A stretch of DNA of 64,000 nucleotides from Prosthecobacter algae (GTDB taxonomy: Bacteria; Verrucomicrobiota; Verrucomicrobiia; Verrucomicrobiales; Verrucomicrobiaceae). The notes beneath the pieces were generated by a model. It searched no databases and was not told where the DNA came from. It worked only from the letters and a program-made list of their open reading frames with translations. This document shows, piece after piece, positions 1 through 64,000 of the stretch. The DNA is taken from positions 434,001-498,000 of the forward strand of contig NZ_BAABIA010000004.1 of NCBI RefSeq assembly GCF_039542385.1, given 5' to 3'. Position numbers and translations under genes: made by a program. Positions within the stretch are counted from its first letter, which is position 1; the number at the start of each line of letters is the position of its first letter.

Positions 1-234
1 AATCTCAAGCTCGGTTACGCCATGGACCTGCGGGACTATGGCATCGGTGCCCAGATCATCTCCGACCTCGGCGTGCGCAAAATCCGCCTCATGACCAATA
101 ATCCCCGCAAGGTCGTGGGACTGGAAGGTCACAAGCTGGAAATCACGGAGCAGGTTCCCGTCATTTCCGAACCGAATCCGCACAACAAAAAGTACCTCGA
201 AACCAAAAAGAAAAAACTCGGCCACAAGCTCTGA
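1..234 (+). CDS. ribBA: GTP cyclohydrolase II domain, C-terminal fragment (RibBA/RibA)
   Basis: The frame is open from base 1 and ends at 234, so only the last 77 codons are present. The conserved GTP cyclohydrolase II tail is visible: RDYGIGAQI followed by LMTNNPRK, the segment that completes the GTP-binding active site. The enzyme opens GTP to the first pyrimidine intermediate of riboflavin synthesis in the cytosol. ribH follows 39 bp downstream, which supports a riboflavin operon. Whether the N-terminus carries the DHBP synthase half (RibB) cannot be seen; in many bacteria the two are fused, so the symbol is a best guess. The lysine-rich last 20 residues are a linker-like tail. Confidence 0.9.
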
Positions 235-273
235 TTCGCTCCGCTTCCTTTTCAGGCCCTTTATCCCTCCCTC

Positions 274-780
274 ATGTCTCAATACGGTCCCAGTCGTCCC
301 CGTCCCATCCAGGATCGCGTCTCCATCGCGATTGTGGCCAGTCTTTATAACAACCAGTTCGTCCAGGGTCTCATTGACGCCGGGCGTGAAGAACTGGAAG
401 AGCTGGCACCCAATGCCACCATCACCGTTTATCGCGTGCCAGGCGCTTTTGAGATCCCCGTCTGCACCGAGCTGGTGATCAAAAACACCCGCCCAGATGC
501 CGTCATCGCCTTCGGCGTCATCATCCGTGGCTCCACTGAGCATGCAGACCTGGTTGGCGCTTCCGTTACCGATGCCCTCCAGCAGATGGCCGTCCGCCAC
601 ACCCTCCCGGTCGTCCATGAGGTACTGCTCGTCAGTTCCGAAGAACAGGCCGAAGAGCGCTGCCTCGGCGTCAAAATCAACCGGGGCACCGAGGCTGCCC
701 AGGTCGCCGTGAACATGATCGCCCTCTTCCGCAAAATGCGCGCCAGCTTTGCCGGTCAACCTGAACTGGAGACCGCCTGA
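274..780 (+). CDS. ribH: 6,7-dimethyl-8-ribityllumazine synthase
   Basis: 168 residues, the usual length. It condenses 5-amino-6-ribitylamino-uracil with 3,4-dihydroxy-2-butanone 4-phosphate to give lumazine, the last step before riboflavin synthase; the family forms icosahedral or pentameric shells. Visible family marks are VPGAFEIP at residues 55-62 (substrate pocket) and GVIIRGSTEH at 81-90, whose His90 corresponds to the catalytic histidine. The start at 274 sits 39 bp after the upstream riboflavin gene and nusB begins 5 bp after its stop, so the three are probably co-transcribed. The segment around residues 121-130 (SSEEQAEERC) departs from the more usual TTEN-type motif of the family. 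Confidence 0.95.
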   Translation: MSQYGPSRPRPIQDRVSIAIVASLYNNQFVQGLIDAGREELEELAPNATITVYRVPGAFEIPVCTELVIKNTRPDAVIAFGVIIRGSTEHADLVGASVTDALQQMAVRHTLPVVHEVLLVSSEEQAEERCLGVKINRGTEAAQVAVNMIALFRKMRASFAGQPELETA

Positions 781-785
781 TCTAT

Positions 786-1205
786 ATGGGAAAACGCCGC
801 GAAGGACGCGAAGCCGCCGTCCAGTTTCTGTTTGCCAGTGAGCTCCATGGTGAACACACCCCCGAGGAGCAGGAAGCTTTTTGGACCATTCACAACGCCA
901 AAAATTCCGTCCGCACCTACGCCGAATCGCTCATCCAGGGCGTCCAGGCCCATGTCACCGAGATTGATGGGCTGATTGAGCCCGTGCTGGAAAACTTCCG
1001 CATCCAGCGTCTCGCCTACGTGGACCGCAATGTCCTGCGCCTCGCCGTCTATGAAATGCTGCATGTGCCGGAAGTGCCCGCACCCGTTATCATCAATGAA
1101 GCCATCGAGATCGCCAAGGCCCTCGGGGCAGGGGAGTCAGGCTCCTTTGTGAACGGCATCCTTCACAAGATCGCCCAGAAAGTCCGGCCAAAATCGAACA
1201 ATTGA
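786..1205 (+). CDS. nusB: Transcription antitermination protein NusB
   Basis: 139 residues, the normal NusB size and all-alpha. NusB with NusE (S10) binds boxA RNA and promotes antitermination of rRNA operons. Family marks include the N-terminal GREAAVQFLFASE, where R-x-x-A-hydrophobic-Q is typical, and the C-terminal block VPAPVIINEAIEIAKALG followed by SGSFVNGILHKIA, the strongest NusB signature. It begins 5 bp after ribH; ribH-nusB linkage is common in bacteria. No gene follows for 227 bp, so this is probably the end of the operon. Confidence 0.95.
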   Translation: MGKRREGREAAVQFLFASELHGEHTPEEQEAFWTIHNAKNSVRTYAESLIQGVQAHVTEIDGLIEPVLENFRIQRLAYVDRNVLRLAVYEMLHVPEVPAPVIINEAIEIAKALGAGESGSFVNGILHKIAQKVRPKSNN

Positions 1206-1353
1206 GCGGTGGCAGCAGTCCACCTCAAACACTCTTCCGCTGGGATTCACCGCCCAGTGTTTGTGGTGTGCTTTTTGCACTTGCAATGAACCGGAATTGA
1301 CCAAAGCCGGGCAAATGTTCAAAAAGCGCCGATTCACGACAGAAAAGAACTTG

Positions 1354-1381
1354 TTGATGCGCCTACAAACGCTTTCATAAC
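1354..1381 (+). promoter_or_regulatory. Candidate sigma70-type promoter for the stator operon
   Basis: TTGATG (1354-1359) and CATAAC (1376-1381) are separated by 16 bp, a plausible though imperfect -35/-10 pair. It lies in the 227-bp gap after nusB. A clear ribosome binding site AAGGAG (1418-1423) sits 9 bp before the GTG start at 1433 and decides that start. The promoter call is by eye only. Confidence 0.35.
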
Positions 1382-1432
1382 ATCCCACTTGCCCACCCCC
1401 ATAAACCATCAGGAACGAAGGAGAATCAAACT

Positions 1433-2854
1433 GTGAAATTTAAGTGCCCCTCTTGTGACATGCAGTTGAAAGCCGAGCCCGACATGGCTGGCAAAGTCGT
1501 CCGCTGCCCCGGTTGCAACAGCAAGCTTTCCATCCCTGCCAGCGTCGGCGGGGATCTGCCTCCTCCCTCTGGCCTGCCTTCTCCCACGGGGTACACCCCC
1601 CCGCCAGATGCGGCCGCTCCGTATGAATCATCCGGTGAGCCTGCCCCCCCGGCAGATGAGCTCCAGCAGCATCGCCAGGAGCGTGGTGGTTGGGAAGAAA
1701 CAGACCCATCAAACCCAAACCCGATGCTCAGTTTTGGCATGGGCGTGGTTCTTTTCCTCGCCTGGGTTGGCATCCTTTTTCCGTTCCAGGCGCCTGAGGG
1801 CACCTCGCCTGCCGACTACACCGGCATGCAGTTCATTGCCTCCCTGTTTTACAAGCACATGCTGGTGAGTTTCACCAACACGCTGTTCTTCACCTGGGCG
1901 ATGGCCATCCTTTACCTCAAGTTCAAAAAGCTCCGCCACCAGCGCGAGGCCCTGCTTCTGGACGTGCTGCCTTGGGAACTCGGCAGTGAGATCAATGCCC
2001 AGAACGTCAGTTCCTTCATCGATAACCTCTACAAGCTGCCTGTCCGTCTTCGCGACAGCATGATGGTGAACCGCATCCGCAAGGCTCTCGAACTCTTTGA
2101 GGTCAAGCAGAACGTCGGTGACGTCACCAACATGCTCTCCAGCCAGTCTGACATCGACAGCATGCGCATCGGCGGAAGCTTCACCCTCCTGAAAGCTTTC
2201 CTGTGGGCCATCCCGATTCTCGGATTCATCGGTACCGTGCTTGGTCTCTCCCACGCCATCGGCGGCATGAACTTCTCCAACGTTGAAGACGTCAATGCCA
2301 TTATGTCCTCGATCAACAGCGTCACCAGCGGTCTGGGTACCGCCTTCGATGCCACCCTCCTCGGCCTGGTTCTCGCCATGCTCTTGAACTTCCCCATGAA
2401 CTCTATGATGAAGAGTGAGGACGACTGCCTGAACGACATCGACGCCTTCTGCAACGAAATCCTCCTCCCCCGTCTCAATGATGGTGGCAGCATCGCCGGT
2501 GGCGATACCAATGGCGTCATGGATACCCTCGTCCGCGCCGTCGCCCAGGCCCAGAAAGAGTTCCTCGTGGACCTCAACTCCCTCTCCGCCCGCATCAATG
2601 AGCAGGCAGCCAATCTGGACAAGCGCGCCACTGCCCATCAGGAGCGTGTGGATGCCGAATTCACCATGGCCATGAACCGCATGCGCGAAGACCTTACCGG
2701 TGCCATCAAAGACAGCGTCAAGACCACCTCCGAATACACCCGCGCTCTCGCTTCCGGCATTCAGGGCCTCAATAATGTGCTGACCGAACTGGGTGGCAAG
2801 CAGGTCATCATTCATCAGGTCAAAAAGAAGGGTTGGTTCAGCAAACAGGACTGA
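1433..2854 (+). CDS. Zinc-ribbon MotA/TolQ/ExbB-type proton channel protein
   Basis: 473 residues, GTG start chosen for the strong AAGGAG site before it. Residues 5-28 form a zinc ribbon (CPSC at 5-8, CPGC at 25-28), followed by a Pro-rich linker to about 80. Membrane segments are near 99-119, 143-164, 252-275 and 302-322. The last two carry the MotA/TolQ/ExbB signature (PILGFIGTVLGLSHAIGG, then GLGTAFDATLLGLVLAM), which in the family lines the ion path. A helical, probably coiled-coil cytoplasmic tail runs from about 360 to 455. The two genes downstream encode partners with an ExbD-like anchor. An ion-driven stator role at the inner membrane follows from the family; what it drives is unknown. 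The N-terminal zinc ribbon is unusual for ExbB or TolQ. Confidence 0.85.
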   Translation: MKFKCPSCDMQLKAEPDMAGKVVRCPGCNSKLSIPASVGGDLPPPSGLPSPTGYTPPPDAAAPYESSGEPAPPADELQQHRQERGGWEETDPSNPNPMLSFGMGVVLFLAWVGILFPFQAPEGTSPADYTGMQFIASLFYKHMLVSFTNTLFFTWAMAILYLKFKKLRHQREALLLDVLPWELGSEINAQNVSSFIDNLYKLPVRLRDSMMVNRIRKALELFEVKQNVGDVTNMLSSQSDIDSMRIGGSFTLLKAFLWAIPILGFIGTVLGLSHAIGGMNFSNVEDVNAIMSSINSVTSGLGTAFDATLLGLVLAMLLNFPMNSMMKSEDDCLNDIDAFCNEILLPRLNDGGSIAGGDTNGVMDTLVRAVAQAQKEFLVDLNSLSARINEQAANLDKRATAHQERVDAEFTMAMNRMREDLTGAIKDSVKTTSEYTRALASGIQGLNNVLTELGGKQVIIHQVKKKGWFSKQD

Positions 2855-2905
2855 TCCGCGCTCTTTTTTCCCCACCCTCTCTGCGTCTTCTTTCTTTGAT
2901 CCCCC

Positions 2906-3814
2906 ATGGCCAAACGACGTCATAAAGGAACAGATGAGATTCTTCTCATCCCTTTCCTGGACATTCTATGTTCCTTGATCGGCGTTCTGATCCTGATCAT
3001 CGTCGTGCTCTGCGTCTCCCAGTCTCAGCAGACCAAGGGACGCACGCCAGAAGAGATCAAGATGGCCCAGGAGTACAAAGACATGCTCAAGGAGATCAAG
3101 GAGAGGGAGAAACTACAGACCTTGATTGCCGAAAAACTGGCCAAACTGAAGGAAGTGCAAAAGAACCTGGACGACAAGCAGCAGCGTTTTGTCAAACTGC
3201 GCAAGCTGCTCGACACCTCCAAGGAACTGAAGGAGCAAAACAAAGAGATCAGCCAGAAACTCCAAAAGGAACTCGACGATCTTTTGACCGAGATCGACGG
3301 CATTGGCCGCCAGCAGAAGGAAACCCAAAAGGAGATCGAACTGCTCGCTGCCGAACTGAAAAAGCGCCAGGTGCCACCAGAGAAAAAGGTGCCGCCAGTC
3401 ATTGTTCAGCCCTCTGGATCAGGCATGGCCGATGCGACCAAAGTGTACTTCGTTGAATGCTCTTCTGGCTCTCTCCGGGTTCTTGGGGCTTGGGGCGAAG
3501 ACTATCGTTTGGCCGCCACCCCCAGCGTCGTGGTGTCCGATGTTTCGTTTAATCACCTGCTCGCCGAGGCAGCGAAGGATAAAAACTCGCTCATCCTCTT
3601 CCTCATCCGTGATGACGGTCAGGCCGCTTTCAACACGGGTGCTGGCCGTGCCGAGTCCGATTACAGCATCCGCATCGGCAAGCTGCCTATTCCTGGCCGT
3701 GGTCAGTTGGATCTCGCCCTCTTTGACAAGTATCGTGGGAAAATCTCCCCTCCTCCAGCCGCAGGGGCCCCAGCGCCCGCCCCCGCACCGGCGCCGGAAA
3801 CTAAAAAATCGTAA
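2906..3814 (+). CDS. ExbD/TolR-like anchored coiled-coil protein (first B subunit)
   Basis: 302 residues. A short basic N-terminus (MAKRRHKG) precedes one membrane helix at about 12-36 beginning IPFLDILCSLIGVLI. Asp19 sits where ExbD, TolR and MotB carry the ion-binding aspartate. A charged coiled coil rich in K, E and Q follows at about 50-155, then a globular region at about 180-275 with no domain I recognise, and a Pro/Ala tail. I see no OmpA-type peptidoglycan-binding domain. It starts 51 bp after the channel gene and the next gene follows 14 bp after its stop, so the three form an operon. The B-subunit role is inferred from the anchor and context. Confidence 0.75.
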   Translation: MAKRRHKGTDEILLIPFLDILCSLIGVLILIIVVLCVSQSQQTKGRTPEEIKMAQEYKDMLKEIKEREKLQTLIAEKLAKLKEVQKNLDDKQQRFVKLRKLLDTSKELKEQNKEISQKLQKELDDLLTEIDGIGRQQKETQKEIELLAAELKKRQVPPEKKVPPVIVQPSGSGMADATKVYFVECSSGSLRVLGAWGEDYRLAATPSVVVSDVSFNHLLAEAAKDKNSLILFLIRDDGQAAFNTGAGRAESDYSIRIGKLPIPGRGQLDLALFDKYRGKISPPPAAGAPAPAPAPAPETKKS

Positions 3815-3828
3815 CCAGCCCATTCCTT

Positions 3829-5382
3829 ATGTCCAAACACAAACATGAAGAGCAGGAATTGCCCTTCGTCGCTTTGATGGACACCATGACGAACGTCGTC
3901 GGGGTGCTCATCATCGTCATGGTCATGGTTGGCATCAGTCTTGCCAGTGCCGTCAACAAGATCCTCTCGGATCTCCCCCCGGTGACCAAAGAGGAGCACC
4001 AGCGAATGGTCGAGCAGATGAAAAAGCTGCCTCCGATTGCCGAAGATCCCAAAGATCTTGATGAAAAGAAACGCATCGCCGAACTCGAACTCAAGAAAAC
4101 GGAGGACGAGCTTAGCAAGATCGACACCACCTCGGTCCAGGCAGAAATGAAGTTTCTGGATCTCGACAGCTTCCGCAAAAAGCTGGATGATGCCAAGGCG
4201 GACCGCGAAAAGAAAAAGGCCGAAATCGAAAAGCTTCTCACGGAACTGGAGCGCCTGAAAGGCCTGCTGGATCAAACTCCCGTCTATCAACCGCCGCCGC
4301 CCAAATTCGTCCGCCTGCCCAACCCTCGCCCCTATCCGGCCAAGCCTAACGAAACTCGTATCCTGGTGGCCAAGCAGGGTGTGCTGACTCTCAACGAGGT
4401 CGAATTCATCAAGCCCATCATGGACGGCCTCGAAAAGGTCAAAAGCCAGCTTGAGTACAAGGACGTCAAAATTGACCCCTTCCTGCCCATGCTGACCAAG
4501 ATTTTTGGCACTGCCCAGGCAGCCCAGCAGGTCTGGCCGGAAATTGCTCCCCTGGTCAATACTTTCCAGATGGACCAAGTGGCCGAGGCTTACAAAACCC
4601 TCGCCACCGCAGGCCTCCAGCCTAACAAAAACATCCTCACTTCTCTCGGAGATGTCTCCGTCGTCATCCGCAGCACCTTGCCAGCCCTGGCTGAGGCCGT
4701 GGTCGCCGCCACCAAAGGAGATCTTGCCAAATGGACCGCTCTGGATCCTTCCAAAGACCCATTGAAACCCACATTCAAGGCCACTTTGGTCGGCGGAAAA
4801 ATCTCTTTTACCTATGGCTCTGGTAAACCTGTCGAAGTCAAGACCACTCCCCGGGATGTCCTCGGTTACTTCGTCAAAGACCTCGCAGATCTCGATAGTA
4901 TCAAAAACAAAAGCCGCAGCAAGGTCATCTACGATGCCTTCAAGATTCAGGCCATGCTGGAGCGTGCAGCCTCCAGCCCAACTTTGAGCGGGGCCTACGT
5001 CATCAAGCCTACCGTCCGGCCTGGCAGCACCCAGGTGGTGCTCACCCTCACTCCGCGCGCTGGCGGCGGGGAAACTCTGGAACAAATGCGCGCCGAAGGC
5101 TCCAATTACCAGCGGCTCATGCGCCAGATCAAAGGGGACCCCAATGGTGTGGCCGTTTTCCAGGTCATGGCCGATGCCTTCGATTCCTACCTCGAATCCC
5201 GCAAGATCGCCGACGACATCGGCGTGCCAGCCACCTGGGAATTCCTGGCCAAGCTCGATCTCACCGTGAACGTCAAGGATTTCGAAGTTCAGCGCTTTGC
5301 CCAAGTGGCCGCCGCTGCACCTCGCAAGCCAGGCGAACCAGATCCTGTGCGCATCGCACCGCCGAAGCGCTCGCTGGATTAA
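3829..5382 (+). CDS. ExbD/TolR-like anchored coiled-coil protein (second B subunit)
   Basis: 517 residues. Same architecture as the gene before it: short charged N-terminus, one membrane helix at about 12-38 starting LPFVALMDTMTNVVGVLI with Asp18 in the ion-binding position, and a coiled coil at about 55-150. A Pro-rich hinge near 160 leads into a long domain I do not recognise. The two anchored proteins share the anchor but not the distal domain, so they look like two distinct B subunits of one complex rather than a recent duplication. Myxococcus AglQRS, with one TolQ and two TolR homologues, is a known precedent for such a set. Exact function is unknown. Confidence 0.7.
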   Translation: MSKHKHEEQELPFVALMDTMTNVVGVLIIVMVMVGISLASAVNKILSDLPPVTKEEHQRMVEQMKKLPPIAEDPKDLDEKKRIAELELKKTEDELSKIDTTSVQAEMKFLDLDSFRKKLDDAKADREKKKAEIEKLLTELERLKGLLDQTPVYQPPPPKFVRLPNPRPYPAKPNETRILVAKQGVLTLNEVEFIKPIMDGLEKVKSQLEYKDVKIDPFLPMLTKIFGTAQAAQQVWPEIAPLVNTFQMDQVAEAYKTLATAGLQPNKNILTSLGDVSVVIRSTLPALAEAVVAATKGDLAKWTALDPSKDPLKPTFKATLVGGKISFTYGSGKPVEVKTTPRDVLGYFVKDLADLDSIKNKSRSKVIYDAFKIQAMLERAASSPTLSGAYVIKPTVRPGSTQVVLTLTPRAGGGETLEQMRAEGSNYQRLMRQIKGDPNGVAVFQVMADAFDSYLESRKIADDIGVPATWEFLAKLDLTVNVKDFEVQRFAQVAAAAPRKPGEPDPVRIAPPKRSLD

Positions 5383-5666
5383 TCACAACCTTTGGGGAAC
5401 TCCCTGAGATTTTCAGAGCTTGCTGCTGTGAGTGTCATCCGGTCCAGGCAGGCTTGCTGCCTTATCGCATCCGATCCACGTCCATGGCCCCTGTCCAGAT
5501 CTTTGAACCGGTCCTACTGTTTTGAGAATGTGCAGCCCGGTCTTCCTGTTAGGTGTGAGATTATCAACAATCCCCGCAGCGTGAAAGGTTTCTCCATTTG
5601 ACGTTCTTCATGGCGCGGGCTAAAAACCCCGAACAATCCGCGATCACGCGGGTCTAAGCTGACTCT

Positions 5667-6287
5667 ATGCATTCTGCCCTTCCTCTGTTTCGCCTCTCTG
5701 TGGCCCTGAGCTTCCTTGCTCTCGCAAGCTCCTCTTGGAGCGCTCAACTGCCCCTGGATCATCCCTGCGCCACCATGGTGAAAAAATACCTGGAGAGCGT
5801 CGTCGCCCAGGACTGGAAAACCGCTTCCGTCATGCTTCTGCCCAGCTCCCTAGAGCGGAAGCAGAAGGAAACCATCGCCATCATCAAGACCGCCCCCACG
5901 ATGACCGAAGAGGCCCAGATGCTTGAGCGTTTCGGCGTCAAAGAAATCCGCGATCTCGAAGTCCTCACCCCCCAGGAATTCTACATCACCGACCGCAGCG
6001 CTTGGCACAAGCGCGTCAACGCCGCTCCTGAGGTGACTAAGAAAAAGCAGGACACCTTGAAAATTGATGTCCTCGGTCTCGTCGAAGAGAAAGAAAAGAA
6101 CTACGTCCACGCCACCGTCCGCACCTCCCAGGAAACCCTTAGCGACCGCATCGAAGAGCTGTTCCTCATCTCCTTCGTCAAGGAAGGCGACAAGTGGCTC
6201 ATCTGGCCTGAAATGAAAGACCGTCCGATCATCACTCCCCTCGATGGAGCTAAGAAGGAAGACGGAGAAAAGAAAAAGAGCAAGTAA
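5667..6287 (+). CDS. Secreted protein of unknown function
   Basis: 206 residues with a signal peptide (hydrophobic stretch at about 8-25, cleavage probably after SSWSA). The mature part holds a small alpha/beta region that looks like a periplasmic stress or NTF2-like fold, ending in a Lys-rich tail; I recognise no catalytic motif. The segment DTLKIDVLGLVEEKEKNYVH and the late WLIWPEMKD are the most structured parts. It stands alone between the stator operon (284 bp upstream) and mnmE (95 bp downstream). The tail of Lys and Glu may be disordered. Confidence 0.7.
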   Translation: MHSALPLFRLSVALSFLALASSSWSAQLPLDHPCATMVKKYLESVVAQDWKTASVMLLPSSLERKQKETIAIIKTAPTMTEEAQMLERFGVKEIRDLEVLTPQEFYITDRSAWHKRVNAAPEVTKKKQDTLKIDVLGLVEEKEKNYVHATVRTSQETLSDRIEELFLISFVKEGDKWLIWPEMKDRPIITPLDGAKKEDGEKKKSK

Positions 6288-6382
6288 GGCCGGAAGCAGA
6301 GGCTGTTGCTGGCACCTTGTCAGGGTGATCTGAGATCCCTTGCCCGCCTCATCAGCCTCCCCAACCGCAAACCTGCTTTTCA

Positions 6383-7729
6383 ATGCTTCAAGATACCATC
6401 GCCGCCATCTCCACTGCACTGGGAGAGGCGGCGATTAGCGTTTTAAGGGTCACCGGACCGGAGGCCCTCAAAGTCGCCCAGTCCGTCTTCCGCGCAGGCC
6501 GTGACATCACCGCTCTGCAGCCCAGGCACGCCCATCTGGTCACCGCCAGGGAGGCCGATGGCTCCACCCTGGACCAGGGGCTTCTCCTCGTCTTTCGCGC
6601 TCCTGCCAGCTACACGGGGGAAGACGTGGTCGAGTTCCATGGCCACGGCGGTTTGTTGGTCACCCAAAAGCTTTTTGAATCTCTGCTCGCGGCGGGAGCC
6701 CGCGCGGCGGGTCCGGGCGAGTTCACCCAGCGTGCCTTTCTCAATGGCAAAATGGATCTCACCCAGGCCGAGGCCGTCATGGATCTCATCCATGCCCAAA
6801 GCACCCTCGCACTGAAGGCCGCGCATGAGCAGCTCGGCGGAGCCATCGGCCGCGAAGCCCTGGCCCTGAAGGAGGAGCTCCTCCCCGTCCTCGCCCATGT
6901 CGAGGCCTACATTGATTTCCCGGAAGAGGACATCTCGCCAGATACCGGGGCCGCCCTCGTCGCCAAAATGGACCTGGTGCTCCAGCGCGCAGGCCGCCTC
7001 ATTGCCACCAGCGAACAGGGGCGCATCCTCCGCCACGGTGCCCGCACCGTCATCTGCGGCGAGCCCAACGTGGGCAAGTCCAGCTTACTAAATCTCTTGT
7101 TAGGCTTCGAGCGCGCCATCGTCAGCCCCACGGCCGGCACCACCCGCGATACCATCGAGGAAATCATCCAGGTCCACGGCATCCCTCTGCGCCTGGTGGA
7201 TACCGCCGGCCTGCGCAGCAGCCAGGATGAGATTGAGCGCGTCGGCATCGAGCGCACTCAGCGCGAGCTGGAACGTGCAGATCTGATCTTGGAAGTGGTT
7301 GATGGCAGCCTCCCTCCTTCATCAGCCCTGCGCGTCACCCTACCTCCTCAGGCCGAGGCCCGGCGCATCCTCATTTTAAACAAGGCCGATCAGGGGCTCC
7401 ATCCGGACTGGACAGGCGGCGTCCCGCTTTCCTGCACGGCCAATGTTGGCGTCGAAATGCTTCGCGAGGCCATCCGCACCCTCATCATGAGCGCGGGGAC
7501 CATGCAGGCAGACCACCCCATCGCCATCAATGCCCGCCATAAGATTTGCTTCGAGCGCATCGTTTCCCAGGTCCAGGCTGCCCGCGTTGCCCTCATAGAT
7601 GGTGCTGCCCCGGAATACGTCGCCCTCGATCTTCGTGAGGCCCTTCAATCGGTGGGTGAAGTCGTCGGCGTCGTCGATGTGGAGCAGATTCTCGACGTCA
7701 TCTTCTCCTCCTTCTGCATCGGCAAGTGA
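6383..7729 (+). CDS. mnmE: tRNA modification GTPase MnmE
   Basis: 448 residues, near the normal length. With MnmG it installs the 5-carboxymethylaminomethyl group on wobble uridine 34 of certain tRNAs, using methylene-tetrahydrofolate. Visible are the N-terminal folate domain (DTIAAISTALGEAAISVLR), the GTPase G1 loop GEPNVGKS at 226-233, the GTTRDT switch, DTAG, NKAD, and the C-terminal FCIGK whose cysteine is conserved in the family. The start at 6383 directly gives the expected N-terminus. The gene converges with the next one, stopping 6 bp from it. The word TTGTTAGGC occurs at 7097-7105 inside the G1 helix region. Confidence 0.97.
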   Translation: MLQDTIAAISTALGEAAISVLRVTGPEALKVAQSVFRAGRDITALQPRHAHLVTAREADGSTLDQGLLLVFRAPASYTGEDVVEFHGHGGLLVTQKLFESLLAAGARAAGPGEFTQRAFLNGKMDLTQAEAVMDLIHAQSTLALKAAHEQLGGAIGREALALKEELLPVLAHVEAYIDFPEEDISPDTGAALVAKMDLVLQRAGRLIATSEQGRILRHGARTVICGEPNVGKSSLLNLLLGFERAIVSPTAGTTRDTIEEIIQVHGIPLRLVDTAGLRSSQDEIERVGIERTQRELERADLILEVVDGSLPPSSALRVTLPPQAEARRILILNKADQGLHPDWTGGVPLSCTANVGVEMLREAIRTLIMSAGTMQADHPIAINARHKICFERIVSQVQAARVALIDGAAPEYVALDLREALQSVGEVVGVVDVEQILDVIFSSFCIGK

Positions 7730-7735
7730 GCCGCC

Positions 7736-8347
7736 TCAGGACCGCGAAGCCCTTGGGATCTTCGCCTTGTTTAAAAGGCTATCCAGAGGGTAGGGGGTCG
7801 CTTGGAACTGGGGCTCAGGATTCATATGAATCATTCCCGCTTCGGCGTCTTCGATGAACAGCAGCGTCCTGGAGCATTCATAACAAATCAGCAGATCATG
7901 GCGCTTGCCCTCATGAACGATGCGGATGCCATGCCGTGGCCAAAAGCAGCCCGCCACACCGCTCTGCCAGTTTTTGCCGGAGACATCGAGGGCGGTCACC
8001 ACATAGCGCAGCTTTTCATTTTCCTTGAGCTGTAACTGACCCAGCACCGCATGGTCATGGAAGACATCCTTGGGTGTGGCAAGCTGTTTAGCATCAGCGC
8101 GTGATTTGGATTCCCCAGTCGGCTCGGCAAAGGGATCTCCGCTCTGCTGCGTACTCCAGGGGTCTGGATACAGCGAATACAAGGTCCACTCCGTGGCCTG
8201 TAGGTAGGGCAGCAGTTGTTCACTCTTGTATTCATTGGCGGCCTTTACTTCTTTGGATTCGGCTACCAGACATGAGGAGGCCGTGTGCAGCCCAGCACCC
8301 GCCGTGCAGGCGATCCATGATCTCCTCGTGATAAACAACGGGTGCAT
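7736..8347 (-). CDS. Hypothetical exported protein
   Basis: 203 residues. The N-terminus has a twin-arginine-like stretch (FITRRSWIACTAGAGL) followed by a short apolar segment, suggesting export. The mature part contains three cysteines (GCFWPRHG, ICYECS) and a C-terminal motif FIEDAEAGMIHMNPEPQF. I do not recognise the family. It converges with mnmE and is followed upstream by a small lipoprotein-like gene in the same direction, 50 bp away, so the two may be co-transcribed. Start codon at 8347 is the only one that keeps the export-like leader. Confidence 0.6.
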   Translation of the reverse strand: MHPLFITRRSWIACTAGAGLHTASSCLVAESKEVKAANEYKSEQLLPYLQATEWTLYSLYPDPWSTQQSGDPFAEPTGESKSRADAKQLATPKDVFHDHAVLGQLQLKENEKLRYVVTALDVSGKNWQSGVAGCFWPRHGIRIVHEGKRHDLLICYECSRTLLFIEDAEAGMIHMNPEPQFQATPYPLDSLLNKAKIPRASRS

Positions 8348-8397
8348 GGATGCGCTGTCTGTAGGTTGCGTCAGCGAAGGGGAGTTGCTGGATACTC

Positions 8398-8958
8398 TTA
8401 ACGCCTCGCTTCAAAGGCATCGTAATACCCGCGCTCAAAGCTCCGCCTGTAGCGTGGATCATAGCGGCCCACATGGGCCCCGGCATCCGCCTGTCTCCCT
8501 GCCACACGGTCGCGGAGGCCATACTCATAGCCCTGGCTGTAGGAAGGGTCGTTTTGTGACTGGCTCGGCGGCAGCTCAGGCGGCGTGTATCCCCCCGTGC
8601 CTGGATAGCTGGGGGCCGGGCCATATCCGGGTGCGCCTCCAGAAGGGGCCGCTGTCCTGTAACCTTGCTCATAGCCATCATTGTAGGCCGTGGCTTGGGT
8701 GGAGGAATAACCAAAAGGATTGCGCTGCAAGTTTCTCGCCATGCCGCCGCGTGCATCGTCCTGGCCATCCCGCTGACCACGGTCATAGGCCTGCTGCGCC
8801 TGCCCGCGATCCTGCTCCCGCATGTCCGTGCGGTATTGTTCCCGCCCATCGGTGTAGGGCGGGGGATTTCCTGGGCCAAAAGGCGACATGGGGTTTCCAT
8901 AAGGATCCACACATTGGGTCAGGGCCAGGGGCAGGCAGCAGAGGAGCAGGCGTCGCAT
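8398..8958 (-). CDS. Putative Gly/Tyr/Arg-rich lipoprotein
   Basis: 186 residues from the ATG at 8958. This start is chosen because it gives a short signal MRRLLLCCLPLALTQC with a lipobox-like cysteine at 16 (LTQC, where Q at -1 is atypical). The mature protein is low complexity: Tyr-Gly-Arg-Asp-Gln repeats such as AYDRGQRDGQDD, a Pro-rich middle and repeated YxxGYExGYR-like units (DGYEQGYR, QGYEYGLR, RGYYDAF). The spaced YxxG pattern suggests a repetitive surface or envelope protein, but no function is inferable. It is read away from the large gene starting at 9089, with divergent starts 130 bp apart. Confidence 0.65.
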   Translation of the reverse strand: MRRLLLCCLPLALTQCVDPYGNPMSPFGPGNPPPYTDGREQYRTDMREQDRGQAQQAYDRGQRDGQDDARGGMARNLQRNPFGYSSTQATAYNDGYEQGYRTAAPSGGAPGYGPAPSYPGTGGYTPPELPPSQSQNDPSYSQGYEYGLRDRVAGRQADAGAHVGRYDPRYRRSFERGYYDAFEARR

Positions 8959-9088
8959 GGTGAAAAATAGCGCATTCCTTTCATGAAAGCCAAGGGGAAG
9001 ATCGGCATAGGCAGCCGCCGCGGCCAGATTCAGAATCTCACCTGCTATCCTCGTTGCAGAGCATAAAAACATCCGCTAAAACCCCTCC

Positions 9089-12000
9089 ATGATTTTCCTC
9101 GCCTTCCTGCTCGCCACGGATACCTCCTCCGCTGCATATGAGTCAGGGCGCTACATCGGCACCAGCCTGGCTTTGGTCATGCTTTTCGCCGGGATCTGCA
9201 AGTGCATCGCCATCATGCGCCGCCCGCACACCAGCACGCTCTGTGTGCTGCCCCTGGCCATGCTGCTGGCAGTCTTCATGGGCGGTTATGTGTGGAGCTT
9301 TGTCATCGAAAGCGGCTGGATCCCTGCGACCCTCAGTTGGGCCATCTTGCTGGTGAACGTGCCCATGCTCTTCACCTCCCTGGTGCTGGCCATCGTCGGC
9401 CTCGCCTTGTATGACCGCCAGCGCTTCAATCAGGGGCGCAAGCAGGCTGTCTGGGCCCTGGTGCTCACCCTCATGGCCATGGCCGGCATCGCCGCGATCC
9501 ACCTGGCCGAGCCTCTCGGTCAACTGGCCCGAAAAGTGGCCGATCAAGCCAATGCCCAGGCTGCCGGTGGCCCCGCCATCAAGGAAGAGTGGAATTTTTC
9601 CCTCACCCCTCCGGACAAAAGCTGGCTGCCCCAGGCTCCCTCCGCCTTCTCGCCTCTCGCCTGCACCGCCTTTCACAAACCGGCAGACCAGGTCTATGCC
9701 ATGGTCATTGCCGAGCACAGCGCCGCCCTTTTGGACAATGGCCTGGATGCCATGCTCCATTCCGTGAAGACCAGCCTCGCCTCCAAAAGCAAAGTCCGTC
9801 AGCAGCAGGAAAAGCGGGTCACACTCAACGGCCTCGACTTCATCAATCTCAGTTCCATCGCCTTCACGGAGGCCGTAAAAAAAGACATCGCCTATGAGCA
9901 TTGGATCGCTACCCATCAGGGCTTCGCCTGGCAGATCATGGTGTGGGGCGATTCCGATAAAAGGACGACTGTGGCCGATTCCGCCCGCGCCCTCGTGGAG
10001 GGCTTTCGCGTCCTGAACATGACACGGCAGGCCCCTGGTCTGGATGCCAAGCTCGATGTGAACCGTCCCGCTCACGGCTACAAAACCGCCATCTCCAAAA
10101 TGGGCTGGCAATCCTGGTCGGCTGAGAAAGGGGCCGATCCTTTGCCCACCCTCGCGGATTTTGGCGCGCAGACCCTCTCCAGTGTCGTCCTGGTCATGCC
10201 CTATCATCACCAGATGGATGAGGCCCCCGTCCCCGCCGCAGAGGCGCTCGCACGGGCCTGCCTCGCCGAATATGATTTCACCTATCGGCGTGACAGCAGC
10301 GACTACACCACGCGGACGATTGAGAAGCCCTTTCCAGGGCTGGAGATCACCACCGAAAGGGAGTCCGATGATGGCAACCGTTACCTCTACCTCTTTCGCA
10401 TTCACCAGTCCGGCAAACACGCCTGGATGCTCGCTGGCTGGACTCGCAAAACTCCCGGCATCACCCTGGCCACCGTGCGCACAGCCATGGACGGCATCGA
10501 ACTTTTCGAGCCCACCACTCAGCCTCCCGTTTCCCTGAACAGCGAGACCCGGACCGAAAGCCTGTCCAAGTTCGTCAACCAGGTCGGCCTTTGGTACCAC
10601 GACCGTGAAGAATGGCCCGCCGCCATCAGCTACTTCCGCGAGGCCAGCTCCATCAATCCTGATGACCGCACCTACTACGAGAACATCACTCATGTGCTCG
10701 AGTCCCAAAGCAAATTTGAAGATGCGCTCGCCGTGATGGATGTAGCCAGCGCTCGCTCCTTTGCCAGTGATCACGGCCACCAGATGCGCCACGCATGGCT
10801 GATGCTGAAAGCCGGCAAGACCCAGGAGGGCACCGCCAAGCTGCACACCCTCATCAAGGAAGGCTACCAGCAGCACGAGGCCGTGTTGAGCTTCATCAAT
10901 GAACTCCTCAAGGGAGACCATCACGACGAAGCCCGCACCGTGGCCGATGCCTATGCCAAGGCCTATCCTGAAGCTCGCCCCCGCCTGTGGCAGGCCCAGG
11001 TGGCGGACCAGGCAGGCGACCCTAAACGTGCGGCCGAACTGCTGGAGGCCTTGGTCAAAACAGAGCCCGATTATGTCGAGGCCTTCTATGCGCTCGGAGA
11101 GTATTCTAACCGCCAGGGCAATCACGACCGGGCCTTGGAAATCGCCGCTCTGCTGGAGCAAAAGAAGCAGGAAACGGTCCGCCTGGATCTCCTGCGCGGC
11201 TGGGCCCACATGGGCCGGAAATGGTATCGCGATGCCAAGTCCAGCTTTGAAAAAGCCGCCAGCAAGGCCCCCAATGATGAAGACGTGAAATCCGCGCTGA
11301 AGGATGCTGACGCCTACCTGGGGCAGGGGAGCAATACCGAGATCAAGACACCCATCGAGGCCGTCCCTCTGCCAAAATCCGTCGCCGCCAGCCTGGACAA
11401 GCTCCGCGCCCTGCCGCCTACTTTTGGCGAGGGGCACAATGCCGCCATGCTGCTTTGGGCGCGCTCCATCCACTACACCAAGGACAAACCCATGCGCAGC
11501 ACCACCCGTCGTGTCATCCGCATCCTCAACGAGGAAGGGGCCGATGCCTTCAGTTCCATGGAGTACACCTACGATCCCCTCATGGAGCGCCTTCATGTCA
11601 ACAAGGCCGAAGTCCTGGATGCTGAGGGCAAGGTGATCGCCCGTGCCGGCATTGATGATTCTTACGTCCTCGATTCGGATGACCGCTCCATGGCCACCAC
11701 GGAACGCACCGTGCATATCCAGGTTCCAGGCATGAAGGCAGGTCTAACCTTGGATTGCGAAGTCACCGTCGAGCGGCTTTCCATTGCTGAAAGTTTCCCT
11801 CTCACCCGCCACCTGTTTGCTGCCAGCATCCCCACTTACTCGGAACTGATCAGCGTCACGGGCGACACGGACTCCCTCTCCGAAGACCTCCTCATGAAGG
11901 ACCGGATCACGGTTACCCGTGAACCCGGCAGCGTGATCTATGCCGTCGCCAATGCGCCTCTCTCATCAGCATCGGAATCCTACCAGCAGCCCATCGAAAC

Positions 12001-13189
12001 CTGGGCGCCCGTAATTGTCCTCTCGGGCAAAAAGGAAACCTGGGCCGAGGTGGGCCAGCGATACCTGAAAAACATTGCGGATCGTCTGAAGCCCGACCCT
12101 GCCATCGAGAAGGAAGCCAAGGAACTCACTGCGGGGCTCGTGAGCACCAAGGAAAAAGCTCGGGCTCTGGCCTCCTTTGTGCAAAAGTCCGTCCGTTACA
12201 AGGCCATCGAATTCGGAGTGCGCGGGCAGACCCCCAATGCCCCGGGCCTGACCCTTCAGCAACGCTATGGCGACTGCAAGGATCAGGCCCTCCTCCTCCA
12301 TCACATGCTCCGGGCCTGCGGCATCACCTCCCATCTGGCCCTCATCAATACCCAGTGGGAGCTGGAACTGAACCAGCCCACGCTGGATGCCTTCAACCAC
12401 GTCATTGTCCATGTTCCTGCGCTCAAGGACACCCAGTTCATGGATACCACCGCGTCCTATCTCTCGGTGGCAGACCACAGCCCCTATGGCCTGTGGGGAT
12501 TCCCGGCCTTTGTCCTGGATCCAGAAGGCCCCACCATCAAAAAAGTCCCCGGACCTCTCAAAAGCAGCGGCGATGTTTCATCCCGCCGCAAGCTCACCCT
12601 GCTCCCACCCGATAGCATTCGTGTGGAGGAAGAGCTGACCCTGCACGGCTACTACGCCAGCGGCATGAGGAGCGCCTTTGCCCGCCAGGAGCCCAAGGCC
12701 CGTTTTCAGCATGCCCAGGATCTGCTCGATGACATGGGCAGCTATCGGCTCGAGGACTTCGTTTTTGACAACCTTACCGATCTCTCCCAACCCGCCGTCC
12801 TTCGCCTAACCTACAGTTTGCCAAACGCAGTCGAAAAACGCGGCGATGCCACCAAGCTCCGCCTGCCCAATGCCTGGGAGACCGATTACCTGCGCATCCC
12901 CTTCATCAAGGATCGCCAGACCCCCTTCCGCTGGAACATGCCCTTCACTTTCCGCAGTACGGTCACCTGGGACAAATCGCTTTCCGTCTTGCCCGATTCT
13001 TTGACCGCGATGAAACGCCAAAACGAATCAGCCTTTGGCCGCTGGGAAATGAAGACCGATTCCGGCCTCCAGTTTGAGTTCACCACCAACCCCGGAAACC
13101 ACCCCGCCTCAGAATACGCCGGCTTCCAGTCCCTCTGGTCCGGTGCCCACGACATCTGGCTCAAAGAACTCACCCTTAAAAACCCTTGA
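9089..13189 (+). CDS. Large membrane protein: TPR repeats, DUF3857, transglutaminase-like domain
   Basis: 1366 residues. Three membrane helices lie in the first 140 residues, then a periplasmic region follows. TPR-like helical repeats are visible at about 495-750 (WYHDREEWPAAISYFREA is one). A DUF3857 region follows at about 790-960, and a transglutaminase/cysteine-protease-like core after it with a full triad: Cys1063 in YGDCKDQALLL, His1104 in FNHVIVHVP and Asp1119 in MDTTAS. The C-terminus is a DUF3858-like beta-rich part. DUF3857/transglutaminase proteins are widespread in Bacteroidetes and Verrucomicrobia and mostly uncharacterised; a role in processing exported proteins or peptides is only inferred. 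The N-terminal membrane block fused to TPR is an unusual extension. Confidence 0.85.
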   Translation: MIFLAFLLATDTSSAAYESGRYIGTSLALVMLFAGICKCIAIMRRPHTSTLCVLPLAMLLAVFMGGYVWSFVIESGWIPATLSWAILLVNVPMLFTSLVLAIVGLALYDRQRFNQGRKQAVWALVLTLMAMAGIAAIHLAEPLGQLARKVADQANAQAAGGPAIKEEWNFSLTPPDKSWLPQAPSAFSPLACTAFHKPADQVYAMVIAEHSAALLDNGLDAMLHSVKTSLASKSKVRQQQEKRVTLNGLDFINLSSIAFTEAVKKDIAYEHWIATHQGFAWQIMVWGDSDKRTTVADSARALVEGFRVLNMTRQAPGLDAKLDVNRPAHGYKTAISKMGWQSWSAEKGADPLPTLADFGAQTLSSVVLVMPYHHQMDEAPVPAAEALARACLAEYDFTYRRDSSDYTTRTIEKPFPGLEITTERESDDGNRYLYLFRIHQSGKHAWMLAGWTRKTPGITLATVRTAMDGIELFEPTTQPPVSLNSETRTESLSKFVNQVGLWYHDREEWPAAISYFREASSINPDDRTYYENITHVLESQSKFEDALAVMDVASARSFASDHGHQMRHAWLMLKAGKTQEGTAKLHTLIKEGYQQHEAVLSFINELLKGDHHDEARTVADAYAKAYPEARPRLWQAQVADQAGDPKRAAELLEALVKTEPDYVEAFYALGEYSNRQGNHDRALEIAALLEQKKQETVRLDLLRGWAHMGRKWYRDAKSSFEKAASKAPNDEDVKSALKDADAYLGQGSNTEIKTPIEAVPLPKSVAASLDKLRALPPTFGEGHNAAMLLWARSIHYTKDKPMRSTTRRVIRILNEEGADAFSSMEYTYDPLMERLHVNKAEVLDAEGKVIARAGIDDSYVLDSDDRSMATTERTVHIQVPGMKAGLTLDCEVTVERLSIAESFPLTRHLFAASIPTYSELISVTGDTDSLSEDLLMKDRITVTREPGSVIYAVANAPLSSASESYQQPIETWAPVIVLSGKKETWAEVGQRYLKNIADRLKPDPAIEKEAKELTAGLVSTKEKARALASFVQKSVRYKAIEFGVRGQTPNAPGLTLQQRYGDCKDQALLLHHMLRACGITSHLALINTQWELELNQPTLDAFNHVIVHVPALKDTQFMDTTASYLSVADHSPYGLWGFPAFVLDPEGPTIKKVPGPLKSSGDVSSRRKLTLLPPDSIRVEEELTLHGYYASGMRSAFARQEPKARFQHAQDLLDDMGSYRLEDFVFDNLTDLSQPAVLRLTYSLPNAVEKRGDATKLRLPNAWETDYLRIPFIKDRQTPFRWNMPFTFRSTVTWDKSLSVLPDSLTAMKRQNESAFGRWEMKTDSGLQFEFTTNPGNHPASEYAGFQSLWSGAHDIWLKELTLKNP

Positions 13190-13441
13190 TGAAATGGCCT
13201 GGATTGGGGCCAATCCGAACTTAGCCCGCATTGCAAAAGTTCGCGGAAGAGGAGTGGTCTGAGATTGTCCAGGCTTGGGCCAAATGACAGCGGCAATCCA
13301 TGGCAGGCTCGTTGCCTAACAAAAAGTAACCCGCAGCGGATTGCTCGGTGTGGCGGCCAGGAATGAATGCACGCGGCAGCAGGACAAGGTCCTTGTGACT
13401 GCGTGTTCGCGTATATGCTGTGGCTTCAGCCCTGCGGTGGG

Positions 13442-13774
13442 CTACTCCACAAAGCGGATCACGTATTCGCCCTTTTTGTGCATGTTTTCATGATCACGGG
13501 CACGGATCTCAAGGTAGTTGGGATCGGTCTTGATCCAGTCCACCTGGCGCAACAGCTTGTCGCGCTCGTTTTTCAAAGTGTCGCGCTGGCTCTCCATGAC
13601 GGCCAGCTTGGCACGCATGGCGTTTTGTTCCGCCAGCGGTTTCTTATAGATCGCGATGACGACTGGCACCGCCAGGAGCAGGAGGCAGAATTTCCCAAGG
13701 CGCACGAGGGCCCGCAGCCAGCGTTCCATCTGCTGCGGTCTCTCGTGTTCGATTTGAAATTCGCGGTATTCCAT
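13442..13774 (-). CDS. FtsB/DivIC-like septum formation initiator protein
   Basis: 110 residues. One membrane helix at about 27-43 is followed by a coiled coil (MRAKLAVMESQRDTLKNERD) and the DivIC-family end (DWIKTDPNYLEIRARDHENM, then KKGEYVIRF). The family bridges division proteins (FtsL, FtsQ) at the septum, with the coiled coil in the periplasm. It starts 27 bp after eno in the same direction; eno-ftsB adjacency is also found in many other bacteria, which supports the call. The orthologue name (FtsB or DivIC) cannot be decided from sequence alone. Confidence 0.85.
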   Translation of the reverse strand: MEYREFQIEHERPQQMERWLRALVRLGKFCLLLLAVPVVIAIYKKPLAEQNAMRAKLAVMESQRDTLKNERDKLLRQVDWIKTDPNYLEIRARDHENMHKKGEYVIRFVE

Positions 13775-13801
13775 GGCGGTGCCGTCGTGCGACGTTGTTG
13801 G

Positions 13802-15100
<1,299 letters not shown>

Positions 15101-15103
15101 TTA

Positions 15104-15132
15104 AGTATGCTTAAGCTTCGGGATTTTTGCAA
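15104..15132 (-). promoter_or_regulatory. Promoter for eno
   Basis: Read on the minus strand: TTGCAA (15132-15127), exactly 17 bp, then CATACT (15109-15104). That is a good sigma70-like pair, and the -10 ends 15 bp before the eno ATG. The predicted leader is only about 9-10 nt and carries no Shine-Dalgarno sequence, so initiation may rely on a near-leaderless mRNA. Prediction by eye; transcript start is unknown. Confidence 0.5.
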
Positions 15133-15408
15133 GCGGGGTTCTGAGAATCCACGTTTGAAGCGTTTCGATAGCAAGAAACGCTCCCGTCTCAACTGGAGAT
15201 ATGGGGCAGGTGTGACAGCCAACGTGCCAAAAACAAGCTTTTCTCCTCCATTTCACCCATTCCGTTCGCCTAATTATAAGCGCATTTGGCGACGAATGCA
15301 TGCAGATTGTGAAGGCGAGAAAGAGGTGATTTGAGGGGTTTGAGTCGCGTCTCAAACATTCGCCAGCCTGTCTTGCGGGAGCTGGATGGCTGTTGCAGAA
15401 TCCTGCCT
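15133..15408. other. Divergent intergenic region with one inverted repeat
   Basis: No gene is seen here. It separates eno (minus) from the hydrolase (plus). A perfect 8-bp inverted repeat AGCGTTTC / GAAACGCT occupies 15159-15166 and 15175-15182 with an 8-nt loop, upstream of the eno promoter; it may be an operator or a hairpin, but it lacks the T-run of a terminator. The rest is unremarkable. Confidence 0.4.
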
Positions 15409-16392
15409 GTGTTCCGCCTCTTTCGCCGCTTGTTCTGTCTCTTTCTTCTTCTCCTTGTGGTGATCGGCGCTGCCGTGACTTGGTGGGCGGGGAGTGAGCT
15501 GGCCAGCCCATCGCGTCGGCCTTTGCATGATTACCATCTCGAGTTCCTGGCCCATCCTGCGGCTCATGGCATGCAGATCGAAAAGTTCGCGTTGGCCGAT
15601 GGCACCCCCTGCCTGATGTGCCTACCGGAGCCCGGCGGGAAACTTGGCACACGGGGGCAAACCATCCGCGAACAGTTTGCCGCCCGCAAGCTGCCCCTGT
15701 CACCTGTGGGCCAGGTGCATGGGACGCTGGTGCTGACCCATGGCCGCAAGGGGCGAAAGGAAGACTACCTGCCGATAGCGGAGCGCCTCTGTGCGGTCGG
15801 CTTCCGCTGTCTGCTGCCAGACATGCCCTCGCATGGCGACCATCCTTCATCGCTCATCTACTATGGAGTTCGCGAGGCAGGGCTGCCTGCCCAAGTTCTG
15901 AAGGAGGCTGCGGACAAGTATGCCTTTGCTCCGCAGCCGGCGGGGCTGCTGGGCATGTCCATGGGTGGCTCTGTCGCCATGCACTCCGCAGGGCAGCCTG
16001 AGGCTCCCTGGAAGGCTCTCGCCATCATCTCCAGCTTTCATGCGTTTCAGCCTGCGATGGAGCTCCAGGCCTCCCGCCTTGCGGGTTCGTGGTTGGGCCG
16101 TCCGTGGGCCGCCGGGGCGGGGTGGATTTATGAGTGGAAGACTGGCCTCGCTTTGGGGGCCATCCAGCCGCATGAATACGCCGCCCGGTTGAAGATCCCC
16201 ACACTCATCTTCCATGGCACCGATGACAAGGTCGTGCCCATCGAATCTGGCCGCAAGCTCTACGCCGCGCTGCCGGAGGGGATCGAGAAACAATGGGTCG
16301 AGATCCCTTCGGCGGATCATCACAATGTGCTCATCACTGAATTCCCGGTCTATGCCACCCTGGCCTCCTGGATGCTGACGCATGTCAAGTGA
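15409..16392 (+). CDS. Alpha/beta hydrolase (esterase/dienelactone-like), membrane-anchored
   Basis: 327 residues from a GTG at 15409; an upstream TTG at 15331 would add 26 poorly conserved-looking residues. The chosen start gives an N-terminal membrane anchor (LFRRLFCLFLLLLVVIG). The alpha/beta hydrolase core is clear: GTLVLTHGRKGRKEDY (strand and oxyanion region), GLLGMSMGGSVAM (nucleophile elbow GxSxG), FHGTDDKVVP with the acid Asp, and SADHHNVLI near the end with the base His. Substrate unknown; the anchor suggests an outer-facing hydrolase. It is followed convergently by the alcohol dehydrogenase gene. Confidence 0.8.
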   Translation: MFRLFRRLFCLFLLLLVVIGAAVTWWAGSELASPSRRPLHDYHLEFLAHPAAHGMQIEKFALADGTPCLMCLPEPGGKLGTRGQTIREQFAARKLPLSPVGQVHGTLVLTHGRKGRKEDYLPIAERLCAVGFRCLLPDMPSHGDHPSSLIYYGVREAGLPAQVLKEAADKYAFAPQPAGLLGMSMGGSVAMHSAGQPEAPWKALAIISSFHAFQPAMELQASRLAGSWLGRPWAAGAGWIYEWKTGLALGAIQPHEYAARLKIPTLIFHGTDDKVVPIESGRKLYAALPEGIEKQWVEIPSADHHNVLITEFPVYATLASWMLTHVK

Positions 16393-16413
16393 GGGGGCCA
16401 TATTGAGAGGGAA

Positions 16414-17532
16414 TTAAAGGGCGGCGCGGTAGAGGTTGACGAAGTCCTCGAGTGTCAGGGGCCTTGGGTTGAACTGGGCGGTCCATTGTTTCAGCGCCAT
16501 TTCGGCGAGGGCGGGCAGGTCGGCCTCGGTCACGCCGTGGTGGGAGATTTTGACGGGCATCTGGGCCAGGGCTAGGAGTTCCTGAATGCGGGCGGCGAGG
16601 TCGCCTGCATAGTAGCTGGCATACACGGCAGCGCATTCGGGCAGGGCGGCATTGAAGCGGATCACGTGCGGCAGCATCACGCCCACCGCTTCGCCATGGA
16701 CGACGTGGAACTTGGCGGTGAGGGGGTTGGCGCAGGAGTGGGCGGCACCGAGCATGGAGTTCTCGATGGCAATGCCTGCATAGGCCGCGCCGAGCAGCAT
16801 CTGGCCCCGGGCTTCCAGGTCCTTGGGCTCGGCCAGGATGCGGGTGAATCCTTCGTGGCAGAGGCGGAAGGACTCGCGGGCAAAGACGGTCGAGTAGGCG
16901 TTGCCTTTGTTGGTGACGGCGGCCTCCAGGGAATGGGAGAGGGCATCCACGCCGGTGCAAACGGTGACGCGGTGAGGCTGCGAGACAGTGAGCTCGGGAT
17001 CGAGGATGGCCACCTTGGCGGCGGCCTTCACATCGCCACAGGCCATCTTCACATGCGTCACCGCATCGGAGATGAGAGCGTAGCTCTGGCACTCGCTGCC
17101 GGTGCCTGCCGTGGTGGGGATGGCGATCATGGGCAGCATGGGCTTGGTGGCCTTGCCCGTGCCCCAGTAGTCCTGCATCTGGCCACCATTGGTGTAGATG
17201 AAGTTGCAGCCCTTAGCGGTATCCATGCTGCTGCCACCGCCGAGGCCGATGATGAAGTCGGCACGGAATTCGCGGGCCGCATCCACACAGCGATCCACAT
17301 CCTCCGTGCTGGGGTTTTCGCGGACGTCTCCGAAGACGCGAGTCAGCACGCCTGCTGCCAGGAGGTAGGAGGCGGCCCGTGTCACGTACCCTGCCTTCAC
17401 GATGCCTGGATCACTGACGATCAGCGCCCGCTTGCCGCCCAGTTCCCGGGTCAGTTCGCCGACCTGGGAGAGGGTTCCGTTTCCAAAGATGAGGCGAGTG
17501 CGCGGCTGATAGTCGAAGGGGGAAAAAGGCAT
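16414..17532 (-). CDS. Iron-containing alcohol dehydrogenase
   Basis: 372 residues from the ATG at 17532 (MPFSPFDYQPRTRLIFGNG matches the family N-terminus; an upstream in-frame ATG at 17580 adds 16 residues). Fe-type alcohol dehydrogenases reduce aldehydes or oxidise alcohols with NAD(P)H. Marks: the dinucleotide motif GLGGGSSMDTAKG, the insertion IPTTAGTGSECQ, and metal-binding residues in GVDALSHSLEAAVTN and the AAHSCANPL / FHVVHGEAVG block. The next gene on this strand, upstream, encodes an aldehyde dehydrogenase, so a paired alcohol/aldehyde conversion is likely; the substrate cannot be told from sequence. Confidence 0.9.
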   Translation of the reverse strand: MPFSPFDYQPRTRLIFGNGTLSQVGELTRELGGKRALIVSDPGIVKAGYVTRAASYLLAAGVLTRVFGDVRENPSTEDVDRCVDAAREFRADFIIGLGGGSSMDTAKGCNFIYTNGGQMQDYWGTGKATKPMLPMIAIPTTAGTGSECQSYALISDAVTHVKMACGDVKAAAKVAILDPELTVSQPHRVTVCTGVDALSHSLEAAVTNKGNAYSTVFARESFRLCHEGFTRILAEPKDLEARGQMLLGAAYAGIAIENSMLGAAHSCANPLTAKFHVVHGEAVGVMLPHVIRFNAALPECAAVYASYYAGDLAARIQELLALAQMPVKISHHGVTEADLPALAEMALKQWTAQFNPRPLTLEDFVNLYRAAL

Positions 17533-17601
17533 GATGAAAGTACTCTGAGCAAACCGACGGGCTGGGAGGAAGTGAAACACGGGCGCAATCGCCGTGCCAG
17601 T

Positions 17602-19038
17602 TCAAGCCCGGTCAATGGAGCGGCGCTTGTAGAGGAACTCGAACATGTTTCCTTCATGGGGCTGGTCCCAACTGATTTTCATGGTGCTGATGGGGCCGAG
17701 GTTCAGGCGGTCAATGGTGGGGCACTCGAGGAGCTGATCGGTGAATTCGGGGTCTTCGGTGATCGCGGTGACGATGAGGGAATAACCAATTTTGCTGAGC
17801 ACTTCGGACTGCTTCACCTCGACCACGCTGGCGTAGGGGCAGAGGAATTCGCGGTTGGCCAGGGGGTGGTCCCAGCTATTGCAATGGATGATCGTGGGGC
17901 GCAGGAAGGTCCCGCCCTGGAACTCCACCTTGCGGGGGCCGTTGCGGTACTTCGCGGTCACGTCTTCGGCACCGGGCTTGTCGGCGAGGTCGGAGTCGAT
18001 GACGCCGTCAATGTAGTCGGCCATCTTGGTGTTGGCGAAGCCGGAGAGGCGGGCGTTTTCATCATCCGCTGGCAGGGGCTCCACGGGGCCGAGGCGCTGG
18101 GCGATGGCATCGGCGATTTCCTTGCCGTATTTCGGCACGATGACGGCGGAGGCATTGATGCAGGAACGGCCGCCGTTGTCGCTGATGGAGCTGACGATGA
18201 CGTCGATGTATTCCTTCCAGTTTTCGATCTTGTCTTCGCCGATGATGATCTTGCTCCAGCCTGGGCCGTGGACCTGCACGCGGGGGTTCCCTTCGTACAT
18301 TTTGGCCATGGCCACATCGCCAAAGACGAGGTTGCGACCGCTGAGTTTCACCACTTCGCCACTGCCTTCATGGTCGGTGGGGTAAAAGCCAAAGGCTTCT
18401 GCTGGTGCTCCGGCGGCGATGAAGGCCTGGATGAGACGGAAGGGGGTCCAGGGCTCTTCGCGGCCTGGTTTGATGACCACCGGGATCTTCAGGGCGATGG
18501 ATGGCAGCCACAGGGAGTTCACCGCTGGGGAGTTGCTGGGCATCACGAGGCCGAGGGCATCGGTGGTGGGGAAGTAGGCCACAGGGCAGCCGGACTGGGT
18601 GCCGAAACCTTTGTCAATGACGCTCATGTCGAGGCCACGGGAGAGGCCGTTGAGGATGACATCCATGTGGGTGAGCGCGTAGTGCAGCTTGGCCATGTTG
18701 CGCTTCACCATGATGTGAGGCAGGCCGCTGGTGCGGGAGAGGGTGGCGATGTATTCTTCCGGGCTTTGGGTGTGGCCTTTGTCGCCCAGGGGCAGGGTGC
18801 CATTGAGGAAAAGGTCGCCCGCCTTGGCGGTGATCTCGATGAGCTGGGCGACGGTGAACTTCTTCAGGGCCTTGCGTGCCTCGCTGATTTTGCCCAGGTC
18901 CTTGCGGATGATGCCGGCATTCACCTGGCTGACTTCGGCGCAGATTTCTCCAGTCTTGTGGTCTTTCACCGGGACTTTATCCAGAGATTCGTACGGGCGG
19001 CCTTTGCGAAGAGCGGGGAGGTGAGGAATGGAAGACAT
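17602..19038 (-). CDS. Aldehyde dehydrogenase family protein, possibly CoA-acylating
   Basis: 478 residues. Catalytic cysteine Cys293 sits in NGGRSCINASAVIVP. The cofactor region LPSIALKIPVVIKPGREE resembles the ALDH superfamily. In most NAD-dependent ALDHs the general-base Glu sits in an LELGGK-type motif about 35 residues before the cysteine. Here that place reads VQVHGPGWSKIIIGED, with no such Glu, a trait shared with CoA-acylating members such as EutE and AdhE. Function therefore could be acetyl-CoA/aldehyde interconversion, but this is inference. It is adjacent to the Fe-type alcohol dehydrogenase (69 bp apart), reading in the same direction. The downstream repeat block begins near its start codon. 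Confidence 0.8.
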   Translation of the reverse strand: MSSIPHLPALRKGRPYESLDKVPVKDHKTGEICAEVSQVNAGIIRKDLGKISEARKALKKFTVAQLIEITAKAGDLFLNGTLPLGDKGHTQSPEEYIATLSRTSGLPHIMVKRNMAKLHYALTHMDVILNGLSRGLDMSVIDKGFGTQSGCPVAYFPTTDALGLVMPSNSPAVNSLWLPSIALKIPVVIKPGREEPWTPFRLIQAFIAAGAPAEAFGFYPTDHEGSGEVVKLSGRNLVFGDVAMAKMYEGNPRVQVHGPGWSKIIIGEDKIENWKEYIDVIVSSISDNGGRSCINASAVIVPKYGKEIADAIAQRLGPVEPLPADDENARLSGFANTKMADYIDGVIDSDLADKPGAEDVTAKYRNGPRKVEFQGGTFLRPTIIHCNSWDHPLANREFLCPYASVVEVKQSEVLSKIGYSLIVTAITEDPEFTDQLLECPTIDRLNLGPISTMKISWDQPHEGNMFEFLYKRRSIDRA

Positions 19039-19149
19039 GGGAGATGGTTAAAAGTCAGGGAACGGGAGGGTTACGAGTGTCCCCCCAAGGGAGCAATGAA
19101 AAACAGGCGCTGGAGTGTGGGTCTTTCGAAGGAAGTTGCTCAGGGGGAG

Positions 19150-19547
19150 TTTGCGCTGCGCGCGTTGGCGGTGGCTGAGCCGTGGTTGAGCGGTTGTTTG
19201 GGGGCGGGGAAGTTGGGGCTGCTCGTTGGCGGTGGCTGGGGAAGGACGGCGCAGTTTGCGCTGCGCGCGTTGGCGGTGGCTGAGCAGTGGTTGCGCGGTT
19301 GTTTGGGGGAACGGGGAATTGGCTGGATGGGGATGGTTTTGTTTTTTCCCCATTTGGGGATTTGGGTGGGTAAGACGTTGTCGTTGAAGGGGTTGGGATG
19401 GGGATTGTTTGGGGAGGAGATGGGGAAGTTGGGGAGATCTGGGGAATTTGGGGAGATCTGGGGAATTTGGGGAATTTGGGGAGGTTTGCGCTGCGCGCGT
19501 TGGCGGTGGGTGAGCAGTGGTTGAGCGGTTGTTTGAGGGGACGGGGA
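19150..19547. repeat. Three-copy G-rich dispersed repeat
   Basis: Three near-identical copies of about 60 bp sit at 19150-19210, 19255-19317 and 19485-19547. All carry TTTGCGCTGCGCGCGTTGGC, then GGTGGSTGAGCMGTGG and GCGGTTGTTTG. Shorter decayed pieces (CGTTGGCGGTGGCTGGGG near 19222 and a looser one near 19574) lie between and after them. A GGGGAATTTGGGGAGATCTG short-period tract precedes the third copy (19432-19480). The strand is strongly G-rich. No gene spans it. Function unknown; a mobile or replication-slippage repeat family is plausible. Confidence 0.6.
19326..19407 (-). repeat. Dispersed element, copy 1 (minus orientation)
   Basis: Read on the minus strand, this stretch aligns with 53311-53410 on the plus strand. 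The shared core is AATCCCCAAATGGGGA plus an A-run, with matching arms of ATCCCCATC on each side. The core can pair as CCCC-AAAT-GGGG. Similarity was judged by eye; it lies between the second and third copies of the G-rich repeat. Confidence 0.5.
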
Positions 19548-19972
19548 GCCGGAGGGGGAATTGGGAGTGGGCACTTTGCGTTGGCGTTGTTTGCCGTGGC
19601 TGGGTGGGCGCTGGGAAGGGGACCCGAATGCGGGATTGGGGCCTAGGAAACCTGCCTCGGCTGCGCCGGGTTTGGGCCGGGATGCCGGATGATGGGGAAC
19701 CGCTGGCATGGGGTCTGGGCATGGGCCTGGAATACTGTCCGGCCATCCCCCCGCCCGTGCAAGTGCCTGGGACCCCCACTTGGGCTAAGTGGCGAAAAAG
19801 TTTGGGTTCGGAATTGTCTGGCTCTGTCACCCGCAGCCGGGCGGGCCCAGTCTCAGGCTATCGGAAATAGTTCATCATTTCGCCGACACCCTCGAACATC
19901 TCTCACGATAATGATAAACTAACTTATTCAGGTGAATATCGCGGTCCTCTCCAACTTCAGCGTTCGTGACAT

Positions 19973-20428
19973 ATGGCAGTCTATTATAGTTTTTACATCG
20001 AATGCTATCAGGAGCAGGATGCGGTGCGCATTCATGACAAGCTGCGGGCTTGGACGACGGAAGTTCATGGGAGGGAGATTTCGATGGCGCGTGTGTTGGT
20101 GGAACCGGAGGGCGAGCTGTGGTATGTCTATGCGAATCCTAAAGGGCCGGGATATTCGCCTTTTGGTTATGGCGAAGGATTGAACGAACCGGAGACGGTG
20201 GCTCTGCTGGAGGATCGTCTCTACGAGTTGATTGCCTCTGAGGTTGGAATTCGGAGGGCGCTCTGTGGCTATGAAGCGCAGGATGTCTTCAGGAGTGGTG
20301 GGGACAACCTGCTTGATTTGGAAGATCTGGATGTACACAACTTGGTCTTTGACCGGAACCTCAAACCTCAGCGGGAAGGGGTGATGGAGTTGGGGAGCCT
20401 GTATTACCGGACTCGACGTCGGTCTTAG
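19973..20428 (+). CDS. Hypothetical protein, no recognised family
   Basis: 151 residues from the ATG at 19973. A mixed alpha/beta protein with conserved-looking aromatic and acidic blocks: HDKLRAWTTEVHGREISMARV, LWYVYANPKGPGYSPFGYGEG and LDLEDLDVHNLVFDRNLKP. I do not recognise it. It stands alone inside the repeat-rich region between the aldehyde dehydrogenase and the decayed rhuM gene, so it may be a cargo gene. Upstream sequence shows an AT-rich tract (GATAATGATAAACT near 19910) that could hold a promoter. A frame this long without stops in a non-GC-biased stretch supports it being real. Confidence 0.55.
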   Translation: MAVYYSFYIECYQEQDAVRIHDKLRAWTTEVHGREISMARVLVEPEGELWYVYANPKGPGYSPFGYGEGLNEPETVALLEDRLYELIASEVGIRRALCGYEAQDVFRSGGDNLLDLEDLDVHNLVFDRNLKPQREGVMELGSLYYRTRRRS

Positions 20429-20502
20429 GATGGGGCTTTATTGGGGGGCTGTTACGGAGTGGTTCTGGAAATTTTAGATGGGGGTTGGGGCTTCGAGGTG
20501 CT

Positions 20503-20529
20503 GTCCGCACAAGGGACTGTGCGGGCTAC
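20503..20529 (-). repeat. Palindromic hairpin repeat, solitary copy
   Basis: On the minus strand this matches the three copies at 47643-47971, beginning GTAGCCCGCACAGTC and ending TGTGCGG. It can fold as CCGCACA / TGTGCGG. The bases just outside (GCTTGGCGA before it on that strand) also match the 47 kb copies, so it is the same repeat unit in inverse orientation. Confidence 0.65.
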
Positions 20530-20865
20530 TTTTCGCCAAGCCTCATCGGCGGATGCGCTGTGTTTAGAGAGTCTGTTTCGTGATCCACGAATACCAACCT
20601 GTTGAAATAAGGAGTCGAATCTGACGCGGGGTTTTGACGAGCTAAAGCTCTGGAGTACTTTGGTGGCACCCTTCGGGGTTCTGTTATTTTACCAGATGCG
20701 CCTTACTTTGGAGTGGGTCGAGTGATGGCGGCTGTCGGGAAGATGGTTGGGGTGCCTTGGTCTGGCGGGCGAGAGCGGTGTCGCCGAAGCCGTTGGCTCT
20801 GGCTTCTCTGCCACCGCACTCCGGGACGCTTTGCGAGAGGTGGAGGGGAGTGGTGTGACGGGAGG

Positions 20866-20916
20866 ATTCATCCATCACATGCAGGGAATTCATGGGGCTG
20901 GCGGGTACATCATGAC
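20866..20916. repeat. Short dispersed repeat (copy 1)
   Basis: A 28-bp stretch beginning ATTCATCCATC and ending CAGGGAATTCAT is repeated at 22512-22539 with one mismatch (A or G after the second CATC), and both are followed by a similar GGCTGG stretch. Both copies lie on the plus strand, in direct orientation, either side of the decayed rhuM gene. Confidence 0.6.
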
Positions 20917-20978
20917 CTTTATGGGCGCGGCGTTGAAGAGGCTGCCTATGCACTTTTGGCCTCGAAGCCGGGAGGAGC

Positions 20979-21102
20979 GTTAGGCGAGTAGGATACTCGC
21001 GCTTCGGCTGCGGGGCTTTGTGCGAGATGGGGAAAGTGGCTGGGGCAGCGGAGTCGGAGGGACATCACTCGGAGAGTGATGAATACTTTCCTGATTCATC
21101 GC
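20979..21102. repeat. Direct repeat flanking the decayed rhuM gene (copy A)
   Basis: About 124 bp align with 22399-22519 in the same orientation. Shared words include TTTGCGGGGCTTTGT (with one change), GCTGCGGAGTCGG, TCGGAGAGTRATGARTACTTT and CATTCATC-like ends. The two copies bracket the pseudogene at 21165-22174. Alignment was by eye. Confidence 0.6.
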
Positions 21103-21164
21103 TCCCCGCCTTTGGTCGGCGATGTTTCAGAGGGGCTTGCCGAGTTGTTTTTAACGAGTGCCGG

Positions 21165-22174
21165 TTAGTTTTTGGGGCGTCGTTTGATCTTGATTTCCAG
21201 TGCCTTGAGGTCGGCTTCGTCCTGTTCGTCAGCTTTGATGGCTTGCTGCTTTTTGCGGTGCTGGTCGAATTCGAGATAAAGCTCCGCTGTCCGCTGTTCC
21301 ATCTGCTCATGGCTGATGGAACCCGCATTGGCCAGCAATGGGAAGCCGTTGGAGGTGATGATCTGATCCACGTTGTCTTTCCAGAAGGTCATGCGGATCT
21401 CCTGTTTGTTTTTGGTCCGCAGTTCGGCGGTTTCCAGGAAGATGACCACCAGTCGGTTGAGGGTGTCTATCTCGTCCTCGGTCAGGTAGTTTTTGGCGAT
21501 TAGGATGTCCTGCTTGCGGACCTGAGACCCCTTCCAGTGCAGGAGGTCGAAATTGGGATCCTTGTGGTCGGACCGGGCGGTGATGAGTTCGGCTGCGGTC
21601 TTCTGGGTTACGGCGTAGAGCAGGAGATTTTGCACCGTGGCGAAGAAGACCTGTGTGGCCGCGTCCGTCTTGTCTTAGTCGCTGCTCAGGGCCAAAAGGT
21701 CCCGTACCTTCTGGTAAAAGCGCTTCTCCGAGGCGCGGATGTCCCGGATGCGCTCCAGCATCTCGTCGAAATAATCCGGGTGGCCGTCCGGGTTCTTCAT
21801 TCGCTCATCGTCCATCACGAAGCCCTTGAGGAGGTACTCCTTCAGGACGGTGCTGGCCCAACGGCGGAACTGCACGCCACGGGGTGAGCGCACCCGGTAG
21901 CCCACGGCAAGGATGGCGTCGAGGTTGTAGAGCGTGACCGGGCGCTGCACCTCGCGGACGCCTTCCGATTGAACTACCGAGGATTCCTCGGTAGTTGCCT
22001 GCCGGTCGAGTTCGCCGTCTCATACAGGTTCTTCAGGTGCAGGCCGACATTGTCCGTGCTAACGTCAAAAAGCTTCCCGATTTCCCGTTGAGTAAGCCAC
22101 ACCGTTTGATCTTTGGTCCGGAGCTGGATGCGGCTTTTGCCGTCTTCGGTGGTGTAAAGGATCAGATCGGTCAT
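21165..22174 (-). pseudogene. rhuM: Decayed RhuM-family (virulence/Fic-associated) gene
   Basis: Three minus-strand pieces make one RhuM protein: 22174-21974 (MTDLILYTTEDGKSRIQL, LTQREIGKLFDVSTDNVG), 21950-21675 (VTLYNLDAILAVGYRVRS) and 21635-21165. RhuM proteins have an N-terminal winged-helix-like region; their role is unclear. Two lesions are visible. A one-base deletion near 22018 breaks the frame: after YET/YE the shifted frame reads GELDRQATTEESSVVQSEG, the expected family sequence. A TAA at 21672-21674 then stands where the family has Tyr (SSD-Y-DKTD). Both lesions together mean no intact protein. Flanking direct repeats suggest it arrived with an element. Confidence 0.8.
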
Positions 22175-22398
22175 GGCATGGGCAGGGCGATTCCGTGCGG
22201 GATCATCTTGGTGACGTCAGGAAATGAATCCAACTGGATTTTATAGGACGGAGAAGGATATTTTTGGAAGAGAGGTCTGCTTCGTTTCCTATCAAAGCGG
22301 CTGCCTGGGGAATGGGCAGGCGAGATGCGGCGGATTCCGGCTAGATTGAAGGACGGAGGAGCGAGAAGGGCGGAATGGACTACGGTCCGCTGGGAGAG

Positions 22399-22519
22399 CT
22401 AGGCGATTAGGGTGCTCGGGCTCCGTTTGCGGGGCTTTGTATTGGATGAGGGAAGGGTGAGGGCTGCGGAGTCGGGTGGGCATGCCTCGGAGAGTAATGA
22501 GTACTTTTCCCATTCATCC
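22399..22519. repeat. Direct repeat flanking the decayed rhuM gene (copy B)
   Basis: Second copy of the element at 20979-21102, same orientation. It runs directly into the shorter repeat at 22512. The 22175-22398 stretch before it shows no gene. Confidence 0.6.
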
Positions 22520-22560
22520 ATCGCATGCAGGGAATTCATAGCCCGGGCTGGCACATGACA
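22512..22560. repeat. Short dispersed repeat (copy 2)
   Basis: Second copy of the 28-bp element at 20866, ending in CAGGGAATTCATAGCC. It ends 38 bp before the pgi start codon, so the repeat block abuts pgi directly. Confidence 0.6.
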
Positions 22561-22598
22561 GTTGCGCGCTGGCGGGGGAGATGCTCCTTAGGTCACGC

Positions 22599-24176
22599 AT
22601 GAGCACCACAAGCAGTCACTGGGATCGTTTTCAAAAATTCTTCGTCCGTTACCCGCAGATCGGTTTTTCGATTGATATCAGCCGCATGGCTTTTGAGGAG
22701 GGGTTGTTTGATTCGCAGGCGGCTTCCATTGAGAAGGCGTATGCGGACATGAAGGCGCTGGAGGGCGGTGCGATCGCGAATCCGGATGAGGGGCGCATGG
22801 TGGGGCACTACTGGCTGCGCAATTCGGACCTGGCACCGACGGCGGAGCTGAAGGCGGAGATTGACGCGACCCTAGAAGCGACGCTGCAGTTCGCGGCGGA
22901 TGTGCATGCGGGCAAGATTTTGGCGGCGAACGGGAAGAAGTTTACCCGGGCGCTGATCGTGGGCATCGGCGGTTCGGCCCTGGGACCGCAGCTTGTGGCG
23001 CAGGCGATCACCCCAGCGACGCCGCCGATGGCGATTGATTTTTTTGACAACACGGACCCGGACGGGATGGACCGGATCGCGGCGCAGATCGGCGCGGAGA
23101 TCGCGACGACGCTGACGCTGGTGATTTCGAAATCCGGTGGCACGAAGGAGACGCGTAACGGGATGCTGGAGGCGCAGGCGGCGTACCAGGCGCAGGGGGT
23201 GGACTTCACCAAGCATGTGGTGGCGGTGACGGGCGTGGGCAGTGAACTGGACAAGTATGCGATCGCGCAGGGTTGGCTGGCCCGTTTCCCGATGTGGGAC
23301 TGGGTGGGCGGGCGGACGAGCGTGATGAGTGCGGTGGGCACCATCGCAGCGGCGCTGCAGGGGGTGGATGTGCGCCAGTTCCTGGCGGGGGCGGCGGCGA
23401 TGGATGCGGAGACGCGCAATCGCCCGACCCGTGAGAACGCGGCGATGCTGCTGGCCCTGATGTGGTACAGCGCGGGCAAGGGCAAGGGCGCGAAGGACAT
23501 GGTGGTGCTGCCTTACAAGGACCGGCTGGTGCTTTTCAGCAAATACCTGCAGCAGCTCCTGATGGAGTCTCTGGGCAAGGAGCATGACCTGGATGGCAAG
23601 GTGGTGAACCAGGGGATCGCGGTCTATGGCAACAAGGGATCGACCGACCAGCATGCGTATGTGCAGCAGCTCCGCGATGGGGTGAACAATTTCTTTGCGG
23701 TCTTCATCCAGGTCTCTAAGTCGCGGGATACGGCCGGATTTGAAGTGGAGCCGGGCTACACGAGCGGGGACTACTTGCAGGGTTTCCTGCGCGGTACGCG
23801 GACGGCGCTGGCTGAGAAAGGGCGTGAGTCCATCACGCTGACCATCAGCGAGGTGAATGCCTTTAGCCTGGGGATGCTGGTGGGCCTGTTCGAGCGGGCG
23901 GTCGGTTTCTATGCGACGCTGATCAACGTGAATGCCTACCACCAGCCGGGTGTGGAGGCGGGCAAGAAGGCGGCGACGGATTTCCTGAAGCAGATGGGCC
24001 AAGTGCTGGCGGCGCTGCCTGCGGCAGGCGCAGGGGCGACGGCGGATGAGATCGCGGGGCCGCTGGGCATCGATGCGGAGGATGCGTGGCACATGGCGAG
24101 CCATCTGGCTGCGAATGGCAAGGCGAAGCTGGCGGAGGGCGGGAGCCCTGCGGAGGACCGATTCCTGGCGGTGTAA
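22599..24176 (+). CDS. pgi: Glucose-6-phosphate isomerase
   Basis: 525 residues from ATG 22599 ([11 protein letters not shown]; an upstream ATG at 22581 adds six residues). It interconverts glucose 6-phosphate and fructose 6-phosphate in the cytosol. Recognisable blocks are [14 protein letters not shown] (phosphate-binding), [22 protein letters not shown], the [15 protein letters not shown] region with a catalytic-type Glu, and [16 protein letters not shown]. Codon use is unlike most plus-strand neighbours: GCG, GTG and CTG dominate, where the neighbouring plus-strand genes favour GCC and GTC. The repeat block ends just upstream. Length is within the family range. Confidence 0.95.
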
Positions 24177-24246
24177 AGATATCCTTTATTGCCTTTTTTC
24201 GGCAGTGGCGGTAACGGAGGGGAGTCCAAAAAACTCCCCCCCGTCC

Positions 24247-24606
24247 ATGGACGAGCGCTTTCCTCTCATTTACCAAATCATCTGCATCGTCCTGACGGCG
24301 CTGTTTGTGTGGTCATTTGTGGTTTCGCGGGAGCCGCGGCAGTGGCGGCGGCTGTATCAGTCGAAGTTTTGCCGGGCGGAGGATTTTTCGGTGAACCGGA
24401 ACAAGGTGATCGATGAGAACCTGAAGAAGTACGGGATTCTGATTTCGATGTTTTTCCTGGTGGCGGATGTGGGTTTTTTCCTCTGGGGGGCCTCTTACCA
24501 TGACCGCCAGAAGAGCGAGAAAACGACGGTGGAGGAGCGCCTACAGATGAGCGAGGTGGAGAGGATCCAGGGCAAGTCGCAGACGCTGATCCGCACGGGG
24601 AACTGA
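24247..24606 (+). CDS. Small two-helix membrane protein, unknown function
   Basis: 119 residues from the ATG at 24247; no better start exists because upstream codons in this frame belong to the pgi shadow. Two membrane helices are visible at about 8-27 (IYQIICIVLTALFVWSFVV) and 62-82 (YGILISMFFLVADVGFFLW), separated by a basic cytoplasmic-type loop with REPRQWRRLYQSK. The tail is charged and polar. It follows pgi by 70 bp and precedes the convergent DUF58 gene. I recognise no family. Confidence 0.65.
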   Translation: MDERFPLIYQIICIVLTALFVWSFVVSREPRQWRRLYQSKFCRAEDFSVNRNKVIDENLKKYGILISMFFLVADVGFFLWGASYHDRQKSEKTTVEERLQMSEVERIQGKSQTLIRTGN

Positions 24607-24645
24607 GGTTGAGGACTTCCAGGCAATCCGGGTGAGGGAGGCGCT

Positions 24646-25950
24646 TCAGATTCGGCCTGCGGCCTTGAGATCGAGGTAACGATTGGCCAGCGCGATGGGG
24701 AGATTTTGCGCGGTCTCATCCACGGTGACGATGCGGTTTGCCCGCAGGGAATCGAGGAGGTGGGCGCGTTGCTGCTGGTAGTGGCACTGGGCGCCGTAGG
24801 AGAGGGCCTCCTGGAGGCTGGCGATGGGCTGGTGCAGGCGGGCCTCCATTTCGGCCTCGCGGAGGGTGGCGACGAGGACGAGGTGGCGCTTTTGCAGGAG
24901 GGCGACGGCTTTGGTGAGGTGGGTGGTGTCCTCGGTGCGGAGATTGGTGAGGAGGAGGATGAGGGCGCGGCGTTTTTGCAGGGCCATGACGCGCTCGGCA
25001 GCCTCGATGAAGTCGCTGGGCTCCGTGGTGGTCTCGTAATCGTAGAGATGATTCAGCAGGGTGGGCATGGCGGGTGCGCCCTTGACGGGCTTGAGCCAGC
25101 GCTGGCTGCCGCCGAAGCCGGTGACGCCGACTTCATCCCCCTGACGGAGGGCGATGTAGGCGATGAGGAGCATGGCATTGAGGCAGTGATCGAACTGGGT
25201 GAGCTCGCCATCCATGGCGCGCATGCGGCGGCCGCAGTCGGGGACGAGGATGATGCTCTGGTTGCGCTGTTCCTCATACTCGCGGCTGACGAGGACCTGG
25301 CGGCGGGAGGTGGCCTTCCAGTCCACGCGGGAGAGGACATCGCCGTCCTGGTATTCGCGGAGCTGGTGGAAATCCAGCGTGGCGCCGCTGCGGCGGCGTT
25401 TGACGATGCCCATCTGCTCTTCGCGGTTGGCGGTGGCGAGGAGGGCAAAGCGGACGACGGGCTCGTAGTTCGGGTAGCAGCGGGTCTCGCTAGCGGGGCC
25501 GGTGCGGTAGAGCCTGCGCCAGAGGCCTAACCGGGAGTGTATTAAAAGGTGGGCGGGGCTGAAGGTGTGGAGTCCGCGCCTGGTGAAGTGGGCATCGTAA
25601 ACGAGGTCCACATGCTCCAGGGCAGGCAGGGTGCCCTGCCAGGGGAGGCCTTCGGCGAGGGCCTGGGGAGGCAGGCCGTCATGCACCTGGACGGTGAGGG
25701 GGCGGCCCAGGGAATGGCGCAGGGTGAGGGTGATGGGGGACTTGACACCGAGGGCGAAGCGGCCTGGCAGGCTGCGCTGCACAGACAGGCGCTGTTTGCG
25801 CGGCAGGCTGAGGAGATCTGCCAGGGCGATAATGATAAACAGGATGCCCGCGCCGACCCAGACGGGCTGCATCACCGGCCAGATGGAGGCGGCGAGACCG
25901 AGCACGGTCCATGCAGCCACGAGGCGGAGGGTGAGGAGGGAGGGGCGCAT
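24646..25950 (-). CDS. DUF58 domain protein
   Basis: 434 residues. Two membrane helices near the N-terminus (TLRLVAAWTVLGLAASIW and WVGAGILFIIIALADLL) precede a large soluble part. The DUF58 signature is clear: REYQDGDVLSRVDWKATSRR then SREYEEQRNQ. The middle section holds a VWA-like fold (IILVPDCGRRMRAMDGE, DEVGVTGFGG). DUF58 proteins usually pair with a MoxR ATPase, as here 37 bp upstream on the same strand. A role in cofactor or complex assembly is known for some MoxR systems, but the target here is unknown. Confidence 0.9.
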   Translation of the reverse strand: MRPSLLTLRLVAAWTVLGLAASIWPVMQPVWVGAGILFIIIALADLLSLPRKQRLSVQRSLPGRFALGVKSPITLTLRHSLGRPLTVQVHDGLPPQALAEGLPWQGTLPALEHVDLVYDAHFTRRGLHTFSPAHLLIHSRLGLWRRLYRTGPASETRCYPNYEPVVRFALLATANREEQMGIVKRRRSGATLDFHQLREYQDGDVLSRVDWKATSRRQVLVSREYEEQRNQSIILVPDCGRRMRAMDGELTQFDHCLNAMLLIAYIALRQGDEVGVTGFGGSQRWLKPVKGAPAMPTLLNHLYDYETTTEPSDFIEAAERVMALQKRRALILLLTNLRTEDTTHLTKAVALLQKRHLVLVATLREAEMEARLHQPIASLQEALSYGAQCHYQQQRAHLLDSLRANRIVTVDETAQNLPIALANRYLDLKAAGRI

Positions 25951-25987
25951 GAGGAAGGTGGTTTCCCAGCCTGCTGCGGAGGGGCAC

Positions 25988-27043
25988 TCACGCGCGGGGG
26001 GCTTCCACGCTGCGGATCACGGCATCGAGGACCTGATCAACGGTCTGGCCGGAGATGGCGACTTCGGGTGTCAGGGCGACGCGATGGCGTAGGACGGGGA
26101 GGGCGGCGCGTTTGACATCGCCCGGGGTGATGTAGCGGCGGCCTTCCATCAGGGCGTATGCTTTGGCCACACGCACAAGGCTGATGGCCCCACGGGTGCC
26201 GGCACCGAGGGCGATGGCCCCGTGGCTGCGGGTGGCGCGGGTGAGATTCACCGCGTAGGTGACGACGGCCTCGACGGCCTCGACGGCGGCGGTTTCTGCC
26301 TGGGCGTGGAGGATGTCCTCAATGGTGCAGACGGGCTGGACTTGCTCTGCGGACAGGCCACGGCCAGCGGCGGCTGAGGATACGGATTTGACGATGGTGG
26401 CCTCCTGCTGGGCACTGGGGTAGTCGATGAGCACCTTGACGAGAAAGCGGTCAAGCTGGGCCTCGGGCAGGGGGTAGGTGCCTTCCTGCTCGATGGGGTT
26501 TTGCGTGGCGAAAGTCATGAATGGCGGGGTGAGCGCGTGAGTTTCGCCATCGATGGTCACCTGGGCCTCCTGCATGACTTCGAGGAGGGCGGACTGCGTC
26601 TTTGCGGGGGCGCGGTTGATTTCATCGGCCAGGAGCAACTGGGTGAAGACGGGCCCGAAACGCACGCGGAAGCTCTGGCTGCCGAGATCATAAAGGGTGT
26701 GCCCGGTGACGTCCGAGGGCATCATGTCCGGGGTGAACTGGATGCGGCGGAAGGTGGCCCCAAAGGTGCGTGAGAGGGCGAGGACGAGGTGGGTTTTGCC
26801 CAGGCCGGGTTTGCCCTCCAGCAGCACGTGGCCACCGGCCAAAAGCGCCGCCAGAACCTGATGAATGACCTCCGTCTGGCCGACAAAGACCTGCTCCACC
26901 GCGAGGCGGATCTGCTTCAGGAGTTCCGGTGTGCGCGAGGCTTCGGGCATCGCGGGCGGGAACTCAGGAGGCAATGCGGGTGATTCGGAAACGGGGAACT
27001 GAGGTGGCGGTGCGTAGGCAGAGTCCGGGGCAAAGTCATTCAT
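25988..27043 (-). CDS. MoxR-family AAA+ ATPase
   Basis: 351 residues. Walker A GKPGLGKT at 77-84, Walker B LLLADEINRAPAKTQSALLE, and the later sensor region FATQNPIEQEGTYPLPEAQL are all intact and typical of MoxR/RavA relatives. A proline-rich N-terminal 30 residues precede the ATPase; ATG 27043 is used, although an internal Met at 32 could also be the start. MoxR proteins act as chaperones for insertion of metals or assembly of complexes. It is the upstream partner of the DUF58 protein and probably co-expressed with it. No VWA-domain third component is seen nearby. Confidence 0.92.
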   Translation of the reverse strand: MNDFAPDSAYAPPPQFPVSESPALPPEFPPAMPEASRTPELLKQIRLAVEQVFVGQTEVIHQVLAALLAGGHVLLEGKPGLGKTHLVLALSRTFGATFRRIQFTPDMMPSDVTGHTLYDLGSQSFRVRFGPVFTQLLLADEINRAPAKTQSALLEVMQEAQVTIDGETHALTPPFMTFATQNPIEQEGTYPLPEAQLDRFLVKVLIDYPSAQQEATIVKSVSSAAAGRGLSAEQVQPVCTIEDILHAQAETAAVEAVEAVVTYAVNLTRATRSHGAIALGAGTRGAISLVRVAKAYALMEGRRYITPGDVKRAALPVLRHRVALTPEVAISGQTVDQVLDAVIRSVEAPRA

Positions 27044-27099
27044 GGCGTGTGCGGCGCAGGATCAGGGGCGGAAAGAAGGAGACCTAGGGGAACTAGGCA

Positions 27100-29907
27100 T
27101 CACTTCTTCTCCTTGGGAAGCACTTTCACGGCCACGGCACGATTCGCCTGAAGGAACTCTTTGGCGAGAGCCTGGATCTCTTCTTTTTTGATGCCTTCGA
27201 AGTCGCTGAGCAGGTTCTTCGCCCACTCGATCCGCTCAGGATGCTCCTGGCAGTTGCGCACGACGTTTTGCGACCAGTAACGGTTGTCGCGGCGCATCTG
27301 CTCAAGCTGGGTCATGAGGGGCTTTTGGGCGCGCTCGAACTCATCGTCGCTGATGGGGCCGGCAGCGACTTCGGCGGCGATTTTCACCACCAGTTCGGTG
27401 ATGGGCGCGGCCTGCTCGGGCTTGCACTCGATCATGGCGGTCATGTAGCCGTAACCGGTGAAGGTGTCGCTGGCGACGTGGTAGCAGGCGGGGCTGTAGG
27501 TTTCGCCCAGTTCCTCACGCACCTTGATGCGGAGGCGGTCATCCAAGACGGAACCGAGGAGGGTCAGGCGGCGGGTGCGCTGGATGTCCAGCATGTCGCT
27601 AGTGGGCCAATACAGGGCTGCGATGGCTTTGGGGATCTCGGTATCAAAGGCGATGTCCTTGGTGACGGGGCCCTGAGGGAAGGGGACGACACGCTCTTTT
27701 TCATACTTCGGTTTGTCGGCACGTTTTGGCAGCGCACCCAGGGTCTTGGCGAGGGATTCCAGAACGGCTTTGGGCTCCACATCGCCCACGATGGAAACTT
27801 CCACGTAGTCTTCGGTGAGGGGCTTCTTCAACCAGGCTTCCAGCTCGGCCAGATTGCGCTTCTGCATGGTGGTGATCGGCGGGAAGCCAAAGCGTGGATC
27901 GTCGCTGTGGATGTAGGCCACGACTTTGTCTGCCATGATGCCTTCAGCCGTGTGCTGAAGCTGGACATACATCGGCTCCAGGTTCTTTTGGAACTGACGT
28001 GCGGCCTCTTCACGATAGCCGGGGGCCGTCATGTAAGCGGTGAGGAGCTGCAACTGGGCATCGAGATCGCCCGGGGTGGTGCGTCCGCTGAGCATGAAGG
28101 CTTCATCGCCGACCGCAAAATCGGTGCCGACACTTTTGCTGGCGAAGATGCGGCGGATGTCATCCACGCTGTGTTCCTTGAGACCGCCCATGATGAAGGT
28201 GCTCTGGGCAAAGGGGATGATGCCCTGTTGGTCTGCCGGAGTGCTGAGCTTGCCGCCGCCAAAGTTGATGGTCACGCGGACGGTGCCCTTTTCAAAAGGC
28301 GTGGGTTTGATGTTCACGCGCACGTTGTTTTCAAAGGTGGCCTGAGTGAGCTCGAGCTCCTTCACGATGGACTCTTGGACGACCTTGCCCGGTGTGCCGA
28401 AGCTGGTGTAGGCAAAGGCGGCGGTTTCCTCCTGCTTCGGAGCTTCCACGGGCTTGCTCTGGCTGTCGCGATACACGGTCTTGATCTGCTCGGCGGAATC
28501 GCCTTCCAGCTTCAGGTTGCCTCCGACAAAGATTTGGACATCGTCGCCCTTCCAGGTCTCGGCGAGGGCGGTGTGGCACTCCTCTTTTTTTAGGCTGGCG
28601 AGGGCCTCCTTCACACGGGCGAGATCATCCGACGGATGGGTGAAGACTTTCTTGGAAGCGAGGATGCTCACGACACCGCTGGCCAGATCTCGTGACTTGC
28701 GGGAGTCGGCCTGGGCGGCGCGTAGTTCCACCGTCTTCAGCAGGGAGGCCTTGGCCTCTTCGAATTCGGCTTCGGTGAAACCATGCTGCACAGCGCGGCG
28801 GATCTCGGTTTCCAGAAGGGTCAAAGCTGCCTTCCACTGGTCTGGCGCGCACTGGCCCATGATGCCGATCACTTCGACAAACTCCAGATACTCGTAACTG
28901 TAGGACTCTCCGCTGAGGAAGGGGGCACCCTCGGCCTTGGCCAGCTTGGACAGGCGCTGGTTGATCATTTCATCGGCCAGATCGCGCACCATTTTTTCGC
29001 GGCGGCTGGCGGCGGTGTCGGGTTTGTTTTTGGCGGGGCGCAGCATCTCCACGGAGATGTCCACGGCCTTGGCTTCCATTTCGGTGTGCAGCTTGGCGAT
29101 GAGCCCGCGACCGGTGCTGATTTTGCCCAGGCTAGGGTCTGCCGGATTGGGAGACTTGGCTTTGGCATCGGCAAAGTTTTTCTCGATCTCGGCCTTCACG
29201 GCTTCCACGTCCTTGAAGTCACCCACGGCCACGATCACGGCGCGCTCAGGGGTGTACCACTTGTTGTAGAATTCGACGAAACGCGCCTTCTGCATCGTCT
29301 TGATCGTCTCTTCGGTGCCAATGGGCAGGCGATTCGGTAGCAAGGAATCTGGCAGGGCAAACTTGTAGCCTTCCAGCATCGTGCGGTAGTCAATCGAGTC
29401 TCGGCTCAGCTTCTCGCTCAAAATGATGCCGCGTTCCTTGTCGATCTCCTTTTCACCCAGGCTCATGCCATCGAGGTAATCGCGGAAAAGCTGCATGCCT
29501 TCGCCCAGCATCTTGGTTTCCACCTTGGGCAGTTCCAGCATGTACACTGTTTCCTTGAAGGAGGTGTGCGCATTGGTATCAGCACCGAAGCCCATGCCCA
29601 GACGCTGGAAGTACTCCACCATCTCACCGCCGGGGAAATGGCGGCTACCATTGAAGGCCATGTGCTCCAGGTAGTGCGCCATGCCCTGCTGGTCGTCCTC
29701 TTCCATCAGAGATCCCACGTCCATGTAGATGCGGATGCTGGCACGCCCTGGGGGCTCCACATTCGGCAGGATGACATAGCGTAGCCCGTTTTTCAGGCTG
29801 CCAAACGTCGCTTTCGGATCGGCTTTCAGGTCGCTGGTATCTTGCGGCCACTGGGCGGTCGCAGAGAAACAGAGGAGGAACAGGGCACAGGTAAGACGAA
29901 GGATCAT
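27100..29907 (-). CDS. M16-family zinc metallopeptidase (pitrilysin-like)
   Basis: 935 residues with a signal peptide (MILRLTCALFLLCFSATA), so it is exported. The zinc site HYLEH occupies residues 78-82, with the third ligand Glu expected about 76 residues later; Glu158 (DKERGIILSEK) fits that spacing. The inactive second M16 half follows, consistent with the two-lobed family fold and full length of about 930. M16 enzymes degrade small proteins and peptides, including processing in the periplasm. Both lobes appear intact. It is read in the same direction as MoxR, which lies 56 bp downstream of it on the minus strand. Confidence 0.93.
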   Translation of the reverse strand: MILRLTCALFLLCFSATAQWPQDTSDLKADPKATFGSLKNGLRYVILPNVEPPGRASIRIYMDVGSLMEEDDQQGMAHYLEHMAFNGSRHFPGGEMVEYFQRLGMGFGADTNAHTSFKETVYMLELPKVETKMLGEGMQLFRDYLDGMSLGEKEIDKERGIILSEKLSRDSIDYRTMLEGYKFALPDSLLPNRLPIGTEETIKTMQKARFVEFYNKWYTPERAVIVAVGDFKDVEAVKAEIEKNFADAKAKSPNPADPSLGKISTGRGLIAKLHTEMEAKAVDISVEMLRPAKNKPDTAASRREKMVRDLADEMINQRLSKLAKAEGAPFLSGESYSYEYLEFVEVIGIMGQCAPDQWKAALTLLETEIRRAVQHGFTEAEFEEAKASLLKTVELRAAQADSRKSRDLASGVVSILASKKVFTHPSDDLARVKEALASLKKEECHTALAETWKGDDVQIFVGGNLKLEGDSAEQIKTVYRDSQSKPVEAPKQEETAAFAYTSFGTPGKVVQESIVKELELTQATFENNVRVNIKPTPFEKGTVRVTINFGGGKLSTPADQQGIIPFAQSTFIMGGLKEHSVDDIRRIFASKSVGTDFAVGDEAFMLSGRTTPGDLDAQLQLLTAYMTAPGYREEAARQFQKNLEPMYVQLQHTAEGIMADKVVAYIHSDDPRFGFPPITTMQKRNLAELEAWLKKPLTEDYVEVSIVGDVEPKAVLESLAKTLGALPKRADKPKYEKERVVPFPQGPVTKDIAFDTEIPKAIAALYWPTSDMLDIQRTRRLTLLGSVLDDRLRIKVREELGETYSPACYHVASDTFTGYGYMTAMIECKPEQAAPITELVVKIAAEVAAGPISDDEFERAQKPLMTQLEQMRRDNRYWSQNVVRNCQEHPERIEWAKNLLSDFEGIKKEEIQALAKEFLQANRAVAVKVLPKEKK

Positions 29908-29959
29908 GATGGTTGTTCCCTGTAAGAACGCAGCGGGAGCCGGACCTGTCGAGAAAAAG

Positions 29960-30667
29960 TCACTTTTGGGCCAAACTCATCTCCGGGTTTGCCTGCCTCT
30001 GAGTGAAATCAGGGTTTACGGGCAGGATCATGCAGCCACTGAGAGAGTCTCCCACGATGCGGAAACGGCCTTTGATGACTTGCCGGGCGGTGAATGCGCA
30101 CAGGGCTGCATCCAGAAGATCCATGCTGCGGAGTGAAGAGGTCTGGATGCCTACCTCCTCGAGCAGAGCCCGCCGGACCGTTCTTTTATCTCCGGCCTTC
30201 ACCACCCGACCTGCCAGCACACAGGCCACAGCCTGGGGGAAGGTTTCGAAGCAGACTGGATTTTTCAACGGTTTCTCATCACTGAGGATCGCAAAATCTT
30301 GTCTCAAAGCGTGATGCAGGGCCATGCCTTGAAGCATCCATTCATAGTAACCTCGCGGGTGATTGCGGGCGTCTTCTTCCGTGGGTGTGGAAAAGCAGTA
30401 GATGCCTTCCCGCATCAGTTGTCGTTCCGCCGCACGTGCGCTGCCTCCAGGGGCTCGCCAGCAACAGGGAGCATCCACACCCACGGCCATGGCTCCTTGT
30501 TCTCGGCACCAGGCTGCTACTTCCTCGGCGTTTGTGGACTGAAGGGTGGCGACTATCTCCAGCCCTTCCAGCAAGACTGCGTGGAAGCCTTTTTTGACAC
30601 CGCCCACATCCACCCCGGCGGTGCGTGGTGAATGGAGGGTGTGAGTCTTGGCTTGGGAGGCGGGCAT
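29960..30667 (-). CDS. DUF429 domain protein
   Basis: 235 residues. DUF429 proteins resemble RNase H-like folds; their activity is not established. Visible family blocks are TAGVDVGGVKKGFHAVLL at the N-terminus, AVGVDAPCCWR, a Glu-containing FETFPQAVAC, and DLLDAALCAFTARQVI near the C-terminus. These Asp/Glu residues suit an RNase H-like core but no nuclease activity is claimed. Start chosen at 30667 because it precedes the VDVGG block by the usual distance. It is divergent from the gene at 30780, with 112 bp between. Confidence 0.85.
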   Translation of the reverse strand: MPASQAKTHTLHSPRTAGVDVGGVKKGFHAVLLEGLEIVATLQSTNAEEVAAWCREQGAMAVGVDAPCCWRAPGGSARAAERQLMREGIYCFSTPTEEDARNHPRGYYEWMLQGMALHHALRQDFAILSDEKPLKNPVCFETFPQAVACVLAGRVVKAGDKRTVRRALLEEVGIQTSSLRSMDLLDAALCAFTARQVIKGRFRIVGDSLSGCMILPVNPDFTQRQANPEMSLAQK

Positions 30668-30779
30668 GAATGGTTAAAGCTACGTCCCGCGTGTTTTGGG
30701 CGACGGTTTTTCTGAGCTGTGATGAGTCCTTGAAAAGCATTGACTCCGGTAAGGCTTTCATGGTGGCATGGCTTATCTT

Positions 30780-31358
30780 ATGAAATCCACGCGTTCCTTT
30801 TTTCTGCCTCTTCTGCTGGCCTGGATCACCAGCCTAGCCATGGCCCAGAGTGTGGCGACAGATGAATTCAACTTCAGCCAAATCATCGGCAACTTAGAGT
30901 TTCTTGAGCGCACGGACTATCCAGAAAAAGAGCTGGGCTACAGCTTGCGGTACGAAAATGACAAGCTGCTCAAGGCCGACATCTACGTCTATGACAACGG
31001 CCAGCCTAACATGAAGGATGGCATCGCCTCCCCCGAGGTGAAGGCGGAGATGGCCTCTGTCGCCAGCGGCCTGCACACCATGGAGGAGATGGGCAAGTAT
31101 GAAGGCGTCAAAGAATTGAAGCAGGGCGAAAAGGTGACCAAACCCTCCGGCCTCAAATTTCTGTGGTCCCGCCACAGCCTGCGCCAGATCGGCGGCTCCG
31201 AAGTCATCTACCTGGGCAAACGCATCTCCGATACCTTCCTCATGGTTCGCAAAGGCAAGTTCATCAAGATCCGCATCACCACCAAGGAAAGCGACCTCGC
31301 TGAACACGACAAGGAGATCGAGCGTTTTGTGAACCAGGTCGGTTCCTGTTTGCTGTAA
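30780..31358 (+). CDS. Hypothetical exported protein
   Basis: 192 residues from the ATG at 30780 (an upstream ATG at 30768 is four residues longer). The leader FFLPLLLAWITSLAMA indicates export, with cleavage after AMA. The mature part is mixed alpha/beta with no recognised motif; it has a Gly-Tyr-Ser-Leu-Arg core and ends with a helix ERFVNQVGSCLL. Its single late Cys could be an isolated disulfide partner. It begins a run of small plus-strand genes to 33908. Confidence 0.65.
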   Translation: MKSTRSFFLPLLLAWITSLAMAQSVATDEFNFSQIIGNLEFLERTDYPEKELGYSLRYENDKLLKADIYVYDNGQPNMKDGIASPEVKAEMASVASGLHTMEEMGKYEGVKELKQGEKVTKPSGLKFLWSRHSLRQIGGSEVIYLGKRISDTFLMVRKGKFIKIRITTKESDLAEHDKEIERFVNQVGSCLL

Positions 31359-31414
31359 AAGCCGGGCAGGGGATGTTCTCCTGCTTTTGTTCCATTCTGC
31401 ATTCCTCCCCCCCC

Positions 31415-31867
31415 ATGAAAATTGAAGGCATCAAAAGCTGTTACGACAAGACCCGTGGCCTGTTCTACTTTGCCCGGCTCTGTTCCAAGATCCGGCTGCA
31501 TGCCGCAGGCCAGCTTCCGGCAGAATATCACGAGCTTCTGGGCCAAGGTTTCGATGGCCGCACGGTCCGTTACATGGAGGTCTCTTATGACGATTTGCGC
31601 GCCCAGGTTCTCGCGGGCAAGACCGATGAGGAAACCCTGGACTGGTGCTACGCAAACGGACGCGCCCTCAATGACGAGCAGGTGCTCATTTTCAACAGCT
31701 TCATGAGCAAGCGCGGCTGGCACGATGATGAAACCGACGAGTTCATCCCCGAGATGATCCGCCAATACGGCTTCCCCGATGACGGTCGCATCATCACCGA
31801 TTTCGACCTCATCGAAATGGACGAAGGCCGCTGGACGTCGGATCAATGGCGTGCGGCATGGAAGTAG
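31415..31867 (+). CDS. DUF5069 domain protein
   Basis: 150 residues from the ATG at 31415, chosen because it removes a stretch of Ser and Cys and matches the family's start. The DUF5069 signature is present: CSKIRLHAAGQLPAEYHELL, then QGFDGRTVRYMEV and a C-terminal FPDDGRIITDFDLIEMDEGR. DUF5069 is common in Verrucomicrobia and Planctomycetes and has no known role. It follows the exported hypothetical by 56 bp and precedes the tandem anchored proteins. Confidence 0.8.
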   Translation: MKIEGIKSCYDKTRGLFYFARLCSKIRLHAAGQLPAEYHELLGQGFDGRTVRYMEVSYDDLRAQVLAGKTDEETLDWCYANGRALNDEQVLIFNSFMSKRGWHDDETDEFIPEMIRQYGFPDDGRIITDFDLIEMDEGRWTSDQWRAAWK

Positions 31868-31900
31868 GGCTGGGGTGGGTGTCGGTTACCAGAATTAGTT

Positions 31901-32662
31901 ATGAACGAGAACGAACCGGAGAAACCCAAGAGGAGATGGGGATGGCTGCAATGGAGTGTGGTGCTTGTCGTCCTCGGTTTGCTGGCCTGCTTCGTCATTT
32001 CTGTTGGATGCAACCTCTGGGTGAAGCGTGATCAGATGAGGGCTGCTAACAGTCCACGGGACATTCTGGGGTTGTTGCTGACTTACGCGAGCGAGTACAA
32101 CGGCTATTTCCCCGATCATGGAAAAGATCTGGCAAAATTCACTTCCAATGAAGCCTTCCGGAGTTTCTTCAAAGAAGGCTTGCTTGGATCCACTGCCGCC
32201 GACGAGACTGAGTTCGTCTCCAGCGAAATGATCTTTGGCTGCCCAGAATCCCGCTTTAATCCAGATCAGCAGATTGGCATGCCACCTGATTATGCAGAGG
32301 CACTGACTCCTGGCGAAAACCATTGGATGATGATCGCTGGTTTAAACAATCTGAGTCCCGCCCATTATCCACTGGTCATGGAAAACTCTATTGAAGCCTC
32401 CTGGCCTCCACATTGGTTGCCTTCGTCGTCCAAGCTATCCTGGCTGGTCTCCATAATCCGGGGCATCCTGCCACCTCGCGGACGCAGTTGGCAAGGCGAT
32501 ACCATCATCATCGGCTTTTGCGATGCATCTGTTCGGACTGTGATACTGGAACGAAAAAACAATCAGCTTCATCTGCCCGCCACCATCCTCAAACCTGAAG
32601 GCAAGGAGCCGCTGCCAACGTTGAAAATTCTCGACGTCGAGGTGCCTGAAATACGACAATAG
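31901..32662 (+). CDS. Anchored pseudopilin-like protein, tandem copy 1
   Basis: 253 residues. A polar, charged N-terminus (MNENEPEKPKRR) leads into one membrane helix (WLQWSVVLVVLGLLACFVI). The rest looks like an exported domain. Late features IIIGFCDASVRTV and an earlier ENHWMMIAG resemble the H-x-DG-type prepilin-like (DUF1559-related) proteins common in this phylum, though the classical prepilin cleavage motif is absent. The next gene is a paralogue with near-identical first 80 bp. Function unknown; a substrate of a secretion or pilus-like system is only a possibility. Confidence 0.6.
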   Translation: MNENEPEKPKRRWGWLQWSVVLVVLGLLACFVISVGCNLWVKRDQMRAANSPRDILGLLLTYASEYNGYFPDHGKDLAKFTSNEAFRSFFKEGLLGSTAADETEFVSSEMIFGCPESRFNPDQQIGMPPDYAEALTPGENHWMMIAGLNNLSPAHYPLVMENSIEASWPPHWLPSSSKLSWLVSIIRGILPPRGRSWQGDTIIIGFCDASVRTVILERKNNQLHLPATILKPEGKEPLPTLKILDVEVPEIRQ

Positions 32663-32700
32663 TTCTTGTCTCGCTCGGATGATTTCGAGCATGATTAAGC

Positions 32701-33459
32701 ATGAGCGAGAATGAACCGGAGAAGCCCAAGGGGGGATGGGGTTGCCTGCAATGGAGTGTGGTGCTGGTGGTCCTTGCTCTTATCGCCTCTAACTTTGTTC
32801 CGACCTATGGCCTCACCACGGTCAAGGCTTTGCAAATGAAAGGCAGCAGCAATGCCCGCCAGATCATTGGACTCTTGCTGTTTTACGCCAGCGAGCATGA
32901 GGGGCATTATCCTGACTTCGGGAAGGATCCCTCCAAAATGACTTCCAACGTGGCTTTTCGTGATTTGATCCGGGCAGTGGTGGTAGATGAATTTACCCTC
33001 GACGAAACCATTTTCAGTTGTCCTCGTTCAGCATTCATCGCTGACAAAAAGTTGGGGGAAGCTCCAGACTTTAAGCAGGCGCTCACGCCAGGCGAAAACC
33101 ATTGGATGATGATGGCGGGCTCGGACAACACCTCTGCCAGCAACTCTCTTTTGGTCATGGAGAATGCATTTGAAGCGATCTGGCCGCCCAAGTGGTTGCC
33201 CTATACAGAAACGCCAAGTTCTTCCAAATCATGGTTTTCGGACCGCAGATTGCCACCACCTTGGGAACGGGGGCGCAGTTGGCCAGGCAACACCATTATA
33301 CTTGGTCGCAATGATGCCTCGGTTGAGGTTGTTAAGCTTGAGGAGAAGAACGGTCTGCTGCATTTGCCTAGCTATCTCAGATTCAAGGATGATCCGACTT
33401 CAGTGATTAAAATTCTCGACATTGAGGTCGAAAACCCCGGCACATCCTCGGCACCATGA
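32701..33459 (+). CDS. Anchored pseudopilin-like protein, tandem copy 2
   Basis: 252 residues. Its N-terminus MSENEPEKPKGGWGCLQWSV and membrane helix match copy 1 almost base for base, and the body shares ALTPGENHWMMMAG and a similar IILGRNDASVEVV tail. The pair arose by duplication: the N-terminal anchor is conserved while the bodies have drifted. It overlaps the next gene by 4 bp (ATGA at 33456), indicating translational coupling. Confidence 0.6.
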   Translation: MSENEPEKPKGGWGCLQWSVVLVVLALIASNFVPTYGLTTVKALQMKGSSNARQIIGLLLFYASEHEGHYPDFGKDPSKMTSNVAFRDLIRAVVVDEFTLDETIFSCPRSAFIADKKLGEAPDFKQALTPGENHWMMMAGSDNTSASNSLLVMENAFEAIWPPKWLPYTETPSSSKSWFSDRRLPPPWERGRSWPGNTIILGRNDASVEVVKLEEKNGLLHLPSYLRFKDDPTSVIKILDIEVENPGTSSAP

Positions 33460-33908
33460 AGATTAAACGTCTTTTGACTACGGTCATCATTTTTGGGTTC
33501 CTTGGCTACTACATCAAAGCCAACTTGGATGGGCTATATTTGGGGTACGGTAATACGGCTCTGGAGCCAGCGATCGTGAAATACATGAAGAAGCATGAAG
33601 GCCGCTGGCCCTCTTCCTGGGACGATCTTCAGCCCTATTATAAGGACCTTCTGCTGCCCGTTCATACCACTCGATTCATCCGGAAATACTATTCCATCGC
33701 CTGGAATGTGAACCCCTACGAGATCTATGAGAAGAACAAAGAACCGTCCGCCGACGGAGCAATCTTCAATTATAAAGATGATCTATGCACAGTCGTTTAC
33801 CGCCATTCGAGGGAAGGGCCAGGAGATGACAAACGCCGCTGGATTTTGACGCCTCGCATCCATCAGTTCATTCATGATCGGGCAAAGCAAACTCCGGCAC
33901 CTCGCTGA
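33456..33908 (+). CDS. Hypothetical small membrane-anchored protein
   Basis: 150 residues. An N-terminal helix (LLTTVIIFGFLGYYI) anchors it; the rest is a compact domain with tryptophans and a Tyr-rich region (YYSIAWNVNPYEIYEK). It starts within the stop codon of the gene before it (ATGA), so it is co-translated with the tandem anchored pair. No family recognised. The body shares no obvious motif with the pair, but co-transcription suggests it works with them. Confidence 0.55.
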   Translation: MKIKRLLTTVIIFGFLGYYIKANLDGLYLGYGNTALEPAIVKYMKKHEGRWPSSWDDLQPYYKDLLLPVHTTRFIRKYYSIAWNVNPYEIYEKNKEPSADGAIFNYKDDLCTVVYRHSREGPGDDKRRWILTPRIHQFIHDRAKQTPAPR

Positions 33909-33992
33909 GCATCCCTTGCTCATCCCGCTCCCTGAACCGTGACAAAACGACTTTTCGGAGGCGGGCGAGGCCTTTCTGATTCACGATGCGGG

Positions 33993-34772
33993 ATGACTCC
34001 TGCCGAATCCTTTCTCGACTGCTCTGCGGCCTTGCTTGACCGCGTCCGTGCCCAGCTTCCTGCGATCCAGCAGACGGCGGACCTGTTTGCCCAGACAATC
34101 CTGGCCGGGCAGATGGTGCATGTCTTCGGCTCGGGCCACAGCCGCATTTTGGTGGAGGAAATGTGGCCGCGTTATGGCTCCTTTCCGGGCTTCAATCCCA
34201 TTGTCGAGCTCAGCCTCACCTTCCACAATCTGGTCGTCGGGGCCAATGGCCAGCGACAGGCGATGTTTCTGGAGAACGTCTCCGGCCTGGCCAGTCGCAT
34301 CCTGCGCAACTTTGATCTGAAGGCAGGCGATAGCGCGCTCGTCGTTTCCTCCAGCGGTTGCAATGTGGTGCCTGTGGAGATGGCGGAGGAGTTTCAGCGA
34401 CGCGGGGTCAAGGTGGTGGCGCTCATTTCCAAAGACCACGCCGAGGCCAGCACCAGCCGCCACCCGGCAGGCAAAAAGCTGCAAGACTTTGCCGACATCA
34501 TTTTGGATACGGGGGCACCGATTGGCGATGCCATGGTGAAGATCGAAGGCCTGGAAACACCCGTCGCTCCCGGCAGTACGATTGGCGGCTGTCTCATCGT
34601 CAATGCCGTAAAGGCGGAGATCGCACAGCGCCTCACCCAGGCTGGCCAACCACCGAAGGTGCTGACGGCCGGGGTGCTGGTCGGAGCCCAGAAAGCCACA
34701 GAAATTTTCGAGGCGGCTTATGACGAGCATGCGCGCCGCATTGCCCCCTACTATCAAGGTCTCGGGGCCTGA
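33993..34772 (+). CDS. SIS-domain sugar isomerase-like protein
   Basis: 259 residues from the ATG at 33993 (MTPAESFLDCSAALLD). The SIS fold is clear: VHVFGSGHSRILVEEMWPRY and VVSSSGCNVVPVEMAEEF, a phosphosugar-binding Ser/Gly-rich loop, followed by ALISKDHAEAS and the late GGCLIVNAVKAEI. Such proteins bind or isomerise amino-sugar phosphates. Its stop overlaps the end of the convergent MFS gene by 19 bp. The MFS genes nearby suggest sugar or sugar-acid uptake, but no catabolic operon is visible. Confidence 0.8.
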   Translation: MTPAESFLDCSAALLDRVRAQLPAIQQTADLFAQTILAGQMVHVFGSGHSRILVEEMWPRYGSFPGFNPIVELSLTFHNLVVGANGQRQAMFLENVSGLASRILRNFDLKAGDSALVVSSSGCNVVPVEMAEEFQRRGVKVVALISKDHAEASTSRHPAGKKLQDFADIILDTGAPIGDAMVKIEGLETPVAPGSTIGGCLIVNAVKAEIAQRLTQAGQPPKVLTAGVLVGAQKATEIFEAAYDEHARRIAPYYQGLGA

Positions 34773-36115
34773 GCCTTGATGGGTCGGGTGAAGAAGATGG
34801 CGAGGATGCCGGACATGGCCAGGAAGGCGGCCACGCCATTCATGGCCAGTTGATGACCTGCATTTTCCAGCGCCCATTGAACCAGCCCTTTCGGCAGCAG
34901 GAAGTTAGGCGTCGGCGTCTTCAGCCAGTCAATCAGCTTGGGTCCGACAAAGCCCGCCAGATTGCCGATGGAGTTGATGCCCGCGATGCCCACCGCAGCG
35001 GCTGTGCCGGAGAGCATGGCCGTGGGCAGGGTCCAGAAACACGAGATGCTGCTCATCACCCCCGTGAGGGCCACGGCCATCATCGCCAGTACCAGCGGGG
35101 CAGGCAGGCCGGGAAGACCGCTGAGGGAAAAGGCGATGGCAGCAACCGTGGAGGACAGGCCGATGTGCCAGCGGCGCTCGCCCGTGCGGTCGCTGTGACG
35201 CCCCACCAACACCATGCCGATTGCGGCACAGCCCCAGGGGATCATGGAATACAGCCCCACCTTAAATTCATCCTGAGTCAGCGTGTCCTTGATGATCTGT
35301 GGCAGCCAAAAGGAGGTACCATAAAGGCCGACAATGGCCCCAAAATAGATGCCGCAGCAGATCCAGATCTTGGATGATTTGAAAGCACCCAGCAGTCCTT
35401 GGATGCCGTGGCCCTCGGCGGCCTTGGCTTTCTCATCAGCAGCCAGGTTGCTTTCAAGAAGATCCCTTTCCTGAGGTGTCAGCCACTTGGCCTTGGCAGG
35501 TCGATCTGAAAGAAGGAACGGTACTGCGATGCCCAGCAGTACGGTGGGGATGGCCTCCAGGATGAAAAGCCATTTCCAGGCAGGCAGGCCGTGCCAGCCA
35601 TCGGTGATCTTCAGCAGCCAGCCGGAAAGGGGACTGCCGATCACCCCGGAGACAGCGATGGCCGTCATGAACAGCGCCACCATGTGCGCCTGACGGCGAC
35701 GCGGGTACCAGTAGGTGAGGTAAAGAATGATGCCAGGAAAGAACCCGGCCTCCGCCACGCCTAACAAAAAGCGCAGTGCATAAAACGAAGTCTCGCTGTA
35801 ACTGAAAGCCATCGCCCCGGAGACAAAACCCCAGCCGATCATGATGCGCGCGATCCAGATGCGTGCGCCCACGCGATGCAGGATGACATTTCCCGGCACC
35901 TCAAAGAAAAAGTACCCCAGGAAGAAGATGCCCGCGCCCGTGGCAAAAACAGCGTCTGTGAACCACGCCTCTGTCTTCATGGAGAGCTTGGCAAAGCCCA
36001 CGTTCACTCGGTCAATGTAGGCCAGGATGTAACAGCTGAAGAGCAGGGGAATCAGCCTCCAGGTCACCTTGCGATAGACGGCGGCTTCCTGCGGGCTGGG
36101 AGATTCGGGAATCAT
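34754..36115 (-). CDS. MFS transporter, ACS family (sugar-acid/organic-anion type)
   Basis: 453 residues from the ATG at 36115 (MIPESPSPQEAA; an upstream ATG at 36169 is less likely). Twelve membrane helices can be counted by eye. The family motif YIDRVNVGFAKL at the first helix and the loop RRRQAHMVALFM are typical of the anion:cation symporter family (for example galactonate or tartrate permeases). Substrate cannot be assigned. It contains the word GCCTAACAAAAA at 35759-35770. It ends convergently with the SIS gene. Confidence 0.85.
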   Translation of the reverse strand: MIPESPSPQEAAVYRKVTWRLIPLLFSCYILAYIDRVNVGFAKLSMKTEAWFTDAVFATGAGIFFLGYFFFEVPGNVILHRVGARIWIARIMIGWGFVSGAMAFSYSETSFYALRFLLGVAEAGFFPGIILYLTYWYPRRRQAHMVALFMTAIAVSGVIGSPLSGWLLKITDGWHGLPAWKWLFILEAIPTVLLGIAVPFLLSDRPAKAKWLTPQERDLLESNLAADEKAKAAEGHGIQGLLGAFKSSKIWICCGIYFGAIVGLYGTSFWLPQIIKDTLTQDEFKVGLYSMIPWGCAAIGMVLVGRHSDRTGERRWHIGLSSTVAAIAFSLSGLPGLPAPLVLAMMAVALTGVMSSISCFWTLPTAMLSGTAAAVGIAGINSIGNLAGFVGPKLIDWLKTPTPNFLLPKGLVQWALENAGHQLAMNGVAAFLAMSGILAIFFTRPIKAQAPRP

Positions 36116-36312
36116 GGAGTGGCTGTTGATACTCTGGTCAAAGCGTCCGCTGGAATCTTTTTCCTTCACCCGTTCCCAGAAAAAACAGGCAGTTCGTTCT
36201 GGTCAGGCAGGAGCAGGTTGGGCAAAAAGAGGCAGCGTCAGGTCAAGCATTGGCATCCCTTTGGGCTTTGCCTGGTGGGCTGGATGTGATTAATGGCAGC
36301 CTTCTCAACCCC

Positions 36313-37587
36313 ATGAACACCTCCCAACCGCTGGATTCCGGTACCTCTTCCGTTTCGCGCACCGCCTGGCTGATCGTGGGTCTGCTCTTTCCCGTCGCCC
36401 TGCTGAACTACCTGGACCGCCAGATGATCGCCTCGATGAAGGTCTCGGTGATGGGCGATCTTAAAGACATTGGCAGTGAGGAAAACTGGGGCCACATGCT
36501 GGCTTCCTTTAAATGGGTCTATGCCATTTTCAGCCCCATCGGTGGATACATCGCGGATCGTTTCAGCCGCAAGTACACCATCTGCGGCAGCCTCTTTGTC
36601 TGGTCTCTCATCACTTACCTAACCGGACATGTAAACAGCTTTGACGATCTGTATTGGGCCCGCACGGCTATGGGCATCAGCGAGGCCTTTTATATCCCAG
36701 CGGCCCTCGCCCTCATCGCTGATTTCCATACCGGTCCCACTCGCTCGCGCGCCGTAGGGGTTCACCAGATGGGCATCTACTGCGGGGTCATGGTGGGTGG
36801 TTTTGCGGGGTATGCCGCCGATTGGCCGGACTTCGGCTGGCGCGGGGCTTTCGATATCACGGGGCTGGTGGGCATCCTGTATGCCATCCCTCTTTTGTTC
36901 TTGCTGAAGGATGCGCCGCGCTCGGCTGCGGAACTCGCCAACCCGGTAGCAAAACCCTCCGTGGGCACCGCCATCACGGAGCTGTTTACCAATCCCTCCT
37001 TCCTCCTCCTCGTGCTTTATTTCACCCTGCCCGCTTTAGCCGCTTGGGTGGTGCGGGACTGGATGCCAGCGATTCTGCAAAAGGAATTCAACATCAGCCA
37101 GGGCAAGGCTGGCGTCTCTGCCGCCCTCTATTGGCAGGGGGCCGCGCTTGTCTCCGCCATCTTCGGCGGCTGGCTGGCGGATCGCTGGATGCGCAAGACT
37201 CCGCGTGGCCGCATCTATGTCAGTGCCATTGGCATGCTCTGCATCATTCCCGCCCTCTTTGGCGTGGGCAATGCCCCGGCTCTCGGTTCCTTCACCCTGG
37301 CAGTCGCGGCCCTCATCCTCTTCGGCGTCGGCTGGGGCTTCTTTGATTGCAACAACATGCCCATCCTTTCCCAGGTGGCCCGGCCAGAACTCCGCGCGAC
37401 GGGCTATGGCATCATGAACTTTGTCAGCATGATGTGCGGCGGTGTGGCTGACTGGGGCTTTGGTTTCATGAGGGACAAAGGCGTCGCCCTCAATGTCATC
37501 TTTGGGGTCTTCGCGGCCGTCTGCGTGGTGTCGGCCTTCCTTGTCCTGCTCATCCGCCCTCGCGAGCACGGCGGTGCGCGCTTGTGA
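36313..37587 (+). CDS. MFS transporter
   Basis: 424 residues from ATG 36313 (MNTSQPLDSG), chosen because it opens directly onto the first helix. Its NYLDRQMIASMK loop and DRFSRKYTICG loop are typical MFS motifs, closer to hexuronate/Spinster-like members than to the neighbour at 34754. Twelve helices are visible. It stops 3 bp before the convergent antiporter gene. Substrate unknown. The two MFS genes are divergent with 197 bp between their starts. Confidence 0.85.
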   Translation: MNTSQPLDSGTSSVSRTAWLIVGLLFPVALLNYLDRQMIASMKVSVMGDLKDIGSEENWGHMLASFKWVYAIFSPIGGYIADRFSRKYTICGSLFVWSLITYLTGHVNSFDDLYWARTAMGISEAFYIPAALALIADFHTGPTRSRAVGVHQMGIYCGVMVGGFAGYAADWPDFGWRGAFDITGLVGILYAIPLLFLLKDAPRSAAELANPVAKPSVGTAITELFTNPSFLLLVLYFTLPALAAWVVRDWMPAILQKEFNISQGKAGVSAALYWQGAALVSAIFGGWLADRWMRKTPRGRIYVSAIGMLCIIPALFGVGNAPALGSFTLAVAALILFGVGWGFFDCNNMPILSQVARPELRATGYGIMNFVSMMCGGVADWGFGFMRDKGVALNVIFGVFAAVCVVSAFLVLLIRPREHGGARL

Positions 37588-37590
37588 TTC

Positions 37591-38919
37591 TTAATGCCCG
37601 CCCTTCAGCAGCAAAAAGCCGACGATGACCAAAATGGGCAGCAACACCGGGATGGAGAACTGCCACATGTAGCGCAAGAAATCCGGCGTGTGCACCTTGG
37701 CCTTGTCCGCGATGGCCTTGACCATGAAATTCGGCCCGTTGCCGATGTAGCTTCCCGCGCCAAAGAACACCGCCCCCATGGAGATCGCCATCAGCAGGTG
37801 AGGGTGAGATCCGGCAAAGGCCAGCACGTCTGCGGGGGAGTCCACCGAAAGCCCCTCTGCGCCCATGGCTGCGGCGAGAAAGCTGAGGTAAGTCGGTGCA
37901 TTGTCCAGGAAGGCGGACAGTGCGCCCGTGGCAAAGTAGTAGCCAATGGGCGTGGTGATCTTCACCGCCTCCCCGCTTTGCAGGATCTGCAAAGCCGGAA
38001 TCATCGTCAGGAAGATGCCCACGAAAAGGTAACCCACGTCCTTCACCGGGCCGAAATTGAAATCATTGGCCTCATGCAGCTCGGGTTTGGTGGCAAAATA
38101 GGAGGCGACGGCTGCGGCGATCATCACCATGGCAGGTACACTGAGCACCCCGCCAATGACGGTTTCTTGCAGGCTCTTCGGCAAGAAGACGGCCCCCAGC
38201 ACCACGCCCAGAAACACCAGGTTCAGCAGACCACGGATGTGAAAATGCTCCTCGCCCGTTTCCTTGTCGCGCACTTCTTTGGGGGCCCGACGGAAGTTCA
38301 GCGTATCCACCGCAAAGAAGACCGCCAGCAGCATCGCCACGGCCAGTCCCCAGCCGCTCCAGCAATGCTCCAGCACCCAGCCGAACGGCACCCCACGCAA
38401 GAAACCCAGGAACAGCGGTGGATCGCCAATCGGTGTCAGGCAGCCGCCGACATTGCTGACCACAAAGATGAAAAACACCACGTGAAAACCCGTGATGCGG
38501 TACTTGTTCATTTTGATCCAGGGGCGGATCATCAGCATGGAGGCGCCCGTGGTGCCGATGAAATTCGCCAGCACGGCACCGATCGCCAAAAACACCGTGT
38601 TGCGGAAGGGGGTGGCCTCGCCTTTCACCCGGATATTGATGCCGCCGGAGATCACAAACAGCGATCCCACCAGCGCCATGAAGCTGACATACTCATTCGC
38701 CGCATGCTGTAGCGGATGCCAGTCATGCTGCACCGCCACGTAATAAAGGGCCGTCACTAGCCCCAGGCCCACCGCTACCTTGGGGTAATGGTGCTCCCAA
38801 AAATGACCTGCAAACAGTGGCATCAGTGCAATGCAAAGCAGCAGCAGGGCAAAGGGAGCCACCGTCCAATACGGGGGCAGGGAAGCAGTATGAGCAGCGG
38901 CAGCGAGTAAGAAAGTCAC
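37591..38919 (-). CDS. NhaD-type sodium:proton antiporter
   Basis: 442 residues, about 11 to 12 membrane helices. The family marks are NFIGTTGASMLMIRP and NVGGCLTPIGDPPLFLGFL, the paired motifs of the NhaD/ArsB ion transporter superfamily, and LDNAPTYLSFLAAAMG in the second half. It exports Na+ (or Li+) in exchange for protons at the inner membrane. ATG at 38919 (MTFLLAAAAHTAS) is a reasonable start; a signal-like run follows. No regulators nearby. Confidence 0.85.
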   Translation of the reverse strand: MTFLLAAAAHTASLPPYWTVAPFALLLLCIALMPLFAGHFWEHHYPKVAVGLGLVTALYYVAVQHDWHPLQHAANEYVSFMALVGSLFVISGGINIRVKGEATPFRNTVFLAIGAVLANFIGTTGASMLMIRPWIKMNKYRITGFHVVFFIFVVSNVGGCLTPIGDPPLFLGFLRGVPFGWVLEHCWSGWGLAVAMLLAVFFAVDTLNFRRAPKEVRDKETGEEHFHIRGLLNLVFLGVVLGAVFLPKSLQETVIGGVLSVPAMVMIAAAVASYFATKPELHEANDFNFGPVKDVGYLFVGIFLTMIPALQILQSGEAVKITTPIGYYFATGALSAFLDNAPTYLSFLAAAMGAEGLSVDSPADVLAFAGSHPHLLMAISMGAVFFGAGSYIGNGPNFMVKAIADKAKVHTPDFLRYMWQFSIPVLLPILVIVGFLLLKGGH

Positions 38920-39104
38920 GACGGGATATGCACAACAGCCCCCCTGCTTGGCAAGTGATGAATGCCTCCTGCACCATGCCTATTCTTGAGTGTGACTATT
39001 TGGGGCCATTCCCCCAACCGCCGTGATTTCCGCCAGAACCTTTGCTCGCCATCCGTGAATCAAACGTGGACAAACCGCCCATCGGATGCCCCAATAGCAC
39101 CCGC

Positions 39105-39788
39105 ATGAACGCCTCCGCCAGCGCCGTCCCCTTGGTCGCCACCGATGTCCACCGCACCTACACCCTGGGCGGTCATCAGCTCCCCGTACTGCAAGGAGTG
39201 AATCTGGAAGTCGCTGCGGGTGAAAAGGTCTTTCTTTGCGGCCAGTCGGGTGCTGGGAAGACCACGCTGCTTTATGTGCTGGGCGGCTTGGAAAAGCCCA
39301 CCTTGGGAGATGTCCGCGTCCATGGCCAGTCGCTCTACCATGGTGCTGCCAAGGCCCGTGCCAAGATGCGCAACCAGACCATGGGCTTCGTCTTTCAGCA
39401 CTACTTCCTGCTGCCAGAACTCACCGCGTTGGAGAACGTCCTGCTCCCCTCCATGATCGGTGGCAAGCGGGCCGAAGCCCGCGCCCGGGAACTGCTGGAC
39501 CGCGTCGGCCTCACGCCCCGCATTGACCACCTGCCCACCGAACTTTCCGGGGGCGAGCAGCAGCGTGTGGCCATTGCCCGTGCTCTGATCAACGACCCCG
39601 GCATTCTTTACGCCGATGAACCCACGGGCAACCTGGATGCCAGCACGGGCACAGGCGTCATGGACATGCTGATCAGTGTGGTCAATGAATCCCAAAAGAC
39701 CCTCGTCGTGGTGACCCACGATCAGCAGATGGCCAAACGTGGCGATCGCCGTCTCATCCTCAAACAAGGCATCCTTGAAGAAGGCTGA
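39105..39788 (+). CDS. ABC transporter ATP-binding protein, LolD/MacB-like
   Basis: 227 residues from the ATG at 39105 ([15 protein letters not shown]), chosen as the start nearest the conserved N-terminus. Walker [16 protein letters not shown], signature [15 protein letters not shown], Walker [14 protein letters not shown], and the switch His in VVVTHDQQ are all intact. This subfamily (LolD, MacB, FtsE-like) pairs with a permease to move lipoproteins or drugs, but no permease gene is adjacent; the following gene is a hydrolase 22 bp away. The ATPase therefore looks like an orphan whose partner is encoded elsewhere. Confidence 0.88.
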
Positions 39789-39810
39789 TCAGCCCCCGTT
39801 TTCCTGACCC

Positions 39811-40755
39811 ATGCCCAAACCGCGCCGCAAATCCCGAGGCAAGTCCCGGTCTTTCCTCCGCCCTTTTCTGAAGCTGGTCCTGGGACTGGTGCTTTTGGCC
39901 GCACTGCTGGGCGGGGCCGCCTGGTGGTACTTTCATCCTCCCGTCACCGCCACTCGCGGCGTCCTTTACACCACACGGAATGGCCATGATCTGACGCTGG
40001 ATATCTTCCGCCCCGCTGAACCCAGTGGAGCGGGCATTCTCATGATGGTCAGCGGCGGCTGGCAGTCAACGCCAGAGAAATTTCAGCCCTGGATGGCGGC
40101 CTCCTTTCTCCGCCGAGGCCATACCGTCATCGCAGTATCGCATCTCTCCCAGCCCGAGGCCAGCATTATGGAGATCGTCGAGGATGTGCACCGGGCAGTC
40201 CGTTTTGTTCGCCACCATGCCAAGGAGTACGGAGTGGACCCCCTGCGCCTCGGCGTTATTGGCGGCAGCTCAGGTGGCCACCTCGGCCTCATGCTCGCCA
40301 CCCGGGGTGGTCCTGGCAGCCCGGCTTCCAATGATCCGGTGGACCGTGAAAGCAGCGCCGTGCAGGCCGCCACCGTCTTTTATCCCGTGACGGACCTGAT
40401 CAACCTCGGCGACTCCACCCAAAACCTTCACGATGGCGGCCCGCCCAAAAGCTTCCGTCAGTCCTTCGGCCCCCATGGCACCAATTTGGCCGCCTGGAAG
40501 GTCATTGGCAGGGACATGTCCCCCATCTTCCACATCACGCCCGCCCTGCCTCCCGTCTTCATCATTCATGGCGATGCCGATACCCTGGTGCCGGTGGATC
40601 AGTCTCAGCGTTTCCAGAAACGCGCTGCCGAGGTAGGCCGCAAGGTCGAGGTGCTCGTCCGCCCCGGCAAAGGCCACGGCTGGTACACCATGCTGTGGGA
40701 TGCGAATCTCTTTGCCGACTGGATGACCGAGCAGCTCTCGTCGCCGTCGCTTTGA
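39811..40755 (+). CDS. Alpha/beta hydrolase, BD-FAE/lipase-like, anchored
   Basis: 314 residues. A basic N-terminus with one membrane helix (FLKLVLGLVLLAALLGGAAWW) anchors it. The active site is visible: GGSSGGHLGLM (nucleophile), oxyanion MMVSGGWQS, acid Asp in HGDADTLVP and a base His in GKGHGWYTM. Carboxylesterase or polysaccharide deacetylation-type roles are common in this family. It follows the ABC ATPase by 22 bp and may be co-transcribed with it, though the link is functionally unclear. Confidence 0.82.
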   Translation: MPKPRRKSRGKSRSFLRPFLKLVLGLVLLAALLGGAAWWYFHPPVTATRGVLYTTRNGHDLTLDIFRPAEPSGAGILMMVSGGWQSTPEKFQPWMAASFLRRGHTVIAVSHLSQPEASIMEIVEDVHRAVRFVRHHAKEYGVDPLRLGVIGGSSGGHLGLMLATRGGPGSPASNDPVDRESSAVQAATVFYPVTDLINLGDSTQNLHDGGPPKSFRQSFGPHGTNLAAWKVIGRDMSPIFHITPALPPVFIIHGDADTLVPVDQSQRFQKRAAEVGRKVEVLVRPGKGHGWYTMLWDANLFADWMTEQLSSPSL

Positions 40756-40786
40756 GCAGCCCCTTCCTGAACCTTCCCTAAAATCT

Positions 40787-40809
40787 CATGTCGCAAATTT
40801 CGCGACATG
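40787..40809 (+). promoter_or_regulatory. Perfect inverted repeat upstream of thrS
   Basis: CATGTCGC (40787-40794) and GCGACATG (40802-40809) form a perfect 8-bp stem with a 7-nt loop, 24 bp before the thrS ATG. It could be an operator or a leader hairpin. ThrRS genes are often autoregulated by tRNA-like leader structures; nothing here proves that. Symmetry is seen; role is inferred. Confidence 0.35.
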
Positions 40810-40833
40810 CGCCAGACTGCCCACCCCTTTCCC

Positions 40834-42792
40834 ATGTCCACCGAACGCAAGACCCTTGAAGAACGCGCCCAGATGTCCGACATCGAGCGCCTGCGCCACT
40901 CCTGTGCCCACATCATGGCCACCGCGATCCTGCGCATCTGGCCAGACGCCCAGTTCGCCTACGGCCCGCCGATTGAAAACGGCTTCTACTACGACTTCAA
41001 GATGGCCCACCGGGTGACCCCGGATGACTTCGAGAAGATCGAGGCCGAAATGAAGAAGATCTCCAAGGAGAACCAGAAATTCGAATGGAAAGGCGTCACC
41101 CGTGAAGAAGCCAAGGCCATGGCCGAAAGCGGTCGCCTCGGTGGCCTGTCCGAGCGCCCCGGTAACCCGAGTATCTTCAAGCTGGACCTCATTGATAAAA
41201 TCCCGGAAGGCGAGCAGATCTCCTGCTTTCAAAACGGCGACTTCATTGACCTCTGCGCTGGCCCTCATGTCGGTTATAGCGGTAAGTGCAAAAACGTCAA
41301 GCTGACCTCTGTCTCCTCTTCCTTTTATCTCGGCGATGAGTCCAAAGGCCAGCTCCAGCGCCTCTACGGTACCGCCTTCCCGACCAAAGAAGAACTGGAC
41401 GCTTACTTCGTGAATCTGGAAGAAGCCAAAAAGCGCGACCACCGCAAGCTGGGCAAGGAGTTGAAGCTTTTCCACATCGATGAAGACGTGGGCCAGGGCC
41501 TCATCCTCTGGACTCCAAACGGGGCCGTGCTCCGCCAGGAATTGCAAAATTTCATCGGCGAAGAGCTGCGCAAGCAGGGTTACCATCAGGTCTTCACTCC
41601 ACACATCGGCAAGCTGGCCCTCTACAAGACCAGCGGTCACTTCCCTTATTACAAGGATGCCCAGTTCCCGGCTATCATCGAGCAGGACCAGCTTGAAAAG
41701 ATCGCTCATGAAGGCTGCGGCTGCGCCGAAATGACCGCCCGTCTGGATGCCGTCTCTGCCCAGTTTGCCAGCCAGCTCAATGAGCGCGCGGGCCGCGAAA
41801 TCATCGGTCAGGACCGCATCATGGATCCGGAGAAGCTGCTCGACGGTTTCCTCCTGAAACCGATGAACTGCCCGCATCACATCAAGATCTTCGCCAGCCA
41901 GCCCCATAGCTACCGCGACCTTCCTGTGCGTCTGGCCGAGTTCGGCACCGTCTATCGCTGGGAGCAGAGCGGTGAGCTCAATGGCATGACCCGCGTCCGT
42001 GGTTTCACCCAGGATGATGCCCACCTTTTCTGCACCGAAGACCAAGTTGCCGCCGAAGTCCTCGGCTGCCTTAGCCTCGTCAAGATCGTGCTCAACACCC
42101 TCGGCATGACCGACTACCGCGTGCGTGTGGGTCTTCGTGATCCGGATAACAACAAGTTCACCGGCAATCCCGCCCAGTGGGACAAGGCCGAAGCCGCTTG
42201 CCGCGAAGCCGCTGCCACTCTCGGCGTGCCCTTCACCGAGGAACCCGGCGAAGCCGCCTTCTACGGGCCGAAGATTGACTTCGTCATCAAAGACGTCATT
42301 GGCCGCGAATGGCAGCTCGGCACCGTGCAGGTGGACTACGTCCTCCCTGTCCGCTTCGATCTCAGCTACAACGGCCCGGACAACAAGCCTCACCGCCCCG
42401 TGATGATCCACCGCGCGCCCTTCGGCAGCATGGAGCGTTTCTGCGGCGTGCTGATCGAGCACTTCGCCGGTCACTTCCCGACTTGGCTCGCCCCAGAGCA
42501 GGTCCGTATCCTCACCATCAGTGAGAAGACCGACGCTTTTGCTGCCGAGATCTTCGCCCAGCTCAAAGAGGCTGGCCTGCGCGTGACCCTCGACAATGAT
42601 GCCGACAAGATCGGTGCCAAGATCCGCAAGGCTCAGCTCGACAAGATCCCCTACATGCTCGTGCTCGGTGAAAAGGAAGCCGCTGCCAACAGCGTCGCCA
42701 TCCGCCACAGCAAGCGCGGCGACCTCGGCGTGAAATCCGTGGCCGAATTCCTCACCGACGTCACCGCCGAGGTGAAGGAACGGAAGCTGTAA
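40834..42792 (+). CDS. thrS: Threonyl-tRNA synthetase lacking the N-terminal TGS domain
   Basis: 652 residues from ATG 40834 (MSTERKTLEERAQ). It charges tRNA-Thr. The editing domain is present (RHSCAHIMATA, CAGPHVGYS), then the class II core: LKPMNCPHHIKIF (motif region with a zinc-type Cys and His), FRWEQ-type VYRWEQSGELNG and MIHRAPFGSMERF (motif 3). Two oddities are seen. The usual about 60-residue TGS domain is missing at the N-terminus. About 55 residues (EHEGCGCAEMT-like block through QDRIMDPEKLL) are inserted before the motif-2 region, restoring normal total length. No in-frame upstream sequence encodes TGS: the stop codon of the preceding gene lies close by. Confidence 0.93.
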   Translation: MSTERKTLEERAQMSDIERLRHSCAHIMATAILRIWPDAQFAYGPPIENGFYYDFKMAHRVTPDDFEKIEAEMKKISKENQKFEWKGVTREEAKAMAESGRLGGLSERPGNPSIFKLDLIDKIPEGEQISCFQNGDFIDLCAGPHVGYSGKCKNVKLTSVSSSFYLGDESKGQLQRLYGTAFPTKEELDAYFVNLEEAKKRDHRKLGKELKLFHIDEDVGQGLILWTPNGAVLRQELQNFIGEELRKQGYHQVFTPHIGKLALYKTSGHFPYYKDAQFPAIIEQDQLEKIAHEGCGCAEMTARLDAVSAQFASQLNERAGREIIGQDRIMDPEKLLDGFLLKPMNCPHHIKIFASQPHSYRDLPVRLAEFGTVYRWEQSGELNGMTRVRGFTQDDAHLFCTEDQVAAEVLGCLSLVKIVLNTLGMTDYRVRVGLRDPDNNKFTGNPAQWDKAEAACREAAATLGVPFTEEPGEAAFYGPKIDFVIKDVIGREWQLGTVQVDYVLPVRFDLSYNGPDNKPHRPVMIHRAPFGSMERFCGVLIEHFAGHFPTWLAPEQVRILTISEKTDAFAAEIFAQLKEAGLRVTLDNDADKIGAKIRKAQLDKIPYMLVLGEKEAAANSVAIRHSKRGDLGVKSVAEFLTDVTAEVKERKL

Positions 42793-42797
42793 GTGCC

Positions 42798-43304
42798 ATG
42801 GAAGCCACTCTCCAAGTGCTTAACGAACTGGAGCGCAAAGGCGTTCTTGGTCGTTATGCCATTGGATGGGCTGTGGCGGCCATTTTTTACATGGAGCCTT
42901 TTGCCACTTTTGACCTGGATATCTTTGTCATTTTGCCGACCCAGGGAATGCTGATAACCCTGGAGCCTCTTTACGCGGCTCTAAACGGAATGGGTTACTC
43001 ATTGGACAAGGAATGCGTGGTGATTGAAGGAGTTCCGGTGCAGTTTTTGCCAGCCTACAATCCCTTGGTTGAGGAAGCTTTGAGTGCGGCTCAGGACACT
43101 AAGTTGGGCGAAACAATCACCCGTGTACTGTTGCCAGAATACCTCGCAGCCATCATGGTGCAGACGGGGCGTTCAAAGGACCGTCAGCGTTTGACTGCTT
43201 TTTTAGAGCAGGCAGTCTTCGACAAAACGCGTTTGGAGTCTATTCTGGCCAAGCATCAACTTGATCAACGATTCAGCTCATGGACACATCCCCTGAACTC
43301 CTGA
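42798..43304 (+). CDS. Nucleotidyltransferase-fold protein (AbiEii/MNT-like)
   Basis: 168 residues, starting 5 bp after thrS. The block AIGWAVAAIFYMEPFATFDLDIFV resembles the nucleotidyltransferase start seen in AbiEii and MNT proteins, where the G-x-x-A and the D-x-D-type acidic pair (here DLDIF) bind metal. It lacks a recognisable C-terminal kinase domain. Overlap by 25 bp with a small 65-codon gene downstream resembles the gene-pair layout of toxin-antitoxin modules. Base use is more AT-rich than thrS, suggesting a later arrival. Whether it acts as a toxin, or is just an NTase, is not known. Confidence 0.55.
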   Translation: MEATLQVLNELERKGVLGRYAIGWAVAAIFYMEPFATFDLDIFVILPTQGMLITLEPLYAALNGMGYSLDKECVVIEGVPVQFLPAYNPLVEEALSAAQDTKLGETITRVLLPEYLAAIMVQTGRSKDRQRLTAFLEQAVFDKTRLESILAKHQLDQRFSSWTHPLNS

Positions 43305-43477
43305 AAAGCCTTCTGAATGCCAAGGCCGAACGCCGGGTAGCTTTGGTGAAGGCCAGTTTCGCAGAAAAAATCGAAATGCTGATTCGATTGCAGGAAATGA
43401 CGGCCCCCATTCTTCGTCGTAAGGGTATTGATGCTAAACCTTGGTCACATTTGAAACAGCAGGTCAGGGTGTCTTGA
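43280..43477 (+). CDS. Small partner protein of the nucleotidyltransferase
   Basis: 65 residues from the ATG at 43280, overlapping the previous gene by 25 bp. It is charged and helical, with KASFAEKIEMLIRLQEMTAP suited to binding a partner. The overlap implies translational coupling. An antitoxin-like role is inferred from the layout only; no DNA-binding motif is visible. Confidence 0.5.
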   Translation: MDTSPELLKSLLNAKAERRVALVKASFAEKIEMLIRLQEMTAPILRRKGIDAKPWSHLKQQVRVS

Positions 43478-43580
43478 TCATGTTGGAAAGAGTTTGTTCG
43501 CTGGTGGCTGTTTATCTCGAAGCTACATTTGTGTCGCTTGAGTAAAAGCGCCCTCCGCGCCAGGGTGGCAGAGTTCAATC

Positions 43581-44072
43581 ATGCCTCCCACCTTCAAACT
43601 TCTCTTCGTCTGCCTCGGCAACATCTGCCGCTCTCCCGCCGCAGAGGGCGTCATGCGCCGTGTGGTGGCGGAGGCCGGCCTGACCGAAACCATCCACATC
43701 GACTCAGCAGGCACCGCTGGCTGGCACACCGGCAAGCGGGCCGATGAGCGCATGCGGGTAGCAGCCCAGTCTCGCGGGCTGGAACTCACCAGCTTTGCCC
43801 GCCAGGTGAGGGATGCAGATCTCTCAGAATACGACCTCGTCCTCGTCATGGACCGCAGCAACCACCAGGACATCCGCGCCTTCGATCGCGAAAAAAATCA
43901 CGCGGCAAAAGTGCGCCTCTTCTGCGAGTTTTGCACCGATCACGAAGAAACCGAAGTGCCCGACCCCTACTACGGCGGCCCGGAAGGTTTCGAAAAAGTG
44001 CTCGATCTCCTCGAAGACGGCTGCGCCGGTGTCTTGAAACACGTGCAAGGGCAGTTGCAGCCTCGGGTCTGA
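43581..44072 (+). CDS. Low-molecular-weight protein tyrosine phosphatase
   Basis: 163 residues. The catalytic P-loop CLGNICRS spans residues 11-18 (Cys11-x5-Arg17) and the general acid is in VPDPYYGG. Such enzymes dephosphorylate tyrosine kinases of exopolysaccharide synthesis or other targets. A complete core and normal length indicate an active protein. It is followed 58 bp later by a sugar-binding protein, with no kinase near it. The start ATG at 43581 gives the expected short leader before the P-loop. Confidence 0.92.
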   Translation: MPPTFKLLFVCLGNICRSPAAEGVMRRVVAEAGLTETIHIDSAGTAGWHTGKRADERMRVAAQSRGLELTSFARQVRDADLSEYDLVLVMDRSNHQDIRAFDREKNHAAKVRLFCEFCTDHEETEVPDPYYGGPEGFEKVLDLLEDGCAGVLKHVQGQLQPRV

Positions 44073-44130
44073 GCCTCTTCGCATTTCGTGCTGGCCATGC
44101 TACCTGGTTTCTGACTAAACCGTCCCTGTC

Positions 44131-45174
44131 ATGAATCCCCGCATCGCCCTGGTCCTTCTCTCCTGCGTCCTCAGCATCGCCACCGGGCTGGTCCTGTCGC
44201 GGGGCAAAGGCGGCTCCACGGCAAAAAAAAGCGGGGGCCTCGTCATCGGCCTCAGCATGGATACCTTGAAGGAAGAGCGCTGGATCGGCGACCGCGACCT
44301 CTTTGTGGCCAAGGCCCGCGAGCTCGGTGCCGAAGTTCTGGTCGAGTCCGCCAACAGCGACGATACCCGCCAGCTCCGCGACGTGGAAAGCCTCATCACC
44401 CGCGGGGTGGATGCCCTCGTCATCATCCCTCACAATGGTGCCGCCATGGCCCGTGCGGTCGAAATGGCCCATGCCGAAGGCATCCCCGTCCTCTCCTACG
44501 ACCGCCTCATCACCGGGGCCGATACCGACCTCTACATCACCTTTGACAACGTCAAGGTGGGCGAGCTCCAGGCCCAGTTCATCGCCGACCGTCTTCCGCC
44601 CCAGGGCAAGCTTCGCCTCATCCGCATCTATGGGGCAAAGACGGATAACAACGCCGTGCTTTTCAAACAGGGCCAGGACAACATCCTAAATCCTCTCATC
44701 CAGTCCGGCCGCATCGAGGTCGTTTTTGAAGACTGGGCCGAAGACTGGAAACCCGAGAACGCCAAAAAGATCACCAACGCCGCCATCACTAAAGCAGGGC
44801 AGGGGATCGATGCCATCCTCGCCAGCAACGACGGCACCGCAGGCGGAGCCATCCAGGCTTTGATCGAAGAAGGCCTCGCAGGCAAAGTCATCGTCACCGG
44901 CCAGGATGCCGACCTCGCCGGCTGCCAGCGCATCGTCGCAGGCACCCAAACGATGACCGTTTACAAACCCCTCAGCGTCCTCGCCAAACAGGCCGCCGAT
45001 CTCGCCGTCAAGCTCGCCTCCGGCCGCCCCATCTTTGCCAAAGAAGAAAGCGACAACGGCAAAGTCAAAGTCCCTTCCGTCTTCCTGCCCATCTACTCAG
45101 TGACCGAGGAAAACCTCCGCGAAACCGTCGTCAAAGACGGCTTCCGTTCGGAAAAAGACGTTTACGGCGAATAG
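44131..45174 (+). CDS. Substrate-binding protein, xylose/ribose (XylF-like) type
   Basis: 347 residues. An N-terminal signal or anchor (PRIALVLLSCVLSIATGLVL) precedes a type-I periplasmic binding fold. Family marks are LVIGLSMDTLKEERW, VDALVIIPHNG, GIPVLSYDRLI, IDAILASNDGTAGGA and VTGQDADLAGC, strongly XylF-like. The usual ATPase and permease genes are not adjacent, so it may serve a remote transporter or act as a sensor. It is preceded by the phosphatase and followed by a convergent thioredoxin gene. Confidence 0.85.
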   Translation: MNPRIALVLLSCVLSIATGLVLSRGKGGSTAKKSGGLVIGLSMDTLKEERWIGDRDLFVAKARELGAEVLVESANSDDTRQLRDVESLITRGVDALVIIPHNGAAMARAVEMAHAEGIPVLSYDRLITGADTDLYITFDNVKVGELQAQFIADRLPPQGKLRLIRIYGAKTDNNAVLFKQGQDNILNPLIQSGRIEVVFEDWAEDWKPENAKKITNAAITKAGQGIDAILASNDGTAGGAIQALIEEGLAGKVIVTGQDADLAGCQRIVAGTQTMTVYKPLSVLAKQAADLAVKLASGRPIFAKEESDNGKVKVPSVFLPIYSVTEENLRETVVKDGFRSEKDVYGE

Positions 45175-45296
45175 TCTAGCGTAGCTGCGGCTGCGTCCGC
45201 GTCCGCAAGAACGTGGCTCTCCGTGAATAACACACTCAAAGTTAGGTCGCTCGTCTTCGCTCTATCCTCTTTCCCGTTCCTCGAAAAAACAAGCCA

Positions 45297-46367
45297 CTAT
45301 AGCCCCTTCACCTTCTCCCTCACCGCCTCCAGGCTCGTCTGTTTGAGCACGATCTTCCCATCAGGACCGACCAAATAAAACGTCGGAAAATTGCGCAGGT
45401 TAAAAAGCGTCGTGATGGGGCCGGAGGTGGTGCCGTCGGACCAGTTGCGGAAGTTCACCTGGTAGTCGGCATAGGCCTTGCGGGCCTCTTCAGGAAGGTC
45501 CGTGTTGATGCCGAGCACGGTGACCGGTTTCCCCTTCATCTCCGTGACAAATTGGTTCACCATCGGCAGCACGCCGTGGCAGGCATGGCACCAGCCACCC
45601 CAGAAGATCAGCATCACATGCTGGCCGCGATGGTCACTCAGCTTGAAGGACTGGCCGTCCAGGTCCTTGCCCTCGATCTCCGGCACCTGACTGCCCACAG
45701 AAAGATTGCCCATCTCAAAAAGCATCCGTCCCGCCTGCTCGGCGATGGGGAAACCCTGGATGGTCACCTGCCCATGACTCGCCACGATTTCTTGAAAGCA
45801 GTCCATCGCCCGGCTCTTCGCGGCTTCCGCCTCCGTGGGAGAAAGCGCGGCCTCAAAGCGGCGAAAATACTGCATCCCCAGCGCGTGCAGCGCAGCGGCC
45901 TTTTCCTCCGCATGCGGATTCTTCTCCCGGATCGCCTGCAAAACGGGCTCCACCTGCTCCAGGGGCCGGAACTCCAGCGCCTTCACCGCCGGTGCAATGC
46001 CCGGTTTCATCGCCAGACTGCCCGCCAGCATCTGCAGGGCCTTTTCAGATTCTGGAAACGCCGCCGCCTGGGTGATCAGCCAGGAAACCCCCGTCACACT
46101 CCCCGCATCGTCCGGGTGGCTTTCCACGATCTGCATCACCCGCGTGGCATAGGGGCCCGCGCTCGGGATGGTGCCCCGGTACCGCGCCTTTTCCTCCTCG
46201 GTCGTCGCCGCGATGATCTTCTGCGTATTCGCCCGCACATTCGTTTCGTATTCGTCGATCACCCCCCGGATCTGCTCATGCACCGGACCCGCGACACGCG
46301 CCGTTTCACCCTGCATCGCAGGGACCCATAGCAAACCGGACAGAAGAAAGAGAACAAAATGCTTCAT
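45297..46367 (-). CDS. TlpA-like thioredoxin-domain protein, exported
   Basis: 356 residues. A signal peptide (FVLFLLSGLLWVPAM) leads to a long helical region, then a TlpA-type thioredoxin domain in which the redox pair is Cys260-His-Ala-Cys263 (FWGGWCHACHGV). The domain is complete (the cis-Pro region NLRNFPTFYLVG is visible). These periplasmic reductants serve c-type cytochrome biogenesis or disulfide reduction. The long N-terminal helical extension is common in this phylum. Downstream of its own promoter (see the -10 at 46429), it diverges from mnmA. Confidence 0.85.
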   Translation of the reverse strand: MKHFVLFLLSGLLWVPAMQGETARVAGPVHEQIRGVIDEYETNVRANTQKIIAATTEEEKARYRGTIPSAGPYATRVMQIVESHPDDAGSVTGVSWLITQAAAFPESEKALQMLAGSLAMKPGIAPAVKALEFRPLEQVEPVLQAIREKNPHAEEKAAALHALGMQYFRRFEAALSPTEAEAAKSRAMDCFQEIVASHGQVTIQGFPIAEQAGRMLFEMGNLSVGSQVPEIEGKDLDGQSFKLSDHRGQHVMLIFWGGWCHACHGVLPMVNQFVTEMKGKPVTVLGINTDLPEEARKAYADYQVNFRNWSDGTTSGPITTLFNLRNFPTFYLVGPDGKIVLKQTSLEAVREKVKGL

Positions 46368-46428
46368 AAAAGGCAGTCTTCATGCACCCCAGCACCAGGG
46401 CAGGGAACAAGAAACCTAAGTTATGGTA

Positions 46429-46434
46429 ATTATA
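46429..46434 (-). promoter_or_regulatory. Perfect -10 element upstream of the thioredoxin gene
   Basis: The minus strand reads TATAAT at 46434-46429, a perfect -10 hexamer about 62 bp upstream of the start codon. The -35 is not well matched. The plus strand in the same AT-rich patch reads TATAAA, so direction is not certain. Confidence 0.35.
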
Positions 46435-46553
46435 AATCTTTGCAAACAAGAAGTGATCTCCCCCAGTCACACCCACCACCCGTTTGGCACCGCCATTTCT
46501 CCAAACCTCATTTTGAGAATTGAGGCCCGCCCCAGCCTATGCGATGGGCAAAG

Positions 46554-47630
46554 ATGAAGATTTTGGCAGCCATGTCGGGAGGTGTGGACAGCAGCGTCGC
46601 CACGGCACTGCTCGTCCAGCAGGGGCATGAGGTGGTCGGGGCCTACATGAAAAACTGGATCAATGAAGAAAACATCGTTGGGCATTGCCCATGGGAAGAA
46701 GACATCGTGGATGCACGTGCTGTGGCGGATCAACTCGGCATTGAGTTCCATGTCGTGAATCTCATGCGTGAATATCGCGAGCGCGTGGTCAAATACCTTC
46801 TAGAAGGTTACCAGGATGGCATCACGCCAAATCCTGATGTGATGTGTAATCGCGAGATGAAATTTGGTGTTTTGTGGGACTGGGCGAAAGAGCGCGGATT
46901 TGATGCCATCGCCACCGGCCACTATGCCCAGAAAGGCGAAGATGGGCTGTCCATCCTGCGTGGGGCCGACCCTAACAAAGACCAAACCTATTTCCTGGCC
47001 ATGATGAAACCGGAGCAGGTTCGAATTGCCCGTTTTCCCATCGGCCATCTGCTGAAGCCCGAACTCCGCGAAGAAGCCCGCAAGCTCGGGCTGAAGACCG
47101 CCGATAAAAAAGATAGCCAAGGCATCTGCTTCATCGGCGAGGTGAAGATGGAGGACTTCCTGCGCACCTTTGTGGACGATAAACCCGGCCCCATCGTCAA
47201 TCTAGATGGCAAGGTGCTCGGAGAACATCGCGGTCTGCATCTCTACACCCTCGGTCAGCGCAAAGGCATCGGCGTGGCGAGTAACCTCTACAAACAAGCT
47301 TATGTCGTGGTCGCCAAACGCCATGAGAAGAATGAACTCGTCATCGCCATCGAGCGTCCGGATACTCCGCTCCTCTGGGCGCGCAAATGCACCCTCACTG
47401 GCCTTTCCACCACCGGCCTGCCTTTCGATGCCCCCCGCCTCCTCCAGGCCCAGCCGCGCTACCGCTGCCCAGCAGGCGATGCCGAATTCCGCCCCCTCGG
47501 CGATGGCCGGGCAGAGCTCGTCTATGCCCAGCCTCAGCGCGCCCTCACCCCCGGCCAGATCTGCGCCCTCTATGAAAAGGATCGTTTGTTAGGCGGTGCG
47601 GTGTTCGAGCACATCGAGTACGAGTCCTAA
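46554..47630 (+). CDS. mnmA: tRNA-specific 2-thiouridylase MnmA
   Basis: 358 residues from ATG 46554 ([14 protein letters not shown]; an upstream ATG at 46539 adds five residues). It thiolates U34 of tRNA (Lys, Glu, Gln). The PP-loop [11 protein letters not shown] is at 6-16; the catalytic cysteines are Cys98 (NPDVMCNRE) and Cys192 (DSQGICFIG). The C-terminal barrel ([12 protein letters not shown]) is present. It acts on the same wobble base as MnmE, also encoded in this window. TTGTTAGGC occurs at 47586-47594, near the end of the gene. Confidence 0.96.
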
Positions 47631-47642
47631 CGAAGGCGCAAG

Positions 47643-47971
47643 GTAGCCCGCACAGTCCCCTGTGCGGTCTTGCGGCGTAGCCGCCACTCCAGTCAATGAA
47701 GGTGACGAACCAACACATCTTCCTCCATTCAAAACGCTTGGTGATTCAAAGTAGCCCGCACAGTCTCTTGTGCGGTCAGTCCTCTTGCGGCGCAGCCGCC
47801 CGAGGGGAGCGCGGAGATTCGCTTCGCGGCTTCGCACTTCTCCGCAAGCCGAAAAATGAGGCGGCGCAGCCGCCACTCCATTCAATGAGGGTAACGAACC
47901 AACACACCTTCCTCCATTCAAAACGCTTGGCGAGTCAGGCTCAAGGTAGCCCGCACAGTCCCTGTGCGGTC
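47643..47971. repeat. Three palindromic hairpin repeats downstream of mnmA
   Basis: Copies at 47643-47669, 47751-47777 and 47946-47971 all begin GTAGCCCGCACAGTC and end TGTGCGGTC. The first folds as CCGCACAG-TCCC-CTGTGCGG, a perfect 8-bp stem, and the last as the same stem with a 3-nt loop. The middle copy has 7 bp with a wider loop. The inverse copy at 20503-20529 belongs to the same family. They could terminate transcription or serve as a REP-like element. There is no T-run after any stem. Confidence 0.7.
47672..47938. repeat. Direct repeat pair between the hairpins
   Basis: Two copies of about 77 bp at 47672-47748 and 47861-47938 share GCGGCGTAGCCGCCACTCCA (T or C at one place), then a GAACCAACACA core, TTCCTCCATTCAAAACGC and TTGG. 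Each copy begins with a GCGGCG-AGCCGCC palindrome, of which a third isolated piece lies at 47787-47800. No gene is seen in 47631-48054. Confidence 0.65.
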
Positions 47972-48054
47972 AGCAGCCTCGAACGCCCCAAACTCCCACC
48001 CTTTCCACCTATTCAGTCTGGCAAAAGAGAAACGGCCAAAGCCCGCCGCTCCCC

Positions 48055-49713
48055 TCACTCCCCACCCCGCGAGACCAGGAAATCCACGATGGTCTCCGCC
48101 AGCGTGCTGCTGATCCCCGGCACCTTCGCGATCTCCTCCGGCGTCGCCTTGCGCAGCCGCGCCACCGAGCCAAATTTCTTCAGCAGCGTCGCTTTGCGGG
48201 CTTGACTCACCCCTGGGCAATCATCCAGCAGGCTTTCCTCCACCCGTTTGCCTAACAAAAGTTGGTGATATCCGTTGGCCCATCGGTGGGCCTCGTCACG
48301 GATGCGCTGCAGCAACTTCAGCGCCCCCATCTCATGCGGCAGTACCAGCGGGTCCGGCTCATGCGGCCGGTAGATTTCTTCGCGCTCTTTCGCCAGGCCG
48401 ATGATGGGCAGGTCAGAAAGGCCCAGCCGCTGCAGCTCCTTCATGGCCATGCCCAGTTGGCCCTTGCCACCGTCCACGATGACGAGGTCCGGTAGCCGGA
48501 CAAACTTCTTCTTTTTCTCAGGCGGCAGCTCCGGCAGCTTCGCAGATTCCAGCCTGCGCATCATCTCCAGCGGCGTTTCCTGGGAGTAGTCCGCCTCCTC
48601 GCCCATCACCTCCCGGCCTTCCAGCAGGATGCGGGAGAACCGGCGGCGGATCACCTCCGCCATGCTGATGAAGTCATTCTGCCCCGTCACCGCCCGGATG
48701 CGGTAGCGGCGGTAGTTGGCATTGTCCGGCGTACCATCCTTGAAGCGCACCATGCTGGCCACGCAGTGCGCCGTGCCGATGTTCGCAATGTCAAAGCACT
48801 CCATCACCAGCGGCGGTTTGCCCAGGCCCAGGGCCTCCTGCAGCTCCTTCACATCCGCCATCGGGTCCAGGGTGGAGATCACCTTCGCCCGCGCCCCGCG
48901 CTGGAAGCTGCGTGTCGGGCTCAGCGTCTTCTTCAGGTCCTCCACCATGTCCCGCAGTTCAGCCGCCTTTTCAAAGTCCAGCTTCATTGCCGCCTTCTGC
49001 ATCTCCTCCTCCAGCAGGGATACTAGGTCCTTCGTCCCTTTCCCGTCGAGGAAGGAACACGCCTGCTCCATGCGCTGCCGGTACTCTTCCACGCTCACCC
49101 GCCCGATGCACGGCGCGCAGCAGTTCTTGATGATGTCGTTGGAGCAATGCTTGTAGTCCTGCTCATCCGGGCGGATGGGCCGGCAGACCCGCAGACCAAA
49201 CTTCTTGTTAAGCCAGTTCAGCGTCGTGCGCAGCGCGCCCGAATGGGCAAACGGCCCAAAGTAGCGCGCCCCGTCATCCCGCTTCATTCGCGTCAGGGTG
49301 AATTTGGGGAAGTCGTCCTGCAGATTTACCCGCACCATCAGGAAGCGCTTGTCATCGCGGAAGCTGATGTTGTACTTCGGCCGGAATTCCTTGATCAGCT
49401 TCCCCTCCAGCAGCAGCGACTCCGGCTCATTGCGCACCTCATGGATGTCGAAATCCCAGATGCTGGCGATCAGCGCCCGCGTCTTCCGGTCCACCAGCTT
49501 GGATCGCGCCGGGGTAAAGTAGTTCGACAGCCGCTTCCGCAGGTCCCGCGCCTTCCCCACATAGATCACGCTGTTCAGCCGGTCCCGCATCACATACACC
49601 CCCGGCGTGTGGGGCACATCACGCAGTTTCGCCATCAGGTCAGGTTTGGATCGGGGGTCGGGCACAGCGGGCAGAATTGTCTCCAAAATGGAACGTTTTC
49701 TCTCCCCATGCAA
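48055..49713 (-). CDS. uvrC: Excinuclease ABC subunit C
   Basis: 552 residues as given; an internal ATG at 49635 would remove 26 N-terminal residues and may be the true start. UvrC makes both incisions in nucleotide excision repair. Domains in order: GIY-YIG nuclease (HTPGVYVMRD, VIYVGKARDLRKRL), a UVR helical motif (KAAMKLDFEKAAELRD), an RNase H-like domain (DLVIVDGGKGQLGMAM) and helix-hairpin-helix units (DCPGVSQARKATLLKKFGS and VPGISSTLAETI). All parts look intact. TTTTGTTAGGC (minus strand) occurs in the gene. Confidence 0.95.
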   Translation of the reverse strand: MHGERKRSILETILPAVPDPRSKPDLMAKLRDVPHTPGVYVMRDRLNSVIYVGKARDLRKRLSNYFTPARSKLVDRKTRALIASIWDFDIHEVRNEPESLLLEGKLIKEFRPKYNISFRDDKRFLMVRVNLQDDFPKFTLTRMKRDDGARYFGPFAHSGALRTTLNWLNKKFGLRVCRPIRPDEQDYKHCSNDIIKNCCAPCIGRVSVEEYRQRMEQACSFLDGKGTKDLVSLLEEEMQKAAMKLDFEKAAELRDMVEDLKKTLSPTRSFQRGARAKVISTLDPMADVKELQEALGLGKPPLVMECFDIANIGTAHCVASMVRFKDGTPDNANYRRYRIRAVTGQNDFISMAEVIRRRFSRILLEGREVMGEEADYSQETPLEMMRRLESAKLPELPPEKKKKFVRLPDLVIVDGGKGQLGMAMKELQRLGLSDLPIIGLAKEREEIYRPHEPDPLVLPHEMGALKLLQRIRDEAHRWANGYHQLLLGKRVEESLLDDCPGVSQARKATLLKKFGSVARLRKATPEEIAKVPGISSTLAETIVDFLVSRGGE

Positions 49714-50037
49714 GACGCCCCCAAAGTGAGGCGGGCACTCTTGCCTGCCCCTCTGACCGCTAGCCCCCTGAAGCGCGTGCGTCTCGCCTATCGTTTTCCG
49801 CTTCTCGCGGGGAACCGTCCCCTAACTTCCTTTGCTCATCCCTTTTCCCCACATCGAACAACCTCCTGCAAAAATTTTCCCGAATGGCGGAGAGGATTGG
49901 AGAATGCCCTTCGGTCAGATTTTCCTTGGTAATCAAGGGCTTACGCCAGTGACATCGCGCCTTAGTGTGCCGCTTTGGTGTGACATTTGCAAGAGCTAAT
50001 CATGTGGCTTCGTTTCGCTTTCGCCGTATGCTGAGCG
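49714..50037. other. Intergenic region before the mobile island
   Basis: No gene, repeat or clear structure was recognised in these 324 bp. It separates uvrC (minus) from the first small gene of the AT-richer island, and base composition already shifts toward A and T near 49920. Confidence 0.4.
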
Positions 50038-50259
50038 ATGACTCCCAAACAAATCACAGACATCTACATTTCCAATCGAGCCAGCATGTCCGTTGCTGAG
50101 GCGGCACAGGTAACCTTGCTACAATGCCGACTCACACCATCTTCGCTGGTGGACCTTTTTGGCGCGGGGATACTCGATAGCAATGAACACATGGGGACCA
50201 TGCAAACGCATCGCAACGAGCTTCTGAGCTACTTCACTGATCTGGTAAATAAGGCGTGA
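50038..50259 (+). CDS. Small hypothetical protein
   Basis: 73 residues from ATG 50038. Mainly helical with MTPKQITDIYISNRA and HRNELLSYFTDLVNKA; no motif recognised. It stands alone at the left end of the island (a gap of about 320 bp to uvrC). It is a moderate call, supported by its start and by the compact length with no in-frame alternative. Confidence 0.4.
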   Translation: MTPKQITDIYISNRASMSVAEAAQVTLLQCRLTPSSLVDLFGAGILDSNEHMGTMQTHRNELLSYFTDLVNKA

Positions 50260-50297
50260 TGACACACTGCCACAGTTAATTGCCACTCTTTTGAGGC

Positions 50298-50903
50298 TCA
50301 TTCACGGAGAGGCGCAAGCTTTGGCTTGAACTGCGACGTGTTCAATACGAACGGCTTTTGCAGCGTGGCGGCTTCTTTTTGAGCCTTTGCGTTTTCGTCC
50401 AACTGGAATCGCTTCTCCTTGATGATGCCGCCCATCTTTTTGAGCAGTTCAACGATGCCTTGCTGTTTCTTCATCCGAACCAGAACCTCATGGTTCACTT
50501 CGGGGTCTGGCATGAGTGGTTTCCCTCCCGGCCCGCTGTGTTCAAATTGCTGTGGTCTAGCGAAGTCTTCGGGGTGACGGCGCTCCAGCATCCATGCTGC
50601 GGCACGCCAGTCACGCTTTGCCGCTTCGCAGATTGAGGAAACATGCACCTGCATGGCGACGGCTTGCGAGCGCCGGAGTAGCTGGCAAAACTGGCGATAT
50701 TCCGGCGGGGCACTTTCGTTCTCTCCCCGCTTCTGCCAGTGGTTGAGTGTGTCGTATGACATGCCCGCCATCGCGGCGGCCTGTTTAAGTGGCATTCCCA
50801 GCTCAATAGCTTTCAATAGCGCAGCTTGCCGCGTGGGGTTCAACAGCGTAGGTCTGCCTGGCTTTTTGGCTGGCTTCTTGGGGATGTAAACAGGCTGGGG
50901 CAT
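50298..50903 (-). CDS. Phage terminase small-subunit-like / helix-turn-helix protein
   Basis: 201 residues from the ATG at 50903. The N-terminal KKPGRPTLLNPTRQAAL, then PLKQAAAMAGMSYDTLNHW gives a helix-turn-helix, followed by WRAAAWMLERRHPEDFARP, a block typical of small-terminase and phBC6A51-type proteins. Such proteins begin DNA packaging in phages. No large terminase, portal or capsid gene is next to it, so it is either a remnant or a gene with another role. It faces the zinc-ribbon gene at 51109 with divergent starts. Confidence 0.6.
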   Translation of the reverse strand: MPQPVYIPKKPAKKPGRPTLLNPTRQAALLKAIELGMPLKQAAAMAGMSYDTLNHWQKRGENESAPPEYRQFCQLLRRSQAVAMQVHVSSICEAAKRDWRAAAWMLERRHPEDFARPQQFEHSGPGGKPLMPDPEVNHEVLVRMKKQQGIVELLKKMGGIIKEKRFQLDENAKAQKEAATLQKPFVLNTSQFKPKLAPLRE

Positions 50904-51108
50904 GAGGATATTAAAAATCTGCCCGGAACTATTATGCTTCAAAGCCAAGCCAACCAATGCACGTATAGAATAGCCTTTGTCACCAAATGACTCAACTCCT
51001 CAAGGGGTTGAAAAACGATGGTGAAAGTCGCGAGGAAAAAAATTAATCGGTTGCGACGCTATTCATTAGCTTGCTATAAAATCTTTTTGAGCCTTGTTTG
51101 ATCAAAAT

Positions 51109-51348
51109 ATGGGATACAGCGATAAACTTGAAGTCACGATCTCATGCGATGATTGCGGGGTCACTGAGGAGAACTCTGCAAAAGATTACGGCGGTGGATA
51201 TGGCGGGCCAGCATGGGAGCATTTAGACAGCTTTTCTGATTTTACGGTGGTTGCCACGCATGATGAAAGAAGAGGACCAGATATTAAATCTGCCACCTGC
51301 AAGAAGTGCTGTAAGCCTGCAAAGATCCAAAAGAAGTATTCTCAGTGA
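51109..51348 (+). CDS. Small zinc-ribbon-like protein
   Basis: 79 residues from ATG 51109 (MGYSDKLEV); a TTG at 51094 would add five. Two Cys pairs, SCDDCG and CKKCCK, frame a middle rich in Gly and Tyr, the spacing of a zinc-binding ribbon. Role unknown. It is in the AT-rich island between the small-terminase-like gene and the larger hypothetical, and may be a regulator. Confidence 0.5.
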   Translation: MGYSDKLEVTISCDDCGVTEENSAKDYGGGYGGPAWEHLDSFSDFTVVATHDERRGPDIKSATCKKCCKPAKIQKKYSQ

Positions 51349-51468
51349 GAGCCAGAAGCCTTCTGCTCCGTTGTTTTGGAAGGCAAAATTTGCCTTATAT
51401 TTTTACTAAGATATGATCCAGTTTGGCAAAAAGAGGTTTTTCAATGACTGCCTTTTGATCTCTTAAAA

Positions 51469-52458
51469 TTACTTCTCCTCATGATTCTCTATATCAGCAT
51501 TCATTGAGCCGGTTTTAATCAACCGAACTGTCTCGCCTTCAACCAGGATGAGGTCCGGTTGGTCTGCTCGATTAAAGTCATAGTATCGCGCACCTTTAAT
51601 TGTCGCCGTCTCGGTTTTAAATGAATAGCATTCATTTAAAACGAAGCCGTATCTTGCGAACCCGCTGTTGAAGAGGCCATCCGAACTTCGTGGGTATTTT
51701 TCATATCTCTCAAGATTGTATTCAGACTTTAAAATCTTGATGAACGCCTTTTCAGCATCGGCAGCAAGTTGAGCAGGTGGTAAAGGATGTATTTCATAAT
51801 TCAGGTCTGCCTCATTCAGGTCTTCTATACCCATTGACACTATTTGCATATCTTCGACATTGAACATGAAGATCATCAATTCGTCTGTTAAGCGAGCCGT
51901 TGGAGTGATCTGGGTCTCATTGCCCAAGATGCGGCTCCTATTTTCATGCGCTGTTCTAAACAAACGAGAAAAACTGTCATTTCTGCGCGAAAGCCCCACG
52001 TAGTGGAGGTCAACCGTTGTGAATTTCCGATAATTTTCAAGTCCTTCTACCTCCAGAATACCTTGCGCATAAAACGTAAACAGCCTGTCAGGCGTGAGCC
52101 AATGAACAACTTTGCATTCTTCTAGATTTTTTCCCTCTTCGGCCTTGCGGATACGAATCATCTTTGGGCCAATCTCTGCAAGCAGGGAGTCTGATGATGC
52201 TTTTTGGATAAACTGCTCCATGGGCAAACGAACGTTTTTGATGGAGTCAGAACCACATATCAGGTCAAAGGTGATACATCCTTCGGCCTCATTTAAAATG
52301 TACTTTTCAAACTTAACCTCCACCCTCTGGCCAATCATATAAAGCTTGCTTTCGTTATGCAAGGCGTGCACGTCTGGGTCATCCTTTAACCACTCGCATT
52401 CCTGATTTGAAAGCGGAGAAAATGCTAGAGACAATGTGTGAATAGCTACTTTTTGCAT
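51469..52458 (-). CDS. Hypothetical island protein
   Basis: 329 residues from the ATG at 52458 (MQKVAIHTLSLAF); longer starts run into the recombinase remnant and are less likely. No known family is recognised. The block FTTVDLHYVGLSRRNDSFSR, a downstream AHENRSRIL and the late AEKAFIKILKSEYNLERYEK look like a catalytic-type core, slightly reminiscent of GIY-YIG nucleases in the YVG and Arg arrangement, but this is weak. Base use is AT-rich, unlike the chromosome around it, so it is likely a cargo gene. Confidence refers to existence rather than function. Confidence 0.55.
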   Translation of the reverse strand: MQKVAIHTLSLAFSPLSNQECEWLKDDPDVHALHNESKLYMIGQRVEVKFEKYILNEAEGCITFDLICGSDSIKNVRLPMEQFIQKASSDSLLAEIGPKMIRIRKAEEGKNLEECKVVHWLTPDRLFTFYAQGILEVEGLENYRKFTTVDLHYVGLSRRNDSFSRLFRTAHENRSRILGNETQITPTARLTDELMIFMFNVEDMQIVSMGIEDLNEADLNYEIHPLPPAQLAADAEKAFIKILKSEYNLERYEKYPRSSDGLFNSGFARYGFVLNECYSFKTETATIKGARYYDFNRADQPDLILVEGETVRLIKTGSMNADIENHEEK

Positions 52459-52462
52459 AAAA

Positions 52463-53113
52463 TTATAGAGGAGTGTCGATTCGTTTGAGTAAACGGTAAA
52501 CGGAAGTGCTGTGCCATTGTTTGCCCTGTGGTGTTGCGATTTTGGACGCATTTAAAGCTGTGGCTATATCGCGAACGGTTTTGATGCCCTGCAATTTGAA
52601 GGCTTCAATTGTTGCCTTCAAGTCGGATGCGGTTTGCATGGCTTTGGTATGATTCTCCTTGCCCAGTTTCGCACCATGCTTTGCTAAAATCACTCCTCTT
52701 GCCTTGGCGCTTGAGAGAGCTGCTTTGGTGCGAGATTAGATGGCACGGGCTTCTTCTTCCGCGACGGCGGCGAGGATTTGCACCGTGAGCCGGTTGGCTG
52801 GCGGGTTGTCAACTGCCAAAAACTCAGTGCGGTACTCCATCAGGCCGGAAATGAAGTGAAGATTGCGGGCTAGCCTGTCCAGCTTGGCAATCACGAGCGT
52901 TGCCTTCTGCTTTTTGCAAAGAGCGAGAGCGGCGTTTAACTGAGGGCGATTCTTGCGCTTGCCGCTCTCCACTTCCACAAACTTGCCAACGAGGTTCCAC
53001 TTGCCGCCATTCAGATAGGCTTCCACGGCTGCCTTCTGTGCTTCCAGTCCAAGACCGCTCTCGCCCTGCTTGGCTGTCGAAACCCGATAATATGCCACAA
53101 ATTTGCCGTCCAT
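52463..53113 (-). pseudogene. Disrupted serine recombinase (resolvase)
   Basis: Reading from 53113, MDGKFVAYYRVSTAKQ shows the catalytic motif with Ser12, and KLDRLARN and VAEEEARAI follow as in the resolvase catalytic domain. Codon 126 is TAA (52736-52738) where the family has Ser (AI-S-x-RTKAAL); the sequence after it continues in the same frame with a normal resolvase C-terminal helix-turn-helix (TVRDIATALNASKIATPQGK) to 52463. A single TCA to TAA change would explain it. The protein would be truncated, so the island can no longer be excised by it. Nonsense suppression is not supported. Confidence 0.8.
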
Positions 53114-53586
53114 GTTCACATATATACGAGCGTTTATGCATGCCCTGATCCCCCAAACCCCCGTTTTGCTTTCTTGCATCGGTGGGGGCTTTCCTTGATA
53201 ATAGAGAAGACCTGTCGGCCAACCTTCCTCTGACCGGGTTTTTGCCATGTTCATGCCTGCCCTTTTTCTCTTTCGATCCGTCCGCCCCATGGGGAGGATG
53301 TGGGGAAGGGATGGGGATTTTCATCCCCATCGCAAGGCGTTCGTTTTCAACCGTTTAACCCCGAAAATCCCCAAATGGGGAGAAAAACGCATTCTTCCCC
53401 ATCCCCACGTTCAGCGGGGGATCTTCCCAGGAGCGTTGAGGGCTGTGGCCCGGGTGCCTGCTCAGCCAGCCTCTCGCGCCGTGGCCGCCGATGGCATTCA
53501 CTCACGGTTGATTGAGTGCCGGGCCTGTTTTTAGACGTATCCTCCTTACCCCAACCGCTTTCGTTTCTTTCCTTCCATTTGCGACC
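53114..53586. other. Gene-free region with a dispersed repeat
   Basis: No gene was recognised; the frames across it are stop-poor but repetitive. It holds the repeat at 53311-53410. A GGGGAATG-type G-run and CGCC tracts recur near 53290-53320. The molybdoenzyme starts at 53587, so its leader lies here. Confidence 0.4.
53311..53410 (+). repeat. Dispersed element, copy 2 (plus orientation)
   Basis: Plus-strand copy of the element at 19326-19407: ATCCCCATC at one end, AATCCCCAAATGGGGA plus an A-run in the core and CCCCATCCCCA at the other. The copies differ at many positions in the spacer. The same words CTCAGCCA follow within about 60 bp in both places, suggesting a larger shared unit. Confidence 0.5.
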
Positions 53587-55866
53587 ATGTCTGCGACACC
53601 CATTTCTGCCCAGCCACCGGAAAAGCTCACCGGCATTCACATCGGCAAGACCAAGCACTCAGCTGCTGGTGTGCCGGCCGTGGCAAATTCCTTGAAGCAT
53701 GTGTACGGCAGCAGCGGCCTACTGCGCGGCACCTCCGCAATGCTGAAGCTGAACCAGACTGGCGGCTTTGACTGCCCGAGCTGCGCCTGGCCCGACCCGG
53801 AAGATCACCGCAGCGCTTTTGAGTTTTGCGAAAACGGGGCCAAGGCGATTGCCTCCGAAACCACCAAGAGCCGGGTCACTCCGCAGTTCTTTGCGGACAA
53901 CAGCGTGGCCGAGCTTTCGGAGTGGAGCGATTACGAGATGGATCAGGCCGGGCGCATCACCCATCCCATGATTTTGCGCGAAGGCGCGACCCATTATGAG
54001 GAGATTTCCTGGGATGATGCCTTCAGCCTCATCGGGCAGGAGCTGAACGCGCTGGCCTCGCCCGATGAGGCGGTGTTTTATACCTCAGGCCGCGCCACCA
54101 ATGAAGCGGCGTTTTTGTACCAGCTTTTTGTTAGGCATTTCGGCACGAACAATCTTCCTGATTGCTCCAACATGTGCCACGAATCCAGCGGCGCGGCCCT
54201 GGGCCAAAGCGTGGGTGTGGGGAAGGGGACGGTGACCCTGAAGGACCTGGAGACAGCCGAAACCATCCTCATCATGGGCCAGAACCCAGGGACGAACCAC
54301 CCGCGCATGCTCAGCAGCCTGCAGCGTGCAGTGGAAAACGGGGCCACCATCATCGCCGTAAACCCGATGAAGGAGGCGGGCCTCACCGGCTTCATGCACC
54401 CGCAGCAGGTGAAGGGCGTGCTGGGCATGTCCACCCCGCTGGCGAAACACTTTCTTCAAGTGAACTTGAATGGCGACCAGGCCTTGCTCAAAGGCATCGC
54501 GAAGACGCTCGTGGAAGATGGCAGCCTGGATGAAGGATTCCTGGCCGAGCATGTCCAAGGTTTTGAGCCCTATCGTGAGCATCTGCGCGGGCTTGATTGG
54601 GCGGAGTTGGAAAAGCTGTCTGGCATCCAGCGCGATGTCATGCAGATGGTGGCCCGCCAAGCCGCTAACGGTCAGCGCAAGTTGATCACCTGCTGGGCCA
54701 TGGGGCTGACCCAGCACAAGAACGCCGTGGCCACGATCCAGGAGGTGGTGAACATCCACCTCATGCTGGGGGCCATCGGCCGTGAAAGCGCGGGCCTTTG
54801 CCCCGTCCGTGGCCATAGCAATGTCCAGGGAGACCGCACCATGGGCGTCTTTGAGAAGATGCCAGAATGGTTCATGGACAACCTGGAAAACGTATTCCAG
54901 TTCCCGGTTCCCCGTCATCATGGCTGGGATACCGTGGCGGCCATTCAGGCCATGCATGAAGGCCGTGGCAAAGTGTTCTATGCCTTGGGAGGCAACTTCC
55001 TCCAGGCCACGCCGGACACCGAATTCACCGGCGAGGCCCTGCGCCGCTGCCAGCTCACGGTCCATGTTTGTACCAAGCTCAACCGCAGCCACTTGGTCAC
55101 CGGGCGCATCGGTTTGATTCTGCCCTGCCTCGGCCGCAGCGAGTGGGAGGTTCGCGGGGACCTCACCCAGTTTTGCACGGTGGAAAACAGCATGAGCGTG
55201 GTGCACTCCTCGCATGGTCATCTGGAGCCCGCTTCACCGCATCTGCTGAGCGAACCGGTCATCGTCGCCCGCACGGCGGCGGCCACTCTTGGCGCAAGAT
55301 CGAAGGTGGACTGGGCCGCACTGGCCGAAGATTACGACCGCATTCGCGACCTCATTGAGCGCGTGGTCCCAGGCTTTGAGGACTTCAACAGCCGCATCCG
55401 TGAACCCGGCGGCTTTTATCTGCCCAACACTGCCCGCCAGCGCATCTGGAAAACCCGCAGCGGCAAGGCCGAGATTCACACCCACGACCTTCAAGTCCTG
55501 GTGCCGGGACCAGGCCAGCTTGTCCTCCAGACCTTCCGCAGCCATGACCAGTTCAATACGACAGTCTATGGTCTGAATGACCGTTATCGTGGCATCGGCA
55601 ATGAGCGCCGGATCATCTTCATGAACCCTCAGGACATGAAGAACCGCGGCATCGGGCCGCTGGAGCCGGTGGACATCACCAGCCACTTCAAGGGCGAAAC
55701 AAGGCATGCCCCGCGTTTCCTCGCCGTGCCCTATGATCAGCCGCCCGGCAATTGCGCCGCCTACTTCCCCGAAGCAAACGTATTGGTCCCCATCGGCAGC
55801 TTCGCCGACGTCAGTCTCACCCCCACTTCCAAGAGTGTTTTGGTTACCATCCAACGTTCTGCTTAA
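53587..55866 (+). CDS. FdhF/YdeP-type molybdopterin oxidoreductase
   Basis: 759 residues from ATG 53587 (MSATPISAQPP), which matches YdeP length; the frame upstream (from 53512) adds an unlikely leader. The N-terminal Cys63-x-x-Cys66 (FDCPSCAWPD) and the block NLPDCSNMCHESSGAAL fit the family, as does the later ILIMGQNPGTNHPRM and the C-terminal molybdopterin-binding domain (RSHDQFNTTVYG). YdeP is linked to acid resistance in E. coli; the physiological substrate is unknown. No accessory formate dehydrogenase genes are next to it. Confidence 0.9.
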   Translation: MSATPISAQPPEKLTGIHIGKTKHSAAGVPAVANSLKHVYGSSGLLRGTSAMLKLNQTGGFDCPSCAWPDPEDHRSAFEFCENGAKAIASETTKSRVTPQFFADNSVAELSEWSDYEMDQAGRITHPMILREGATHYEEISWDDAFSLIGQELNALASPDEAVFYTSGRATNEAAFLYQLFVRHFGTNNLPDCSNMCHESSGAALGQSVGVGKGTVTLKDLETAETILIMGQNPGTNHPRMLSSLQRAVENGATIIAVNPMKEAGLTGFMHPQQVKGVLGMSTPLAKHFLQVNLNGDQALLKGIAKTLVEDGSLDEGFLAEHVQGFEPYREHLRGLDWAELEKLSGIQRDVMQMVARQAANGQRKLITCWAMGLTQHKNAVATIQEVVNIHLMLGAIGRESAGLCPVRGHSNVQGDRTMGVFEKMPEWFMDNLENVFQFPVPRHHGWDTVAAIQAMHEGRGKVFYALGGNFLQATPDTEFTGEALRRCQLTVHVCTKLNRSHLVTGRIGLILPCLGRSEWEVRGDLTQFCTVENSMSVVHSSHGHLEPASPHLLSEPVIVARTAAATLGARSKVDWAALAEDYDRIRDLIERVVPGFEDFNSRIREPGGFYLPNTARQRIWKTRSGKAEIHTHDLQVLVPGPGQLVLQTFRSHDQFNTTVYGLNDRYRGIGNERRIIFMNPQDMKNRGIGPLEPVDITSHFKGETRHAPRFLAVPYDQPPGNCAAYFPEANVLVPIGSFADVSLTPTSKSVLVTIQRSA

Positions 55867-55888
55867 TATCGTGTCGAACCTACCTTCT

Positions 55889-56662
55889 ATGAAACCCGCC
55901 TTGATCGCCCTCTTTACCCTGATGACCGCCATGTCAGGAGCTGCCATCGTCGAAAAACCTGTCGAATACAAAGCGGGCGATGTCGTTTGCGAAGGCTGGC
56001 AGGCCTATGACGACGCCGTCCAGGGCAAGCGCCCCTCCATCCTCATCGTCCACCAGTGGACCGGGGTGAGCGACAATGAAAAGATGCGCGCCAAGATGCT
56101 GGCGGAACTGGGCTACAACGTCCTCGTGGCCGATGTCTATGGCAAAGGCATCCGCCCCCAGCCGCCTGAGGCGGGCAAGGAGGCCGGCAAGTACAAAACC
56201 AATCGCCCTCTGCTGCGCGACCGCGTGAACGCTGCCTTGGCCCTGCTGAACAAGGATGCGTTGACGGACACCTCCAAGGTGGCCTGCATCGGTTACTGCT
56301 TTGGCGGCACCGCCGCGATTGAGCTCGGCCGTAGCGGTGCCGCCGTGAAAGGCATCGTCAGTTTCCATGGCAGCCTGGACTCCCCAAATCCTGCGGATGG
56401 CAAGAACATCAAGGCCAAGGTGCTGGCCCTCCATGGTGCCGATGATCCATTCGTCGCAGTCAAGGATCTGGCCGCCTTTGAGCAGGAGATGAAGGATTCC
56501 GGGGTGGATTACAAGCTGGTGCAATACCCAGGTGCCGTGCACAGCTTCACCCAAAAGGCAGCTGGCAATGACAACAGCAAAGGCGCCGCCTACAACGAGG
56601 CGGCGGACAAAGCCTCCTGGGATGAAATGAAGGCCTTCTTTGGCCGCATCTTCGCTGAATAA
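55889..56662 (+). CDS. Dienelactone hydrolase family protein, exported
   Basis: 257 residues from ATG 55889. A signal peptide (ALIALFTLMTAMSGAA) leads to a complete dienelactone-hydrolase fold: Cys137 in GYCFGG as nucleophile, Asp186 in HGADDPFV and His218 in GAVHSF. These enzymes hydrolyse lactones or esters; the natural substrate here is unknown. It starts 22 bp after the molybdoenzyme stop and the next gene follows 6 bp after it, so the three may be one operon. Confidence 0.88.
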   Translation: MKPALIALFTLMTAMSGAAIVEKPVEYKAGDVVCEGWQAYDDAVQGKRPSILIVHQWTGVSDNEKMRAKMLAELGYNVLVADVYGKGIRPQPPEAGKEAGKYKTNRPLLRDRVNAALALLNKDALTDTSKVACIGYCFGGTAAIELGRSGAAVKGIVSFHGSLDSPNPADGKNIKAKVLALHGADDPFVAVKDLAAFEQEMKDSGVDYKLVQYPGAVHSFTQKAAGNDNSKGAAYNEAADKASWDEMKAFFGRIFAE

Positions 56663-56668
56663 GCTTCC

Positions 56669-57571
56669 ATGAAAACGCTGCGATTCCTCTCCCTCCTGGT
56701 CGCAGTGACGGCCACGGTTTCAGCCCCTGCGGCTGAGACCAAGCCCGCGCCTGCGAGTCCCGCACCGCTGGGCGGCTTGGTGGAAGAGGAGGCCACGGAT
56801 TTCCTTCGCTTCGTCGAAAACGACGACGGCGAATCTCTGCAAACGGCCATCGTGACCTATGTTTCACCCGCCGGGGTGAAGGTGGACCTCGTTGGGGCCG
56901 TTCACATTGCGGACAAGGCGTACTTTGATGCGCTAAACGCCCGCTTCAAAACCTACGAGGCCGTGCTTTATGAACTCGTGGGCCGCCCCATCGAACTGCG
57001 GGAAGACCTGAAGCCGGGAGACGGGTCCGAAAAACTCCAGTGGCTGGGCCAAGTACAAGAGATGATGCGCAAGATCCTGAAGCTGGAAAGCCAGCTCCGG
57101 GGCATTGATTACAAGGCCAAAAACTTTGTCCATGCTGACATGAGCGTGGAAGGCTTCTTTGAATCCCAGGAAGCGAAGAAGGAAACCTTCATCACCCTGT
57201 GGTTCAAAGCCATGCAGGCCCAGGGCGCGCTGGACCGCGACCGTCCGCAACCCAGCATGGTGGAACTGCTCATGATCCTGCGTCAGGAAGATCCCTCCAT
57301 GGATCTGAAGCGCCTCGTGGGGCAGGAGTTCGACAGCATGGAGAAGCTGATCATGGGCATGGAATCCAATGGCGGCACCAGCATCATTGGCGAGCGCAAC
57401 CGCCATGCCCTGGAAGTCCTGGAGAAGGAAATCAAGGCAGGCAAAAAGCGCCTGGCCATCTTTTACGGGGCCGCCCATTTGCCCGACATGGAGAAGCGTT
57501 TACTGGCCCAGGGCTACCGGCGTGAAAAGCTTGAATGGGTGAAAGCCTGGGACCTGCCCTGGGAAGAGTGA
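56669..57571 (+). CDS. TraB/PrgY-like domain protein, exported
   Basis: 300 residues with a signal peptide (FLSLLVAVTATVSAPAAE). TraB-family marks are LVGAVHIADKAYFDAL (where the GxxH of the family is seen as GAVH), YELVG, a central helical part, and IIGERNRHALEVL and LAIFYGAAHLPDMEKRL at the C-terminus, with conserved His and Glu. TraB proteins are thought to be metalloproteases or pheromone-shutdown factors; function here is uncertain. It is the last gene before tRNA-Leu. Confidence 0.75.
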   Translation: MKTLRFLSLLVAVTATVSAPAAETKPAPASPAPLGGLVEEEATDFLRFVENDDGESLQTAIVTYVSPAGVKVDLVGAVHIADKAYFDALNARFKTYEAVLYELVGRPIELREDLKPGDGSEKLQWLGQVQEMMRKILKLESQLRGIDYKAKNFVHADMSVEGFFESQEAKKETFITLWFKAMQAQGALDRDRPQPSMVELLMILRQEDPSMDLKRLVGQEFDSMEKLIMGMESNGGTSIIGERNRHALEVLEKEIKAGKKRLAIFYGAAHLPDMEKRLLAQGYRREKLEWVKAWDLPWEE

Positions 57572-57621
57572 AGACATGCGAAGCGGCTCTCAATTTTTTG
57601 CTCAAAAAAGCAAAACATCTG

Positions 57622-57648
57622 TTGCATGTTTCAACCGCTGGCTATACT
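57622..57648 (+). promoter_or_regulatory. Promoter for tRNA-Leu
   Basis: TTGCAT (57622-57627) and TATACT (57643-57648) are spaced by 15 bp, with the alternative CTGTTG (57619-57624) giving 18 bp. The -10 ends 25 bp before the tRNA, a normal distance. The strong TATACT supports a stable-RNA promoter. Confidence 0.5.
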
Positions 57649-57673
57649 CCCAGCCCTGCAAATCAGCAGCCCT

Positions 57674-57758
57674 GCTCGGGTGGCGGAATTGGTATACGCG
57701 CAAGACTAAGGATCTTGTGCCGAAAGGCTTAAGGGTTCGAGTCCCTTCCCGAGCACCA
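57674..57758 (+). tRNA. tRNA-Leu (anticodon UAA)
   Basis: 85 nt including encoded CCA (57756-57758). The acceptor stem GCTCGGG/CCCGAGC pairs perfectly. The anticodon stem CAAGA/TCTTG with loop CTAAGGA gives anticodon TAA (57707-57709). A long variable arm (TGCCGAAAGGCTTA region) and the T arm GGGTTCGAGTCCC are typical of class II leucine tRNA. It reads UUA, a rare codon in this GC-rich window. Confidence 0.95.
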
Positions 57759-57778
57759 CTCTTCTCAACAGAGAGAGT
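57758..57778 (+). terminator. Stem-loop downstream of tRNA-Leu
   Basis: ACTCTTCTC (57758-57766), loop AACA, then GAGAGAGT (57771-57778) form an 8-bp stem with one bulged T. It begins on the last base of the CCA. No T-run follows, so it may be a processing or weak termination signal. Confidence 0.35.
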
Positions 57779-57844
57779 GCCCCACTCAAAACAACAAGTC
57801 GAGAGGCTGGCAAGATTCCTGCATCAAGCGGCGTAATTCAGGAT

Positions 57845-59206
57845 ATGCTCACTCTTTCCGGTCCTTCCCATGGCAAACTTTGCGACGGTTACTCGCGTCG
57901 TGACTTTCTGCGCATCGGTGGCCTAGCCATGGGTGGGCTTTCTCTGCCGGACCTTTTGAAGGCCGAAGTCGAGGCCAAGGCAGGTCGCAGCTTCAAATCC
58001 ATCATCATGATCTACCTGTGCGGTGCACCGCCGCACCAGGACATGTGGGATCTGAAGATGGATGCACCGCTGGAGATTCGCGGGCCTTATAAACCCATCT
58101 CGACCAATGTGGCAGGCATTCAGATCTCTGAGCATGCGCCACGGCTGGCCAAGATGATGGACAAGTTGGTGCCCATCCGGAGCATGTACGGATCCCCCAC
58201 GGGAGCCCATGATTCCTTCATTTGTTATACCGGGCGTGCGCCCAATCCGGCGGGCGGTGCAGCACCCACAGGACGGCAGGCCGACCATCCCTCGCTAGGC
58301 TCCGTGGTGTCACGTTTGAAAGGGCAGGGGGATCCCGCGATGCCTGCCTTCATCGGCCTGTCACCGAAAGCGGGTCATCCGCCTTATGGCTCACCTGGGC
58401 ATCCTGGATATCTGGGACCTTCGCACTCCGCTTTCCGCCCGAACGGGGCCGGGGTGGAAGACCTCAAGTTGAACAACATCTCCATGAGCCGGTTGGATGA
58501 TCGCCGCGCTTTGCTGACCGGGTTTGACCAGTTCCGCCGTGACCTGGATCACTCGGGTCTCGTGGAAGGCATGGATTCGTTTAACCAACAGGCTTTTAAC
58601 GTGCTCACCTCCAGCAAGCTGCTGGATGCCTTGGACCTGGAGAAGGAGTCGCCCAAGATCCGTGAACGTTATGGCAAGGGCGACCCGAAAAACTACGGCG
58701 ATGGTGCACCGCTGAACCTGGAGCATTTCCTCATGGCGCGCCGCCTCGTTGAAGCTGGTGCACGTGTGGTGACGCTGAACTTTGGCCGCTGGGATTTCCA
58801 TGACCGCAATTACCCGCAGTTGCTACGGCACCTGCCTTTGTTTGATCAGGGCATGAGTGCGCTGGTGCAGGATCTGCATGACCGCGGCCTGGACAAGGAT
58901 GTGGCCGTGGTGGCCTGGGGTGAGTTTGGCCGCACGCCAACTGTAAATGCCCAAGGTGGTCGCGACCACTGGCCACGCGTGGGCGGGGCGATGCTGGCAG
59001 GCGGCGGGTTCAAGACCGGGCAGGTGATCGGCGCGACAGACCGCCTGGGCGGTGAGCCGACGGAGCGCGGGGTCCACTTCGGCGAGGTGTTTGCCTCGCT
59101 GTATCAGTTCATGGGCATTGATCCGCACAAGAACACCCTGGATGATCTTTCGGGCCGTCCTCAGTATCTGGTGGATGGCTGGCAGGCGATGCCGGAACTG
59201 GTGTAG
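57845..59206 (+). CDS. DUF1501 domain protein, Tat-exported (first copy)
   Basis: 453 residues. A twin-arginine signal (YSRRDFLRIGGLAMGGLSLP) marks folded export. The DUF1501 fold, related to alkaline phosphatase/sulfatase, is visible in IIMIYLCGAPPHQDMWDLK, HAPRLAKMMDKLVPIRSMYG, a His in GAHDSFICYTGR and WGEFGRTPTVNAQGGRDHW with a C-terminal DDLSGRPQYLVDGW. These proteins abound in Planctomycetes and Verrucomicrobia and are usually adjacent to DUF1549 proteins; their role is unproven, perhaps in breakdown of sulfated or complex polysaccharides. It starts 86 bp after the tRNA and leads a four-gene run. Confidence 0.88.
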   Translation: MLTLSGPSHGKLCDGYSRRDFLRIGGLAMGGLSLPDLLKAEVEAKAGRSFKSIIMIYLCGAPPHQDMWDLKMDAPLEIRGPYKPISTNVAGIQISEHAPRLAKMMDKLVPIRSMYGSPTGAHDSFICYTGRAPNPAGGAAPTGRQADHPSLGSVVSRLKGQGDPAMPAFIGLSPKAGHPPYGSPGHPGYLGPSHSAFRPNGAGVEDLKLNNISMSRLDDRRALLTGFDQFRRDLDHSGLVEGMDSFNQQAFNVLTSSKLLDALDLEKESPKIRERYGKGDPKNYGDGAPLNLEHFLMARRLVEAGARVVTLNFGRWDFHDRNYPQLLRHLPLFDQGMSALVQDLHDRGLDKDVAVVAWGEFGRTPTVNAQGGRDHWPRVGGAMLAGGGFKTGQVIGATDRLGGEPTERGVHFGEVFASLYQFMGIDPHKNTLDDLSGRPQYLVDGWQAMPELV

Positions 59207-59245
59207 AGACAAATCAGCAAGAGTCTGAGGAAGACATGCGTATCA

Positions 59246-60688
59246 ATGCGCATGTCGTCACTGCATCCAACACGCAGGCACACACGCCGGGAGGTGATCC
59301 AGGCGGGGGCAGTCGGCCTCCTGGGGCTTGGGATGAATCATCTGGCAGCCCTTCAATCACTAGCGGCTCCGGCCAAACCGCCAAGGGCCAAGTCGGTGAT
59401 CTACATCTTCCTTTCAGGAGGGCTGGCCCAGCATGAAAGCTTTGACCTGAAGCCCGATGCGCCGATGGAGATTCGCGGGGAGTTCAAACCCATCCGCACC
59501 CGCACGCCGGGCCTGCACATCTGCGAGCATCTGCCCCGGCTGGCGAAGATCTCCAACAAGTGGTCGCTGGTGCGTTCGCTGACGCATGGCAGCAATGACC
59601 ACTCGTTCAGCCATCATGTCATGCTGACGGGGCGCAGCGAACTGCCGGTGGGCATTGACCGCACGAAGCCGCAGAAGTCCGACCACCCGAGCATGGCCTC
59701 GCTGGCGACAGCGCTGCTGCCACGAACGAACAACCTGCCTCCGGCGATCGTGCTGCCGGACAAGCTGATCCACCGCACGGGCAGTGTGTTGCCCGGCCAG
59801 TTTGGTGCCACCTTGGGGGCCAAGCATGACCCGTGGTTTTTGGAGATGTCACCTTACCATCCCAAACACTATGGGGCCTTCCCGCAGTACCTGTTTCATC
59901 ATGAGCGCGGGTTTGAAGTGGATGAGAGCCTGCGTTTCCAGGCTCCGCATCTGTCTTTGCCACAGGGCCTCAGCCTGGACCGTGTGATGGACCGCGTCTC
60001 CCTGCGCAATGCGCTGGAGCAGCAGACGGATGACCTGACGGCCATCGCCGGGGATGTGTCCTTTGATGCTACCCGCCAGGCGGCCGTCTCGTTGTTAGGC
60101 AACAAGAAGGTGCATGAGGCTTTCAGCCTGGACAAGGTGGACCCGAAGTGGCTGGACCGCTATGGCCGCCACAGCTTTGGGTGGAGCCTGCTGATGGCGC
60201 GCCGTCTGGTGGAAAGCGGCGTGCGGATGGTGCAGGTGAATCTGGGGAACAATGAGAGCTGGGACACGCATCAGTCGGCCTTTCCCAATTTGAAGAACCT
60301 TTTGTTACCGCCCATGGATCAGGCGGTGAGCGCCCTGATCGAAGACCTGGATGCCAACGGGCTTTTGGATGAGACGATGGTGGTGGTGGGAAGCGAGTTC
60401 GGTCGCACGCCGAAAATTTCAAAACTGAGCGCCACGGCCCTCCCGGGGCGGGATCACTGGGGAAGTGTGCAGAGCCTGCTCATCGCTGGCGGCGGTGTGA
60501 AAGGAGGCCGTGTGATTGGGTCCAGCGACAAAATCGGCGGTTATCCGGACAGTGATCCGCAGACACCGGAAAATCTGGCCGCGACGATCTATGAGGCCCT
60601 GGGGCTGCCGCGTGAGCAAATGTGGCATGATTTCACCGGCAGGCCGCACACGCTTTATATGGGAAGTCCCATCGCCGGGCTGATCTGA
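59246..60688 (+). CDS. DUF1501 domain protein, Tat-exported (second copy)
   Basis: 480 residues. A twin-arginine signal (HTRREVIQAGAVGLLGLG) is followed by the same DUF1501 blocks: KSVIYIFLSGGLAQHESFDL, CEHLPRLAKISNKWSLVRSL, a GSNDHSFSHHVMLTGR block and GSEFGRTPKISKLSATALPG. It is a distant paralogue of the gene before it, 39 bp away, in one operon. TTGTTAGGC occurs at 60092-60100. A short 3' gap to the DUF1549 gene suits co-expression. Confidence 0.88.
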   Translation: MRMSSLHPTRRHTRREVIQAGAVGLLGLGMNHLAALQSLAAPAKPPRAKSVIYIFLSGGLAQHESFDLKPDAPMEIRGEFKPIRTRTPGLHICEHLPRLAKISNKWSLVRSLTHGSNDHSFSHHVMLTGRSELPVGIDRTKPQKSDHPSMASLATALLPRTNNLPPAIVLPDKLIHRTGSVLPGQFGATLGAKHDPWFLEMSPYHPKHYGAFPQYLFHHERGFEVDESLRFQAPHLSLPQGLSLDRVMDRVSLRNALEQQTDDLTAIAGDVSFDATRQAAVSLLGNKKVHEAFSLDKVDPKWLDRYGRHSFGWSLLMARRLVESGVRMVQVNLGNNESWDTHQSAFPNLKNLLLPPMDQAVSALIEDLDANGLLDETMVVVGSEFGRTPKISKLSATALPGRDHWGSVQSLLIAGGGVKGGRVIGSSDKIGGYPDSDPQTPENLAATIYEALGLPREQMWHDFTGRPHTLYMGSPIAGLI

Positions 60689-60849
60689 GGCAGGTCGTTG
60701 ATATAAATGGCCTGCAGGTGGCCGTATTGTTTTGGGTTCGAAATAACACCGCACACATGTTCCTCATCCAAGACTCCTCATTCTACCACGATGGCATCGG
60801 CACAAGCCGAGCTGTGGCCCGTGGGCGGGCAGTCATGTCTCATGGGAGT

Positions 60850-63054
60850 ATGCCACTCAAACGCCTGTTTTTGTCGCTGATGCTGGGACTGGGTGCGACG
60901 GCTTCTGGACTGGCCGCCGAGGCACCGCGCAAGCTGAATTTTGCCAACGACATCATGCCCATTTTGACCAAGGGCGGTTGCAACTCCGGCGGCTGCCATG
61001 GCAAGGCCAGCGGACAGAACGGTTTCAAACTTTCACTCCTGGGCTTTGAGCCGCAGGAGGACTATGAGCACATCGTGAAGGAGGCGCGGGGCCGCCGTCT
61101 TTTTCCTGCTGCGCCCGAACAGAGCCTGCTGCTGACCAAGGGAACGGCACAACTGCCGCATGGCGGCGGCAAGAAGCTGGATCCCAAATCGGAAGACTAC
61201 CAGGACCTCGTGCGCTGGATCCGCGAAGGCATGCCTTATGGCAAGGACACGGACCCGAAGATGGCCCACATCCGTGTGGAACCGGCAGTGCTGACAATGC
61301 CACTGAAAGGCAGCCAACAGCTCAAAGTCACCGCTCACTATACCGATGGTTCAACCCGCGATGTGACGAAACGCGCGCTTTATGAGCCAAATGAAAAGGC
61401 CATGGCCGAGACGAGTGAGACTGGCAAGGTGACGCTCTTTGACCTGCCGGGTGATGTGGCGGTGATGGTGCGTTATCAGGGCAAGGTGACGACCTTCCGG
61501 GCCACGATTCCTCTGGGGGCTCCGGTGGAAAAACTGCCGCCGGTACGCAACTACATTGATGATCTGGTGATCGCCAAACTGAAGACCATCGGCATGCCGC
61601 CATCTGAAGTGTGTGACGATGCCACCTTCCTGCGCCGTGCCACCCTGGACATCACGGGAAGACTGCCGACGCCGGAGGAGATGAAAGACTTCCTGGCCTC
61701 GAAAGACAGCAACAAACGTGCGCTGCGCGTGAATGAGCTGACGGACAGTCCTGAGTATGCCGAATACTTTGCCAACAAGTGGAGCGCCCTGCTGCGCAAT
61801 CAGCGCACGCAACCGGCCTATGCACGCGGCAGCTATCTGTTCTGGTCGTGGATCCGTGACAGCTTGGCGGATAACAAACCGTTCGACCAAATTGCGCGTG
61901 AGGTGGTGACGGCCTCCGGCAGTCTGGATCAGCATCCGCCCGTGGCCTGGTATCGGCAAGTGAAGGAACCGAAACAGCAGATGGAGGATGTGGCTCAGCT
62001 CTTCCTGGGCACGCGCATGCAGTGTGCCCAGTGCCATCATCACCCTTTCGAAAAATGGAGCCAGCAGGACTACTATGGGTTCGCGGCGTTCTTTGCCAAT
62101 GTCAGTCGCAAGGCAGCAGGGGCAAAGGATGAGGAACTGGTCTTCAGCAAGCGCGGTACGGCCCAGATGACAAACCTGCGCACCAAGCAGCCTGTGGCAC
62201 CCACAAGCCTGGGGGGCGAGGCGATGAAGCTGCGGCCGGAGCAGGATCCGCGTCTGGCCCTGGCCGACTGGATGAGCCGTGAGGACAATCCCTTTTTTGC
62301 CCACACGCTGGTGAACCGTTACTGGAAGCATTTCTTCAATCGCGGTCTGGTGGAGCCGGAAGATGACATGCGCGAAACGAATCCCCCGGTGAACCCAGAG
62401 CTTCTGAATGCCCTGGCGGCTGATTTTGTGAAGAGCGGCTACGACCTGAAACAACTGGTACGGACGATCACCAACTCCTCCACCTACCAGCTCAGTGCGC
62501 AGCCTAACCAGTGGAATGCCAAAGATCGCCAGAGCTTCAGCCGCTATTACCCCAAACGCCTGAATGCCGAAGTGCTGTATGATGCGGTGAACAACCTGCT
62601 GGAAAACGAAAGCAAGTTTACCGGGCAGGCCCCAGGCACGCGTGCGGTGGCGCTGCCGGACAACAGCTACAATCAAAGCACGTATTTCCTCACGGTGTTT
62701 GGGCGGCCGGATTCATCGAGCGCCTGTGAATGCGAACGCACGCAGGAGGCGAGCCTGGCACAGAGTCTGCACCTGCTGAACGCGGCGGACATCCAGACCC
62801 AGCTTGCCCGTGGCGATGGCCGGGCTGACCGAATGGCTAAAGATGCCCGGCCAGATGATGACAAGATCACCGATGTCTATCACCTGGCACTCAGCCGGGA
62901 GCCGACAGCGAAAGAGCTGCAACTGGCCCAATCTCATCTGGCCAAAAAGCTGGCAGGAAAAAAGGACCAAGAAGCGCTGAACAGCCGCAAGGAAGCCTTC
63001 GAGGACATTCTATGGGCCTTGATGAACACGAAAGAGTTTCTGTTTAACCATTAA
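60850..63054 (+). CDS. DUF1549/DUF1553 protein with cytochrome-type heme motifs
   Basis: 734 residues from the ATG at 60850 (MPLKRLFLSLMLGLG), chosen for the signal peptide; the ATG at 60835 is possible. Domains in order: an N-terminal PSCyt1-type cytochrome segment with CNSGGCHGKASG, a bacterial Ig-like piece (TDGSTRDVTKRALY), DUF1549 (PSCyt2) starting IDDLVIAKLKTIGMPPS with MQCAQCHHHPFEKW, and DUF1553 (PSD1) with NPFFAHTLVNRYWKHFFNRG. The first motif spaces its Cys by four residues, the second is CXXCH. Such proteins probably pass electrons for DUF1501 partners; function is inferred. Confidence 0.88.
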   Translation: MPLKRLFLSLMLGLGATASGLAAEAPRKLNFANDIMPILTKGGCNSGGCHGKASGQNGFKLSLLGFEPQEDYEHIVKEARGRRLFPAAPEQSLLLTKGTAQLPHGGGKKLDPKSEDYQDLVRWIREGMPYGKDTDPKMAHIRVEPAVLTMPLKGSQQLKVTAHYTDGSTRDVTKRALYEPNEKAMAETSETGKVTLFDLPGDVAVMVRYQGKVTTFRATIPLGAPVEKLPPVRNYIDDLVIAKLKTIGMPPSEVCDDATFLRRATLDITGRLPTPEEMKDFLASKDSNKRALRVNELTDSPEYAEYFANKWSALLRNQRTQPAYARGSYLFWSWIRDSLADNKPFDQIAREVVTASGSLDQHPPVAWYRQVKEPKQQMEDVAQLFLGTRMQCAQCHHHPFEKWSQQDYYGFAAFFANVSRKAAGAKDEELVFSKRGTAQMTNLRTKQPVAPTSLGGEAMKLRPEQDPRLALADWMSREDNPFFAHTLVNRYWKHFFNRGLVEPEDDMRETNPPVNPELLNALAADFVKSGYDLKQLVRTITNSSTYQLSAQPNQWNAKDRQSFSRYYPKRLNAEVLYDAVNNLLENESKFTGQAPGTRAVALPDNSYNQSTYFLTVFGRPDSSSACECERTQEASLAQSLHLLNAADIQTQLARGDGRADRMAKDARPDDDKITDVYHLALSREPTAKELQLAQSHLAKKLAGKKDQEALNSRKEAFEDILWALMNTKEFLFNH

Positions 63055-63058
63055 GCCG

Positions 63059-64000
63059 ATGCGTTTCCCAAGACCGACGATGATGCATCGTCATGCCCTT
63101 GCCATTGCGGCGCTGTTCCTGTGCCCAGTGATGGCTCTCCTGGCCCAGGCCACTTTTCCCACGCCGATACTTACCTCGCTGGCTCCTTTGGGTGGCAAGC
63201 CTGGAAGCAAGGTGGAGATGCAGTTTAAAGGGGCTGATCTCGACGGGGCCAAAACGCTTCTGCTCAGCAGTTTGAGGAGTGCCTATTCGCGCAGTCTTCC
63301 GCTGGAAGCGCAGGCGGGAAAGAAAGGCGTGCTCACGGTTCAATTGCCGGATGATCTGCCTCACGACCTTTATGATGCGCGGCTGACCGGGCGATATGGA
63401 GTGTCCAATCCACGGGTTTTCCAGGTTAGTAACCTCGCAGTCGTGGAGTCTCCGGGAACGAATGTCAAAGCGGCCACGGCCTTGAAAGTGCCGCTGGATT
63501 CGGCCATTCAAGGCGTCTTCAAAGACGGTGTGCCGCATTGGTTTGCCTTTGATGCCAAAAAGGGGCAGCGGGTGCTGGCGGTCTTTGTCGGAGCTGCTTT
63601 CAATTCACGGGTGTCCTTGGTCGGGACCGTGATGGATGGAGCTGGCCGTGAGGTGGCCAGGATGCGCGACGGTTTGCTGGACTTTGCAGCACCGGCGGAC
63701 GGCGTGTTCAAACTGCGGGTGAATGATCTGATGTATGGCAGCGGGGATGAGTTTGGTTATCGGCTCAGCCTAACCACAGGTGCGGTGGTGTGGGGTGTCG
63801 CCGGGGAAATGGTTTATGGATGGAATCTGCCCGGCGGCAAGGTGGTGGAGGGACTGAAGGTAAGCCAGGGCCAACCTCTTCAGCGGCTTCAAGCCGAAGC
63901 TTCGCTGGTGTCCAGGCTCATGGCCGACAGCCCGTTTCATCCCTATCTGCTGGGGAAAGAAACGGAATCACCCGAAGTGCAGGCCGGCGTGACAGCGGTT
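63059..64000 (+). CDS. Exported protein, 3' end outside window (PPC-type)
   Basis: Open from the ATG at 63059 to the window end with no stop, so this is a 5' partial gene of at least 314 codons. A long signal peptide (MMHRHALAIAALFLCPVMAL) precedes beta-rich repeats of the PPC/Ig-like type: PTPILTSLAPLGGKPGSKVE, then FKDGVPHWFAFDAKKGQRV and GSGDEFGYRLSLTTGAVVWG. The last two match the usual bacterial pre-peptidase C-like core. It starts 4 bp after the DUF1549 stop and so belongs to the same operon; proteins with this layout often accompany DUF1549/DUF1501 pairs. Confidence 0.8.
   Translation, partial: MRFPRPTMMHRHALAIAALFLCPVMALLAQATFPTPILTSLAPLGGKPGSKVEMQFKGADLDGAKTLLLSSLRSAYSRSLPLEAQAGKKGVLTVQLPDDLPHDLYDARLTGRYGVSNPRVFQVSNLAVVESPGTNVKAATALKVPLDSAIQGVFKDGVPHWFAFDAKKGQRVLAVFVGAAFNSRVSLVGTVMDGAGREVARMRDGLLDFAAPADGVFKLRVNDLMYGSGDEFGYRLSLTTGAVVWGVAGEMVYGWNLPGGKVVEGLKVSQGQPLQRLQAEASLVSRLMADSPFHPYLLGKETESPEVQAGVTAV

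Follow-up and report, generated by a model that had tools for sequence, protein, structure and literature searches.

In ion-driven motors with two different B subunits, the existence of true heterodimers is an open question, as a 2022 review states for AglQ/AglS (PMC9389320). The same question is raised by a locus in the window, a 64,000-nucleotide stretch of the Prosthecobacter algae contig NZ_BAABIA010000004.1 (positions 434,001 to 498,000). It encodes a MotA/TolQ/ExbB protein (A), followed by two anchored proteins (B1 and B2).

Genes and predicted domains

The three genes are separated by intergenic gaps of 51 and then 14 bases and were correctly described in the initial annotation as a three-gene operon, with B1 and B2 of 302 and 517 residues. 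Their main features are as follows (positions in the window):

1418..1423, + strand: AAGGAG, likely ribosome-binding site of A, read from the sequence
1433..2854, + strand: gene A, 473 aa, GTG start (ORF call, PF01618 match, alignment)
1433..1537, + strand: zinc ribbon (CPSC...CPGC), A residues 1-35, kept in the alignment of A relatives
2423..2851, + strand: coiled-coil tail of A on the cytoplasmic side, with a conserved KKGWFS motif at its end
2906..3814, + strand: gene B1, 302 aa, coiled-coil protein with an anchor and a predicted TolR/ExbD-like terminal domain
3047..3367, + strand: continuous 107-residue helix of B1, residues 48-154 (AlphaFold2 model)
3440..3688, + strand: predicted TolR/ExbD-like periplasmic domain of B1, residues 179-261 (VIA-align)
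3829..5382, + strand: gene B2, 517 aa, anchored, with a helical stalk and a predicted TolR-like domain with a large insert
4291..5250, + strand: predicted TolR-like domain of B2, model residues 155-474, interrupted by the insert (VIA-align)
about 4441-4938, + strand: B2 insert of roughly 150 residues, absent in short-form relatives (short-long alignment)

A combines the zinc ribbon with a four-TM MotA/TolQ/ExbB core and the coiled-coil tail. In a profile search, PF01618 (MotA_ExbB) matches its residues 215-328 with 44 bits (curated cut-off, 22.9), and the N-terminal CPSC...CPGC motif is conserved among relatives, so the earlier description of A as a MotA/TolQ/ExbB protein with a zinc ribbon stands. 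A sequence search of A against solved structures gave nothing convincing beyond a weak match to PomA.

B1 and B2 had been described as non-paralogous and wholly different past the anchor. This view has to be abandoned: their profiles align with a probability of 97.3 and an E value of 2.5e-11, indicating that the two proteins are homologous. The best structural match suggests that their distal parts also share a TolR/ExbD-like terminal fold. In VIA-align comparisons, TolR (5by4) scores best with the B1 domain (Z 7.3) and with the B2 domain (Z 6.4, 94 of 105 residues, 3.3 A; next row, 4.3), both moderate values below 8, a level that chance arrangements can also reach. ExbD (8p9r) matches the B1 domain with a Z of 6.1 (71 of 74 residues, 2.4 A). 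The assignment rests on these moderate Z-scores and is supported by the fact that TolR tops the list for both proteins. Foldseek searches with the B1 and B2 models gave no match below an E value of 0.001. Profile searches detected no known domain in the distal parts at curated cut-offs: PF02472 (ExbD/TolR) reaches 10.8 bits in B2 (cut-off, 25.4) and is not listed for B1. As previously noted, neither protein has an OmpA-type domain (no profile match at E values up to 1). Sequence searches against solved structures returned a weak MotB match for B1 (E 0.007) and only coiled coils and chance-level rows for B2. Among relatives, B2 also occurs in short forms of 363-404 aa.

Two core types and their distribution

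Comparison of 69 distinct complete A/B1/B2 sets reveals two types. The D-type (48 sets, including this genome) has Asp19 in B1, Val14 in B2, and Ala307 in A; the S-type (21 sets) has Ser19, Asp14, and Thr307, respectively. No other combination of these three residues is found, and 10 of 10 phylogenetically independent contrasts agree (p 0.002). Fixed differences between the types number 24, all of them in membrane segments (13 in A, 4 in B1, and 7 in B2).

1715..2422, + strand: apparently exchangeable membrane core of A, residues 95-330 (type is one split on the core tree, with diagnostic columns in or out)
2234..2236, + strand: A Thr268, TM3, invariant pore-type threonine (69/69 sets)
2351..2356, + strand: A Ala307-Thr308, TM4; 307 is Ala (D-type) or Thr (S-type), Thr308 is invariant (69/69 sets)
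2906..3043, + strand: apparently exchangeable N-terminal/TM segment of B1, residues 1-46 (type-diagnostic sites, trees)
2960..2962, + strand: B1 Asp19, within a PFLD motif; relatives of the S-type have Ser
3829..3966, + strand: apparently exchangeable N-terminal/TM segment of B2, residues 1-46 (type-diagnostic sites, trees)
3868..3870, + strand: B2 Val14 (D-type), Asp14 in S-type relatives
3880..3882, + strand: B2 Asp18, invariant (69/69 sets)

Thus, Asp19 of B1 is not conserved, and an acid is found either at B1-19 or at B2-14, according to type. The aspartate that was originally assigned to both B helices is present in both in this genome, but B1 carries Ser in 21 of the 69 sets. An aspartate close to the N-terminus of the single TM helix, a trait of ExbD and TolR, is invariant in B2 (Asp18) and limited to the D-type in B1. 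We take Thr268 and Thr308 of A, on the basis of motif, to be equivalent to the ring threonines of ExbB.

Between the two versions, both of them ancient, the membrane core appears to have been switched ten or more times, on each occasion as one matched unit in all three proteins. A single type change is seen on trees built from the A core or from the B N-termini, and the A core tree still has a single type split when the 13 diagnostic columns are removed. The tree of the B1 and B2 distal domains (a quick search) requires no fewer than 12 type changes, 10 of them forced by starred branches, and a single S-type clade is rejected (p-AU 4.65e-5); the A tail tree, with 10 type changes, does not track core type either. 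Core distance between types is constant at about 0.42, regardless of distal closeness, whereas within types it grows with the distance between the distal parts (rho 0.73 and 0.83). The neighboring nusB, ftsY-like, and ribB-like genes follow the distal parts (rho 0.65-0.85) rather than the core (0.18-0.19). At the DNA level, the identity profile has three troughs, one per gene, between flanks of 80-90%. Close relatives of opposite type share 44-60% identity in most core segments versus 80-95% in the flanks.

B1 occurs in 46 of the 48 species of the source genus, and the gene set is also found more distantly across Verrucomicrobiota. In all retrieved loci on sufficiently long contigs, A, B1, and B2 are adjacent and in the same order, the exceptions being two decayed loci; the three genes are therefore conserved as a set. 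The set is single-copy in the source genus, where no second copies or silent core cassettes were found within genomes, and a scan of viral contigs detected no phage-borne copies. No partner gene is conserved, as the neighbors are not kept beyond close relatives; ribH-nusB and the ftsY-like gene accompany the set in only one part of the genus. Both core types occur in many subclades of the source genus and in its relatives, sampled at one genome per species, with many genomes metagenome-assembled. Record titles suggest that the D-type and the S-type are found in the same sampling series.

A predicted heteromeric motor

Strong evolutionary evidence points to a single heteromeric core of A, B1, and B2 that comes in two interchangeable versions: joint swaps of the three segments, along with an acid that moves between the B helices, argue for a single pore that holds both B1 and B2. 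The heteromeric ion-driven machine of the initial annotation is thus well supported by the way in which the three membrane segments evolve in concert. We consider it quite likely that A, B1, and B2 form an ion-driven motor of the 5:2 class, with B1 and B2 together in the A ring and a core in two exchangeable, co-adapted versions. Such an inner-membrane motor, related to MotAB, ExbBD, and TolQR, would consist of single B1 and B2 subunits encircled by a ring of A, probably in a 5:1:1 ratio. Ions might enter via the acidic residues early in the B helices and the threonines Thr268 and Thr308 of the A ring, and the B1/B2 pair would pass motion, presumably rotation, along the long periplasmic stalks to the TolR/ExbD-like ends, which may grip peptidoglycan or an envelope partner. 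The cytoplasmic face would bear the zinc ribbons and coiled-coil tails of A, as many as five of each. The two core versions, one with an acid at B1-19 and none at B2-14 and the other with the reverse, would each be inherited or exchanged as a set, while, outside the core, A, B1, and B2 recombine freely and track the host lineage. Our best guess at the role is an envelope maintenance or cell-wall machine, near-universal in the source genus.

Two separate motors sharing a common ring protein, A5-B1(2) and A5-B2(2), with different jobs, would fit the unequal sizes of B1 and B2, and the case of AglR with two MotB-like partners is similarly unresolved in the literature (PMC9389320). This arrangement is unlikely: an S-type B1 homodimer would probably be dead, because it has no acid at the canonical site (Ser19 in 21/21), and B1 and B2 switch type jointly, without exception among the 69 sets, the acid shifting from one to the other. 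A Zorya-like anti-phage motor appears very improbable. A has a cytoplasmic tail and weakly matches ZorA models (best scores, 28.6 bits with NCBIfam and 40.8 bits with PADLOC), and ZorB models weakly match the B anchors and stalks; however, the A scores are far under the curated ZorA cut-offs (100 to 700), the B1 and B2 ends are TolR-like rather than OmpA-like, no recognised effector genes adjoin the set, and the neighbors differ between lineages. Besides, presence of B1 in 46 of 48 species is unlike the pattern of a mobile defence gene.

As to the origin of the types, co-change of the same residues every time could be expected of tightly coupled functional sites undergoing repeated parallel point mutation instead of segment exchange. 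This has next to no chance of being correct and is ruled out by the single split retained in the A core tree without the diagnostic columns and by the DNA-identity troughs, along with the low core identity between close relatives of opposite type. A somewhat doubtful alternative is that the types are neutral, spread by chance recombination among related species with no selection for both. Their presence in many subclades and relatives is compatible with this, and scaling of within-type core distance with host distance is expected from local exchange. However, perfect linkage of three separated segments across unlinked DNA requires at least strong selection against mixed sets, and drift does not readily account for the persistence of both types in many lineages. 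We infer that selection maintains both core types. Tentatively, the core might even represent a trans-species balanced polymorphism, with two ancient three-gene versions kept across the genus amid recombining surroundings, perhaps owing to phages or toxins that exploit the motor; the shift of the acid between B1-19 and B2-14 would then be a natural experiment on which axle helix of a heteromeric 5:1:1 motor needs the ion-binding group.

Relation to known systems

The initial annotation stated that known pairs have one B subunit, which overstates the case. In the PVC group, a TolQ-like gene accompanied by a heterologous pair of TolR-like genes has been reported (PMC12204202), and other sets of one A and two B genes are found in Verrucomicrobiota, including an ExbB-ExbD-ExbD set in this same genome. 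As one MotA-like protein with two different B subunits has already been reported, the A-B1-B2 layout is a variant of known 5:2 motors. What is new here is the pair of matched core types, apparently swapped jointly in A, B1, and B2. These swaps make the question of a B1-B2 heterodimer directly testable and provide ready-made swap constructs; coordinated exchange of a multi-gene protein interface, with the rest of the genes staying with the host, has rarely been described in bacteria.

A resembles ExbB and TolQ in its MotA_ExbB domain and conserved ring threonines, and B1 has the canonical PF-x-D motif, with both B ends best matching TolR. In contrast to ExbB-ExbD and TolQ-TolR, this set has two different long-stalk B subunits, to both of which PF02472 is blind, as well as a zinc ribbon and a cytoplasmic coiled-coil tail in A and a large insert in B2, and no TonB or TolA is recognised beside it. 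Unlike MotB, B1 and B2 lack a C-terminal OmpA-type peptidoglycan-binding domain. AglRQS, the Myxococcus gliding motor, is similar in gene layout, with one MotA-like and two MotB/TolR-like subunits, but its B subunits are short, its genes are part of a gliding machine of ~20 proteins that is not seen here, and core swapping is not described in the Agl literature examined.

The PVC sets (PMC12204202) come from the same phylum group and likewise line up a TolQ-like gene with two TolR-like genes that differ from each other. However, no vWA or TPR gene is recognised near A-B1-B2, which sits in many unrelated contexts; a profile scan for the vWA domain gave no match in B1, B2, or the downstream genes at 5667-6287, 7736-8347, and 8398-9072. 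Zorya ZorAB, published as 5:2 (PMC11890865), also combines a MotA-like ring protein that has a cytoplasmic tail with a TM-anchored partner, but A falls below the ZorA cut-offs, and the set has two B subunits, no recognised effectors, and a near-universal distribution in the genus. Finally, the same genus has a related five-gene set (996 aa, 219 aa, A', B', and B''), which encodes a homolog of A (A', E 8e-47) and two different anchored B proteins. It differs in its separate locus, two extra genes, and lack of a zinc ribbon, and the acid is kept in both of its B proteins.

Genes, domains, and distribution of the set

The set comprises a MotA/TolQ/ExbB-type protein (A) and two anchored partner proteins (B1 and B2), encoded as follows:

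1433-2854, + strand, A; GTG start, with AAGGAG upstream at 1418-1423
2906-3814, + strand, B1 (ORF)
3829-5382, + strand, B2 (ORF)

In a profile search, the MotA_ExbB domain of A scores 44 bits (cut-off, 22.9). A also contains an N-terminal zinc ribbon (CPSC...CPGC) and a coiled-coil tail, both of which lie in the cytoplasm according to the established topology of the family. Neither B1 nor B2 has a Pfam domain above the cut-off in the profile search or a significant match with Foldseek alone. The profile alignment of B1 with B2 spans the anchor and stalk (probability, 97.3; E value, 2.5e-11). The AlphaFold2 model of B1 consists of a TM helix, a 107-residue helix, and a small alpha-beta domain. 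In second-look structural alignments, TolR is the top match of B1 (Z score of 7.3, moderate), with ExbD close behind, and also of B2 (Z score of 6.4, moderate; next row, 4.3), where the match crosses the long-form insert. The simplest reading is that B1 and B2 are two diverged, long-stalked subunits of the ExbD/TolR type. The B2 insert of roughly 150 residues (about 4441-4938) is found in this genus, is absent from shorter relatives, and has a structure predicted with high confidence. B2 is followed by a 206-aa secreted-looking protein (5667-6287), which in the nearest relatives is better conserved than B2 and outside them is not a member of the set.

The genus was represented by 48 genomes, one for each species; B1 is found in 46 of them, always as a single full-length copy. 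Named records with the set come from Prosthecobacter, Brevifollis, and Verrucomicrobium, along with genomes of Akkermansiaceae and Chthoniobacteraceae; it is absent from many of the order's genomes, and no listed genome of a large genus, g2, has it. In all loci examined whose contig was long enough, the genes are adjacent in the order A-B1-B2, except in two related genomes, where a deletion leaves the initial part of A fused to the final residues of B1:

L165:6609-6983, decayed copy; A-B1 deletion fusion, B2 intact
L159:6586-6930, decayed copy; A-B1 deletion fusion and a frameshift, runs off the contig

The neighboring genes are not conserved, indicating that A, B1, and B2 alone form the unit.

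Two types of membrane core

The membrane segments (core) come in two versions, D-type (48 of 69 distinct complete sets) and S-type (21 sets). The two types have fixed differences at 13 positions in A (residues 136 to 307), 4 in B1 (19 to 27), and 7 in B2 (12 to 28); the zinc ribbon, the A tail, and the distal parts of B1 and B2 have none. The key trio B1-19/B2-14/A-307 is either Asp/Val/Ala (D-type) or Ser/Asp/Thr (S-type), without exception in the 69 sets, and B2-Asp18, A-Thr268, and A-Thr308 are invariant. The initial annotation had singled out Asp19 of B1 and Asp18 of B2, and both residues are indeed at these positions. The types thus differ in acid placement near the starts of the B helices (B1-19, B2-14, and B2-18), and either type has two such acids. 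An S-type B1 homodimer would be without the canonical acid, which argues for B1 and B2 pairing with each other. Deeper relatives in the phylum are nearly all S-type, so that the D-type looks like the derived state.

Exchange of the core

The tree of the combined B1 and B2 distal parts has at least 12 type changes, 10 of them on well-supported branches, and a single S-type clade is rejected on these parts (p-AU, 4.65e-5). The A core tree and the B N-terminal tree have one type change each, as does the A core tree without the diagnostic columns of A. Type is not followed by the A tail (10 changes) or by the distal parts of B1 (9 changes) and B2 (13 changes). Between types, the core distance stays at about 0.42 to 0.46, regardless of whether distal divergence is <10% or >50%; within types, it rises with distal distance. 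DNA comparisons show three troughs, one in each gene, separated by well-conserved blocks. The upstream nusB, ftsY-like, and ribB-like genes track the distal parts, not the core; between a D-type locus (L045) and an S-type locus (L118), for example, the match is 98% for the RibB-like protein, 92% over the distal parts, and 57% over the core. The ribH-nusB locus hosts both types, D in the genome studied here, its near relative G019, and G220, and S in G018 and G231. Judging from these sequence patterns, the membrane segments of A, B1, and B2 behave as a single co-adapted unit, the pattern expected of three proteins with a common ion path.

Both versions might be kept by selection by phages or toxins; fd phage pIII is reported to contact TolQ-TolR (PMC10424213). 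Ion preference might likewise keep both, or the core might be exchanged neutrally between related species, with selection solely against mixed sets.

Related one-A-two-B systems

Heterologous TolR-like pairs alongside a TolQ-like gene have been described in the PVC group (PMC12204202), two MotB-like subunits of unknown pairing in AglRQS (PMC9389320), and exbD1/exbD2 in Xanthomonas (PMC3551730). Away from the A-B1-B2 set, the genome studied here has another locus (L208, contig C3) in which an ordinary ExbB precedes two ExbD genes that differ from each other. Many species of the genus have a second, related operon of five genes (e.g., L203, L205, and L206), in which an unknown protein of 996 aa and one of 219 aa with DUF4190 are encoded ahead of A', B', and B''. 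Given these published and genomic examples, the gene layout is a variation on already known one-A-two-B sets. No earlier description of concerted core exchange or of the moving acid was found in the literature searched, which was limited in scope. Several more one-A-two-B families are found across Verrucomicrobiota (L211-L228); their B motifs include SLFSFQDIIT and SLELLLDTMCN.
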